Shown: one piece after another, positions 1 to 46,607 of the stretch
Numbering within the stretch: position 1 is the stretch's first letter
How the letters are laid out: each line of letters begins with the position of its first letter
Assembly (NCBI GenBank): GCA_030154025.1
Contig: JASKKT010000016.1
Location: 1 to 46,607 of the forward strand
Length of the DNA: 46,607 bases
Direction: 5' to 3'
Source: Methanolobus sp.
GTDB lineage: Archaea; Halobacteriota; Methanosarcinia; Methanosarcinales; Methanosarcinaceae
Program-made: the position numbers and the translations under genes
The notes under the pieces: model-generated
Database searches by the model: none
Told to the model about the DNA's origin: nothing
The model's input: the letters and a program-made list of their open reading frames with translations, nothing else

Positions 1-30
1 AATCAACTAAAGGAAGTTAAATTCAAACTA

Positions 31-474
31 TTAGTGCATAACCTTGACAGGTATGTCAAGATTATTTTTGTTGTCAAAATGAGGATTTCTACAGAGCCAC
101 TCTTTCATTACTATTTCACGGGTATAGTTCGTTATGTAAGGAGAAGAACAGAACTGGCCGACAAAAAGGAATTCATCCTGGTTCCCGATTCCCCATTCTA
201 CCAGATTATACCATATCCTCCTTAATTTGTCCTGGAAGCTGCTCTCTGCCTGGATGTCTTTTCCCATGCTGCGGCTTAGTTGCCCCTTTACTTCAAAATA
301 CAGGCCATTGATGAGATCCTCTTTTGTAGGAAAGTAATTGAATAAGGTGCCAGTGGCTACGCCTGCTTCTTTTGATATCTGGGCTGTGGACGTACCGTGG
401 AAGCCCCTTTCAGTAAAGAGCTTCAGGGCCGCTTCCATAAGGGCTCTTCTTTTGTCTTCGACCTGTTCTTTCAT
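31..474 (-). CDS. TetR-family transcriptional regulator, short
   Basis: This is a TetR/AcrR-type repressor of 147 residues. The N-terminal helix-turn-helix is clear at about residues 8-55: [19 protein letters not shown], then ISKEAGV and [11 protein letters not shown]. The C-terminal ligand-binding half begins normally but stops early, since family members are usually 180-210 residues. The last 20 or so residues are rich in Asn and Lys and do not look like a TetR effector domain. A C-terminal frameshift or truncation is therefore possible. It is divergent from the aldo/keto reductase, with a TGACT...AGTCA inverted repeat just upstream, so it probably represses itself and possibly the reductase. 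The effector is unknown. Confidence 0.8.
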
Positions 475-490
475 GAGTTATCTCTATAAT

Positions 491-504
491 TGACTGATTA
501 GTCA
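491..504. promoter_or_regulatory. Candidate TetR operator (inverted repeat)
   Basis: TGACTGATTAGTCA is a 5-bp inverted repeat around a 4-bp centre. It lies 17 bp upstream of the TetR start codon and in the shared promoter region with the reductase. The spacing and the TGACT/AGTCA half-sites resemble known TetR-family operators. Binding is inferred. Confidence 0.5.
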
Positions 505-636
505 TTTATGTACTAAAAAAGAGTTTTAGATAAATACTTTATGGTGACTCTTAATGGGAAACTCTTTCCGGTTAATGGGAAGGGCTAGCTACAAATAGTC
601 TTTATGGTAAACCAGTCTGAAGAGGAGCATAAGAGG

Positions 637-1836
637 ATGTTATACAGGAAGATGCCAAGAAGCGGAGACAAACTTTCAATACTGGGCTTTGGTGCCATGC
701 GCCTGCCTGTGAAAGAGGACAGGAGCATAGACGAGACAAGAGCCACCAGGCAGGTGCGCGATGCCATTGACCAGGGTGTGAACTATGTTGATACTGCCTG
801 GCCCTACCACATGGGAGCGAGCGAGCCTTTCATGGCTCGTGCGCTTGCTGACGGTTACCGAGAAAAGGTCAAAGTTGCAACAAAACTTCCTTCATGGCTC
901 ATAGAGAGCAGGGAAGATATGGATAAGTACCTGAATGCCCAGCTTGAGAAACTGAACACAGACCATATCGACTATTACCTGGTACACGCGCTAGTTGGTG
1001 ACCTGTGGGACAATGTCGAAAAACTGGGTATGGCCGATTTCCTCGAGAAGGCCAAAGCTGATGGGCGCATTATCAATGCCGGTTTTTCTTTCCATGGTGC
1101 AGCGGAGGATTTCAACCGGATAGTGGACTCTTATGACTGGGACTTCTGCCAGATACAGTATAACTTCCTGGATGAGAAGAACCAGGCAGGTACACAAGGG
1201 CTTGAATATGCAGCCTCAAAAGGTCTTGGCGTAGTTGTCATGGAGCCCCTCCGTGGAGGAAACCTGACAAAGAACTTGCCCCAGTCCGTGAAAGATATCT
1301 GGAATGAGGCACCTGTTAAGAGATCTGCGGCGGAATGGGCTCTGCGCTGGGTATGGAACCATCCTGATGTCACGGTAGTTCTTTCCGGCATGAACGAGGA
1401 GTCCCACATTGAGGAGAACCTCAGGATCGCAGAACAGGCATATCCTGGTTCACTGACAGAGGAAGAGCTGCAACTGGTAAAAATAGTGGAAAGCAAGTAC
1501 CGTGAACTGATGAAAGTGGGTTGCACCGGCTGCCAGTACTGCATGCCATGTCCGGCAGGTGTGAACATTCCTCTCTGTTTCGAGTCATATAACAACCTGA
1601 ACCTGGTGGACAATCCGGAAGGAGAACGGTTCATGTATGCTGCACGGCTGGGCGGCGCCGTAGCTCTTGGTGAACCCGAATTTGCATCCCTCTGTGTCCA
1701 GTGCGGGCAATGTGCTGATAAATGTCCCCAGCGCATCGATATACCGGCAGTCCTCGGATCTGTTGTTGAAGAACTGGAAGGACCCGACCTTGAGCAGAGA
1801 GCTGCCATGGCAAGGGAGATGTTTAAGCAGGTATAA
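637..1836 (+). CDS. Aldo/keto reductase with C-terminal 4Fe-4S domain
   Basis: The N-terminal two-thirds is an aldo/keto reductase TIM barrel, with LGFGAMRLPV at the start, VNYVDTAWPYHMG as the catalytic Asp/Tyr region and DYYLVHAL. The last 100 or so residues carry cysteine clusters typical of ferredoxin-like domains: CTGCQYCMPCPAGV and CVQCGQCADKCPQ. This combination is the archaeal/anaerobe 'predicted oxidoreductase of the aldo/keto reductase family' type. The substrate is unknown, and an electron-transfer link between NAD(P)H and a ferredoxin is an inference. The start is set at 637 (399 residues) because GAGGAG lies 9 nt upstream; the earlier ATG at 604 has no ribosome site. Confidence 0.88.
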   Translation: MLYRKMPRSGDKLSILGFGAMRLPVKEDRSIDETRATRQVRDAIDQGVNYVDTAWPYHMGASEPFMARALADGYREKVKVATKLPSWLIESREDMDKYLNAQLEKLNTDHIDYYLVHALVGDLWDNVEKLGMADFLEKAKADGRIINAGFSFHGAAEDFNRIVDSYDWDFCQIQYNFLDEKNQAGTQGLEYAASKGLGVVVMEPLRGGNLTKNLPQSVKDIWNEAPVKRSAAEWALRWVWNHPDVTVVLSGMNEESHIEENLRIAEQAYPGSLTEEELQLVKIVESKYRELMKVGCTGCQYCMPCPAGVNIPLCFESYNNLNLVDNPEGERFMYAARLGGAVALGEPEFASLCVQCGQCADKCPQRIDIPAVLGSVVEELEGPDLEQRAAMAREMFKQV

Positions 1837-1966
1837 GAGCGGGGTTACACCTATTGAGCCTGAGGATCTGGGTAACTGGTGCATGGATTGCCACAAGGCA
1901 GAACAAAGAAGGATGATAGACCTTCTGCAAAGGAAATATAAATCAGTGAATAGTCTACCTTTGTAC

Positions 1967-2668
1967 ATGTCCACCCATGAATCCTCAGAGAACACAACCC
2001 CTCACATGCCAGAGGACTACGACACAAAGATATCCACAGTACTTCCCTACTACTCATCCTTCCACCAGGAAACCATCAACCTTGTAAGATCACTGCCGTC
2101 CTCTCCTAAAGTCTGGCTGGACACCGGGTGCGGCACCGGTTCACTGGTCTCCAGGGCGATCAGGCAGTTCCCTGATACAAAGTTCCTCCTGCTGGACCCC
2201 TTGGAGGGCATGCTGCAGCAGGCCCGGGAAAAGCTCTCACCCTGCCCTCCTGAAAGACTGGGATTCCTGAAGGCTTCAGCAACCCAGGAATTTTCCGGGG
2301 AGCTTGAGGAGAGGCCGGATGTGATCACTGCCATCCAGTGCCATCATTATCTTGACAGGGAGAACAGGAAAAAGGCGGTCAGGGTATGCTACGAACTGCT
2401 CAGGGAAGGCGGGATATTTATTACTTTCGAGAACATCAGGCCCCTGACAGATGAAGGCATAACTGTCGGAAAGCGATACTGGGGCAGTTTCCAGAAAGCC
2501 TGTGGCAGAAGTGATGAAGAGACAGGGCAGCATCTCAGACGTTTTGGTACCGAGTATTTCCCCATAACCGTTGAGGAGCACCTGGCCCTCCTGAGGGAGA
2601 CGGGATTCAGGACCGTGGAGCTTTTCTGGTACTCCTACATGCAGGCTGGTTTCTACTGTATCAGGTGA
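1967..2668 (+). CDS. Class I SAM-dependent methyltransferase
   Basis: This is a Rossmann-fold methyltransferase of about 233 residues. Motif I is VWLDTGCGTGSLV, the acidic post-I loop is FLLLDPLEGML, and ITAIQCHHYLD stands at the motif IV position. The substrate cannot be told from sequence. The reading frame stays open upstream across the end of the reductase gene, so the start is uncertain. ATG 1967 gives a typical N terminus, and ATG 1913 with an adjoining AGAAGG is the alternative. It follows the reductase on the same strand and may be cotranscribed. Confidence 0.8.
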   Translation: MSTHESSENTTPHMPEDYDTKISTVLPYYSSFHQETINLVRSLPSSPKVWLDTGCGTGSLVSRAIRQFPDTKFLLLDPLEGMLQQAREKLSPCPPERLGFLKASATQEFSGELEERPDVITAIQCHHYLDRENRKKAVRVCYELLREGGIFITFENIRPLTDEGITVGKRYWGSFQKACGRSDEETGQHLRRFGTEYFPITVEEHLALLRETGFRTVELFWYSYMQAGFYCIR

Positions 2669-2846
2669 TCTTTTTCGCACGAGTCCTGCAGGACACTTCC
2701 CGGCAATCTTAAATTCCATGCACGACAAGATTTAACGGGAGTGGAGAATCAGGATATCAATTATATTGGAGTCACCGCTCAGGGTTTTCTTTGAGCGCAC
2801 TGCACCTTACTGGTTCTCCGTCCTGATACACTAGGGAGGAATAATC

Positions 2847-3283
2847 TTGGGAGAGACAGCTAGGCTTCCACCCGGCTTCAAGGATATACTGGAGTTCAGA
2901 CTTTCGGATGCACTTTTCAGGAGATGTGGTCACTTGGCGAACTGACAGCCGAGCTCAGCACCTCATGCTACGCAGGTATGCTGATGCGCCAGGCCGTGGA
3001 TGCCCTGATGGAAAGGAAGTTCGGCCCCCAAGGTCCCTTCAATACCGGAACACCCGGTTATTATAAGGATACTCCCGGGGTCCGCGGTAGTGCGCAGGTG
3101 CCGGATGAGCATTTCAGGGAATGTGCAGCCCTTCAGGCTCAGTATATATACGATACTTTCGGCAAATTCCCCGGCACAGTGCCCAGCATTTTCGTACTGC
3201 CATACCTGCAGGCCCATCACCTGGACCTGGATTTCTATGACAGGTTCTATGAAAGGGGAGCATACCTGAAAACGCATGCATAA
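2847..3283 (+). pseudogene. Remnant of a larger gene with internal deletion/frameshift
   Basis: A strong ribosome site (AGGGAGGA) precedes a TTG at 2847. It opens a plausible N terminus, LPPGFKDILEFRLSDALFRR, which stops at 2938-2940. From about 2921 a different frame is open to 3283 and encodes a convincing C-terminal segment: QAQYIYDTFGKFPGTVPS, then LQAHHLDLDFYDRFYERGAY. The two pieces look like the first 25 or so and the last 115 or so residues of one longer protein, with the middle missing. I do not recognise the parent family with certainty. No function is assigned. Confidence 0.45.
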
Positions 3284-3366
3284 CACATGCAGCGCTGGCA
3301 TCCTGAGGGATAAGCTATATAAGTGACTGTATACAGGGCTTGAATAATAGTTAAGCTGGTGGCAAT

Positions 3367-3705
3367 ATGGAAAATGAGATAGAAAAACTTCACAGTAGCG
3401 GAGAAGATCCGGATACTACTGATGCTCCTGTCATCCAGGCAGAGGAGCCCGGAAAACTCGAACTGGACAGTGTAGGATACTTTGTTATCGTACCCCTTCC
3501 TGAAAGAATGCTCATTATGGCCAGGCACTATTCCTACAATAAGGAACTGCTCAGGACCATCGAAGGAAGGGATGCACAGTCCATCTACCGGATGCTTATC
3601 AAGCACGGATGGGTTAGCACGCTGAACCACGCCGCCTACCTGGGCCAGGAACTGGCAAGAGCGGAGATAGCCATGAAAGCAGGATTTGATTATATCCAGA
3701 GATAG
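3367..3705 (+). CDS. Small conserved protein, DUF4346-like
   Basis: This 112-residue protein has a charged, disordered N terminus (about 30 residues) and then a compact domain: LDSVGYFVIVPLP, a central I.G.D.Q.IYRMLI segment, and a C-terminal HAAYLGQELARAEIAM. The HAAYLG.ELA.AE signature matches, from memory, DUF4346 (PF14251), which occurs alone or at the C terminus of archaeal pterin-binding/dihydropteroate-synthase-like proteins. A role near methanopterin chemistry is only an inference. It ends at an amber codon (3703-3705), notable in an organism that decodes UAG. Readthrough would reach UAA after nine more sense codons. Confidence 0.65.
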   Translation: MENEIEKLHSSGEDPDTTDAPVIQAEEPGKLELDSVGYFVIVPLPERMLIMARHYSYNKELLRTIEGRDAQSIYRMLIKHGWVSTLNHAAYLGQELARAEIAMKAGFDYIQR

Positions 3706-3813
3706 TTCAAAGTTCTTAAATGCAATAACCAATAATGGATATATGGGGGCTATGCGGGTACCGCCTGGAACTGTGCCTGAGTTGCAATAAAAAAACTATT
3801 TAGCGCCTAAGAT

Positions 3814-3832
3814 ATGTTAACGGCGTTAACAT
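3814..3832. promoter_or_regulatory. Perfect 19-bp palindrome upstream of cysE
   Basis: ATGTTAACGGCGTTAACAT is a 9-bp perfect inverted repeat around a single G. It ends about 55 bp before the cysE start codon and abuts an ATTATAACC stretch that could serve as a TATA box. An operator overlapping the core promoter is the simplest reading. A near copy lies upstream of the second hydantoinase-like gene (39569-39584). Confidence 0.5.
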
Positions 3833-3887
3833 TATAACCTATTGCAATGATAGTTACTGGTTGTATAGTATCTAAGAAGGAAAGAAC

Positions 3888-4880
3888 ATGGTCAACGGAT
3901 CAGAAACAGAACAGAGAAGATGCGCCATCCTGAAATCACTGGTGGACAACAGGTACCGTTCTCAGATACCCCGTGTGGTTGATTCTGTTGTCAGCAGTTG
4001 TTATGACAGAGACTGCTTTGACCATGTGGATGCAGCGATTATACCTTCAAGGGAATCCATGATCAAGATAATCGGCCTGGTCAAGGATATCCTCTTTCCC
4101 GGCTATTTCGGGGAGCAGACCCTGGACAGGAACAACCTGCGCTATCATCTCGGAAGCGAGCTAACAAAGCTCTTTGAACTGCTCTCGGAACAGATAAGCA
4201 ACAGTATCATCCACGACTGCAACAGGTTCGAAGAGAACTGCTCTGAATGCATCGACCGTGGGCAGGCGGAGACCATCACGTTCCTGGAGAAGATACCCAT
4301 GATACGCTCCCTGCTGGCATCGGATGTCAAGGCAGCCTATGAAGGGGACCCTGCAGCCAAGAGTTATGACGAGATCATCTTCAGTTATCCCGGTATCTTT
4401 GCACTCACGGTCTACAGGGTTGCCCATGAACTGCATCAGCAGGGAATATCCATATTGCCCCGCATAATGACGGAATACGCTCATAGCGCCGTTGGCATTG
4501 ATATCCATCCGGGGGCAAAGATAGGCAAGGCGCTGTTCATCGACCATGGCACCGGTGTTGTCATCGGGGAGACCTGCGAGATAGGCGAAAATGTCCGCAT
4601 CTACCAGGGAGTGACCCTGGGATCGCTCAGTTTCCCAAGGGACGAAAGCGGCGAGATGATACGCGGAAGGAAGCGCCACCCGACCATCGAGGATAACGTG
4701 ATAATCTACTCCAATGCCACTATCCTGGGTGGGGATACTGTCATCGGAGCACGCTCCGTTATCGGCGGGAGCGTGTGGATAACCAGGTCGGTCCCTCCGG
4801 ACACGAAGGTCCTTATTGAGGAGCCGCACCTTGTATTTAAAGGGAAATACGGACATTTGTTCCCGGATTATGTGATCTGA
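3888..4880 (+). CDS. cysE: Serine O-acetyltransferase
   Basis: It transfers acetyl from acetyl-CoA to L-serine, giving O-acetylserine for cysteine synthesis in the cytoplasm. The N-terminal 150 or so residues are the helical SAT domain. From about residue 195 the left-handed parallel beta-helix appears as hexapeptide repeats: IHPGAKIGKALFIDHGTGVV, IGETCEIGENVRIYQGVTLG and VIIYSNATILGGDTVIGA. The His in IDHGTGV and the GVTLG loop are family active-site features. At 330 residues it is of the longer EpsC-like type. AAGGA precedes ATG 3888. cysK follows 65 nt downstream on the same strand, so the pair forms a two-gene cysteine operon, probably controlled from the 3814-3832 palindrome. Confidence 0.93.
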   Translation: MVNGSETEQRRCAILKSLVDNRYRSQIPRVVDSVVSSCYDRDCFDHVDAAIIPSRESMIKIIGLVKDILFPGYFGEQTLDRNNLRYHLGSELTKLFELLSEQISNSIIHDCNRFEENCSECIDRGQAETITFLEKIPMIRSLLASDVKAAYEGDPAAKSYDEIIFSYPGIFALTVYRVAHELHQQGISILPRIMTEYAHSAVGIDIHPGAKIGKALFIDHGTGVVIGETCEIGENVRIYQGVTLGSLSFPRDESGEMIRGRKRHPTIEDNVIIYSNATILGGDTVIGARSVIGGSVWITRSVPPDTKVLIEEPHLVFKGKYGHLFPDYVI

Positions 4881-4945
4881 GAATAGTATAGCATCTGAAC
4901 AATAAGTTTGAACATTGCGTTTAATCAATATCAGGGGTTGGTAAA

Positions 4946-5869
4946 ATAGGGAAAATATACAACGATATCACAAAAACCGTCGGTCGCACACCACTTGTGC
5001 GTCTCAACAGGATAACCGAGGGCTGCCATGCAGCAGTCGTGGCAAAGGTGGAGGCTTTCAATCCCCTTGGCTCGGTCAAGGACCGCATCGCTCTTAATAT
5101 GATAGAAGAAGCTGAAAAGCAGGGTCTCATTAACAAGGATACGGTCATCATCGAACCCACATCGGGTAATACCGGCATTGGGCTGGCTTTTGTCTGCGCG
5201 TCCAGGGGCTACAGGCTGATACTCACCATGCCCGAGACCATGAGCGTGGAAAGGAGGAAGATCCTGAAGATCCTTGGAGCGGAAATAGTGCTCACACCTG
5301 GTCCCGGAGGAATGGCCGGTGCTGTTGAAAGATCTAAAGAGCTTGCAGCAGAGACACCCGGTGCCTTCCTGCCTCACCAGTTCATGAACCCTGCAAACCC
5401 CGATATCCACCGCCGCACCACGGCTGAGGAGATCTGGAACGACACCGACGGGGCAGTTGATATGCTGGTTGCCGGTGTGGGTACAGGCGGAACCATCACA
5501 GGTGTGTCGGAGGTCATCAAGTCCCGCAAGCCCGGCTTCAAGGCAGTTGCAGTGGAACCGAAGGATTCGCCCGTACTTTCCGGCGGAAAGCCAGGTCCCC
5601 ACAAGATACAGGGGATTGGTGCCGGCTTCATACCGGATGTCCTGAACATGGATGTCGTTGATGAGGTGATACAGGTCAGCAATGAGGACGCCTTTGAGAC
5701 CGCCAGGCAGCTTGCCAGGAAGGAAGGGATATTCGGAGGGATATCCTGCGGTGCAGCCCTTTACGCTGCCCTGGTAGTGGCCAGGAGGGAGGAGAACAAG
5801 AACAAGCTCATCGTGGTCGTGCTGCCCGATACCGGGGAAAGGTACCTGAGCACGGCTCTTGGAGATTGA
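4946..5869 (+). CDS. cysK: Cysteine synthase (O-acetylserine sulfhydrylase), apparent AUA start
   Basis: This PLP enzyme converts O-acetylserine and sulfide to cysteine. The PLP lysine lies in [11 protein letters not shown], the substrate loop is [12 protein letters not shown], and the phosphate-binding glycine loop is [10 protein letters not shown]. The conserved N terminus [20 protein letters not shown] is encoded upstream of the first canonical start, a GTG at 4997 that would cut into it. The frame is open only from 4925 (UAA at 4922-4924) and holds no ATG, GTG or TTG before 4997. ATA at 4946, 8 nt after AGGGG, gives a family-length 307-residue protein. Either AUA is used or the start has mutated. 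It is downstream of cysE. Confidence 0.9.
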
Positions 5870-6070
5870 GGAATATAGGAAAACAGATTATTGATTCCCT
5901 TGAGGGACAGTCCGGGCTCTCAAAAAGTATATATCTCATAGGGTTCCAGATTTATTTGGGGAGATGTTTCTAAAGGGATGAGATCTATACTTATTATCTG
6001 ACCTTTTCTTTTTGTTTAGTCTAAATAATGGCTTATGCACCCCATATGGAACCTGGATGGAGGTAATCGG

Positions 6071-7129
6071 ATGATAAAGATAAGACCTTTCAGGGAAGAG
6101 GACAACAGGACTCTTCTAAGCATTGAGAGACTGTGCCCGCAAGGCAATGAAAAACTTGCAATGGCAGTTGATAAGGGACCTGACATCACTACAAGGTACG
6201 AGCTCTATGACAACTGGCAGATACTGGTGGCCGAGGAGGAGGGACAGACAGCAGGCTGGATCGGATGGACAGTGAAACACTCCCCTGAAGAAAATTATGT
6301 CTATCTGGCAGAAGTGATGGTGCATCCGGACTTTCACAGAAAGGGAATAGCCACCAGTCTCATAAGAGAAGTCGAGAATCATGCAGAGCAGATAAAGGCA
6401 AGCCATATTTACTGTTATGTATATGAGCCCAATAAGGCATCTGGCAGCCTTCTGGAAAGACTGGGATACATACAGGAAAAGGAGATAAGGGTCTGTGAGA
6501 TGTCAGCCTACCGGAAAGAGAAAACGGAATGGAAATATACCCTGGAGCGTGTCGGCGAAAAGGACCTGCACGAAGCCGTAGACCTGCTTAATCGCTATTA
6601 TGACGGAAGGACGCATTTTACTCCCTTTACGGACAAAAGCTTCCGTGAGTATGCCAACAGGATGCCTGGATATGGCCTTGAGAATTTCCTGGTTGCCAAG
6701 GAAAACGGGCTCATAGTGGCATGCTGCGGTTTCTGGGACAGTGCCTTGCTAATGGAAATGGCCTATACGAAGGAACCTCTTCTCTGGAAGGTCATGTCAA
6801 AGGTACTCGGCATGCTCAGGCATTTAAAAGCCATGCCCAGACTTCCTGCAGAGGGCGAGTTCTTCGAGTTCCGCTCAATTGTGGACCATGCCTTCGAAGC
6901 GGGTTATGAGGACGCCATGGATGAGATCCTAGCATACTGCAATAATATCATGTACGATGCGAAATGCGAGTTCTTCGGTACCTATATTGATCCCGGTGAC
7001 CCGATCATTGAAATACTGAAACAGCACAGGCCCCAGTTCGAGAATATTTACCTCTATGCTAAGCCCATTGCAAGAAAGCTGCCTGACTTCGGCTCCGTTT
7101 ATGTGGACTGTAGGGACACGATACTGTAA
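6071..7129 (+). CDS. GNAT-family N-acetyltransferase, two-domain
   Basis: Residues 1-150 form a GNAT acetyltransferase domain: IKIRPFREEDNRTLLSIE, the acetyl-CoA motif A region VYLAEVMVHPDFHRKGIATS, and YEPNKASGSLLERLGYIQE. The second half (about residues 165-352) looks like a diverged second GNAT-like or accessory domain (VDLLNRYYDGRTHFTPF, NFLVAKENGLIVACCGFWD). The substrate is unknown. The start at 6071 follows GGAGGT by 7 nt; the upstream ATG at 6035 lacks a site. It stands alone between the cys genes and dinB. Confidence 0.8.
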   Translation: MIKIRPFREEDNRTLLSIERLCPQGNEKLAMAVDKGPDITTRYELYDNWQILVAEEEGQTAGWIGWTVKHSPEENYVYLAEVMVHPDFHRKGIATSLIREVENHAEQIKASHIYCYVYEPNKASGSLLERLGYIQEKEIRVCEMSAYRKEKTEWKYTLERVGEKDLHEAVDLLNRYYDGRTHFTPFTDKSFREYANRMPGYGLENFLVAKENGLIVACCGFWDSALLMEMAYTKEPLLWKVMSKVLGMLRHLKAMPRLPAEGEFFEFRSIVDHAFEAGYEDAMDEILAYCNNIMYDAKCEFFGTYIDPGDPIIEILKQHRPQFENIYLYAKPIARKLPDFGSVYVDCRDTIL

Positions 7130-7190
7130 ATTTCCTGGTGGATAAAGTGCAGGAGTTAACCATAAAAAGTCTCCCGCCCAAGTAAATGCA

Positions 7191-8294
7191 ATGCAACGTG
7201 TGATAATCCATGTGGACATGGACTACTTCTATGCCGCCATAGAGGAGCGGGAAGACCCCTCCATCAGGGGTAAGGCTGTGGTGGTGTGCATGTACTCCAA
7301 CCGTGGCGAAGAGGGAGGCGCTGTGAGCACCTGCAACTATGTTGCCAGGGCAGCAGGCATACGTGCCGCCATGCCCTGCAGACAGGCAAGGTCCCTTAAG
7401 CCTGATGCGATCTTCCTTCCTGTGCGCAAGGGGTTCTATGAAGAAGTGTCAAAAAGAGTGATGACGATCCTGCGCTCCTATGCTGACAGCGAGGAAGCCT
7501 TTGAGCGGGTCAGCATAGACGAAGCTTTTCTTGATATCACACGTTCCTCCGGGTCCGATTTTGATCTTGCCAGGGAGATAGGGATGCATATCAAGGAAGA
7601 AGTCAAGGTGCAGGAGGATCTTACCTGCTCCGTGGGTATCGGCCCGAATAAACTGATATCCAAGATGGCTTCCTCCTTCCGCAAGCCTGACGGGATAACC
7701 GCTGTAAGGCCTGAAGAAGTGCAGGATTTCCTCAGGCCCATGCCTGTGAGCAAGCTCTGGGGCATTGGCAGGGTGACAGAGGAAAAGCTTGCGGAAATGG
7801 ACATCAGGACAGTAGCGGACCTGGAAGGGCACGACATACAGGAGCTTGTGAACGTCTTCGGGAAGAACAGGGGCACCTGGCTCAGGAAAGCAGCGTCCGG
7901 CATTGACGATATGCCTGTCAGGGAAAGGGATGCCAGTGACCAAATCGGCAGGATGGCCTCCCTCAAGCACGATACGCGCAACGGGCAGATGGTCTTTTCA
8001 CTACTTAGGGAGCTTGCAGACGATGTGATGAACAGGGCCGATGCACGCAAAGTATCTTTCAGGTCCGTCACCGTGACAGTCATTTTCTCGAATTTCAAGA
8101 CATCCACGAAGAGCAGGACACTGAGCCACCCCCTGGCCGACAGGCGGGCCCTGCATGAGATCTCCGGGGAGCTCATGCACCAGTTCCTGGCCGGGACGTC
8201 CATGGACTTCAGGCGCATTGGAGTGATGGTGGGTAGCCTTAACGAGAGGACGGGACAGAAAAGCCTGCTTGACTTCGCAGGAGCTGGAACATGA
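7191..8294 (+). CDS. dinB: DNA polymerase IV (Y family)
   Basis: This is a translesion DNA polymerase of 367 residues, a normal length. The catalytic acidic residues are in IIHVDMDYFYAA (palm motif 1) and VSIDEAFLDIT. The (HhH) region is VSKLWGIGRVTEEKLAEMDI, followed by the little-finger domain from about residue 240. The C terminus SLLDFAG resembles a PCNA-interacting peptide (Q-x-x-L-x-x-F type: QKSLLDF), which would tether it to the sliding clamp. Its TGA overlaps the ATG of the downstream channel gene, so the two are translationally coupled, an unusual pairing. No strong ribosome site is seen before ATG 7191. Confidence 0.93.
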   Translation: MQRVIIHVDMDYFYAAIEEREDPSIRGKAVVVCMYSNRGEEGGAVSTCNYVARAAGIRAAMPCRQARSLKPDAIFLPVRKGFYEEVSKRVMTILRSYADSEEAFERVSIDEAFLDITRSSGSDFDLAREIGMHIKEEVKVQEDLTCSVGIGPNKLISKMASSFRKPDGITAVRPEEVQDFLRPMPVSKLWGIGRVTEEKLAEMDIRTVADLEGHDIQELVNVFGKNRGTWLRKAASGIDDMPVRERDASDQIGRMASLKHDTRNGQMVFSLLRELADDVMNRADARKVSFRSVTVTVIFSNFKTSTKSRTLSHPLADRRALHEISGELMHQFLAGTSMDFRRIGVMVGSLNERTGQKSLLDFAGAGT

Positions 8295-9163
8295 CGTTCC
8301 CTGACAGCAGACTCCCGGATAACAGGCCCTCAGGTGAAGGATGGAGGACAAAAGCGTACGATATCATATTCGAGGCTGACACTCCTGCTGGAAAGGCCTT
8401 CGATATCCTTCTTATCGTGAGTATCCTCTTAAGCGTTCTTGTTGTGATGATGGACAGTTCCGCTCCCATCAGGAATGAGCACGGAGGAACCCTCTACCTG
8501 CTGGAATGGTTCTTTACGATACTTTTCACCATAGAATACATCTTCCGGCTGATGAGCGTCAGGAACAAGAGGAGGTACGCCACAAGCCTTTTTGGGATTG
8601 TTGACCTTGTTGCGGTGATACCCACCTATATGAGCCTCATTATCCCCGGCAGCCAGTTCCTGCTTGTCATCAGGATACTGAGAGTGCTGAGGATATTCCG
8701 TGTACTGAAGCTTGTACAGTACATGAGCGAAGCCGACCTGCTGATGCGGGCCATGCGGGCCAGCAGGAGGAAGATCACGGTCTTCCTTTTCACAGTCCTT
8801 GCGCTTGTAACCATCACCGGGAGCCTGATATATATCATAGAAGGGGAGAGCAGTGGCTTCACAAGCATACCCATGAGCATCTACTGGGCTATAGTCACCA
8901 TGACAACCGTAGGCTACGGGGACATTGTACCCCAGACAGCCATAGGTAAGGCGCTGGCATCCTTCGTGATGATCCTTGGATACAGCATAATAGCTGTCCC
9001 CACGGGTATTGTGACTTCCGAGATGAGCTTTGCTTCCATGGAAGAAAGGAAGAGACTCGGCTCAAAGAAAGAGTGCAGTAAGTGCGGATATCACGTACAT
9101 GATGCTGACGCGCTCTTCTGCAAGCTGTGCGGTGGCGAAATCCGGACATTTGAAGAGCTTTAG
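8291..9163 (+). CDS. Voltage-gated potassium channel-like ion transporter with zinc ribbon
   Basis: This is a six-transmembrane cation channel of 290 residues. S1-S3 lie at about 35-115, an S4-like arginine ladder is RILRVLRIFRVLKLV, and the pore helix carries the K+ selectivity filter TTVGYGDIVP at about residue 208, followed by S6. The C terminus has two CxxC pairs (CSKCGYHV and CKLCGGEI), a cytoplasmic zinc ribbon that may sense or bind something. It should pass K+ through the membrane. It overlaps dinB by ATGA. It terminates at UAG (9161-9163), and readthrough would add only eight sense codons beyond the amber. Confidence 0.88.
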   Translation: MTFPDSRLPDNRPSGEGWRTKAYDIIFEADTPAGKAFDILLIVSILLSVLVVMMDSSAPIRNEHGGTLYLLEWFFTILFTIEYIFRLMSVRNKRRYATSLFGIVDLVAVIPTYMSLIIPGSQFLLVIRILRVLRIFRVLKLVQYMSEADLLMRAMRASRRKITVFLFTVLALVTITGSLIYIIEGESSGFTSIPMSIYWAIVTMTTVGYGDIVPQTAIGKALASFVMILGYSIIAVPTGIVTSEMSFASMEERKRLGSKKECSKCGYHVHDADALFCKLCGGEIRTFEEL

Positions 9164-9311
9164 TTTGCGGCCTGCCTGAAAATATGCTAATGATTATTAT
9201 CATCATTCATGCTCACATGGAATACATATAAATAACAAAAAAAAGGAGGACTTTTTACTCACTAATTTATATGTACCAGTTCAAAGAGGGATCGCTATTC
9301 CAGTCTATGAG

Positions 9312-10898
9312 ATGAAAAACGAAAACGATAAAGACTTCCAGCTTGAGATGCTCAGGAAAGTGTTGGGATCGGTCCAGGACCACATCTCTGTCATTGACAG
9401 GAACATGAGAATCGTGATGAGTAACTGGAATCACTGCGACTCTGTTTCGGTACGGGATAAGCAGGGTCATCCTTATTGTTACAGCTGCCTGATGAAGCGC
9501 ACAACACCGTGCGAGCCCTGTTATATGCTGGAAGTGCTGACCACGGGCAGGTGCCGCAAGTATGAGATAGAGGACCCTCTTGACGGGAAGATCAAGTCCG
9601 TGGAGCTCTCTCCTGTTTTTGATGAAGGGCACAATGTCGCCATGGTGGTAAGGCATACCAAGGACATCAGCGAGCGCAAGCATGTCGAGAGTGTCCTCAG
9701 GATGCGCGAGAGCCAGCACGCTGCAGTTGCAAAGCTGGGACAAGAGGGGCTCTCGGGTGAGGAACTGGAGAATCTGATGAAGGAGGCTGTCAGACTTGTT
9801 GCAAAGACCCTTGATGTGGAATATTGCAGGATAACGCAGCAGGGGAAAGATGGGAACGATGTGATGATTGCAGGGGTCGGCTGGGAAGAAGATAAGGAAA
9901 TCAGGAACCAGCCGGCGAAGGATGACTCACACAACATACTCTGCTATACCCTCTATGCAGGAGAACCGGCGGCAGTCATGGACAGGGAAACCAGGGACAG
10001 GTTCAGCGGCTATTCCCTGCTCAGGGAGCACAGGCTGGTGAGCGGCATGGATGTGCTCATCGGGTGCAGGGACAGGCCTTTCGGGACACTGAGCGTGCAC
10101 ACCGGGCAGAGCAGGGTGTTTACCGAGGATGATATCCATTTCATGCAGTCGGTGGCCAACGTACTTGCTGAATCAGTTAACCGCAGGGAGAACGAAGAGA
10201 ACCTGCGCAGGTACGCGAAAGAGCTTGAATCCAGCACTGAGCTGAAGGTGCTGTTCACCGACATACTCACCCACGACCTTCTCAATCCCGCAAACGTCGT
10301 CCGCGGGTTCACGGAGGAACTGCTTATCCAGGAAGAAGACGAGGACAAGACAAAGCTGCTCGAAAAGGTCCACAGGAACAACGAAAAGCTCATAGAGATG
10401 ATGGAGTCCGCTGCAAAGTTCATTAAACTGGAATCCATATCAGACATAAAGTTCGAAGAGCAGGATATTGTCCCCATAATAGAGAGAGCTGTGAGGGCTG
10501 TAAGGGACGATATGGATAAGAAGGGAATCTCACTTGTGTTCAACCCTGTCTGCAACTGCATTGTAAAGGCCAGCCCGCTACTGGAAGAAGTTTTCATCAA
10601 CCTGCTTTCCAATGCCATCAAGTACAGCCCCGAAAAAGAGAGGATAATCATCAGTATCCAGGATCTCGGGGACGAGTACAGGATACAGGTAACTGACTTT
10701 GGCCCGGGTATCAGTAATCAGGACAAGCCCAGGATATTCGAGAGATTCAAGAGGGCGGACAAGGGAAGCGTAAAAGGCAGCGGCCTTGGGCTTGCTATTG
10801 TAAAGAGAATAATAGATCTTCATATGGGCAAGGCGGGAGTCGATGACAATCCGCTTGGCAGGGGCAGCATCTTCTGGATAGCACTGAAAAAAGCCTGA
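9312..10898 (+). CDS. PAS-GAF sensor histidine kinase
   Basis: This 528-residue cytoplasmic kinase has no transmembrane segment. A PAS domain at about residues 10-120 carries a cysteine cluster (CYSCLMKRTTPCEPC) that could be redox- or metal-responsive. A GAF domain lies at about 145-285. HisKA has the phospho-acceptor His in LFTDILTHDLLNPANVV (about residue 325). The HATPase has an N box INLLSNAIKYSP and G boxes DFGPGIS and GSGLGLAIVKRI. The partner response regulator is not adjacent. The signal is unknown. Its start has no strong ribosome site, and TATA-like AT-rich DNA lies at 9220-9245. Confidence 0.88.
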   Translation: MKNENDKDFQLEMLRKVLGSVQDHISVIDRNMRIVMSNWNHCDSVSVRDKQGHPYCYSCLMKRTTPCEPCYMLEVLTTGRCRKYEIEDPLDGKIKSVELSPVFDEGHNVAMVVRHTKDISERKHVESVLRMRESQHAAVAKLGQEGLSGEELENLMKEAVRLVAKTLDVEYCRITQQGKDGNDVMIAGVGWEEDKEIRNQPAKDDSHNILCYTLYAGEPAAVMDRETRDRFSGYSLLREHRLVSGMDVLIGCRDRPFGTLSVHTGQSRVFTEDDIHFMQSVANVLAESVNRRENEENLRRYAKELESSTELKVLFTDILTHDLLNPANVVRGFTEELLIQEEDEDKTKLLEKVHRNNEKLIEMMESAAKFIKLESISDIKFEEQDIVPIIERAVRAVRDDMDKKGISLVFNPVCNCIVKASPLLEEVFINLLSNAIKYSPEKERIIISIQDLGDEYRIQVTDFGPGISNQDKPRIFERFKRADKGSVKGSGLGLAIVKRIIDLHMGKAGVDDNPLGRGSIFWIALKKA

Positions 10899-10950
10899 AA
10901 GGACAAGATCAATTCTGGCAAAGGCAACGGCTTTAAGCATCCACAGACTT

Positions 10951-11301
10951 TCATTTTCTTTTAGCCAGTATCCTGGCCCAGGATCGCCTGCCGCACTCAG
11001 GACATTTCAGGTACTTCCTTGTGCCTCCGTTTGGGCCCAGCAAGTTGGCAGTGACTGATATCCCGAAGCTTTTGCCGCAATTGGAGCACTGGTATGCAAA
11101 GTTCTCCGTATGCCACACAATCAGGAGGTAAGTCCCAAGAGCGATCAACGCAAGCCAGAGAAGCCAGTTCTCAGGCAGCAGCAAAGCCGATGCAGCGATG
11201 AGCATAACCGAGTATGCAAGAATGTACAGGAAGGCCCTGCGCCAGTCAGATCCGGTGACTTCCCTGTAATCCGTTCTATCGATATCATTCCTTTGCGTCA
11301 T
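10951..11301 (-). CDS. Small membrane protein with C-terminal zinc ribbon
   Basis: This 116-residue protein has two hydrophobic helices at about residues 24-65 (FLYILAYSVMLIAASALLLP, then a second run). They are followed by a zinc ribbon of two CxxC pairs, YQCSNCGKSF and LKCPECGRRSW, and a basic tail. It is not recognised beyond this architecture. It is convergent with the histidine kinase and divergent from the large membrane protein at 11449. Confidence 0.65.
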   Translation of the reverse strand: MTQRNDIDRTDYREVTGSDWRRAFLYILAYSVMLIAASALLLPENWLLWLALIALGTYLLIVWHTENFAYQCSNCGKSFGISVTANLLGPNGGTRKYLKCPECGRRSWARILAKRK

Positions 11302-11448
11302 TTCTTAATAGGTTCAAAGCGAGCAGATATAGATAAACATTGTTTTCGCAACAGATACATGTGAACTGGATCAGGAGGCCTGAACAGAGGTAAGGTTGCT
11401 ATCTCTTCAATATATATATATATAATTAAAAATAGAAGATATAGTTCT

Positions 11449-13125
11449 ATGCAGATCCTGATCACAAATGTCGTTGACACCGGGCTGATAATTGGCGTCA
11501 TAGCAGCTTTCCTGCTCATTGATATCATTGCAAAGAACAAGTTAGAGATAGGCATCAGGGACATAGGTGCGGACCTGGCCATAGGTGCCATCGCGATCCA
11601 GCTCGCATTCATTATCACACTGCTGAGAAGCCAGGAAATGGAATACTTTTACAGCAACATCCTGTTTGCAGCCTGCTTTGCAGTCATCTGGGCAATATGT
11701 CTCTGGCTGCCGCTTAAGAATGATGTTCTGAGAAGTATGTTTTCCTACACCCTCGGGGCCTTTGCACTCTCCCTGTCAATACTGTATGTCCTGGGGACTG
11801 CCGACATTACCGGGATAATAATACTGCTTGCGGCTTCCCTGCTGCTTTCTCTTGCAGGCTTTCTCTTTGCGGATTATCTCAGTAAAGAAAGGATAGAGCA
11901 GGGTTTTCTTGACATCACAAAGGACCTGAATACTTACCAGATGAACGAGGACTACAGAAAGACAGATAGCGGCAAATCAGCTTTCGATCCCCTTCAACCG
12001 GTTATCGATATCATCCGCGGGGCCTTGAGGAATAACGATGAGCTTACCGCAATAAAGGGAATACGTGCTCTTGCAGCACTTGGAGCCACAGTCCTCCTGT
12101 CCGAAGGAAAGAATTCCCTGGTGCTCAGGCACCTGAACTCGCATCTCTACAGGCTGGGGACCTTGACGGATGAGGAGAATAAGAACAGTGCCACAAAAGA
12201 GATCGTGAACACTTTCGGGGATCTGGGTACCAGGTGCGCTGAAAGGAATATGGAGAGTACAGTGCTCCAGATAATAGAACACATGCACAACCTCTTCACG
12301 ATCTACAAGGTAAGGAACGACACTGATTCGGAAAGCAGGATATCTCTCGTGAAAAGCGCAAACACGTTTAAGGATGTGTACAGTGCCTTAGCAGGCAGCC
12401 AGGCTTCCACTCCCAGGCACGGGTTCGTCATGTCTGCAGGCAGGATAGGCCAGGCGGCAGCCAGGCAGAAGATGATTGAGCCTGTGGAAAAGTCAGTCAG
12501 TTTTCTGAAATCGGTGGCTCTGGATGCCGCAGCGAATAAGGATATCAACACGCTTGAGCATGTGCGTAAGGCTCTTGTTGGTATTGCAGCCGCAGTGAAG
12601 GAGAACAGGCTGGAAGCTGCCGAGAAACATATAATCATAGCTCTCCGGGACATCTGCATAAAGGCCGTACAGGAATCATCTGACAGGAAGAGGGATAATG
12701 CACTCCGGACAGTGATCGCTGCATTGAGGGAGACAGGAGATATATTCGGTGAGCACTCATACCCTGAAGTAGCAGGCTGCTTTAAGGATATTGGCATCAC
12801 TGCCGCAAGGAAGCATTCTGATGATAAGGTTTCTGCTGTTATCTTACATATCGAGCATCTGTGCCTGTGTGCTGCTGACAGGAACCTGGACGAGGAAGCC
12901 TCAGCATCTGTGAATGCGCTGATGCAGGTGTGTGAGGCCTCTATCAGGGAGCAGATGGTTGATTCCACGGCCATGTCCTCCAAGACCCTGGCGGGCCTGT
13001 CTCAAAGAGAGTCACTTGCAGTGCTGGTCAATGATGCTGTTTTCGAGATAGGCAAATACAGGGAGCTGGACAGGGAGATGTTCGCGCTCTTTGAAAAGAC
13101 CTACAGGAACTCAGGCGGACAGTAG
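11449..13125 (+). CDS. Membrane protein of unknown function with long helical cytoplasmic domain
   Basis: This 558-residue protein has about five hydrophobic segments in residues 1-150 (LIIGVIAAFLLIDIIA, AIGAIAIQLAFIITLL, FAACFAVIWAICLWLP, ALSLSILYVLGTA and IIILLAASLLLSLAGFLF). About 400 residues of soluble, alanine-rich alpha-helical sequence follow, looking like repeated HEAT/ARM-type helices. I do not recognise a family. A TATA-rich stretch (11408-11424) precedes it. It ends at UAG (13123-13125), and readthrough would add 13 sense codons after the amber to a UAA. Confidence 0.7.
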   Translation: MQILITNVVDTGLIIGVIAAFLLIDIIAKNKLEIGIRDIGADLAIGAIAIQLAFIITLLRSQEMEYFYSNILFAACFAVIWAICLWLPLKNDVLRSMFSYTLGAFALSLSILYVLGTADITGIIILLAASLLLSLAGFLFADYLSKERIEQGFLDITKDLNTYQMNEDYRKTDSGKSAFDPLQPVIDIIRGALRNNDELTAIKGIRALAALGATVLLSEGKNSLVLRHLNSHLYRLGTLTDEENKNSATKEIVNTFGDLGTRCAERNMESTVLQIIEHMHNLFTIYKVRNDTDSESRISLVKSANTFKDVYSALAGSQASTPRHGFVMSAGRIGQAAARQKMIEPVEKSVSFLKSVALDAAANKDINTLEHVRKALVGIAAAVKENRLEAAEKHIIIALRDICIKAVQESSDRKRDNALRTVIAALRETGDIFGEHSYPEVAGCFKDIGITAARKHSDDKVSAVILHIEHLCLCAADRNLDEEASASVNALMQVCEASIREQMVDSTAMSSKTLAGLSQRESLAVLVNDAVFEIGKYRELDREMFALFEKTYRNSGGQ

Positions 13126-13179
13126 GTCCCCTTTTCGAAGGATATATGTACTGCAATAGTGTTCTAATATGCTGTAGTT

Positions 13180-13196
13180 GTTACGTTGCACGTAAC
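13180..13196. promoter_or_regulatory. Inverted repeat upstream of the ftr promoter
   Basis: GTTACGTTGCACGTAAC is a perfect 7-bp inverted repeat with a 3-bp centre. It sits about 20 bp before an AATATAAG element (about 13219-13226) that makes a good TATA box for ftr. An operator just upstream of the core promoter is plausible; the regulator is unknown. Confidence 0.4.
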
Positions 13197-13274
13197 TCTC
13201 TATGGCAAATTCCGGATTAATATAAGCTTGCAAGTAAGCTTGGACCTGATATAAGGCTTTAAAAAGGGATCATT

Positions 13275-14171
13275 ATGGAAATCAACGGAGTAGAAATAGA
13301 AGATACTTTTGCTGAAGCGTTTTCGATCAAGATCGCAAGAGTGCTCATCACTGCAGCAACAAAGCGCTGGGCAGAGGTTGCAGCACTGGAAGCAACAGGG
13401 TTCGGTACATCTGTTATCATGTGCCCTGCAGAGGCAGGTATCGAGAGATACGCAAGCCCGCAGGAGACACCAGACGGAAGGCCGGGATACTATATCCAGA
13501 TATGCACCTTCGGCTATGATGCACTGGAGCACCAGCTCCTTGAGCGCCTCGGGCAGTGTGTGCTCACAGCCCCGACAACGGCAGTCTTTAACGGTCTCCC
13601 AGCAGCCGAGAAGCAGTTCAATGTCGGTTTCAAGCTGAAGTTCTTCGGTGACGGCATGGAGTCCGTAAGGGAAATAGCAGGCCGCAAGATGCACAGCATC
13701 CCCATCATGGGCGGAGACTTCCTTGTGGAAGAGAACATCGGTGCAATTGCAGGTATCGCAGGCGGTAACTTCTTCATCTTCGGTGACAGCCAGATGACCG
13801 CACTCACAGCCGCAGAGCTGGCCGTGGACACCATCAAGGAACTCGAAGGCACCATCACCCCCTTCCCGGGAGGTATAGTCGCCAGCGGCTCCAAGGCAGG
13901 CTCCAACAAGTACGCCAAGTTCATGAAGGCAACTGCAAACGAGAAGTTCTGCCCCACCATCAGGGACAAGGTCGAAGGCACCGAGATCCCTGCCGATGTG
14001 AAGGCAGTGTTCGAGCTGGTCATCAACGGCCTTGACGAAGCCTCTATCAAGAAGGCCATGCAGGCAGGCATCAAGGCAGCCACCACAGTCCCCGGTGTCA
14101 AGAAGATCACCGCAGGAAACTACGGCGGCAAGCTCGGCAAATACCAGTTCCACCTGAAAGACCTCGTATGA
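13275..14171 (+). CDS. ftr: Formylmethanofuran:tetrahydromethanopterin formyltransferase
   Basis: Ftr moves the formyl group between formylmethanofuran and tetrahydromethanopterin (or sarcinapterin). In methylotrophic growth it works in the oxidative direction that supplies reducing power. The 298-residue protein is the usual length and matches the family throughout: MEINGVEIEDTFAEAF at the N terminus, CPAEAGIERYASP.ETPDGRPG and GGNFFIFGDSQM in the middle, and KITAGNYGGKLGKY at the C terminus. It is cytoplasmic. It is monocistronic or leads the following transglutaminase-like gene, and a pyrimidine-rich tract follows the stop. Confidence 0.96.
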   Translation: MEINGVEIEDTFAEAFSIKIARVLITAATKRWAEVAALEATGFGTSVIMCPAEAGIERYASPQETPDGRPGYYIQICTFGYDALEHQLLERLGQCVLTAPTTAVFNGLPAAEKQFNVGFKLKFFGDGMESVREIAGRKMHSIPIMGGDFLVEENIGAIAGIAGGNFFIFGDSQMTALTAAELAVDTIKELEGTITPFPGGIVASGSKAGSNKYAKFMKATANEKFCPTIRDKVEGTEIPADVKAVFELVINGLDEASIKKAMQAGIKAATTVPGVKKITAGNYGGKLGKYQFHLKDLV

Positions 14172-14216
14172 GGCTCTTTCTTCTTACTTCTTTTCTTTAT
14201 TCGTGTCTTCTTTGCG
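14172..14216 (+). terminator. Pyrimidine/T-rich tract after ftr
   Basis: Immediately after the ftr stop comes a run of T-rich blocks (CTTTCTTCTTACTTCTTTTC and more) without a hairpin. Archaeal RNA polymerase terminates on such T-rich non-template tracts. It also forms the leader of the next gene, so read-through may be partial. Confidence 0.4.
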
Positions 14217-14220
14217 GATC

Positions 14221-14823
14221 ATGGCATCACTTCAAGAATATCTCAGACCAACGCCCATCATGGATTGGGATCACCCTGCTGTCCTGAAGAAGGCAAAAGA
14301 GCTTGCAGGAAACAGCAGGGACCCTGTGGAAATAGCCCAGCGCTGTTTTGAGTGGGTCCGGGACGAGATCAGGCACAGCCACGATTACCGGATGAATCCA
14401 GTGACACTGAAGGCCTCGGAGGTCCTCGAGCATGGCACAGGCTACTGTTATGCAAAAAGCCACCTGCTGGCAGCTCTCCTCAGGGCCAACTGCATACCTG
14501 CGGGGCTTTGTTACCAGCGCCTGAGCAGGAATGATAACGGAGCTCCCTTCTGTCTCCACGGGCTCAATGCCGTGTACCTGGAGGGAATTGGATGGTATCG
14601 TATCGACGCCAGGGGAAATAATCAAGGCGTGGATGCACAGTTCAACCCGCCTCATGAGCAACTGGCGTATGAGGCAAGGAATGACGGAGAGGCCGACCTG
14701 CCGGAAATATGGCCAGACCCGCTTCCGATTGTTCTTGACACTCTCAGCAAGTGCAAAGACTATGCTGAGGTCTACGATAATCTGCCAGATATCCCTTTAA
14801 TGTCAAAAAGGAAAGAGTATTGA
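14221..14823 (+). CDS. Transglutaminase-like (Cys-His-Asp) domain protein
   Basis: This 200-residue protein has the transglutaminase/protease core. The Cys nucleophile is in HGTGYCYAKSHLLAALLRA (about residue 76), the His in FCLHGLNAVYLEG, and the Asp in GWYRIDARGNN. Such stand-alone domains cleave or modify peptides; the substrate is unknown. The start ATG 14221 gives the natural N terminus MASLQEYL. It is convergent with traB, with the stops 1 nt apart. Confidence 0.82.
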   Translation: MASLQEYLRPTPIMDWDHPAVLKKAKELAGNSRDPVEIAQRCFEWVRDEIRHSHDYRMNPVTLKASEVLEHGTGYCYAKSHLLAALLRANCIPAGLCYQRLSRNDNGAPFCLHGLNAVYLEGIGWYRIDARGNNQGVDAQFNPPHEQLAYEARNDGEADLPEIWPDPLPIVLDTLSKCKDYAEVYDNLPDIPLMSKRKEY

Positions 14824-14824
14824 G

Positions 14825-16231
14825 TCATCCCAGTCCAAGAGCCAGCAGGCCCGCGCTTATTCCTGCCTTAATGACTTCCTGTGGATTGACTCCTGTGACT
14901 TCAAGCATCACATAAACTCCCAGGAATGTGCCTGCAACGCTTCCCAGATTTGCGAGGGCTGCCACAAGTATGACCCTGAAGAGATTGTTGCTCATCATCT
15001 CACTGGTGGAGTCGGCATCTATCAGGGTCTTGAAATCATCAGTTGTGGGATTGCGGTACTTTGCCTCGGTGAGTCCTGCGAACCAGCCTGCAGCCATCAT
15101 GGGATTCAGGGACGTCAGCCAGGCCACTGAAAAGGCCGTGAGCACGGAGTATGGATGTCCCCTGGCAAGCAGGGCTCCTGCGGCACTGAGTACGCCGTTG
15201 ATGATGAACCACCAGGCAAATGCAACCATCATTGTTTCAAATGGTACTCCTGACACCAGGAGCAGTATAAAGGTCGCAATGGCAATACCTACGATGGCAA
15301 AGCCCAAAAGCTTGGCAAGGCCGAAGCGTTTCTTTGGAGCTTCGATGTCATGTTCCACTTTGGGAAGGGAAGCCGGGTTCTCAAGATAACGCTGGATACC
15401 GGCCCTGTGACCTGCTCCGACAACGGCGACGATCTTCTTTCCTCCGGTGCCGGCAGCCCTTAAGAGGTTCCTGGCCATGTAGGCGTCCCTCTCATCGATA
15501 AGGACTTTGACAGCGTTGGGGGAAGTGCCCCTGAACTCCTCAACAAGGACAGAAACGATGTCCTGGTTGGTGATGGTATCCATGTCTATATCCTTGGTGC
15601 CGCCAATACCCAGCACGGCAGCAATAAGGCCTCCCATCATCTTGATTTTCTCAATGAATCCCATCTTACTCCAGAAACGCTGCAGAGTGACCTGGACGTT
15701 CCTATCAATAAGCAGGACCTGCGCACCGCTGGCCTCTGCTGCCTCAATGGCTCCGATCATCTCGGCTCCAGGCTGGATACCCATCTGGTCAGCGAACTTC
15801 TTCTGGATATGGGCAAGCAGCATGTGCACGATATAGAAGTAGATCTTACCTCCCTTAAGCAGTTCTTTCACAGGGATCTGGGTATTCTGCACATTGCCCT
15901 TGATGGACTCATACCTGGCCCGGCATAGCTCCACAGCGACAATATCGGGTTTTACACGACTTATGGTGTCATTGACTTCCCTGACACTCTTCTCAGATAC
16001 ATGGGCGGTTCCCACGATGATAATTTCCGTGGGCGGAAGAGGTCCCTGGGCTCCTGCCTGGCCTGCTGGCTGGGGGATGATCTCCCTGACAAACTCGATT
16101 CCCGTTTCCCTGTCAGAAGAAACTGTGCGGCCTGTTTCAATGTTCTCAGGGTCAAGGCTACCGCTTGCACTATTATGGGAGTACATGTAAGGCGTGCCCT
16201 GGGAATCATCATAATTACTGGACTGATTCAA
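14825..16231 (-). CDS. TraB-family (TraB/PrgY/TIKI-like) membrane protein
   Basis: This 468-residue protein has the conserved IIVGTAHVSEKSVREV motif (GxxH), VAVELCRARYESI, and VVGAGHRAGIQRYL, all part of the TIKI/TraB putative metalloprotease fold. About four to five transmembrane segments follow in residues 300-468. The N-terminal 60 residues are low-complexity and Ser/Gly rich. Archaeal TraB proteins are widespread but uncharacterised; membrane proteolysis or peptide-signal control is inferred from bacterial relatives. It lies 28 nt downstream of a site-2 protease gene on the same strand, so the two probably form a membrane proteolysis operon. Confidence 0.85.
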   Translation of the reverse strand: MNQSSNYDDSQGTPYMYSHNSASGSLDPENIETGRTVSSDRETGIEFVREIIPQPAGQAGAQGPLPPTEIIIVGTAHVSEKSVREVNDTISRVKPDIVAVELCRARYESIKGNVQNTQIPVKELLKGGKIYFYIVHMLLAHIQKKFADQMGIQPGAEMIGAIEAAEASGAQVLLIDRNVQVTLQRFWSKMGFIEKIKMMGGLIAAVLGIGGTKDIDMDTITNQDIVSVLVEEFRGTSPNAVKVLIDERDAYMARNLLRAAGTGGKKIVAVVGAGHRAGIQRYLENPASLPKVEHDIEAPKKRFGLAKLLGFAIVGIAIATFILLLVSGVPFETMMVAFAWWFIINGVLSAAGALLARGHPYSVLTAFSVAWLTSLNPMMAAGWFAGLTEAKYRNPTTDDFKTLIDADSTSEMMSNNLFRVILVAALANLGSVAGTFLGVYVMLEVTGVNPQEVIKAGISAGLLALGLG

Positions 16232-16259
16232 TTCTTATCCTCTTGGAATCCCCTTGGGA

Positions 16260-17351
16260 TCATTCATTGAGCAACATCATGGCCCGCATGAGGTCCGATC
16301 TTGAGAGTATCCCTACAAGCTCCCCGTTATCCAATACCAGTACACGTCCGATATTGTTCCGGGTCATCACCTTGAATGCCTCAGATGCCGGGTCCTGGGG
16401 GTTCACAGATATAATGTCCCTGCTCATGATATCAGACACAAGTTTTGCATAGCGCTCATGCGGTGGTATATTGCGTATATCCGTAAATGTCACAATCCCT
16501 TTTAAAGAATTACCCTTGAGCACTGGATAACCCAGGTGCTTTTTCTCGAACATGAACCTGGAGAGTTCCTCCACATTGATATCAGGAGAGACGCCGACAA
16601 CCTCAGAGGACATTATTTCCTTGACTTTGTATCTTTCCAGTAGCACAGTGACTGTGGTGGCCCTGTCTTCCTCCGAAGCGCCGATGTAAACGAAGAACGC
16701 TATCAAGATGAGCCAGGGATTGAAGAACAGGCCGAATATTCCCATGAGGAAGGCAAACATCTTTCCGAAAGAGGCTGCATAGTGGGTGGCCTTTACATAG
16801 CTCATCCTCTTTGCATACCATGCCCTGAGAAGGCGTCCGCCGTCCATGGGGAAGGCCGGCAGGAGATTGAAAAGCCCGAGCAAGATATTGATGGAACCCA
16901 GGATGTTGAACATGAGGAACACTGAGGTGGCAGAATAGCCTTCCAGATAGGAAGCCAGCAGCACGTTGATCATGAACAGTGTCACACCTATCACAAAGCT
17001 TACAAAGGGGCCCGCAAAAGCCATCTTCAGTTCCTGGGAAGGCACCCTTGGGATCTCCTCCATGGAAGAGACACCTCCAAAGAGCAGAAGGGTTATATCC
17101 TTAATCTCCACGCCAAAGCCCTTGGCAATATATGAATGTCCCAGCTCATGAAGCAGTACACAGGCAAAGAGCAGGATCGTTGTTATCAGTGACAGGACAT
17201 AAACCATGGCCGGAGAGGCAATTCCTGCAAAACCCAAAGGAGGCACCGTTGTGGCAAAAACAAATACAAAGACAGGCATTATCAGCAAGAAGGTGATGTG
17301 GAGTTTGACAGGTATCCCTATTATAGTCCCAATCTTTAAAGACGTCCTCAT
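16260..17351 (-). CDS. Site-2 protease-type zinc metalloprotease (M50) with CBS domains
   Basis: This is an intramembrane zinc protease of 363 residues. The zinc motif HELGH lies in CVLLHELGHSYIAKGFGV (about residue 70). The third ligand motif is LFNLLPAFPMDGGRLL (about residue 165). About six transmembrane helices come before residue 220. Two CBS domains follow at about 245-363 (KEIMSSEVVGVSPDINVEE; VSDIMSRDIISVNPQD), which in this subfamily bind adenine nucleotides and regulate the protease. Targets are unknown. It is upstream of the TraB-like gene on the same strand. Confidence 0.92.
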   Translation of the reverse strand: MRTSLKIGTIIGIPVKLHITFLLIMPVFVFVFATTVPPLGFAGIASPAMVYVLSLITTILLFACVLLHELGHSYIAKGFGVEIKDITLLLFGGVSSMEEIPRVPSQELKMAFAGPFVSFVIGVTLFMINVLLASYLEGYSATSVFLMFNILGSINILLGLFNLLPAFPMDGGRLLRAWYAKRMSYVKATHYAASFGKMFAFLMGIFGLFFNPWLILIAFFVYIGASEEDRATTVTVLLERYKVKEIMSSEVVGVSPDINVEELSRFMFEKKHLGYPVLKGNSLKGIVTFTDIRNIPPHERYAKLVSDIMSRDIISVNPQDPASEAFKVMTRNNIGRVLVLDNGELVGILSRSDLMRAMMLLNE

Positions 17352-17549
17352 AACGTGATGTTAGATTACGTTCATATATAGTTTTATCGAAAGTTAGTAT
17401 AGTATGGAGCAAAGATTGGTCAGGAAAATACTTTCACCGCGCTTGGCTCATGGGTATATATCCAAAGATCATATTGAAACTTAACGCGGGCTGGAAGTAC
17501 AGATGCCTTACGCGCTTCTAGGCAAGGTACGATCAGCCTCTCCCCTCAC

Positions 17550-18731
17550 TTACTTATTCTGCGTTATTCTTCCTGAAGCTTTGACTGTTTCCACTATCTT
17601 GGCCAGGTCTGAAACGAACATATCGATCATCCCACGGCTCATGTGAGGCATTATCACAAGGCGCAGCGCTTTTGGTTCTCTTGTGATGGAAACATGCCAG
17701 TTATATTCCCTGGAAAGGGCACTCCTGATAAAAGCCGGATCAGGGACGTTCAGAGCTATGACGTTCATTACAGGATCGATGACAGGTTCAATATCCAGGG
17801 CTGAAACTTCCCTGATAAGATAATAGGTCATTTCCATGCATCTGGTGACAGTCCTTGTATAGCCTTCCTTTCCCAGGAACTTCATAACTGCAAAAGTAGC
17901 CGCGACAGCTGCTCCGCTGCGGGTACCTGTGAGAGTGTACTGGCTGTCTACCGTAAGATAGGGAGCATGAGCCTTAAGACTGTCAAGATGCCTGAAATCC
18001 CGGAAGAGCAGGATGCCCGCAGGAATGGTGCTCAGACCCATCTTATGGGGATCAACGGCAATTGAGGTGACACCCTCAAGGGAAAAGTCAAATGCATGCC
18101 TTTCCTCAAGGAATGGAAGTACGAAACCTCCGAAGGCTGCATCTACATGCAGAGGAATACCGTGTTTGAGTGCAAGTACTGATATTTCCTCAACAGGATC
18201 CACCTGGCCGAATTCCGTGGAACCCGCAATTGCAACAAGACCAACTGTGTTCTCATCTATGAGAGATTCCATTGCTTGCACCGAGACTTTAAAATCCCTG
18301 TCCAGGGAAGCTTTCCGGACTTCAATGTCAAGAACATCAGAGATCTTGTCAAAGGAAAAGTGAGCTGAATTAGGGACAACGACATTAAGCCTGGTGCCTG
18401 AATTTTTTCGCTCATGCAGATTTCGCATGGAGCGTACTGCCTGGATATTCGACTCAGTTCCTCCGGTGGTAAGGTAGCCTTCTGTATTAGCACAGTGAAG
18501 CATGTTCCCGGTCATTCGGATCACTTCTTTTTCCATTTCATGAGTACCTTTGAAAAGACCAAAGTCTCCCATATTGGACTCAATGAATTGCATGTGAGCC
18601 TTGACAGCAATAGCATGAGGAGTGGTGCACATGGAACTGAGGACACGATCGTAGTTGAAGTCCTTTGATTTCGCATCGTCAAGAAGGGAAAGGATCTCTT
18701 CTTCACTCAATCCGGTTTCGTTCATTTGCAC
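17550..18731 (-). CDS. mfnA: L-tyrosine/L-aspartate decarboxylase
   Basis: This PLP-dependent decarboxylase of group II type has 393 residues. In methanogens MfnA makes tyramine for methanofuran, and some homologues make beta-alanine for CoA. The N-terminal part has GYLTTGGTESNIQAV. The PLP-aspartate is in LHVDAAFGGFVLPF, and the PLP lysine in SIAVDPHKMGLSTIPAG. The C terminus carries LRLVIMPHMSRGMIDMF. Methanofuran is the cofactor used by the Ftr pathway encoded 4 kb away. ATG 18731 or the ATG two codons later could start it. It is divergent from the replication-origin region. Confidence 0.9.
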   Translation of the reverse strand: MQMNETGLSEEEILSLLDDAKSKDFNYDRVLSSMCTTPHAIAVKAHMQFIESNMGDFGLFKGTHEMEKEVIRMTGNMLHCANTEGYLTTGGTESNIQAVRSMRNLHERKNSGTRLNVVVPNSAHFSFDKISDVLDIEVRKASLDRDFKVSVQAMESLIDENTVGLVAIAGSTEFGQVDPVEEISVLALKHGIPLHVDAAFGGFVLPFLEERHAFDFSLEGVTSIAVDPHKMGLSTIPAGILLFRDFRHLDSLKAHAPYLTVDSQYTLTGTRSGAAVAATFAVMKFLGKEGYTRTVTRCMEMTYYLIREVSALDIEPVIDPVMNVIALNVPDPAFIRSALSREYNWHVSITREPKALRLVIMPHMSRGMIDMFVSDLAKIVETVKASGRITQNK

Positions 18732-18868
18732 AGATGAATATTAGAGGATATTTAAAAGAATTGTGTTCAAAAAAGTTGACTTAGCAAGCTGGACTTAGCG
18801 AAACAGATTCAGCAAGACAGGTCTGTCAGGAAACAGGAAAAGTCTGAAAGAACTCAACTATAGCTGTG

Positions 18869-18894
18869 AGAGAGACCCCATGATTTCTACTGGA
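18869..18894 (-). repeat. ORB-like element, inverted copy
   Basis: Read on the minus strand this is TCCAGTAGAAATCATGGGG followed by TCTCTCT. Its 3' part (GAAATCATGGGGTCTCTCT) matches the plus-strand copy at 19026 over 19 bases. The G-run marks the orientation, pointing away from the AT-rich block. Confidence 0.7.
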
Positions 18895-19025
18895 GTCCAA
18901 TGGAGGAATTTTGCTTTGGATTATTTGTATTAAGCTAAAAGAAAATTATATATACTAATAACTCTATACTTACACTACCGGGTTTTTTTTAAATGTTAAA
19001 AAGTTGTTTGCAGCTTTTTTTTGGT

Positions 19026-19046
19026 TTCCATTTGAAATCATGGGGT
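19026..19046 (+). repeat. ORB-like element 1
   Basis: TTCCATTTGAAATCATGGGG plus T fits the archaeal ORB pattern of TCCA-N-TGAAA followed by a G-string. It shares its downstream TCTCTCT with the inverted copy at 18869-18894. Confidence 0.75.
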
Positions 19047-19064
19047 CTCTCTTCTTTATAAAAG

Positions 19065-19085
19065 CTCCAGTTGAAACAAAGGGGT
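19065..19085 (+). repeat. ORB-like element 2
   Basis: CTCCAGTTGAAACAAAGGGG plus T is the closest copy in the region to published archaeal ORB consensus sequences as I remember them. Confidence 0.78.
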
Positions 19086-19198
19086 TTAATTCCATATGAA
19101 ACATTAATGTCTATCAATTTACCTTCTGTTTTGTTCCGTACAGAACCTTTCTTGTCTCTGGATGTGGTTTTCTTTCGCTTTCTAAATTCTCCGTAGTG

Positions 19199-19219
19199 CT
19201 CCACTTGAAACAGGGGGGT
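19199..19219 (+). repeat. ORB-like element 3
   Basis: CTCCACTTGAAACAGGGGGG plus T is the same element, about 155 bp before the orc1/cdc6 start codon. It may also serve autoregulation of that gene. Confidence 0.78.
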
Positions 19220-19374
19220 CTTAACCATAACCGTTAATAACCTACCCTTCCTATGTATCCTTTGGAACAAAAAGGGAAATGGATGAAAAACCCTCTGTTA
19301 TTTATAGTGGCCTTGTTCCTGAAAAATTATGTGCTTTAAATGTGTTTATTATGGATTTATTAGGGTGACGCAAA

Positions 19375-20610
19375 ATGCAAAATAAGTCATTGGATGGTTT
19401 ATTTCAGGAGTTACTGGAAAATGAACCTATTTTTAAAAACAAGGAGGTTTTAAGGCATTCTTATACTCCGGATTCTCTGGTCCACAGGGATGATCAGATA
19501 AATGGTCTTGCTTCTATCCTGGTCTCAGCTTTGAGGGGAGATACTCCCTCGAACATTCTCATCTATGGTAAAACAGGTACTGGAAAAACAGCCGTGACCC
19601 GTCACGTAGGTATCGAGCTTGAAAGAAAAGGCGAATCCCTGGGGCTTTCCTGTAAAGTGGTATACCTCAATTGTGAGGTGATCGATACCCAGTACAGGCT
19701 TCTGGCCAATCTCTCAAGGCAGTTCGGCGAGGACGTCCCGATGACAGGCTGGCCGACAGACCAGGTCTTTGCAAAGTTCAAGGAAGCTATTGATTCTGAA
19801 AAACAGGTTATCATTATAATTCTCGATGAGATCGACAAGCTTATCAAAAAAGGCGATGACGTCCTTTACAATCTTTCCAGGATCAATATCGATCTCGAGC
19901 AGGCCAAGGTCAGTATGATAGGTGTTTCCAACGACCTGAAGTTCACGGAGTTCCTGGATCCCAGGGTAAAGAGTTCCCTGGGAGAAGAGGAGATCATTTT
20001 CCCGCCCTATGATGCCGAGCAGATAAGCGATATCCTCAGGGAGAGGGCTCAGATAGCCTACAAGGAAAATGCGCTTGATGAAATGGTCATTCCCCTCTGT
20101 GCTGCATTCGCAGCCCAGGAACATGGTGATGCCAGGCGTGCGCTGGACCTTCTCAGGGTTGCAGGGGAGATTGCCGAACGTGAGAACAAGTCCTGTGTCG
20201 AGGAACAGCACGTCAAGACCGCGCAGGAGAAGATCGAGATCGATCGTGTCATTGAAGTTGTGCGCACCCTTCCCACCCAGTCCAAGCTGGCCCTCTACAG
20301 TGTCATGCTCCTGAGGAACAATGGTTACAGGAATGTTACCACAGGCGAGGTCTATAATGTGTACCGCCAGCTCTGCATGCATGTGGATATGGACATCCTC
20401 ACGCAGCGCAGGGTGACAGATCTCATGTCCGAGCTTGATATGCTTGGCATCGTCAATGCGGTTGTCGTGAGCAAGGGCAGGTACGGCAGGACAAAGGAAA
20501 TAGTCCTGAGCGTTCCCATCACAAGCACCAAAAAAGTATTGTTCGAGGATTACAGGCTCAAACCGCTTGACGGTTTCAAGCCCGTGATGACAACCCAGCT
20601 GCATCTGTGA
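19375..20610 (+). CDS. cdc6: Orc1/Cdc6 origin-binding initiator
   Basis: This AAA+ replication initiator of 411 residues binds ORB elements and loads MCM. Walker A is ILIYGKTGTGKTAVTRH (about residue 67), Walker B is VIIIILDEIDKLI, sensor 1 is SMIGVSNDLKF, and sensor 2 is HGDARRALDLLRVAGEIAE. The C-terminal winged-helix DNA-binding domain spans about 300-411 (TGEVYNVYRQLC, RRVTDLMSELDMLGIV). It lies directly downstream of its likely origin, as in most archaea. The start ATG 19375 follows AGGGTGACGCAAA. Confidence 0.95.
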   Translation: MQNKSLDGLFQELLENEPIFKNKEVLRHSYTPDSLVHRDDQINGLASILVSALRGDTPSNILIYGKTGTGKTAVTRHVGIELERKGESLGLSCKVVYLNCEVIDTQYRLLANLSRQFGEDVPMTGWPTDQVFAKFKEAIDSEKQVIIIILDEIDKLIKKGDDVLYNLSRINIDLEQAKVSMIGVSNDLKFTEFLDPRVKSSLGEEEIIFPPYDAEQISDILRERAQIAYKENALDEMVIPLCAAFAAQEHGDARRALDLLRVAGEIAERENKSCVEEQHVKTAQEKIEIDRVIEVVRTLPTQSKLALYSVMLLRNNGYRNVTTGEVYNVYRQLCMHVDMDILTQRRVTDLMSELDMLGIVNAVVVSKGRYGRTKEIVLSVPITSTKKVLFEDYRLKPLDGFKPVMTTQLHL

Positions 20611-20631
20611 TAAAAGAATAAAAAGTCCGGA

Positions 20632-21192
20632 TCAGAAGCTTGGCAGCATAAGTCTGAGATATCCTATATAAGGTATCCTGTACTTTGCCACGCCGATGAC
20701 CCATTCTTCCTTCACAGGCTGCATGTAACTGACCTGGCCCTGCTGGTCATAGTAGCGGTTTGTCACCTGGTTGTCTCCCTTGGTGATATAACCCGCATGG
20801 GGTGCAACAGGCCCTCCTTCCCACATGGGCTCACCCTCTTCCACGTAGTATATGGCCCTGTGGATTATGGGTGTGACACCATCCCTGCCATATGGCTTGT
20901 ACAGGATGACATTCCCGTAGCTGCTGAAGGAAGTATAGTTGCTGATACCTTCCTCGTATGTCACTACCTGTGTCCGGTCAATGCTCTGTATAAAAACAAT
21001 GTCCCCTACATTCATGTGAGGTTCCATGCTTCCTGATTCCACGGCGACCATAGGTGTCCACATCCCGAATACCAGATAGGAAAGAGATGCAAATACTAGA
21101 ACGGCTATCAATACCGATACAAGATCACGGGTGAGAGACACAAAAAAATTGTCGCTCTCATTGAAGGCTTTATAGGATTCTTTAAGGTTCAT
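20632..21192 (-). CDS. Signal peptidase I (S26, archaeal/ER type)
   Basis: This membrane serine protease, 186 residues from ATG 21192, removes signal peptides. One N-terminal transmembrane helix (about 22-43) is followed by the catalytic Ser in VESGSMEPHMNVGDIVF (box B). A second catalytic box, PIIHRAIYYVEE, carries His in place of the bacterial Lys, the archaeal/eukaryotic Ser-His form. GYITKGDNQVTN supplies the acidic box. A C-terminal hydrophobic stretch may re-enter the membrane. It is convergent with cdc6. Confidence 0.92.
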   Translation of the reverse strand: MNLKESYKAFNESDNFFVSLTRDLVSVLIAVLVFASLSYLVFGMWTPMVAVESGSMEPHMNVGDIVFIQSIDRTQVVTYEEGISNYTSFSSYGNVILYKPYGRDGVTPIIHRAIYYVEEGEPMWEGGPVAPHAGYITKGDNQVTNRYYDQQGQVSYMQPVKEEWVIGVAKYRIPYIGYLRLMLPSF

Positions 21193-21367
21193 TATCTGTC
21201 CTGCCTGTGTCAAGCACGCAAAAAGATATTTAGCGATAAGAATATACTGCAGCCAATAAAATCTTAACGTATATATTAACTATCTGCAACTATAATTGCG
21301 TTACTGGCCCATTAACAACCGTTGCCTCAGACAGAAGTCCCATACAGAAAAAAGCGCTGATGAATGC

Positions 21368-22990
21368 ATGACAGCCATGAAACAAGCAGATGTCCTTACA
21401 GCTTTCATAGAAGAAGGCTACCAGATAAGTCCCGAGGCGGTGGAACTGATATGTTCCCATTGCTCTCCAAGGGAGCTTGTAAGCCATGTGCTCAGGACCA
21501 TTGATATGTCTGTCCTGGTCATTGGAATTGAACATATCGATCTTGGGTCTTTTGTCCCAGGCAACCCCAACGTACTTACATTACAATCCTCGGCACCCAT
21601 ATCCTCTGTCCTTGTCAGTGATCCTGAACCGCTGTCTCCTAATCCTGCTGTTTCCAGCAGCCTTTCAAGCTATTCTGTTCCTGCAGGGTCCCATGGTCCC
21701 GGAACAAGATCTGCAGGCAGGTATCCGGGCAATAATCCTGTAACGGTGCTTTCCGACATCTCTGACAATTCCACATGCGTAGGCGAGTACATGGAGTTCG
21801 TCCAGTATTTCAGGAACCGCTACAGCAGGCTGAGTGACATCATTCGCTCACGTGTGAATGCAAGGCCCATCGAGAGCCTTAAAAAGAATCGCTCTGCAGC
21901 GAGCTCTGTGAACAGGCGCGGTAATGGCGAGCAAAGCGAGCTCTCCATAATCGGCATGATATCCGATATAAAAAGCACAAGCAATGGACACAAGGTCCTT
22001 GAGGTCGAGGACCCTACGGGCACCTTCTCGGTACTTGTCCGTACGGCAGACAAGGAGCTCTTCGAGCAGGCCATGCATCTTGTACTGGACGAGGTTGCAG
22101 GCTTTACAGGTACGCTTACAAATGACGGCAAGCTGATGATAGCGCAGAAGATCATCCTTCCGGACCTGCCGAACACCATGTCCAGGAAAAGCGGCACTCA
22201 CGGGAAAGCAGTGCTGACGTCTGATGTACACATAGGTAGCTCCACCTTCCTTGAGGAACCCTGGGAGCATTTCATCGATTTCCTGAAAGGGAATACCGAT
22301 AATGAGGCGCTTGCAGGAATCTCCAGGGAGGTACGCTACCTGCTTGTTGCAGGTGACCTTGTGGACGGGGTCGGTATATATCCGGGACAGGAAAAGGAAC
22401 TGAACATCGAGGATGTATATGACCAGTACAAAAGGGCCGCCGAGTACTTTGACGAGGTCCCGAAAAATATAAGCATTGTAATCTCCCCCGGTAACCATGA
22501 TGCCGTACGTCAGGCCGAACCCCAGCCGAAACTGCCGGAGCGCATCAGGGCGGATTTCCCGGAGAATGTGACCTTTGTGGGTAATCCAGCTATGGTGGAT
22601 CTGGACGGCGCCAGGGTGCTGCTCTATCACGGGCGCTCCATTGACGATCTTGTGGCATCTGTTCCCGGTGTTTCATATCATGCGCCCACAAAGGGTATGG
22701 TGGAGATGATGAAGTTCAGGCACCTCTCTCCCATTTACGGGAGCCGTGTTTCCATTGCACCCGAGAAACAGGACCACTTCGTGCTTAACCAGGTGCCGGA
22801 TATCCTGCACTGCGGGCATGTGCACACCATAGGCGTCGAGTGGTACAAGAACGTCCTGCTGATAAACTCAGGCACCTGGCAGTCCCAGACCGAGTTCCAG
22901 AAAAGGATGAACGTTGTCCCAACCCCGGCGCAGGTTCCGGTCGTGGATCTTTCGACCTTCAAGACAACGATACTGAGATTCGATGACTGA
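21368..22990 (+). CDS. polB: DNA polymerase D small subunit, DP1
   Basis: This is the exonuclease subunit of the archaeal replicative polymerase D (540 residues). The N-terminal 70 residues are a helical domain, then comes a Ser/Pro-rich linker. An OB-fold region is at about 190-270 (GMISDIKSTSNGHKVLEVED). The C-terminal calcineurin-like phosphoesterase has VLTSDVHIGSS, VAGDLVDGVG, ISPGNHDAVR, LLYHGRSIDD and HCGHVHTIGVEW, with all metal ligands present. Start choice is ATG 21368 or 21377; neither has a clear ribosome site. Its position near cdc6 groups replication genes around the origin. Confidence 0.93.
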   Translation: MTAMKQADVLTAFIEEGYQISPEAVELICSHCSPRELVSHVLRTIDMSVLVIGIEHIDLGSFVPGNPNVLTLQSSAPISSVLVSDPEPLSPNPAVSSSLSSYSVPAGSHGPGTRSAGRYPGNNPVTVLSDISDNSTCVGEYMEFVQYFRNRYSRLSDIIRSRVNARPIESLKKNRSAASSVNRRGNGEQSELSIIGMISDIKSTSNGHKVLEVEDPTGTFSVLVRTADKELFEQAMHLVLDEVAGFTGTLTNDGKLMIAQKIILPDLPNTMSRKSGTHGKAVLTSDVHIGSSTFLEEPWEHFIDFLKGNTDNEALAGISREVRYLLVAGDLVDGVGIYPGQEKELNIEDVYDQYKRAAEYFDEVPKNISIVISPGNHDAVRQAEPQPKLPERIRADFPENVTFVGNPAMVDLDGARVLLYHGRSIDDLVASVPGVSYHAPTKGMVEMMKFRHLSPIYGSRVSIAPEKQDHFVLNQVPDILHCGHVHTIGVEWYKNVLLINSGTWQSQTEFQKRMNVVPTPAQVPVVDLSTFKTTILRFDD

Positions 22991-23004
22991 GCCTTCCCAG
23001 TCCT

Positions 23005-24633
23005 TCACTCTTTTTCCTTTATCTTCAAAAGGGAATGGTTTATCGTCTGCTCGGGACATATCGTCACGCAGCGCCTGCAGCTTGTACCAAGGCAGTTCTG
23101 GCTGTCAATGTCCACGAAGCGCCCGCCGTCTTTCTCGATAATGACCAAGGCATCCTCGGGACACTCCTCTTCGCACTGGTGGCAGAGTATGCATTTTTCC
23201 ACAGGCGCTTCCAGTATTATCCCGATGTTCTTCACAATTTCAAGGCCAAGGTAGCCGACATCGTCGATATCCTTCTTGACCCTCTTCTCTATCTCCACAT
23301 CCTTAAGGGCTGACGGGAATAGCGGAATTCCGTACATCTGCAGCATCTGGTCGTACATCTCATTAGGCATACCCTGCTGCCATGAAGCAAGCTCGCACAT
23401 GTAGATCTCCTTGAAGGTCTCGCTGGTTGCCATCATTACATGGTCGGCCTGTATCTTCTTTGCCATCGCTATCACCTCATCGAGCTTGGAGCGGTCCATG
23501 GCTATCTTGCGCGCAAGTCCGATGGAAGTGTTCCCGAACTGGACTATCCCCTGGGAGAAGTCAGGTACCGAGCCTATATGTCTTGCCTTCTCGGCATCCA
23601 CATAGGTGCCTGTCGCACCGGACATGTATGAATATCTGAGATCCTCGTATCTCATTCCCGCCTCCACCATGAGTGTCATGTGTGCTGCCCGGATGGCCCC
23701 GATGGCCTTCCCGACCTCCTCCACGTCCCTGTCCATGATGAAGATCCCGTCTCCAAGGCTTATCTTCCCGTTGGGGAGCCTGGGGAGTTTCTTGATCAGG
23801 CCTTCCTTAAGCGCAAGGGCAATAGTGGAAATGACTCCTGTCCCGGTGATGCCTTTTGGCATAACTTCAGAGCTCTCGATGGTGTCTCCTGTGATAGGGT
23901 CTACAAGAGGTCCCTTCACAGGGTTCAGGGCCCCGTCAAGCACGGTCAGCCTCCAGTATCCGTTCTCCATGTTGACGTCGCTGATAGCACCCGGACCTGC
24001 AAGCATGCCGCAGTCTATACCCTGTCCTTCGATGGCCGGGCCTGCAGCTGCGCTTGCGGTCATTATCCTGTCACCTATCTTCAGAGCCATTTCTGCGTTA
24101 GTACCATAATCAGTAACTAAACATGGTTCCTTCTGGTTTATAAAGTCAGTCTCCAGCATCATTGCCAGTGCATCGGCACCTATCTCGTGCTTTATTGCAG
24201 GGGGGACGATTATCTCGCAGTTATCCATCTCAAAGATACCTTTAAATATATCATTTGCAGGGAAGACCCTTGCATCCCTCTTGACATCCAGGATCCCCAA
24301 TGCTTCCTGCTTGTTCTTTCCGGCGTATGCAAGGTCCCTGATCTCTATGTTCTGGAACAGGGAAAGCTGGATCGGGTTTCCACACACTGCTATGCGGAGG
24401 ATACTTTCATGCTCCACCTCGAATTTCTCCAGGATCTTCTTCACAGTCTCCACCATGATCATGTGAGCCACATCCGCTCCTGTGACAATGGCAAAGTCCA
24501 GATGGTCCATAACATTCCCGCCGGGGAGCGGATGACCCATGGTTATGACCGTCTTGACGGTCTCCTGTTTCTCAAGGTCTATCAGTTGCGACCTGAAACC
24601 GCTTGTTCCAAGGTCCAGGGATATCACATACAT
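23005..24633 (-). CDS. ramA: Corrinoid activation protein RamA (ATP-dependent reductive activase)
   Basis: RamA reduces inactive Co(II) corrinoid proteins of the methylamine methyltransferases to Co(I) using ATP. The ASKHA-type N-terminal region opens with MYVISLDLGTSGFRSQLIDL. Around residues 170-200 lie TDYGTNAEMALKIG and AAAGPAIEGQGI. The C terminus has two 4Fe-4S clusters: CILCHQCEEECPEDA and CLGTSCRRCVTICPE. The length of 542 residues suits the family. ATG 24633 follows AAGGAGAG; the TTG six bases earlier is less likely. It lies 18 nt after pylD, so it is the last gene of the pylSBCD operon and is probably made together with the pyrrolysine enzymes. Confidence 0.95.
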   Translation of the reverse strand: MYVISLDLGTSGFRSQLIDLEKQETVKTVITMGHPLPGGNVMDHLDFAIVTGADVAHMIMVETVKKILEKFEVEHESILRIAVCGNPIQLSLFQNIEIRDLAYAGKNKQEALGILDVKRDARVFPANDIFKGIFEMDNCEIIVPPAIKHEIGADALAMMLETDFINQKEPCLVTDYGTNAEMALKIGDRIMTASAAAGPAIEGQGIDCGMLAGPGAISDVNMENGYWRLTVLDGALNPVKGPLVDPITGDTIESSEVMPKGITGTGVISTIALALKEGLIKKLPRLPNGKISLGDGIFIMDRDVEEVGKAIGAIRAAHMTLMVEAGMRYEDLRYSYMSGATGTYVDAEKARHIGSVPDFSQGIVQFGNTSIGLARKIAMDRSKLDEVIAMAKKIQADHVMMATSETFKEIYMCELASWQQGMPNEMYDQMLQMYGIPLFPSALKDVEIEKRVKKDIDDVGYLGLEIVKNIGIILEAPVEKCILCHQCEEECPEDALVIIEKDGGRFVDIDSQNCLGTSCRRCVTICPEQTINHSLLKIKEKE

Positions 24634-24651
24634 GTTCAACTCTCCTTTTTA

Positions 24652-25434
24652 CTATTGCATAACCGAATACAGCATAGATGCCACCCCGATGACCAGGGGC
24701 TCCATGACAAGGTCCACGCGGTACTTCCTACCCATCTCCGGAGGCAGGCCACATGGTATGCCGGGTGTCGATACCAGGCACCTTTCCTCTATCATGCCTT
24801 CAGATATGGTGTCCGGATTGGGGGTAGCCTCAAAGACCATGGAGAACCTCTTCCTGTCCTCCCTGCAGTAAGGCTTGATCCCCAGCTCCTGCACGGCATT
24901 TTCCAGGAATGTCCTGTTAGGGTCGCAGGCATACACATTGAATCCTTTCCTGACAAGATGTGCAGCCCCTGCATAACCCACCCTGCCAAGGCCTATGACA
25001 AGAATATCCTTTGATGTTGCCTCCCTGAACCTGGAAGCGATCTCAGCATAGATGACACCCGTGGCAACGTGGTTGCTCACGATCCTGCCGTTGTGCAGGT
25101 TATGCGCGACGAACATATGGTCATCTGCCATGAGTATTATATCAGCTCCCTGGGAGACTGCCTCGTAATAACCGGTTATATCGGGGTGTTCTGTAATGAA
25201 CCCGTTAAGTCCGAAATATTGTGCAATGAACAGCAGGGAGGATGCAAAATTGCCGATGATGCCCTCACCTGATGTTATAGGGACAATTCCCACTTTCTGG
25301 GAACCCGGTTTTGTGCCGTACAGTTCCTCGCATATCCTACGGACATCGAGCCCTGTAACCCTCTTAATAGTAGCATCGTTCTCTTCCAGCTGCACGGACA
25401 GGTTCTCAAGATCCTGGGGCGTCAGGAGTGCCAT
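24652..25434 (-). CDS. pylD: Pyrrolysine synthesis enzyme PylD (dehydrogenase)
   Basis: PylD oxidises L-lysine-N6-3-methyl-D-ornithine, and cyclisation gives pyrrolysine. The C-terminal Rossmann domain has ILVIGLGRVGYAGAAHLV (GxGxxG, about residue 155). Earlier segments GIVPITSGEGIIGNF and ADDHMFVAHNLHNG are typical of the family. The length is 260 residues, against 259 that I recall for M. barkeri. The start ATG 25434 lies 2 nt after the pylC stop. It ends in UAG (24652-24654) followed at once by in-frame UAA, a tandem stop that limits amber readthrough to one added residue. Confidence 0.95.
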   Translation of the reverse strand: MALLTPQDLENLSVQLEENDATIKRVTGLDVRRICEELYGTKPGSQKVGIVPITSGEGIIGNFASSLLFIAQYFGLNGFITEHPDITGYYEAVSQGADIILMADDHMFVAHNLHNGRIVSNHVATGVIYAEIASRFREATSKDILVIGLGRVGYAGAAHLVRKGFNVYACDPNRTFLENAVQELGIKPYCREDRKRFSMVFEATPNPDTISEGMIEERCLVSTPGIPCGLPPEMGRKYRVDLVMEPLVIGVASMLYSVMQ

Positions 25435-25436
25435 GT

Positions 25437-26531
25437 TCAGGCCCCCTGGCTGATCCCAAGATATTCCCGGAGCATTCTGAAACCTCTCTGCCTGTTGGCA
25501 TCCGAGCCTTCCTTGTCCGGAGCCCAGCTGACCATGGTGAACACTTTCCTTTCCCCGCTGCATTCGAAGATCTCGAGGCCTTCGGATGCATGGAACTCAT
25601 GGTAGTCAGTTCCCTGAGACAGTACATGCTCCCCAATAGGTACAAGGTCACCGTCCCTGAAGAGCAGGTGCTCGTAGGTGCAGTGGTTCTTTTCGGGGAC
25701 TCCGTCATTTTCACGGACCCCTGATACGAATGCCTGCAAGAGCAGCTCTATGAGGTTCACACCTGAAGAATGATATACTATCGTGGGTGTCTGGCTGGGG
25801 AATCTCGCATCTATCTCAAGGACTTTCAATCCCCTGGGACTGTCTATTGCTTCGACATCCATGATGCCCTTGAGGTTCAGGTGCTTTGCGAGCTTGTATG
25901 TTATCTCCCTGAACTCGGGGTAATTCCCGAGGGGAGTTACCATGTGGCAGTCATATGTCCCGTCAATATGCACTTTTGTTTCCTTTACAACTTCAAAGCT
26001 CTCGCCGTCCCCTATAACTTCCAGGGAAACTACGTCTCCTTCCACGTATTCCTCGATAAGCATGGATGGGTCAAGGCTCACCAGGCCCTTGTCATCATAG
26101 ATGATAGCTGTCCCGATGCTGCTGCTCTCGCAGGGCGGTTTCACAAAATAGGGCGGTGATGTGGGATTGTCCAGGGGTATGGGAATGTCGATGGAGCGGA
26201 AGTACTCCTTTGAGCGTTTCTTATCCATGCTGATGTGATAGGCATCAAAATCAAAGAGCATGGGGCAGGCTAGCTTATCGCTGATCGTCCTGAGGAAATT
26301 GATGGTTTCCAGGTTCTCGTTCACCGGAAGCACTGCCACCGCATTCCCTGAAAGTCCGATGAGCTTTTCCGGCTCCTTTGTAACATCAAAGCAATGGAAC
26401 TCGTCGGCTACGTTCTTTATGAGGGGCCTCTCCTTTTTATCGATCAGCACCACGCGCAGCCCTGCCTTCTTTGCAAGGTAGCTTGCCTCAAAGCCCTGTA
26501 GCTTTCCTCCGATAAGGATTATGTTTCTCAT
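25437..26531 (-). CDS. pylC: Pyrrolysine synthesis ligase PylC (ATP-grasp)
   Basis: PylC joins 3-methyl-D-ornithine to the epsilon-amino group of lysine using ATP. The N terminus MRNIILIGGKLQGFEASYLA is the nucleotide-fold start. The ATP-grasp core includes PYFVKPPCESSSIGTAI, LIEEYVEGDVVSLEVIG, and the metal/catalytic stretch KVLEIDARFPSQTPTIVYHS. Its 364 residues match the family. ATG 26531 overlaps the pylB stop in an ATGA, so the genes are translationally coupled. Upstream extension of the frame lies inside pylB and is not real. Confidence 0.95.
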   Translation of the reverse strand: MRNIILIGGKLQGFEASYLAKKAGLRVVLIDKKERPLIKNVADEFHCFDVTKEPEKLIGLSGNAVAVLPVNENLETINFLRTISDKLACPMLFDFDAYHISMDKKRSKEYFRSIDIPIPLDNPTSPPYFVKPPCESSSIGTAIIYDDKGLVSLDPSMLIEEYVEGDVVSLEVIGDGESFEVVKETKVHIDGTYDCHMVTPLGNYPEFREITYKLAKHLNLKGIMDVEAIDSPRGLKVLEIDARFPSQTPTIVYHSSGVNLIELLLQAFVSGVRENDGVPEKNHCTYEHLLFRDGDLVPIGEHVLSQGTDYHEFHASEGLEIFECSGERKVFTMVSWAPDKEGSDANRQRGFRMLREYLGISQGA

Positions 26532-27586
26532 GCTGTCAGCCCCACTATCCTGTTGAAGTCGGACTGGCTTGCAGGCTCCATTCCCATGGTCTTCAGGCAC
26601 TCCACAACGCTTTTAGGGTCCCTGTGCCTTTCCTGGAAGCCCCTGTCGTAGTTGACAACTCCTTCCAGTGCAGAGTTTGAAGGTATTATTGATGTGACCA
26701 CATTTGCCCCGGCATTGAGCCTGTGCACCATCCCGGGAATGCCTTCAAGGTCAAGGGATGCGGGTATGAGCCTGCCGGGGAACATGAGCCGAAGGATTGC
26801 GATTATCTTCAGCTCCTCGGTGCTTGATATCCGGTCAACCTTCTCAAGAGGCGTGCCTTCCTGGGGTACGAAGGTCATCACCCTCACCATGTCAGGGCTG
26901 TTGGTTTCCATACCCCTGAGCGACTTTATGGTGGATTCGATATCATTGCCCACACCGGTGAGTATCCCGTCCTCTACACAATAGCCTATGCTTTTGGCGA
27001 ACTTACGTGCATTGACCCTGTCCTCGAAGGACTGCCCGACCCTCAGTTTCCGGTAGAGGTCCCTGTCGTGTGTCTCCTGGTAGAGTGCAAGGAAGTTGGC
27101 TCCGCTGTCATGCAGTTCCCTGAGGGCATCATTTCCCATAATCCCCGGGGAAATCATGATTGGAAGGCCAAGTTCTGATCTCACTGTCTTTACCAGGTCA
27201 ACGAATCTCTCAGGCTTCTCATGGAAGTAGGGGTCCTCGCCCATGGTCAGGTCAACCATGTGGATGCTCTCTCCTTTGAGTCCCCTGCAGATGTTGCGCA
27301 CCTCATCTATGCTCAGGCGGTACCTGTCTATCCCGTGTGATTCCCTGTAATAGCAGAAAGCGCACTTGTTCTTGCAGTAGGTGGAAAAATAAACAAAACT
27401 GTAGAGGAAGACCTTGTTGCCGAAGAAGTGGTCCCTCACCTTCCTTGCTGCGTAGAACAGCTTTTCAAGCTGGTCCTTGTCATTTATCTGCAACAGTCTC
27501 CCGAGGTCGTTATCTGAGAGCTGTGCTCCTTCAATTATCCTTCCTGCAAAATCATCAAGATCGTGTTGTGTCATGTTATTCAGCAA
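26528..27586 (-). CDS. pylB: 3-methylornithine synthase PylB (radical SAM)
   Basis: PylB rearranges lysine to 3-methyl-D-ornithine, the first step of pyrrolysine synthesis. The radical-SAM cluster motif is YFSTYCKNKCAFCYYRES (CxxxCxxC, about residue 73). Further family features are VDLTMGEDPYFHE and FVPQEGTPLE. The protein has 352 residues if the TTG at 27586 is the start. That start follows GAGGTGG closely and aligns with the M. barkeri N terminus as I recall it (MIQKM...). The ATG at 27574 is the alternative. It starts 9 nt after pylS and overlaps pylC. Confidence 0.95.
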   Translation of the reverse strand: MLNNMTQHDLDDFAGRIIEGAQLSDNDLGRLLQINDKDQLEKLFYAARKVRDHFFGNKVFLYSFVYFSTYCKNKCAFCYYRESHGIDRYRLSIDEVRNICRGLKGESIHMVDLTMGEDPYFHEKPERFVDLVKTVRSELGLPIMISPGIMGNDALRELHDSGANFLALYQETHDRDLYRKLRVGQSFEDRVNARKFAKSIGYCVEDGILTGVGNDIESTIKSLRGMETNSPDMVRVMTFVPQEGTPLEKVDRISSTEELKIIAILRLMFPGRLIPASLDLEGIPGMVHRLNAGANVVTSIIPSNSALEGVVNYDRGFQERHRDPKSVVECLKTMGMEPASQSDFNRIVGLTA

Positions 27587-27595
27587 GCTACCACC

Positions 27596-29535
<1,940 letters not shown>

Positions 29536-29922
29536 TCAGGCATTATCTTTCTGATACCTGTATAAAGCCATCTCGATGACGGCACGCAGATCATCCTCTT
29601 CAAAAGGTTTCAGTACGTATCCGTAGGGCTGGGTGAGCTTTGCTCTTTCCAGCACCTCATCATCAGAGTAGGCTGTAAGATAGATCACAGGAATATCGAA
29701 CTTCTTACGTATCTCTTCGATAGCCTGCACGCCATTCATTTCTCCCTTGAGCATCACGTCCATAAGGATAAGGTCCGGGAAAGTGATCTCTGTCATCTTG
29801 ATGGCGTCCTCTGCTGTCGAAACTATAGCAGGGACAGTGTATCCAAAACTTTTCAGTTTCTTCTTGATGTTGAGGGCAATGATGTTCTCATCTTCCACGA
29901 CCAGTATTTTTATGTCTTCCAC
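29536..29922 (-). CDS. Single-domain response regulator (CheY-like receiver)
   Basis: This 128-residue receiver domain has no output domain. The acidic pocket is in ILVVEDENIIALNIK, the phospho-acceptor Asp in FPDLILMDVMLKGEMNG (about residue 55), the Thr in VIYLTAYSDDE, and the Lys in YGYVLKPFEEDDLRAVIE. It lies 34 nt downstream of the Cache/HAMP histidine kinase on the same strand and is its likely partner. Output must go through another protein. Confidence 0.92.
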   Translation of the reverse strand: MEDIKILVVEDENIIALNIKKKLKSFGYTVPAIVSTAEDAIKMTEITFPDLILMDVMLKGEMNGVQAIEEIRKKFDIPVIYLTAYSDDEVLERAKLTQPYGYVLKPFEEDDLRAVIEMALYRYQKDNA

Positions 29923-29956
29923 AATAACACCTTTATGAGTCCATTCGGTTAGTTCA

Positions 29957-31999
29957 TCAGCTTAAAGTTATCTTGAAGCGGGTACCTTCATCATTTTCAA
30001 GTTCAATGGTGCCGCCTATCTGCGCTATCAGTGTTGTCACCAGCTGCATTCCCAGTGAATCGCTTTCCATGAAATTAACATGTTCAGGGAAGCCGGAGCC
30101 GTTATCCCTGACTATCAGTATCAGTTTTCCGTTCTCAAGACTGAGCTTAACGCATATCTCTCCCTTTTCTCCGGGCAGGAATGCATGCTTGAAGGAATTG
30201 GAGATGAGCTCATTTACGACCATTCCCAGCGGGATGGCAGTATCCATATCCAGGAACACGGTCTCAACATCAGTCTTTATTTTAACGCTCTCCTTTTCTA
30301 TTATATAGGAGTACGATAGCTCGTTCACGAGTTTCATCAGGTAGTCTGAGAAGTCGATGCTTTCCATATCCTGTGACCTGTAAAGCTCCTCGTGTACAAG
30401 GGCCATGGAGATCACGCGGTTCTGGCTTTCCTTAAAAGCCTCGATGACACTCTCATCTGTGAACTTGTCAGCTTCAAGGTCAAGCAGACTTGAAATTACC
30501 TGGAGGTTGTTCTTTATCCGGTGGTGTATCTCTTTTTTGCGTATCTCCTCTATCTTTTCTCGTTCCTGTATCATCTCTGAGAGGGTCTTCCTTGTTTTCT
30601 CGATGCCTTCTGTCAGGATCCTGAAATCTCCCTCTCCATACACTGTCACCTGGCGGGAAAAGTCGTTGCTCTGTACCGCTGAAAGCACTTCACTGGAGTC
30701 CTTGATAATTGTGTCAAGGGACTCAGCAAAACTGTCCAGGGTATCTGCAAGATGCCTGAATTCCCCTTTAACATTTAGGTTGGAACGTTCACTGAGTTCT
30801 CCTTTTGCCAGGGCATGGGTCAGGCGGATCGTGTCACGGACCGGTGCTGTAACAGAGTCAAGAATGTCGTTGAGGCCCATTGGTATCTCCCTGAAATCCT
30901 TCTGGACATCTGTTTTAGCCCTTGAGTCCAGTTTCCCTCTTACAGCATCCCTTGATATATCCTTGAAATCACTGACAATGTTCCTTATTGGCATGGTAAA
31001 GGACATCGCTATCAGGTAGGCGACTCCTGCCATGAAGATTATGGACAACAGGGATATTTCCAGCAGCTTGTTGCTGAGTGTTGTCACTCCTGCAAGCATC
31101 TCCTCCTCAGGAACGACAAGTATGAATGAGAAATTGCCTGTCCTTATGGGCTCATAGAACATGACGACTGTCTCCCCGGTGGCCGGGTCGGTGGTCTTCA
31201 CATAACCACTCTTTCCTTCCCTGATGTTGTCTGCTGCACTGGATATTTCCGGGTTTTTGAAGTCATACAGGGTCTTTTCTCCTATCCAGTCCTTGTTAAA
31301 AGGATGTGAGACCAGTATGCCTGTATTACCCGTCATGAATGCATAACCGCTGTCAAATGCTTTTACATCGCTGATAGTATCATCCAGGTAGTTCAGGGAT
31401 ACATCCACTCCCCCGATACCCACGAATTCTTCGTCTTTGATAATAGGGGATACATAGCTGACAATGAAGACCCCTTCATAATAGTAGGGTTCGGTGAGGA
31501 CTTCACTTTTTGTCTTCTTTGGCAGCTGGTAGTAATCAAGCGTGTCGTATTCCAGCAGGGGGTCCAGGCGCACGGATCCGCTGATCTTGTTCCAATAAGG
31601 TATGAACCTCCCGGTGGAATCATGCCCTGGGGAATTGACAAACACGGCATCCTGCCCGTCAAATGCATCTGGTTCGAAGGCAACATAGGTGCCAAGCAGA
31701 TGAGGGTGATGGAGAAGCTGGCTGTATAGCATGTCATTGGTCTCCTCGCGGCTGATGGAGTCGTAGCTGCTCATACTGACGGCTATTGTCTCTGCAATGG
31801 CCTTGTTCTTCTCCATGTCACCGTTGAAGTCGTTGGCATAGTTCCTGGCCATTTCTATTGCCTGTTTGTATGAAAGTTCTTCTTCCTGGGATGTGACAAT
31901 GGATACGGTCATTGCCGTGCTGGCCATTAGCACAAGCAGGGTACCAACTACAATATACAGTATCAGCTTGACCTTTAAGGAGAGATTTTTCCATTCCAT
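29957..31999 (-). CDS. Membrane sensor histidine kinase (Cache, HAMP, HisKA_2)
   Basis: This 680-residue kinase is counted from ATG 31999. A transmembrane helix lies at about 12-34 (LILYIVVGTLLVLMASTAM). A large extracellular dCache-type ligand domain follows to about 320 (GTYVAFEPDAFDG, FVGIGGVDVSLNYLDDTI, AFMTGNTGILVSHPFN). A second transmembrane segment and a HAMP-like linker come next. The phospho-acceptor His is in KEIHHRIKNNLQVISSLLDL (about residue 492, HisKA_2 type). The HATPase has LGMVVNELISNSFKHAF and VRDNGSGFPE. It senses a small external ligand, identity unknown, and probably phosphorylates the adjoining receiver. An in-frame extension to 32119 is possible but less likely. Confidence 0.88.
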   Translation of the reverse strand: MEWKNLSLKVKLILYIVVGTLLVLMASTAMTVSIVTSQEEELSYKQAIEMARNYANDFNGDMEKNKAIAETIAVSMSSYDSISREETNDMLYSQLLHHPHLLGTYVAFEPDAFDGQDAVFVNSPGHDSTGRFIPYWNKISGSVRLDPLLEYDTLDYYQLPKKTKSEVLTEPYYYEGVFIVSYVSPIIKDEEFVGIGGVDVSLNYLDDTISDVKAFDSGYAFMTGNTGILVSHPFNKDWIGEKTLYDFKNPEISSAADNIREGKSGYVKTTDPATGETVVMFYEPIRTGNFSFILVVPEEEMLAGVTTLSNKLLEISLLSIIFMAGVAYLIAMSFTMPIRNIVSDFKDISRDAVRGKLDSRAKTDVQKDFREIPMGLNDILDSVTAPVRDTIRLTHALAKGELSERSNLNVKGEFRHLADTLDSFAESLDTIIKDSSEVLSAVQSNDFSRQVTVYGEGDFRILTEGIEKTRKTLSEMIQEREKIEEIRKKEIHHRIKNNLQVISSLLDLEADKFTDESVIEAFKESQNRVISMALVHEELYRSQDMESIDFSDYLMKLVNELSYSYIIEKESVKIKTDVETVFLDMDTAIPLGMVVNELISNSFKHAFLPGEKGEICVKLSLENGKLILIVRDNGSGFPEHVNFMESDSLGMQLVTTLIAQIGGTIELENDEGTRFKITLS

Positions 32000-32591
32000 T
32001 TTAGCAGCTCTTCTTCTCCGATTTCTTACAGTGACCTGAACACAGCTATATCTTTCTAATGAACTATTGTCTTTATAATACACGTATAGTAAGATTATAA
32101 CAGCGTTGTAATCTTGCAACGCTGATGTAATGCACTAAGTGATGCAGAGTAAGAATCAGGGAGCTTTTTTCAGATATATATTTCTTGTGCACAAGGACCT
32201 ATGGTATTTATTATTTATACTTTTCTCTAAATCTCTATTGTAAACTTTCGTATGAGTTCTGAACATAATCGATGATTAGAGCCATGTTACCATTAAGGAT
32301 AGCTAACGCCTGGAATAAAGTGCTTATTCAACTGGCAGAAAAATATATATAATAGTGGTGCATTGATTGAATTGAGGTAAAAAGTAGCATTTACAATGGT
32401 ATTTGGTCTATATCCATCTAAGGCTACACATATCTCTGCAGTGATTCGCTCCACAACTCCTTTGTAAGGCTCAAAGGAGTTGAATTTCTGCATCAATGGT
32501 TCATGAATAACTGTCTTTTGATCTATCGTGAAGTGCATCACTGTAGTATGCACAAGCATGTTTGGATCTTTGAGGATATGGGTGATATACT
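32000..32591. promoter_or_regulatory. Divergent intergenic region with two strong inverted repeats
   Basis: This region lies between the histidine kinase (minus) and the first hydantoinase-like gene (plus). It contains an 8-bp inverted repeat at 32101-32124 (CAGCGTTG, 8-nt spacer, CAACGCTG) upstream of the kinase. A perfect 11-bp stem-loop at 32454-32482 (CAACTCCTTTG, 7-nt loop, CAAAGGAGTTG) lies in the leader of the hydantoinase-like gene. TATA-like AT-rich stretches occur near 32170-32220 and 32340-32350. A minus-strand 88-codon frame (32293-32559) spans it but matches nothing I know and is not credited. Confidence 0.5.
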
Positions 32592-34511
32592 ATGCACTAT
32601 AGTCTTGGGATAGATGCCGGCGGAACATATACAGATGCAGTGATCATCAGGAACTCTGACAGGGAAGTTATCGATTCCAATAAGGCCCTGACTACTTATC
32701 CTGATCTGCTGAAAGGGATCGAGAACGCTATTGATGGGCTGGATGAACAATACATGAAGGACGTAAGGCTTGTTTCGGTGTCCACCACGCTTGCCACCAA
32801 TACGATCCTCGAGAAGACAGGATACCCGGTAGCTCTTATCCTCATCGGCAAGCACACCCTGCCGGGAAGCACTCCTATAAGTGAACTTGCGGTCATCAGG
32901 GGTGGACACAATCTCAACGGCACTGAGGACGAGAGGCTTGATACCGAGGCTATAAGAGAATATGTCCTTAAGGTCAAAGACAGGGTATCGGCATTTGCGG
33001 TGTCTTCGTATTTCAGTGTAAGGAACCCCGATCATGAGTTAAGGGCTAAGGAACTGATCACAACATTGAGTGACCTGCCTGTGGTATGCGGTCACGAGCT
33101 CTCCCAGGACCTGGGGGCCTATGAAAGGGGTGTGACGGCATACCTGAATGCTCAACTGCTGCCTGTAGCACGCCACTTTATAGACGCCATCATTTCCGAC
33201 ATCAGAAAGAGAGGAATTGATGCGAAGCTGATGATGCTCAAATGCGACGGATCTGTGATCAGTATAGAAGAAGCGCTGGAGAGGCCGATAGAGTCTGTTT
33301 TTTCAGGCCCTGCAGCAAGCCTTATGGGAGCATCCTTCCTGTCCAGGAGCGACACCTGTGCTGTAATTGATGTGGGCGGGACCAGCACTGATGTAGCGGT
33401 CATACACAATGGTTTCCCGCAGCTTGTAGATACCGGTGCCATGGTCGGTGGTTGGCACACGAAGGTCAAGGCCATACGAATGGAGACCTCAGCAATGGGC
33501 GGTGACAGCCATGTGTGGATCAGGAACCGGGCCATCAATATCGGACCCAGGAGAGTCGTACCTCTGTGCCTGGCTGCTGTAAAGTACCCGGGCTTCAAGG
33601 AGCTATTGAAGGCCGGCCGTACTCCCTCCAGATTCCAGCTGGCAGAGAACATCCAGCCTACAAAGTTCTTTGTCACGACAGGAAAGCAGGTCAGTGGCCT
33701 TGGAGAATACGAAAGGGAGATCCTCTCCATAATAGGTGAGGAGCCTGTCTCCCTCAATGATATCTTCTGGAAGATGGGCAAGCTGATATCTCCGGACCAT
33801 ATCGATCCCCTGATACAGAAAAGGCTGGTGCAGGCCATTGGTTTCACCCCCACTGACGCTCTCCATGTGCTTGGAGAGTATACCGGGTGGGACAGCGAAG
33901 CCTCCTTGATAGGGGCCAGGCACCTTGCAAGGCTGACCTCCATGGATGAATATGAGCTGTGCAGGAGCATCAAAAAAGAAGTAGCGATCAACATGGCCTT
34001 GAGCCTGATGGGTTACATGTTCGAAGGTGTCGAAAGACAGTCTATCGAGAAGATCCTGAGGGGCGATTATCTGTCCCAGTTCAAGGTGAATGTTCCGGTA
34101 ATACTGCTGGGAGGGCCTGTGAGGGCCTATGTGGAAGAGCTTGGGCGTCTGATAGATGCTCAGATATTGGTTCCCGATCATGCCGAGGTTGGCAATGCAG
34201 TGGGAGCACTGGTGGGTAAAGGAATAAAAAGGGTCGAGATACTGGTCAAGTCATTCTATGAAAAGACCCAGAGATCCATCCTGGTCTTTTCCCCGGAGGG
34301 AAGGAAGCAGTTCTCAACCCATCAGGAAGCTATCGAGTACGCCACAAAGCTCGGTAACCGGCTCATACTTGACTACATGGTGGATTCAGGTATCGAGTAT
34401 GATGATATCGATATAAGCGTGAGGAGTGAGGACATCGCAATGGAGGAGGAAGGTGTGACTCCCATTGAAACGAGGATGGTCTTCCTGGGAGTCGGGGTTC
34501 CGAAGGCCTGA
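32592..34511 (+). CDS. Hydantoinase/oxoprolinase-family ATPase-like protein, copy 1
   Basis: This 639-residue protein has the HyuA/5-oxoprolinase architecture. The Hydant_A_N domain begins MHYSLGIDAGGTYTDAV (an ASKHA-type phosphate loop). The Hydantoinase_A domain contains DVGGTSTDVAVI and METSAMGGDSHVW, with a C-terminal domain after about residue 470. Family members cleave cyclic amides with ATP, but no HyuB-type partner gene is here, so hydantoin or oxoproline cleavage is doubtful. Related ASKHA folds include RamA-type activases. It is paralogous to the gene at 37559-39481: 61 of the first 86 residues are identical by hand alignment. pylT follows 100 nt downstream. Confidence 0.85.
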   Translation: MHYSLGIDAGGTYTDAVIIRNSDREVIDSNKALTTYPDLLKGIENAIDGLDEQYMKDVRLVSVSTTLATNTILEKTGYPVALILIGKHTLPGSTPISELAVIRGGHNLNGTEDERLDTEAIREYVLKVKDRVSAFAVSSYFSVRNPDHELRAKELITTLSDLPVVCGHELSQDLGAYERGVTAYLNAQLLPVARHFIDAIISDIRKRGIDAKLMMLKCDGSVISIEEALERPIESVFSGPAASLMGASFLSRSDTCAVIDVGGTSTDVAVIHNGFPQLVDTGAMVGGWHTKVKAIRMETSAMGGDSHVWIRNRAINIGPRRVVPLCLAAVKYPGFKELLKAGRTPSRFQLAENIQPTKFFVTTGKQVSGLGEYEREILSIIGEEPVSLNDIFWKMGKLISPDHIDPLIQKRLVQAIGFTPTDALHVLGEYTGWDSEASLIGARHLARLTSMDEYELCRSIKKEVAINMALSLMGYMFEGVERQSIEKILRGDYLSQFKVNVPVILLGGPVRAYVEELGRLIDAQILVPDHAEVGNAVGALVGKGIKRVEILVKSFYEKTQRSILVFSPEGRKQFSTHQEAIEYATKLGNRLILDYMVDSGIEYDDIDISVRSEDIAMEEEGVTPIETRMVFLGVGVPKA

Positions 34512-34532
34512 GAGAAGAGATACTACTTCTCT
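34511..34532 (+). terminator. Stem-loop after hydantoinase-like gene 1
   Basis: AGAGAAG, an 8-nt loop and CTTCTCT form a 7-bp stem that begins at the last base of the stop codon and is followed by a short T-containing stretch. It may end the upstream transcript and insulate pylT, which has its own TATA-like box. Confidence 0.4.
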
Positions 34533-34568
34533 TCGTTTAGGTCTGCGGTCTTTTAAAAGCATACCGGC

Positions 34569-34581
34569 AAATATAAATATT
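34569..34581 (+). promoter_or_regulatory. TATA-like box for pylT
   Basis: AAATATAAATATT lies about 30-40 bp before the 5' end of the mature tRNA-Pyl, the right place for an archaeal TATA box if a short 5' leader is processed by RNase P. This indicates that pylT is transcribed on its own. Confidence 0.5.
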
Positions 34582-34611
34582 AGCGAATCATCATCTCATT
34601 TGTATCATCAG

Positions 34612-34683
34612 GGAAATCGGATCAGGTTGATCAAATGGACTCTAAATCCGTTTAGCCGGGTTAAATTCCCGGGGTTTCCGCCA
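34612..34683 (+). tRNA. pylT: tRNA-Pyl, anticodon CUA
   Basis: This is the amber-decoding tRNA for pyrrolysine, with its unusual features. The acceptor stem is GGAAATC/GGTTTCC (one G-U pair). Only one base (G619) stands between acceptor and D stem. The D stem is GATC/GATC with a 5-nt loop that lacks a normal GG pair pattern. The 6-bp anticodon stem is AATGGA/TCCGTT around CTCTAAA (anticodon CTA at 34642-34644). The variable loop has 3 nt, and the T stem CCGGG/CCCGG has the loop TTAAATT without TTC. The discriminator is G, and CCA is encoded at 34681-34683. It is closely similar to M. barkeri tRNA-Pyl from memory. It serves the amber codons of mttB and mtbB. Confidence 0.97.
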
Positions 34684-34694
34684 TTTAACTTAAG

Positions 34695-34720
34695 ATCATT
34701 ATGTGATATCACATAATGAT
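34695..34720. promoter_or_regulatory. Perfect 26-bp palindrome after pylT
   Basis: The 13-base half-site ATCATTATGTGAT is followed immediately by its exact reverse complement. It begins 11 bp after the encoded CCA and is followed by a T-run at about 34730-34734. It could be the pylT terminator, or an operator for the sensor gene that starts at 34961. Confidence 0.5.
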
Positions 34721-34960
34721 AACACACTATTTTTACAGTCTGTAGCATTCACGGTCAATCAGCTTCAGTGCCGTATGCCTGTTCTGTCTGTTCTTGTTTC
34801 CCTGTATGCTGTGAACTTCTTGGGGTAATTGGCCATTGCGGAAAATATATATATTACCTATTCCGTCCGTCAATAGCAATAATCTTAAGGTCTATAAAGG
34901 TTTAACCTAAAGATGCTAAAACTATGTTCCATCCAAAGAGAATATGTTTGCGGGAAAATC
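34721..34960. promoter_or_regulatory. Leader/promoter region of the PAS/GAF sensor
   Basis: After the palindrome the sequence holds a TATA-rich box at about 34843-34857 (AAAATATATATATTACC). This is the likely promoter of the sensor gene and would give a 75-80 nt leader. Nothing else is recognised in it. Confidence 0.45.
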
Positions 34961-37531
34961 ATGTCGAATACCATAGATGTTGAGAAGAAACTGGAAGCCG
35001 TCTACAACAGTAGTCCTGTTATTTCCTTTTTGTGGAAAGCAGAAGGTGAGTGGCCCGTAGAATCCGTTTCTGGGAATGTTTCGCAGTTAGGCTACACTCC
35101 GGAAGATTTTCTTTCAGGCAAAGTGCTCTATGGGCATCTCGTGCATCCGGATGATCTTGACAGGGTGCATCTGGAAGTCGATAAACATTCCAAAAAGAAA
35201 AACACCTCTTTCTTTGCACTTAATTACAGGATAGTGGCCAAGAAAGGAGACATACGCTGGGTGACAGAGAGATCATTCATAAAGCGTGACAGTGAAGGGA
35301 ACATCACTCATTTTCAGGGTATTATCATCGATAACACCGAACTTGAAAGAACAGAAAGGGCCTTGATGGAGACCGGGAAAAAATACCAGACCATATTTGA
35401 GAAGTCACCGGTGGGCATACTCTATTTTGATGAGAATGGCGTCGTAACCCACTGCAACGAAAGTTGTGCAAAGGTCCTCAAGGCTCCTGTGAGCAAGATA
35501 ATAGGCTTCAATCTCCTTTCAAAGCTATCCGATGAAAGCCTCAAGGAAGCAGTTGAGATGGTTTTCCTGGGCAATCAGGGTCATTATGAAGGCAGCCATC
35601 TTTCGGCGATAAGCGGAAAACAGGTCTTTACAAAGGCAAGTTTCACTCCCATAATGTCAGATGACGGTTCCCTCCTGGGAGGCATCGGTATAATCGAAGA
35701 CACAGAGGAGCGCAGGCAGGCAGAAGAGCTTATCCGCCTTAACGAAACACGCCTTGAGGCGCTCCTGGAACTTTACCAGATGCAGGATTCCCCGATGCCT
35801 GATATTGCAGAGTTCACCATACAGAAGGCCGTGGAATTCACAGGCAGCAAGATCGGTTACCTGGAATTCCTCAATGAGGATGAGAATGTACTGGAGACCT
35901 ACCGATGGCCCTATCAGGGAAAGGACGTGCTCTCGGTGAACGAGGAGCCCTTCGTGCATCCCATACGTTTTAACGGCTTCTGGGGTGAGGCCATACATGC
36001 ACGCAAGCCTGTCATCGTTAACAGTAACTATGCTTCAGAGCCAGAGGATGATTTTTCCGGCTCAAGTGAAGTCCTTACACGCCATGTTACCATCCCGATA
36101 TTCGAGAGCGAGCAAATAGTCGCTCTTGTGAGCGTTGCGAACAAGGATTCCGATTATAACGAATCTGATGTCAGGCAGCTTACCCTGCTTATGGAGGGCA
36201 TGTGGAAGCTCGTCCAGTATAAGAACAGCAATGACATACTGATCGAAGCCCTGAGGATGCGCAGGGTGCTTGAATCTGTCATGAGCTCAAGTCCTGCTGT
36301 TGTTTTCCTCTGGCGTCCTGAAAAGGACTGGCCTGTGGAGTTCGTGTCAGACAACATCTCCCAGTTCGGTTATAAGGTAGAGGACTTCACATCAGGGAAA
36401 ATCCTTTACGGTGATATCATTCATCCTTCTGACCTCGACAGGGTACGCCAGGAAGTGGACAAGACCTCCAAAGCAGGTTTCTCCGATTTCAGCCAGGAAT
36501 ACAGGGTACTGACAAGATCAGGCCAGGTAAGATGGGTGGATGAAAGAACGATGATCCATTACAACAAGAACGGTATCGTTGACTATCTGCAGGGTATCGT
36601 TGTGGACATTACTGAACGCAAACAGGCAAATAGTTTCATGCGCCTTGAATGCGATCTTGATAATGTCCTTGGCGCCACGGATAACCTGCAGGAGACCTTC
36701 GAGAGGGTGCTGGAATTCACACTGGAGACAAAGGCTATAGATAGTGGTATGATCTATCTGGTGGACGAGAAGACAGGTGAGTTCAATCTTGCTGCTTCCC
36801 GTGGTCTTTCAGAACGTTTTGTAAAGAACTTTTCCCATTTCTCTTCAAACACCATACTTGCCCGCCTTTTCATGACAGGTTATCCTGTTTATAAGTACTT
36901 CTCTGAGATCAACGCCATGCTTCCCGGAGAGGACCTTGGGTTTGAAGGCATGCAGGCTATGGGTTTTATCCCTGTGAAGTTCAACGACGAACTGGTCGCT
37001 GCCATTGCACTCGGGTCCCACAGGGATTTGGAGATCCCTGCAAATTCCAGGAACCTCATAGAGACCATTTCCAATCAGGTCGGTATCATAATCTCCAACA
37101 TGAAAAAGGACTCCGGTATCCAGAAAAACAAGAACAATCTCTGTTCGCTGCTGGATGCCCTCGATGAGCTGGTATTCATAATGGACCTGGAAGGGAAGAT
37201 ACTGCACACTAACAAGACCCTGCACAGGCATCTGAAATATGAGGACAGGGAGCTGTATATGAAGGATTTCCTGCTGCTCTATCCCCAAGGCTGGGAGGAT
37301 GATGTGCTCTCCAACCTTGATGAGATTATGGAGAACAAGTCCTCACATTGTGAGATACCGCTTGTGAGCAAGGAAGGGACACTTGTTCCTGTCAAGACCA
37401 AGTTCACCATCAGTGACTGGGGTGGCCAGGATGTCCTGATAGCTACAGCCTCCATAGTACAGGATCCTGGAATGGAGGAAAACCGCGAGATAGGGGTGGA
37501 GAAAGAGATCAACAACTATTCAGTCTCATGA
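34961..37531 (+). CDS. PAS/GAF multidomain sensor without a kinase domain
   Basis: This 856-residue cytoplasmic protein is built of PAS (about 10-125), PAS (130-250), GAF (265-415), PAS (425-550), GAF (560-715) and PAS (725-840) domains. PAS1 and PAS3 are recent internal duplicates: WPVESVSGNVSQLGYTPEDF against WPVEFVSDNISQFGYKVEDF, and VHPDDLDRV against IHPSDLDRV. No His-box, N-box or G-box follows; the C terminus simply ends. Methanosarcina has PAS/GAF sensors (MsmS, RdmS) that control methyltransferase genes, so a similar role near mttB is possible but unproved. ATG 34961 is chosen; ATG 34913 in frame would add 16 residues. Confidence 0.85.
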   Translation: MSNTIDVEKKLEAVYNSSPVISFLWKAEGEWPVESVSGNVSQLGYTPEDFLSGKVLYGHLVHPDDLDRVHLEVDKHSKKKNTSFFALNYRIVAKKGDIRWVTERSFIKRDSEGNITHFQGIIIDNTELERTERALMETGKKYQTIFEKSPVGILYFDENGVVTHCNESCAKVLKAPVSKIIGFNLLSKLSDESLKEAVEMVFLGNQGHYEGSHLSAISGKQVFTKASFTPIMSDDGSLLGGIGIIEDTEERRQAEELIRLNETRLEALLELYQMQDSPMPDIAEFTIQKAVEFTGSKIGYLEFLNEDENVLETYRWPYQGKDVLSVNEEPFVHPIRFNGFWGEAIHARKPVIVNSNYASEPEDDFSGSSEVLTRHVTIPIFESEQIVALVSVANKDSDYNESDVRQLTLLMEGMWKLVQYKNSNDILIEALRMRRVLESVMSSSPAVVFLWRPEKDWPVEFVSDNISQFGYKVEDFTSGKILYGDIIHPSDLDRVRQEVDKTSKAGFSDFSQEYRVLTRSGQVRWVDERTMIHYNKNGIVDYLQGIVVDITERKQANSFMRLECDLDNVLGATDNLQETFERVLEFTLETKAIDSGMIYLVDEKTGEFNLAASRGLSERFVKNFSHFSSNTILARLFMTGYPVYKYFSEINAMLPGEDLGFEGMQAMGFIPVKFNDELVAAIALGSHRDLEIPANSRNLIETISNQVGIIISNMKKDSGIQKNKNNLCSLLDALDELVFIMDLEGKILHTNKTLHRHLKYEDRELYMKDFLLLYPQGWEDDVLSNLDEIMENKSSHCEIPLVSKEGTLVPVKTKFTISDWGGQDVLIATASIVQDPGMEENREIGVEKEINNYSVS

Positions 37532-37558
37532 TCTCTTTTTTTGGTCGGCCGGCTGTTG

Positions 37559-39481
37559 TCAGTTGCCGCTGAGATTCCCGGTTCCCATTACCACGAGCTT
37601 CGTTTCCATGGGTGTTGTCCAACCCTTGGGTATTATCTCATCCTTTTTGATATCTATACATATCTGGCTTGAGTCAAGGCCAGCATCCTTCATGTATTCG
37701 AGTATCATTCTCTCTCCAAGGTCCACAGCATAGTCAAGTGCCTCGTGGTAATCGTAGAAGCTACTTTTTCCCATCTCTGAGAACACCAGGAACTCCCATT
37801 CAGGAGCAGCCATTGAAGCTGGCCTGATGAGTATTTCAGCACGCCGTATTCCTTTTGCAGCCAGAGCCCCTGTGGCATTGCCTACTTCATAGTTGGCAGG
37901 CAGTATGATTTCGGCATCGAGCATCTCTTTGAGATCCCGGGCAAAAGCAGCCACAGGCCCACCTATAAGCACTATGGGGACATCGAGCTTGAACTTCACC
38001 GGGGACTGTATATCGAATATTCCCCTGATCTCCTCTTTTGGTACTTTTTCCAGGAAGAAAGAGACTATGTTGGCTGCCATGTTCTTTGCGAACTCTCTTT
38101 TTATCTGGCCTGCAAAGTCATAAGGCTCCATGCAGGCCAGAGATCCGAGAAGCTTTGCTCCCGTCACGGATGCTTCGGTGTCCCACTCGGCATACTCTCC
38201 AAGCACATGGAGCGCGTCAGTGGGAGTGAAACCAATGGCCTGGATGAGCCTCTTCTTCATCAGGCTGTCAAGCGATGCGTTTGAAGGGTACCTTTTGATC
38301 CTGTCAAATATCTCCGCTGTGGATGTGGGTCCCTCGCTGATGGCATTGAGTGTTTCTTCCTCTTCCCTGCTGATCTCAATAGCCCTGTAACCTGTGCGCA
38401 GGTAGAACTTGGTGGGCTGGTAATTTATCCCAAGGCGGATTTTTGAAGGCATGGGATTTGTTTTCAGCTGCTCCAGAAAACCAGGGTACAGGCTGGCAGC
38501 GCGGCATAGCGGGATAACCCTTCTTGGTTCAAAATGTATGATTTCTCCCTTGACCCATATATGGCTGTCACCGCCCATTGCCGAAGTCTCCATTTTTATT
38601 GCTTTGACCCTTGTCTTCCACCCTCCTACAACAGCCCCTTCGTCACTCATTTCCGGCACTCCGTTGTAGATGACGGAGATATCCGTGCTGGTCCCACCAA
38701 CATCGATGACTGCGCAGGTATTTCTGTTTGCCAGGAACGCAGCGCCCACAAGACTTCCTGCAGGCCCCGAGAATATTGATTCTATCGGTTTTTTCAGGGC
38801 ACTCTGGATACCTATGACAGAGCCGTCGCATTTGAGCATGAAGACCTTTGCATCCATTCCCCTTGAACGGATCTCCTCCTCCACTGTATGCATGAACCGC
38901 TCGGTCACTGGTATCAGCTGGGCATTCAGGAATGCAGTGACTGCCCTTTCAAATGCACCAAGATCCTGGGAGAGCTCATGCCCGCACACAACGGGAAGGC
39001 CTGTAAGTTCCACAATGGCCTCTTTGGCCGCAAGCTCATGCTCATGGTTCCTCACACTGAAAAAAGATGATACTGCAAATGCTGATACCTTGTCCTTTAC
39101 GGATAATGTAAAACCCCTGATGGATCCAATATCCACAGCTTCAGTTTCCGTTCCGTTGAAATCGTGCCCACCTGCCACCTGTAAGTAATGTTTTGTTGGC
39201 AGGTCTTTCATGACATCATAATCACCTATGAGTACCAGGGCTACTGGAAAGCCTGTTCCCTCAAGTATACTGTTCGTAGAGAGTGTAGTGGAAACAGAAA
39301 CAGTCCTGACATCCTTGAGGTAGCTTGGCTCCAGTCTGTCAATGGCTTTCCTGATCCCTTCAAGGGGATCGGGATACGTTGTCAGGGCTTTTCCGGTGCA
39401 AATGATAGCTTCATCTGAATCCCGTAACAGGACTGCATCTGTATAGGTTCCTCCTGCATCAATACCAAGGCTGTATTTCAT
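37559..39481 (-). CDS. Hydantoinase/oxoprolinase-family ATPase-like protein, copy 2
   Basis: This 640-residue paralogue of the gene at 32592 has the same layout: MKYSLGIDAGGTYTDAVLL, then CAVIDVGGTSTDISVI, KMETSAMGGDSHIWVKGE, and VGNATGALAAKGIRRAEILI. ATG 39481 follows AAGGAAGG; the upstream in-frame codon at 39502 has none. No HyuB-like partner is present. It is transcribed divergently from mttB across a 661-bp regulatory region and convergently with the PAS/GAF sensor. The substrate is unknown. Its position suggests a role tied to methylamine use, for example ATP-driven handling of a corrinoid protein or a nitrogenous substrate; this is inference only. Confidence 0.85.
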   Translation of the reverse strand: MKYSLGIDAGGTYTDAVLLRDSDEAIICTGKALTTYPDPLEGIRKAIDRLEPSYLKDVRTVSVSTTLSTNSILEGTGFPVALVLIGDYDVMKDLPTKHYLQVAGGHDFNGTETEAVDIGSIRGFTLSVKDKVSAFAVSSFFSVRNHEHELAAKEAIVELTGLPVVCGHELSQDLGAFERAVTAFLNAQLIPVTERFMHTVEEEIRSRGMDAKVFMLKCDGSVIGIQSALKKPIESIFSGPAGSLVGAAFLANRNTCAVIDVGGTSTDISVIYNGVPEMSDEGAVVGGWKTRVKAIKMETSAMGGDSHIWVKGEIIHFEPRRVIPLCRAASLYPGFLEQLKTNPMPSKIRLGINYQPTKFYLRTGYRAIEISREEEETLNAISEGPTSTAEIFDRIKRYPSNASLDSLMKKRLIQAIGFTPTDALHVLGEYAEWDTEASVTGAKLLGSLACMEPYDFAGQIKREFAKNMAANIVSFFLEKVPKEEIRGIFDIQSPVKFKLDVPIVLIGGPVAAFARDLKEMLDAEIILPANYEVGNATGALAAKGIRRAEILIRPASMAAPEWEFLVFSEMGKSSFYDYHEALDYAVDLGERMILEYMKDAGLDSSQICIDIKKDEIIPKGWTTPMETKLVVMGTGNLSGN

Positions 39482-39544
39482 ATTTTGGTTCCTTCCTTGC
39501 AATATAGGTTTTTCTATCGCATGTAGAGCAGATGCCCCAGTAGA

Positions 39545-39554
39545 GTATATATAG
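39545..39554 (-). promoter_or_regulatory. TATA-like box of hydantoinase-like gene 2
   Basis: On the minus strand the sequence reads CTATATATAC, about 65 bp before ATG 39481. It fits an archaeal TATA box with a leader of some 40 nt. Confidence 0.5.
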
Positions 39555-39568
39555 ATTTCGCAACCTTC

Positions 39569-39584
39569 TTAACGGTGTTAACAT
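39569..39584. promoter_or_regulatory. TTAACGGTGTTAACAT motif, near copy of the cysE palindrome
   Basis: Fifteen of these 16 bases match positions 3817-3832 upstream of cysE (C to T at one place). It lies about 15 bp upstream of the TATA-like box of the hydantoinase-like gene. The same position relative to the promoter in both places suggests one shared regulator. Confidence 0.45.
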
Positions 39585-40142
39585 AAGCAGTCCATTGCAC
39601 ACAATCAATATTAGTCAAAGTGCTATGAACTCTTATTTCAAGAACAAAATATATATGCACAAGATTTGATTTCCATGAGATTAAATATATTATATTAGCA
39701 GAAGCAACTTTTTCTCAGAAAAGGCAATTGTTCCTGAAGAAAATATGTGTGTATCTATGCATATCGTTTTCTTGTAACCGGTAAACTGCTATCCGATATG
39801 TTCTTATACAAGTTATACCTCTCCCTCCATGGGAAATCTATATATGTCAACTAAATCACTTAACATCATTAAGTGATGTATTATTTTAGTTGTCCCTGAT
39901 CTTGGATGCTCTTCTAGCTGGTTGAATTATGTGGTCTTGGAGTGTTCTCGTTATCTTTATATATCAAAACTTAAAGCACCGTAATAGGAAAATATATATA
40001 TTAGATAAGAACGCAACGTTTATATACTAAAGAACAGTACCTCCTTTTTAGGAGAACAATGCTGGAAAGCATGCTGAATCCCCACCGGATATTTTGTCAA
40101 TGTTCGGGAAGTTCAATACTTACATAAATTGGAGGTTAAGAT
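39585..40142 (+). promoter_or_regulatory. mttB upstream region, several TATA boxes and a stem-loop
   Basis: This long A+T-rich regulatory region holds plus-strand TATA-like boxes at about 39839-39846, 39958-39965, 39988-40003 and 40018-40027. A perfect 9-bp stem-loop at 39855-39877 (ATCACTTAA, CATCA loop, TTAAGTGAT) would suit an operator. The last two boxes best suit the mttB transcript, giving a leader of about 100-120 nt that contains the small leader ORF. Long leaders are known for methyltransferase operons in Methanosarcina. Confidence 0.55.
40059..40127 (+). CDS. Possible 22-residue leader peptide of mttB
   Basis: ATG 40059 stands 4 nt after a perfect AGGAG and opens a 22-codon frame ending in UAA at 40125-40127, just 15 nt before the mttB start. 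The peptide begins MLESMLNPHR and contains two Cys and three more Ser near its end. The AGGAG (40050-40054) can pair with CTCCT (40041-40045) in a small hairpin. It could be an upstream ORF controlling mttB translation. No family is recognised, and it may be chance. Confidence 0.35.
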   Translation: MLESMLNPHRIFCQCSGSSILT

Positions 40143-41630
40143 ATGGTAAGACAACTTTTTCCAGGTAGAAGGCCATTGGAAGGCGTAAGTCTGGAGCTCT
40201 TCTCTGAGGATGATCTCAGGGCTCTTCACTACGCCACAATGGATGTTTTCATAAACACCGGTATCCAGGTCTCAGACGCTGCAGCCAGGGCTGTCTTTAA
40301 GGAAGGCGGCTGTCTGGTCGACGAAAAGACCCAGGTAGTAAAGATCCCTGAATACGTAGTCAACAGGGCTTTACTCGACTGCCCATCAAAGTTCGTTCTC
40401 TGGGGACGTGACAAGAAGAAAAACGTCAAACAGGAACACAAAGGAAAGGTACACTGGACCTGCTTCGGTACCGGTGTCAAGATGTGCAACTACCAGGCAC
40501 CTGGTAAGTACACAACAGTTGACTCAACAGAGAAGGACCTTGCAGACACAGCAAAGATCTGTGACTGGGCAGAGAACATCGACTATTACTCACTTGCAGT
40601 TTCCGCAAGGGACTGGGCAGGCAAGGGTGCACAGGATGTTCACGAGACCCTGACCCCTCTGATGAACACCACAAAGCACTTCCACCACATCGACCCTGTA
40701 GGCGAGAACGTGGAATACTATCAGCAGATCGCTGTGGCATACTACGGTGGAGATGCTGAGGAAGCACGCAAGAAGCCCCTGTTCTCAACACTTGTATGCC
40801 CGACAAGCCCACTGGAACTCAGTGTCAACGCTTGCCAGGTCATTATGAAGGGTGCAAAGTTCGGTACACCTGTTAACGTGCTCAGCATGGCTATGGCCGG
40901 CGGTTCCTCTCCGGTACACCTCGCAGGTACCCTCGTCACCCACAATGCAGAGGTACTCGCAGGTATCGTGCTCGCACAGCTGGTCCAGCCAGGCGCACCT
41001 GTATGGTACGGAAGCTCCACAACCACCTTTGACCTGAAGAAGGGTACAGCACCGGTCGGTTCACCGGAGCTTGGTCTTATAAGCGCTGCCGTTGCAAAGC
41101 TCGGTCAGTACTATGGCCTGCCCACCTTCGTGGCCGGTTCGTAGTCTGATTCCAAGATACCTGATGGCCAGGCTGGCCATGAGAAGACGATGACCACGCT
41201 TCTCCCCGCTTTCGCAGGTGCTAACACCCTGTACGGTGCAGGTATGCTTGAACTTGGTATGACATTCTCACTCGAGCAGCTTGTCTTTGACAATGACATG
41301 ATCTCAATGACAAAGAAAGCAATGGAAGGAATCCCCGTAAATGAAGAGACCATGGCGGTTGATGCGATCGAACAGGTAGGTATCGGGAAGAACTTCCTTG
41401 CACACAAGACCACAAGAAAGAACATAGACTTGCCATCCAGCCCGAAACTCATTGACAGAATGATGTACGGAGACTGGGAAATGGCCGGCGCAAAGGACAT
41501 TGCAACAGTGGCTCACGAGAAGGTCGTTGACATCATGAAGAACCACGAAGTTGCACCAATAGACGCTGACCTGCTCAAGGACATGAAGGCCATTGTCGAC
41601 AAGGCTGACAAGGCATTCAGAGGCGCATAA
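40143..41630 (+). CDS. mttB: Trimethylamine methyltransferase MttB, pyrrolysine-containing
   Basis: MttB demethylates trimethylamine and passes the methyl group to MttC. The reading frame is 495 residues with one in-frame UAG at 41142-41144, read as pyrrolysine 334. Sequence on both sides is continuous MttB: LPTFVAGS before the amber, [17 protein letters not shown] after it. Length and Pyl position equal those I recall for M. barkeri MttB. Ignoring the amber would split it into 333 residues plus a false second gene. GGAGGT lies 6 nt before ATG 40143. mttC follows after 13 nt with its own GGAGG. The methyl-binding pocket is a TIM barrel in family members. Confidence 0.98.
41142..41144 (+). other. 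Pyrrolysine codon (UAG) in mttB
   Basis: This in-frame amber codon at residue 334 of MttB lies between GGTTCG and TCTGATTCC. The downstream frame stays open for 161 more residues with family sequence, so it is decoded by tRNA-Pyl and not a stop. Confidence 0.97.
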
Positions 41631-41643
41631 GGAGGTTACAATT

Positions 41644-42291
41644 ATGGCAACAAAAGAACAGATTATCGCAAAAGCAAAAGCAGCAATTTTAGATTTCGAT
41701 GAAGACGCTGCAGCAGAAGCAGCTGAGGAATCCCTGGCTGCCGGAATAAGCCCTGCAGATGTTATCCAGGATGGTTACACTGCTGCAATGAACGAGATCG
41801 GTGAACAGTTCGAGGCAGGTACGCTCTTCCTTCCCCACGTTATCGCAGCATCTGAAGCAATGAACGCCGGAGTGGCAATACTTACTCCTGCGCTCGAAAA
41901 GCTTGGCGGAGAGACCAAGAGCAGAGGTAAGATCGTCATAGGCACCATTGAGGGTGACATCCACTCCATCGGAAAGGATATCGTTGCAACCATGCTCAAG
42001 ATCGAGGGTTACCAGGTATTCGATCTCGGCAGGGACGTACCCATAAAGAGCTTTGTAGAGAAGGCAAAGCAGGTCGGAGCCGAGGTAGTTGCTTCATCCG
42101 CACTGATGACAACAACCATGGTCAACCAGATCCAGATCGAAGAACAGCTCAAGGAAGCAGGAGTTCGTGGCTCACTAAAGACAATGGTCGGCGGCGCACC
42201 TGTTACCCAGGACTGGGCAAAGAAGATCGGTGCTGACATCTACGGCGAGAATGCAACAGACGTAGTAAACAAACTCAACGCAATATTCTGA
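41644..42291 (+). CDS. mttC: Trimethylamine corrinoid protein MttC
   Basis: This 215-residue corrinoid protein takes the methyl group from MttB and presents it to MtbA for coenzyme M methylation. A helical cap domain (about 1-90) carries GEQFEAGTLFLPHVIAASEAMNAG. The cobalamin-binding Rossmann domain has the base-off ligand motif EGDIHSIGKDIVATMLK (DxHxxG, His about residue 105), LGRDVP and a C-terminal MVGGAPVTQDWAKKIGAD. ATG 41644 follows AGGAGG; the frame extension to 41593 lies in mttB. Reductive activation should come from RamA. Confidence 0.97.
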   Translation: MATKEQIIAKAKAAILDFDEDAAAEAAEESLAAGISPADVIQDGYTAAMNEIGEQFEAGTLFLPHVIAASEAMNAGVAILTPALEKLGGETKSRGKIVIGTIEGDIHSIGKDIVATMLKIEGYQVFDLGRDVPIKSFVEKAKQVGAEVVASSALMTTTMVNQIQIEEQLKEAGVRGSLKTMVGGAPVTQDWAKKIGADIYGENATDVVNKLNAIF

Positions 42292-42652
42292 TCACGCAAG
42301 TGGTCAGGTAGCAGGGATGTGGATCTTGTCTGCATCCTCTGCCACCATTGCGCATTACTTTGAATATCTTCCCTTGTGAAGAAGGTGCTTTGGGTCCTTC
42401 CCTTTAACATTTATTTGCACCTCAAGAAGATGATCCACCATGGATAGGCTACTATCATGTATGAGGTTGCAGAATATCCGGCTAATTTCATTATTATGGC
42501 AGCAATGCCTGCATCCGGGGTTCCGGATGGGTGTCATTGTATTATATTCCGTGATGTTTCATCTTTTGTATCCCCATTGGCGGGTTCATTCCCGTATCTG
42601 ATATAGTATTAACGAATCAGGAAAGGTTGGAAATAATGTAGGAGGTAGTAGT
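42292..42652. other. mttC-mttP intergenic region with a long stem-loop
   Basis: This 361-bp gap contains a perfect 7-bp hairpin at 42512-42529 (CATCCGG, GGTT loop, CCGGATG). Around it CAATG (42503-42507) and CATTG (42535-42539) add five outer pairs across an internal loop. AT-rich sequence at about 42540-42620 may be a promoter for mttP. A 60-codon minus-strand frame is not credited. The gap may separate or attenuate expression of mttP relative to mttBC. Confidence 0.5.
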
Positions 42653-43699
42653 ATGGATTTGCAATCATTAAAAAAGCAAGAACACCAGAGAAGGATCAGA
42701 AAGGGTTTCATGTGGGCTTTCTTCTGTGCCATCCTCTGGGGTCTTTGGTACATACCCGGTACCGTTGTCTGGGTACTTAATCCTTTTGATGAGATGTATG
42801 GTGAAATAGCTGCAACTAATGGCGACTCCACGTCGCTTGTCATAACAGCTGTTCTTATAACTGCTTTTAATGCACTTACAGTTATCATGGCCCTTATGGT
42901 CTGGAACGGAGCTCTGGGCAAGTTCGGAGAAATGAAGAGAACTATCATGGAGTTCAAGCCGTGTTCCAGGTGGTTCTTCTTGGCTTCGATCTTCGGTGGC
43001 CCTATAGCTATCCTGGGTTCATTTATCTCCATGGGTTTTGTCGGAGGCGCGTTTGCAGCAGTTGCGGCTTTGATGTATCCTGTTGTTGGTTCTATTCTTG
43101 CTTCAAAATGGTATGGTGAAAAGATCTCCAAGCGTGCTTTTGTAGGTATTGCCTTTATCATTATCGGAGGCATCACCATCTTCGGTGGCGGTCTGCTGAC
43201 CGAGCTTGGAAATGGTAATATTGTATGGATTGGTTACATCGGCGGTCTCATGGCTGCTGTAGGCTGGGGTATCGAGGGTGCAATTGCAGGTAAGGGACTC
43301 GATATTGCAGAGCCGGATGTAGGCCTGACACTCAGGTTCGTCGGTGAGAACATTATCTGGTGGATTATTGCGATTCCACTCCTTGCGATTGCTGGTTTCC
43401 CAATGATCAAGTACGCACTGCTTGTATTTGAGCCACTCACAATGCTTTTGCTTATCTTTGCAGGAATTACTTTTGGTTTCTGTTATGTGACATGGTACAA
43501 GTCCTTCCCGCTCATCGGTGTGGGTAGAGGCCAGGGCATTGGTAACCTCTACGGTCTTTTCGCAGTGGTATTCATTGCCCTCTTCTTCGGGGACATTCCT
43601 TCATGGACAATCCTTGTAGGAGGCGCTCTCTGTCTTATTGGAAGTTCGGTGATGTTCTCTGAGGATGCAGGTCAACTGGAATCATTGAGAGGTGAGTAA
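42653..43699 (+). CDS. mttP: Trimethylamine permease-like membrane protein MttP
   Basis: This polytopic membrane protein of 348 residues has about ten transmembrane helices of the EamA/drug-metabolite transporter type. Examples are FMWAFFCAILWGLWYIPGTV, AFAAVAALMYPVVGSILASK, AFVGIAFIIIGGITIFGGG and IGNLYGLFAVVFIALFFGD. The Methanosarcina homologue in the mtt cluster is named MttP and thought to import trimethylamine; transport is inferred there too. GGAGGT lies 6 nt before ATG 42653. Its UAA abuts the next ATG (TAAATG), so the following small gene is translationally coupled. Confidence 0.9.
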   Translation: MDLQSLKKQEHQRRIRKGFMWAFFCAILWGLWYIPGTVVWVLNPFDEMYGEIAATNGDSTSLVITAVLITAFNALTVIMALMVWNGALGKFGEMKRTIMEFKPCSRWFFLASIFGGPIAILGSFISMGFVGGAFAAVAALMYPVVGSILASKWYGEKISKRAFVGIAFIIIGGITIFGGGLLTELGNGNIVWIGYIGGLMAAVGWGIEGAIAGKGLDIAEPDVGLTLRFVGENIIWWIIAIPLLAIAGFPMIKYALLVFEPLTMLLLIFAGITFGFCYVTWYKSFPLIGVGRGQGIGNLYGLFAVVFIALFFGDIPSWTILVGGALCLIGSSVMFSEDAGQLESLRGE

Positions 43700-43996
43700 A
43701 TGGCAGGAAACCGTCCAATAAAGTTCAGAATACTTGAGCTCTGTAATAAGAGTGAAGGAGCCTGGAACTATGAGATCGTCAAACAGATACAGAAGGAGTA
43801 CAACCTCAAGGGGGATTTCCAGAGGGACTCGATCAATTTCGATTTGATAGAACTGGCATCAGGCGGACTGCTCAAGGATGTAGAGGTCAAGGTCGATGAA
43901 GAGGGGATCTACAAGAAAGGTTTCCTCCTGCACAAGTATGTGATCACCGACTTCGGGAAAACCAGAGCCGCAGATGCCTGTCTGATGTATGTGTGA
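43700..43996 (+). CDS. Small protein, probable winged-helix type, coupled to mttP
   Basis: This 98-residue protein starts directly after the mttP stop. IKFRILELCNKSEGAWNYEI and VKQIQKEY.L.GD look like the first helices of a winged helix. YKKGFLLHKYVITDFGKTRA has the usual Y.IT.FGK..A wing ending of PadR/PF03551-like or MarR-like domains. It may regulate the mtt/mtb genes or be a cytoplasmic partner of the transporter. The family is not assigned with certainty. AGGTGA within the end of mttP is the ribosome site. Confidence 0.65.
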   Translation: MAGNRPIKFRILELCNKSEGAWNYEIVKQIQKEYNLKGDFQRDSINFDLIELASGGLLKDVEVKVDEEGIYKKGFLLHKYVITDFGKTRAADACLMYV

Positions 43997-44010
43997 AGGA
44001 GGGATCTGAA

Positions 44011-44160
44011 ATGGTACAAACACAAGCTGCAATGGAAGCCTACAATGCTTACTGGGTTAATTCTCCTGTGCCTGCTGCAGAAGTAATGTGGATGGTAGTC
44101 GTCCTCATTGTTGCAATACTCGCACTATGGCAGGCAAGGACCTTTGTTTCCCAGTTCTGA
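44011..44160 (+). CDS. 49-residue single-pass membrane protein
   Basis: This small gene starts 14 nt after the previous stop, with GGAGGGATCTGAA before ATG 44011. The protein starts MVQTQAAMEAYNAYWVNSPV. It has one hydrophobic helix (about residues 22-40, EVMWMVVVLIVAILALWQAR) and ends TFVSQF. Good ribosome site, operon position and clean membrane helix support it as real. It may be a small subunit of the MttP transporter; that is inference. No family is recognised. Confidence 0.65.
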   Translation: MVQTQAAMEAYNAYWVNSPVPAAEVMWMVVVLIVAILALWQARTFVSQF

Positions 44161-44462
44161 TGGAACAGATGTAGAATAGGTGAGTAGATAGATAGTCAAA
44201 TACAGTCAACATCTGCCGGTAGTGACCAATACTTCCGGCACATGTTCTGTAGTTCTATTTATTGCTTTATTTGTTTGAGGTCAGGTTGATGCAAGTATAG
44301 GGGATAAATATTTATAGTACATATTTGAGCCGACTTAGGGTAAGATTTATATAATGCTCTCAAACACTACATATAAATATTTGCCATGGCTTGCCTTAAA
44401 TGCTGATCCATTACACGAATGGAGTATAATACAAAATCATAAAACACACGAGGTGTATGAGA
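44161..44462 (+). promoter_or_regulatory. mtbC promoter region
   Basis: The gap before mtbC holds several TATA-like sequences: ATAAATATTTATAG at about 44304-44317, GATTTATATAATG at about 44345-44357 and ACATATAAATATTTG at about 44370-44384. mtbCB therefore probably has its own promoter as well as any read-through from mttP. GAGGTG (44450-44455) is the mtbC ribosome site. Confidence 0.5.
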
Positions 44463-45107
44463 ATGAACAAAGAAGAAACGTTCAAGAAGCTTTCTGATGC
44501 GATCGTTTCCTGCAAGAAGGATGCCGTTGTGGCAGCTGTACAGAGTGCAAGAAACGAGGGTATCGAGCCTGCAGAGATCATTGAGAAAGGTCTTGCAGCC
44601 GGCATGAATGAGGTTGGCGTCATGTTCGAGAGGGGCAAGTTATTCCTGCCTCACGTAATGATGGCAGCCGGAGCAATGGAGGCTGGTGTCAGCCTGCTTG
44701 AGGCCGACATGCCAAAGGATGCTGCAAAGAAGAAACTCGGCGTGATCGTCAACGGCACTGTTGAGGGAGATGTGCATGACATCGGCAAGTCCATTGTTTC
44801 CACAATGCTCCAGTCCGCCGGTTTTGAAGTGCATGACCTTGGCAGGGACGTTCCCCTGCAGGACTTCATTGACAAGATCAAGGAGACTGACGCAGGTATG
44901 GTCGGTATGTCCGCCCTGATGACCACAACCCTGCCAGGCCAGAGAGAGGTCATCGAGATGCTCAAGGAACAGGGTCTGCGCGACAAGGTCAAGGTCATGG
45001 TTGGCGGAGCACCTGCTACCCAGAACTGGGCTGACAAGATCGGTGCCGACTGCTATGCTGAGAATGCAAGTGAGGCAGTTGCAAGGGCCAAGGAACTCCT
45101 TCTTTAA
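44463..45107 (+). CDS. mtbC: Dimethylamine corrinoid protein MtbC
   Basis: This 214-residue corrinoid protein accepts the methyl group of dimethylamine from MtbB. It has a helical cap domain, then the cobalamin motif EGDVHDIGKSIVSTMLQ (DxHxxG, His about 103), HDLGRDVPLQDFI and VMVGGAPATQNWADKIGAD. It closely resembles MttC but is the adjoining partner of mtbB, 21 nt upstream, which decides the name; MtmC is the alternative. ATG 44463 is 7 nt after GAGGTG. The ATG two codons earlier is too close to the site. Confidence 0.93.
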   Translation: MNKEETFKKLSDAIVSCKKDAVVAAVQSARNEGIEPAEIIEKGLAAGMNEVGVMFERGKLFLPHVMMAAGAMEAGVSLLEADMPKDAAKKKLGVIVNGTVEGDVHDIGKSIVSTMLQSAGFEVHDLGRDVPLQDFIDKIKETDAGMVGMSALMTTTLPGQREVIEMLKEQGLRDKVKVMVGGAPATQNWADKIGADCYAENASEAVARAKELLL

Positions 45108-45128
45108 ATCAAGACAAAAGGTGAGATA

Positions 45129-46532
45129 ATGGCAACTGAACACATGTTGAGAATGGGAGACGGTAAGAGGATCTTCCTCACAAAAGAGCAGATCCTGGCA
45201 GACCTCAAAGAGGGTATGGCAGATGCTGTGGACCTCGGAAGCATTCCTGAACTGAGCGGCGATGAGCTGGACAAGCTCCTTGAGATCATTACAATGCCTG
45301 CAAGAATGGTAGGTGTTGAGCCAGGTAAGGAAGTTCCTGTGACTCACGATATCAGTACCATCAGGCTTGACGGTGACCAGGGTAACAGCGGTGTGGGTAT
45401 TCCTTCAAGCAGACTTGTTGGCTGCATGATGCACGAAAGGGCATTCGGTGCCGACTCAATGGAACTTGGTCACATCGACTACAGTTACAAGCCGGTAAAG
45501 CCAGTAGTGGCACAGGAAATGCAGGCAATGGAGGTCTGCCAGCAGAACATGATCATTCCTCTGCTCTACGGTGCCATGCCGAACATGGGTCTTTACTACA
45601 CTCCTGATGGTCCTTTCGAGAACCCCGGAGACCTCATGAAGGCCTTCAAGATCACAGAAGCACAGGAATCCATGGAACATGCAGCCAAGCACCTGACCAG
45701 GGACATTGTCTGGATCATGCAGAGGATGATGTCTGCGGGTGCCGATGGTGTTAACTTTGACACAATAGGTGCTGCAGGCGACGGTGACCTCTATGCTTCC
45801 CTCCATGCTATCGAGTCACTGAGAAAGCAGTACCCTGACATCTACATCGAGGCAGGCATGGCCGGTGAGCTTGTACTTGGTCTGCACGGCGAGATGGCTT
45901 ACGATGGCGTCACCCTTGCAGGACTGTGGCCACACCAGCAGGCTCCCCTTGTTGCAAAGGCAGGTGCCAACCTCTTCGGTCCTGTGGTCAACACCAACAC
46001 CAGCAAGAGCTTTGCATGGAACCTTGGTAGGGCTGTCACCTTCATCAAGGCAGCTGTCAAGGCCTCCCCGATCCCCTGCCATGTGAACATGGGAATGGGT
46101 GTGGGCGGTATCCCGATGCTGGAGACCCCGACTATTGATGCTGTATCAAGAGCCAGCAAGGCGATGGTCGAGATCGCTGGCGTCGATGGTATATAGATAG
46201 GGGTCGGCGACCCGATGGGTATGCCGATCACTCACATAATGACCTCCGGTATGAGCGGTATCAGGGCAGCAGGAGACCTTGTTGCAAGGATGGAAATGGC
46301 AAAGGGTATGCGCGTCGGTGACGCAAAGAACTATGTTGCCAAGAAGCTCGGTGTCTCAACACTTGACCTCAGCGATGAGTATGTGATGAGGGACCTCAGG
46401 GAAGAGCTGGGCATCGGTGTCATAACATCAGTTGCAGGAGCTCCGAAGGGAATTGCAGCCAAGATGAACATCGAGAAACTGCTGGACCTCAAGATCAACT
46501 GCTGTGAGAAGTTCAGGCAGAAGATCAAGTAA
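45129..46532 (+). CDS. mtbB: Dimethylamine methyltransferase MtbB, pyrrolysine-containing
   Basis: MtbB demethylates dimethylamine and methylates MtbC. The full frame is 467 residues with UAG at 46194-46196 read as pyrrolysine 356, the same length and position I recall for M. barkeri MtbB. Sequence runs on across the amber: VEIAGVDGI before it, [19 protein letters not shown] after it. Family segments are [20 protein letters not shown] and [30 protein letters not shown] precedes ATG 45129. The 3' part alone has ATGs, so automatic callers may wrongly split it. Confidence 0.98.
46194..46196 (+). other. Pyrrolysine codon (UAG) in mtbB
   Basis: This in-frame amber codon at residue 356 lies between GGTATA and ATAGGGGTC. 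Downstream, 111 residues of MtbB follow before UAA 46530-46532. Confidence 0.97.
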
Positions 46533-46567
46533 TGTCTTAGCCACGTGAGATTAGCGACTATGGACTA

Positions 46568-46607
46568 TGCCTTGTAAAATCAAGGCATTTTCCTTTTCAA
46601 GGAAAAT
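46568..46607 (+). terminator. Double hairpin terminator after mtbB
   Basis: TGCCTTG, a 6-nt loop and CAAGGCA form a 7-bp stem followed by TTTT (46568-46591). A second perfect stem, ATTTTCCTT/AAGGAAAAT with a 3-nt loop, follows at 46587-46607 and shares one base with the first. It is likely the end of the mtbCB transcript. Confidence 0.6.

Follow-up and report, generated by a model that had tools for sequence, protein, structure and literature searches.

In one clade of the Methanosarcinaceae the gene of the pyrrolysine tRNA, pylT, is separated from the gene of its synthetase, pylS, and this split is clade-wide, not a peculiarity of a single genome. From a comparative analysis of the sequence elements that surround both genes we propose, with moderate confidence, that they belong to two transcription units (pylT and pylSBCD), the second of which would sense charged tRNA-Pyl in trans at a UAG codon of a short leader open reading frame (ORF), and that a hairpin behind pylT would form the 3′ end of the tRNA transcript. 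The window, i.e., the whole stretch of DNA analysed (46,607 nt of Methanolobus sp.), contains the following features of interest:

23005-24639, minus strand: ramA-type corrinoid activase (TIGR04270), downstream of pylSBCD, an order shared with relatives
24652-25434, minus strand: pylD (TIGR03911)
25437-26600, minus strand: pylC (TIGR03909)
26528-27586, minus strand: pylB (TIGR03910)
27596-28924, minus strand: pylS (NF007083, 720 bits)
28966-29022, minus strand: amber leader ORF, MSFNKSKGSNWILEYLGF followed by TAG (28968-28966), 44 nt 5′ of the pylS ATG, recognized by its conserved TAG, pN/pS and parsimony
28897-29022, minus strand: span of the leader ORF with TAG translated as pyrrolysine (TAG=O), terminating at a TAA within pylS
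29132-29150, minus strand: promoter-proximal dyad of pylS, AATATATATATATACCGAT (also given as AATATATATATATRYCGAT)
29165-29172, minus strand: putative TATA box of pylS, TTTAAATA, proposed from sequence and position
32592-34511, plus strand: hyuA1, hydantoinase-A-like (Pfam), the nearest gene upstream of pylT
34572-34579, plus strand: TATA box of pylT, TATAAATA, 40 nt 5′ of the tRNA, a motif that recurs in relatives
34612-34683, plus strand: pylT, tRNA-Pyl(CUA) with encoded CCA and a cloverleaf fold (ARAGORN)
34695-34720, plus strand: pylT 3′ hairpin, ATCATTATGTG ATAT CACATAATGAT, starting 11 nt past the CCA, supported by its distribution, pair counts and fold
34728-34735, plus strand: T-rich stretch 3′ of the hairpin, a possible U-tract terminator, whose T-run is kept in the alignment
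34913-37531, plus strand: PAS/GAF sensor gene (Pfam) adjoining pylT downstream, in a place that is not conserved

The tRNA-Pyl is the only tRNA that ARAGORN finds in the whole window. Aligned without gaps with other tRNA-Pyl according to the known structure, it displays the diagnostic features (taken from PMC3941956): the CUA anticodon, a 6-bp anticodon stem, a 5-nt D-loop, a 3-nt variable loop and a single base between the acceptor and D-stem. A second hydantoinase-like gene (Pfam) follows the PAS/GAF gene downstream of pylT, and mttB and mtbB, which contain in-frame TAG and match Rfam PYLIS, are located further along the window. The original prediction held that pylT lies 5.7 kb from pylS on the opposite strand, has its own TATA-like box and left no tRNA in the stretch before pylS, all of which is borne out: 5,688 nt separate the pylS start from pylT (ARAGORN, NF007083), the strands are opposite, the region upstream of pylS is devoid of any tRNA, and the TATA motif recurs between −37 and −54 in almost every split relative as well as in Methanomethylovorans. 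BLAST of the whole genome (2.26 Mb, 86 contigs) found no second copy of pylT, in agreement with the prediction.

To establish how far the split extends, pylS and pylT were located and paired in 112 Methanosarcinaceae genomes. In 67 of them pylT immediately precedes pylS, both genes sharing a strand, and 29 are split, namely 25 Methanolobus, three ANME-3-like genomes (G106, G110, G111) and one sister metagenome-assembled genome (MAG) from a neighbouring genus (G002). All 25 Methanolobus genomes in which pylT was found belong to the split group, so that the detachment, originally regarded as a local peculiarity that would lose this status if it were common in the genus, proves to be shared by 29/29 genomes of the clade once its position is compared across the family. 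The split of Methanolobus psychrophilus was already published; its clade-wide extent is absent from the passages of the main text considered here (PMC5378194). On the PylS tree the split and the hairpin are confined to one 32-row clade (99/94). Where the same contig carries both genes (17 split genomes), the distance between them ranges from about 5 to 87 kb, thus pylT remains in the same region of the chromosome, and their relative orientation varies. In M. halotolerans (G041) and in G049 the tRNA-Pyl covariance model did not find pylT, which is probably due to an assembly gap, since in G041 the hyuA1-pylT region itself seems to be missing. A second, diverged pylT (86%) was observed in G110 (CSMAG_2493; L112 9128-9199); it has its own 3′ hairpin and a mismatched acceptor stem, is preceded by repeats resembling the 5′ end of pylT, and is likely a pseudogene.

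The ancestral gene order can be approached through Methanomethylovorans, the sister group of the split clade on the PylS tree. Its order is hyuA-hyuA-pylT-pylS-B-C-D (L115, L116), and because pylT is retained there between hyuA and pylS, it was probably the pylSBCD block that moved and pylT that kept its place. By the same reasoning the hyuA neighbour of pylT is older than the split. In 19 of the 25 Methanolobus genomes hyuA1 is the adjacent upstream gene, with pylT 100-250 nt downstream of it, which is in favour of the earlier proposal that pylT may respond together with the sensor and hydantoinase-like genes around it. We regard such joint control as very improbable, as pylT has its own TATA box, the gene downstream of it differs between species, hyuA is separated from it by cydAB or a longer stretch in five Methanolobus genomes and is not adjacent in G052, the ANME-3-type genomes and G002, and the adjacency was inherited from before the split. 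The intervening genes in G060 are cydA and cydB of a cytochrome bd oxidase (L108 10527-12888), and a similar gap between hyuA1 and pylT was seen in four other Methanolobus genomes.

The pylT unit of the split clade is marked by an 11-bp hairpin, which a covariance model detects behind pylT in 29/29 split genomes but in 0/67 genomes with adjacent pylT and pylS; outside the clade the model gives four marginal matches only (E 0.03-0.07). Its consensus is TCATTrTGTGA-loop-TCACATAATGA, followed by the T-run. Among 28 distinct sequences pairing is kept in 93% of cells (14-54% in slid controls), and four pairs have changes on both sides. The hairpin occurs once in the genome of the window, as it does in the other split genomes save for a few related copies. 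The trailers of 30 other tRNAs in the same genome lack it, with no stem longer than 8 bp in any of them. Rfam contains no known element that matches either the hairpin or the pylS leader. One may ask if the palindrome is rather a DNA operator for a dimeric regulator, given that it is perfect over 26 bp in this genome and that the stem sequence is strongly conserved. This we consider improbable: the arm-to-arm span ranges from 23 to 28 nt among the split genomes and G.U is the majority state at one pair (20/28), as would be expected of RNA but not of a rigid dimer site, and the palindrome is fixed in position to pylT, not to the downstream genes. An RNA hairpin, presumably involved in the definition or protection of the pylT 3′ end appears the better explanation. 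Its layout is not that of a bacterial-type intrinsic terminator, in which a G+C-rich stem is directly followed by a U-run, as the U-run begins about 9 nt after the stem and a terminator scan does not list the hairpin. Archaeal termination, in the part of the source considered, is described as relying on a U-tract plus aCPSF1 (PMC8716108), and the T-run after the hairpin is perhaps such a terminator.

Several copies of the hairpin were noticed in relatives. In G051 and G058 a gene of M18 aminopeptidase is situated between the pylT hairpin and a second hairpin with trailer (L136 10308-11721; L140 8299-8344; a further locus is L217 1500-1550), in G044 the same gene is found with a hairpin copy far from pylT, and another copy is present in G045 (C71:2367-2412). 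The M18 aminopeptidase arrangement looks like insertion or recombination at the pylT trailer.

The pylS unit has elements of its own. The promoter dyad is conserved in Methanolobus and matches once in this genome (≤1 mismatch). Its arms read GGC..GCC or GAC..GTC depending on the species while their spacing stays fixed, the pattern expected of a regulator binding site, which makes it a candidate for such a site. Between promoter and pylS lies the amber leader, an ORF of 15-18 codons with an SD-like sequence, which ends ..NW.L.YLGF and is followed by TAG 43-46 nt before the pylS start. It was found at 37 loci, in all 27 Methanolobus genomes, in the ANME-3-type genomes, in G002 and L077, and at four loci of the Methanomethylovorans type, and every one of them has TAG; these comprise 35 distinct sequences, 35/35 with TAG, although TAG accounts for 9% of the stops of long ORFs at these loci. 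The leader is common to a 36-row clade of the PylS tree (100/99) made up of the split clade and Methanomethylovorans. Since it is present in Methanomethylovorans, where pylT still adjoins pylS, it is older than the split. The leader is intact in the HMMV ANME-3 MAG, in which pylS itself is broken into fragments and carries a frameshift at its start (L105 621-1502). In G062 (M. vulcani PL 12/M) two contigs (L160, L170) start inside pylS, each with the leader but one of them without the promoter dyad, which points to a possible duplication of pylS.

By parsimony on the PylS tree the leader TAG underwent no change at any of its positions, whereas third positions of the 11 codons before it changed 6.1 times on average. 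In these related sequences pN/pS in frame is 0.39 for the 11 codons before TAG and 0.43 for the 6 codons after it, compared with 0.82-1.82 in other frames of the same sequences, which served as control. Changes are distributed unevenly over codon positions before TAG (p 3e-6, treating changes as independent) and also after it, with p 5e-4 for codons 1-5, a range picked post hoc and likewise assuming independence, and p 0.02 for codons 1-6 under the same assumption. The coding constraint on both sides suggests that UAG probably encodes pyrrolysine, at least some of the time. Past the TAG the constraint spans only about 5-6 codons and the end of the read-through frame varies from −16 to +89 relative to the pylS start, which indicates that conservation of any read-through product does not reach its end. 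In Methanomethylovorans this frame ends in a TGA overlapping the pylS ATG and in a few Methanolobus it stops at −4. An alternative is that UAG is a plain stop and the 18-aa peptide takes part in ordinary coupling or is an arrest peptide, pylS being unlinked to the Pyl supply. The shortness of the post-TAG constraint, a downstream frame that is not kept to the end, and the motif W..L.(Y/F)LGF before the stop, which recalls arrest peptides, are in line with this; yet not one of the 35 distinct leaders switched from TAG to TAA or TGA, and the codons beyond TAG are constrained in the TAG frame but not in others, so we consider it unlikely. Constraint on both sides would be equally expected if the leader encoded a very small protein containing pyrrolysine that has a function of its own and takes no part in pylS control, but the fixed spacing to pylS, the overlap with its start, the C-terminus that is not conserved and the lack of any Pfam match leave this quite improbable.

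Amber ORFs of other kinds were encountered in front of pylS in related genera. Methanohalophilus has, between pylT and pylS, a frame with two in-frame TAGs that runs into pylS, e.g., MLQN-TAG-TPQQM-TAG-ISEVAPIAGAIPYGK (L232-L238, L091, L123); both TAGs are kept in 3/3 sequence groups, the distinct sequences being few. In Methanococcoides, also with few distinct sequences, a mini-ORF MK(C/Y)FAIGA-TAG ends about 4-5 nt short of the pylS start (L002, L004, L009, L250, L251). No amber leader exists in Methanosarcina, where the TAG is not conserved and the start codon is missing.

How could these elements act together? pylT has a conserved TATA box and a 3′ hairpin to itself, and pylS a putative TATA box, a dyad and an amber leader, which lends support to the separate control of tRNA and synthetase that had been predicted. 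We envisage that pylS acquired its promoter and amber leader when pylT was still adjacent, that the pylSBCD block was later relocated and pylT stayed behind with its TATA box, and that the hairpin with the T-run would fix the 3′ end of the monocistronic tRNA. Ribosomes on the leader would stop at UAG, or read through it when Pyl-tRNA-Pyl is plentiful; the outcome at this codon, 44 nt 5′ of the pylS start, would set pylS translation, and the synthetase unit would thereby sense charged tRNA in trans. The location of the leader suggests such regulation, as a UAG at a fixed position ahead of pylS and conserved on both sides may be a point where the decision influences pylS translation. We lean toward negative feedback, since in most species ribosomes that read through would overrun the pylS start; in Methanomethylovorans and the few Methanolobus with a stop at −4, termination would occur beside the pylS start and could instead produce positive coupling. 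The split may instead be a neutral rearrangement with both genes expressed at constant levels, which agrees with the varying distances and orientation and with the fact that tRNA and enzyme act in trans and do not need linkage. The clade-specific conserved hairpin of pylT and the conserved dyad and leader of pylS speak against this explanation, to which we assign a minor, though appreciable, probability.

We put at slightly less than an even chance that a pyrrolysine-coding leader gauges Pyl-tRNA-Pyl at a single UAG, where read-through competes with termination, and thereby governs the synthesis of its own synthetase and of the products of the biosynthesis genes. If true, the leader would be an autogenous regulator of genetic-code expansion. 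How cells that read UAG both as stop and as pyrrolysine restrain Pyl-tRNA is, to our knowledge, an open question, and a UAG conserved in 35 distinct leaders just before pylS offers a directly testable sensor. Sensing by the leader would also explain why the tRNA and synthetase genes could separate: if charged tRNA is sensed in trans the split may have been harmless, and a leader older than the split suggests that control was already separable. Finally, the short read-through frame is a candidate for a pyrrolysine-containing peptide outside the methylamine methyltransferases. A literature search that covered main texts, mostly from outside the subscription journals, found no report of a pylS leader peptide, and earlier reports of the leader or hairpin may exist in other sources.

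Amino-acid-sensing leader peptides, e.g., trpL and TnaC, are short ORFs with the sensed codon, placed before biosynthetic or charging genes. The pylS leader is likewise a short ORF ahead of such genes with the codon of the amino acid presumed to be sensed, as judged by its SD-like sequence, coding signature and invariant TAG; it differs in having one UAG and not a run of codons. Alternative RNA structures coupled to ribosome position were not found either, the leader RNA having no conserved structure (z +0.35), thus a classical attenuator is unsupported. The pyl cluster of Methanosarcinaceae was stated in reviews to be uninterrupted except in Methanohalobium (pylTS / pylBCD; PMC3941956, PMC9499178). 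The window contains the same genes as this pylTSBCD arrangement and keeps the pylS-B-C-D order, but pylT does not immediately precede pylS and is encoded on the other strand. The same split exists in M. psychrophilus R15, where, according to the passages considered, Li et al. (2015) placed tRNA-Pyl distant from the synthetase gene, detected its transcript by dRNA-seq and blamed this distance for the missed annotation of the tRNA (PMC5378194); that report concerns one genome, and its main-text passages considered here contain neither the 3′ hairpin nor the pylS leader. The third pylT of Methanomassiliicoccus luminyensis is also located away from pylS on the complementary strand; it is, however, an extra copy and likely a pseudogene (PMC3941956), whereas the detached pylT described here is the only copy.
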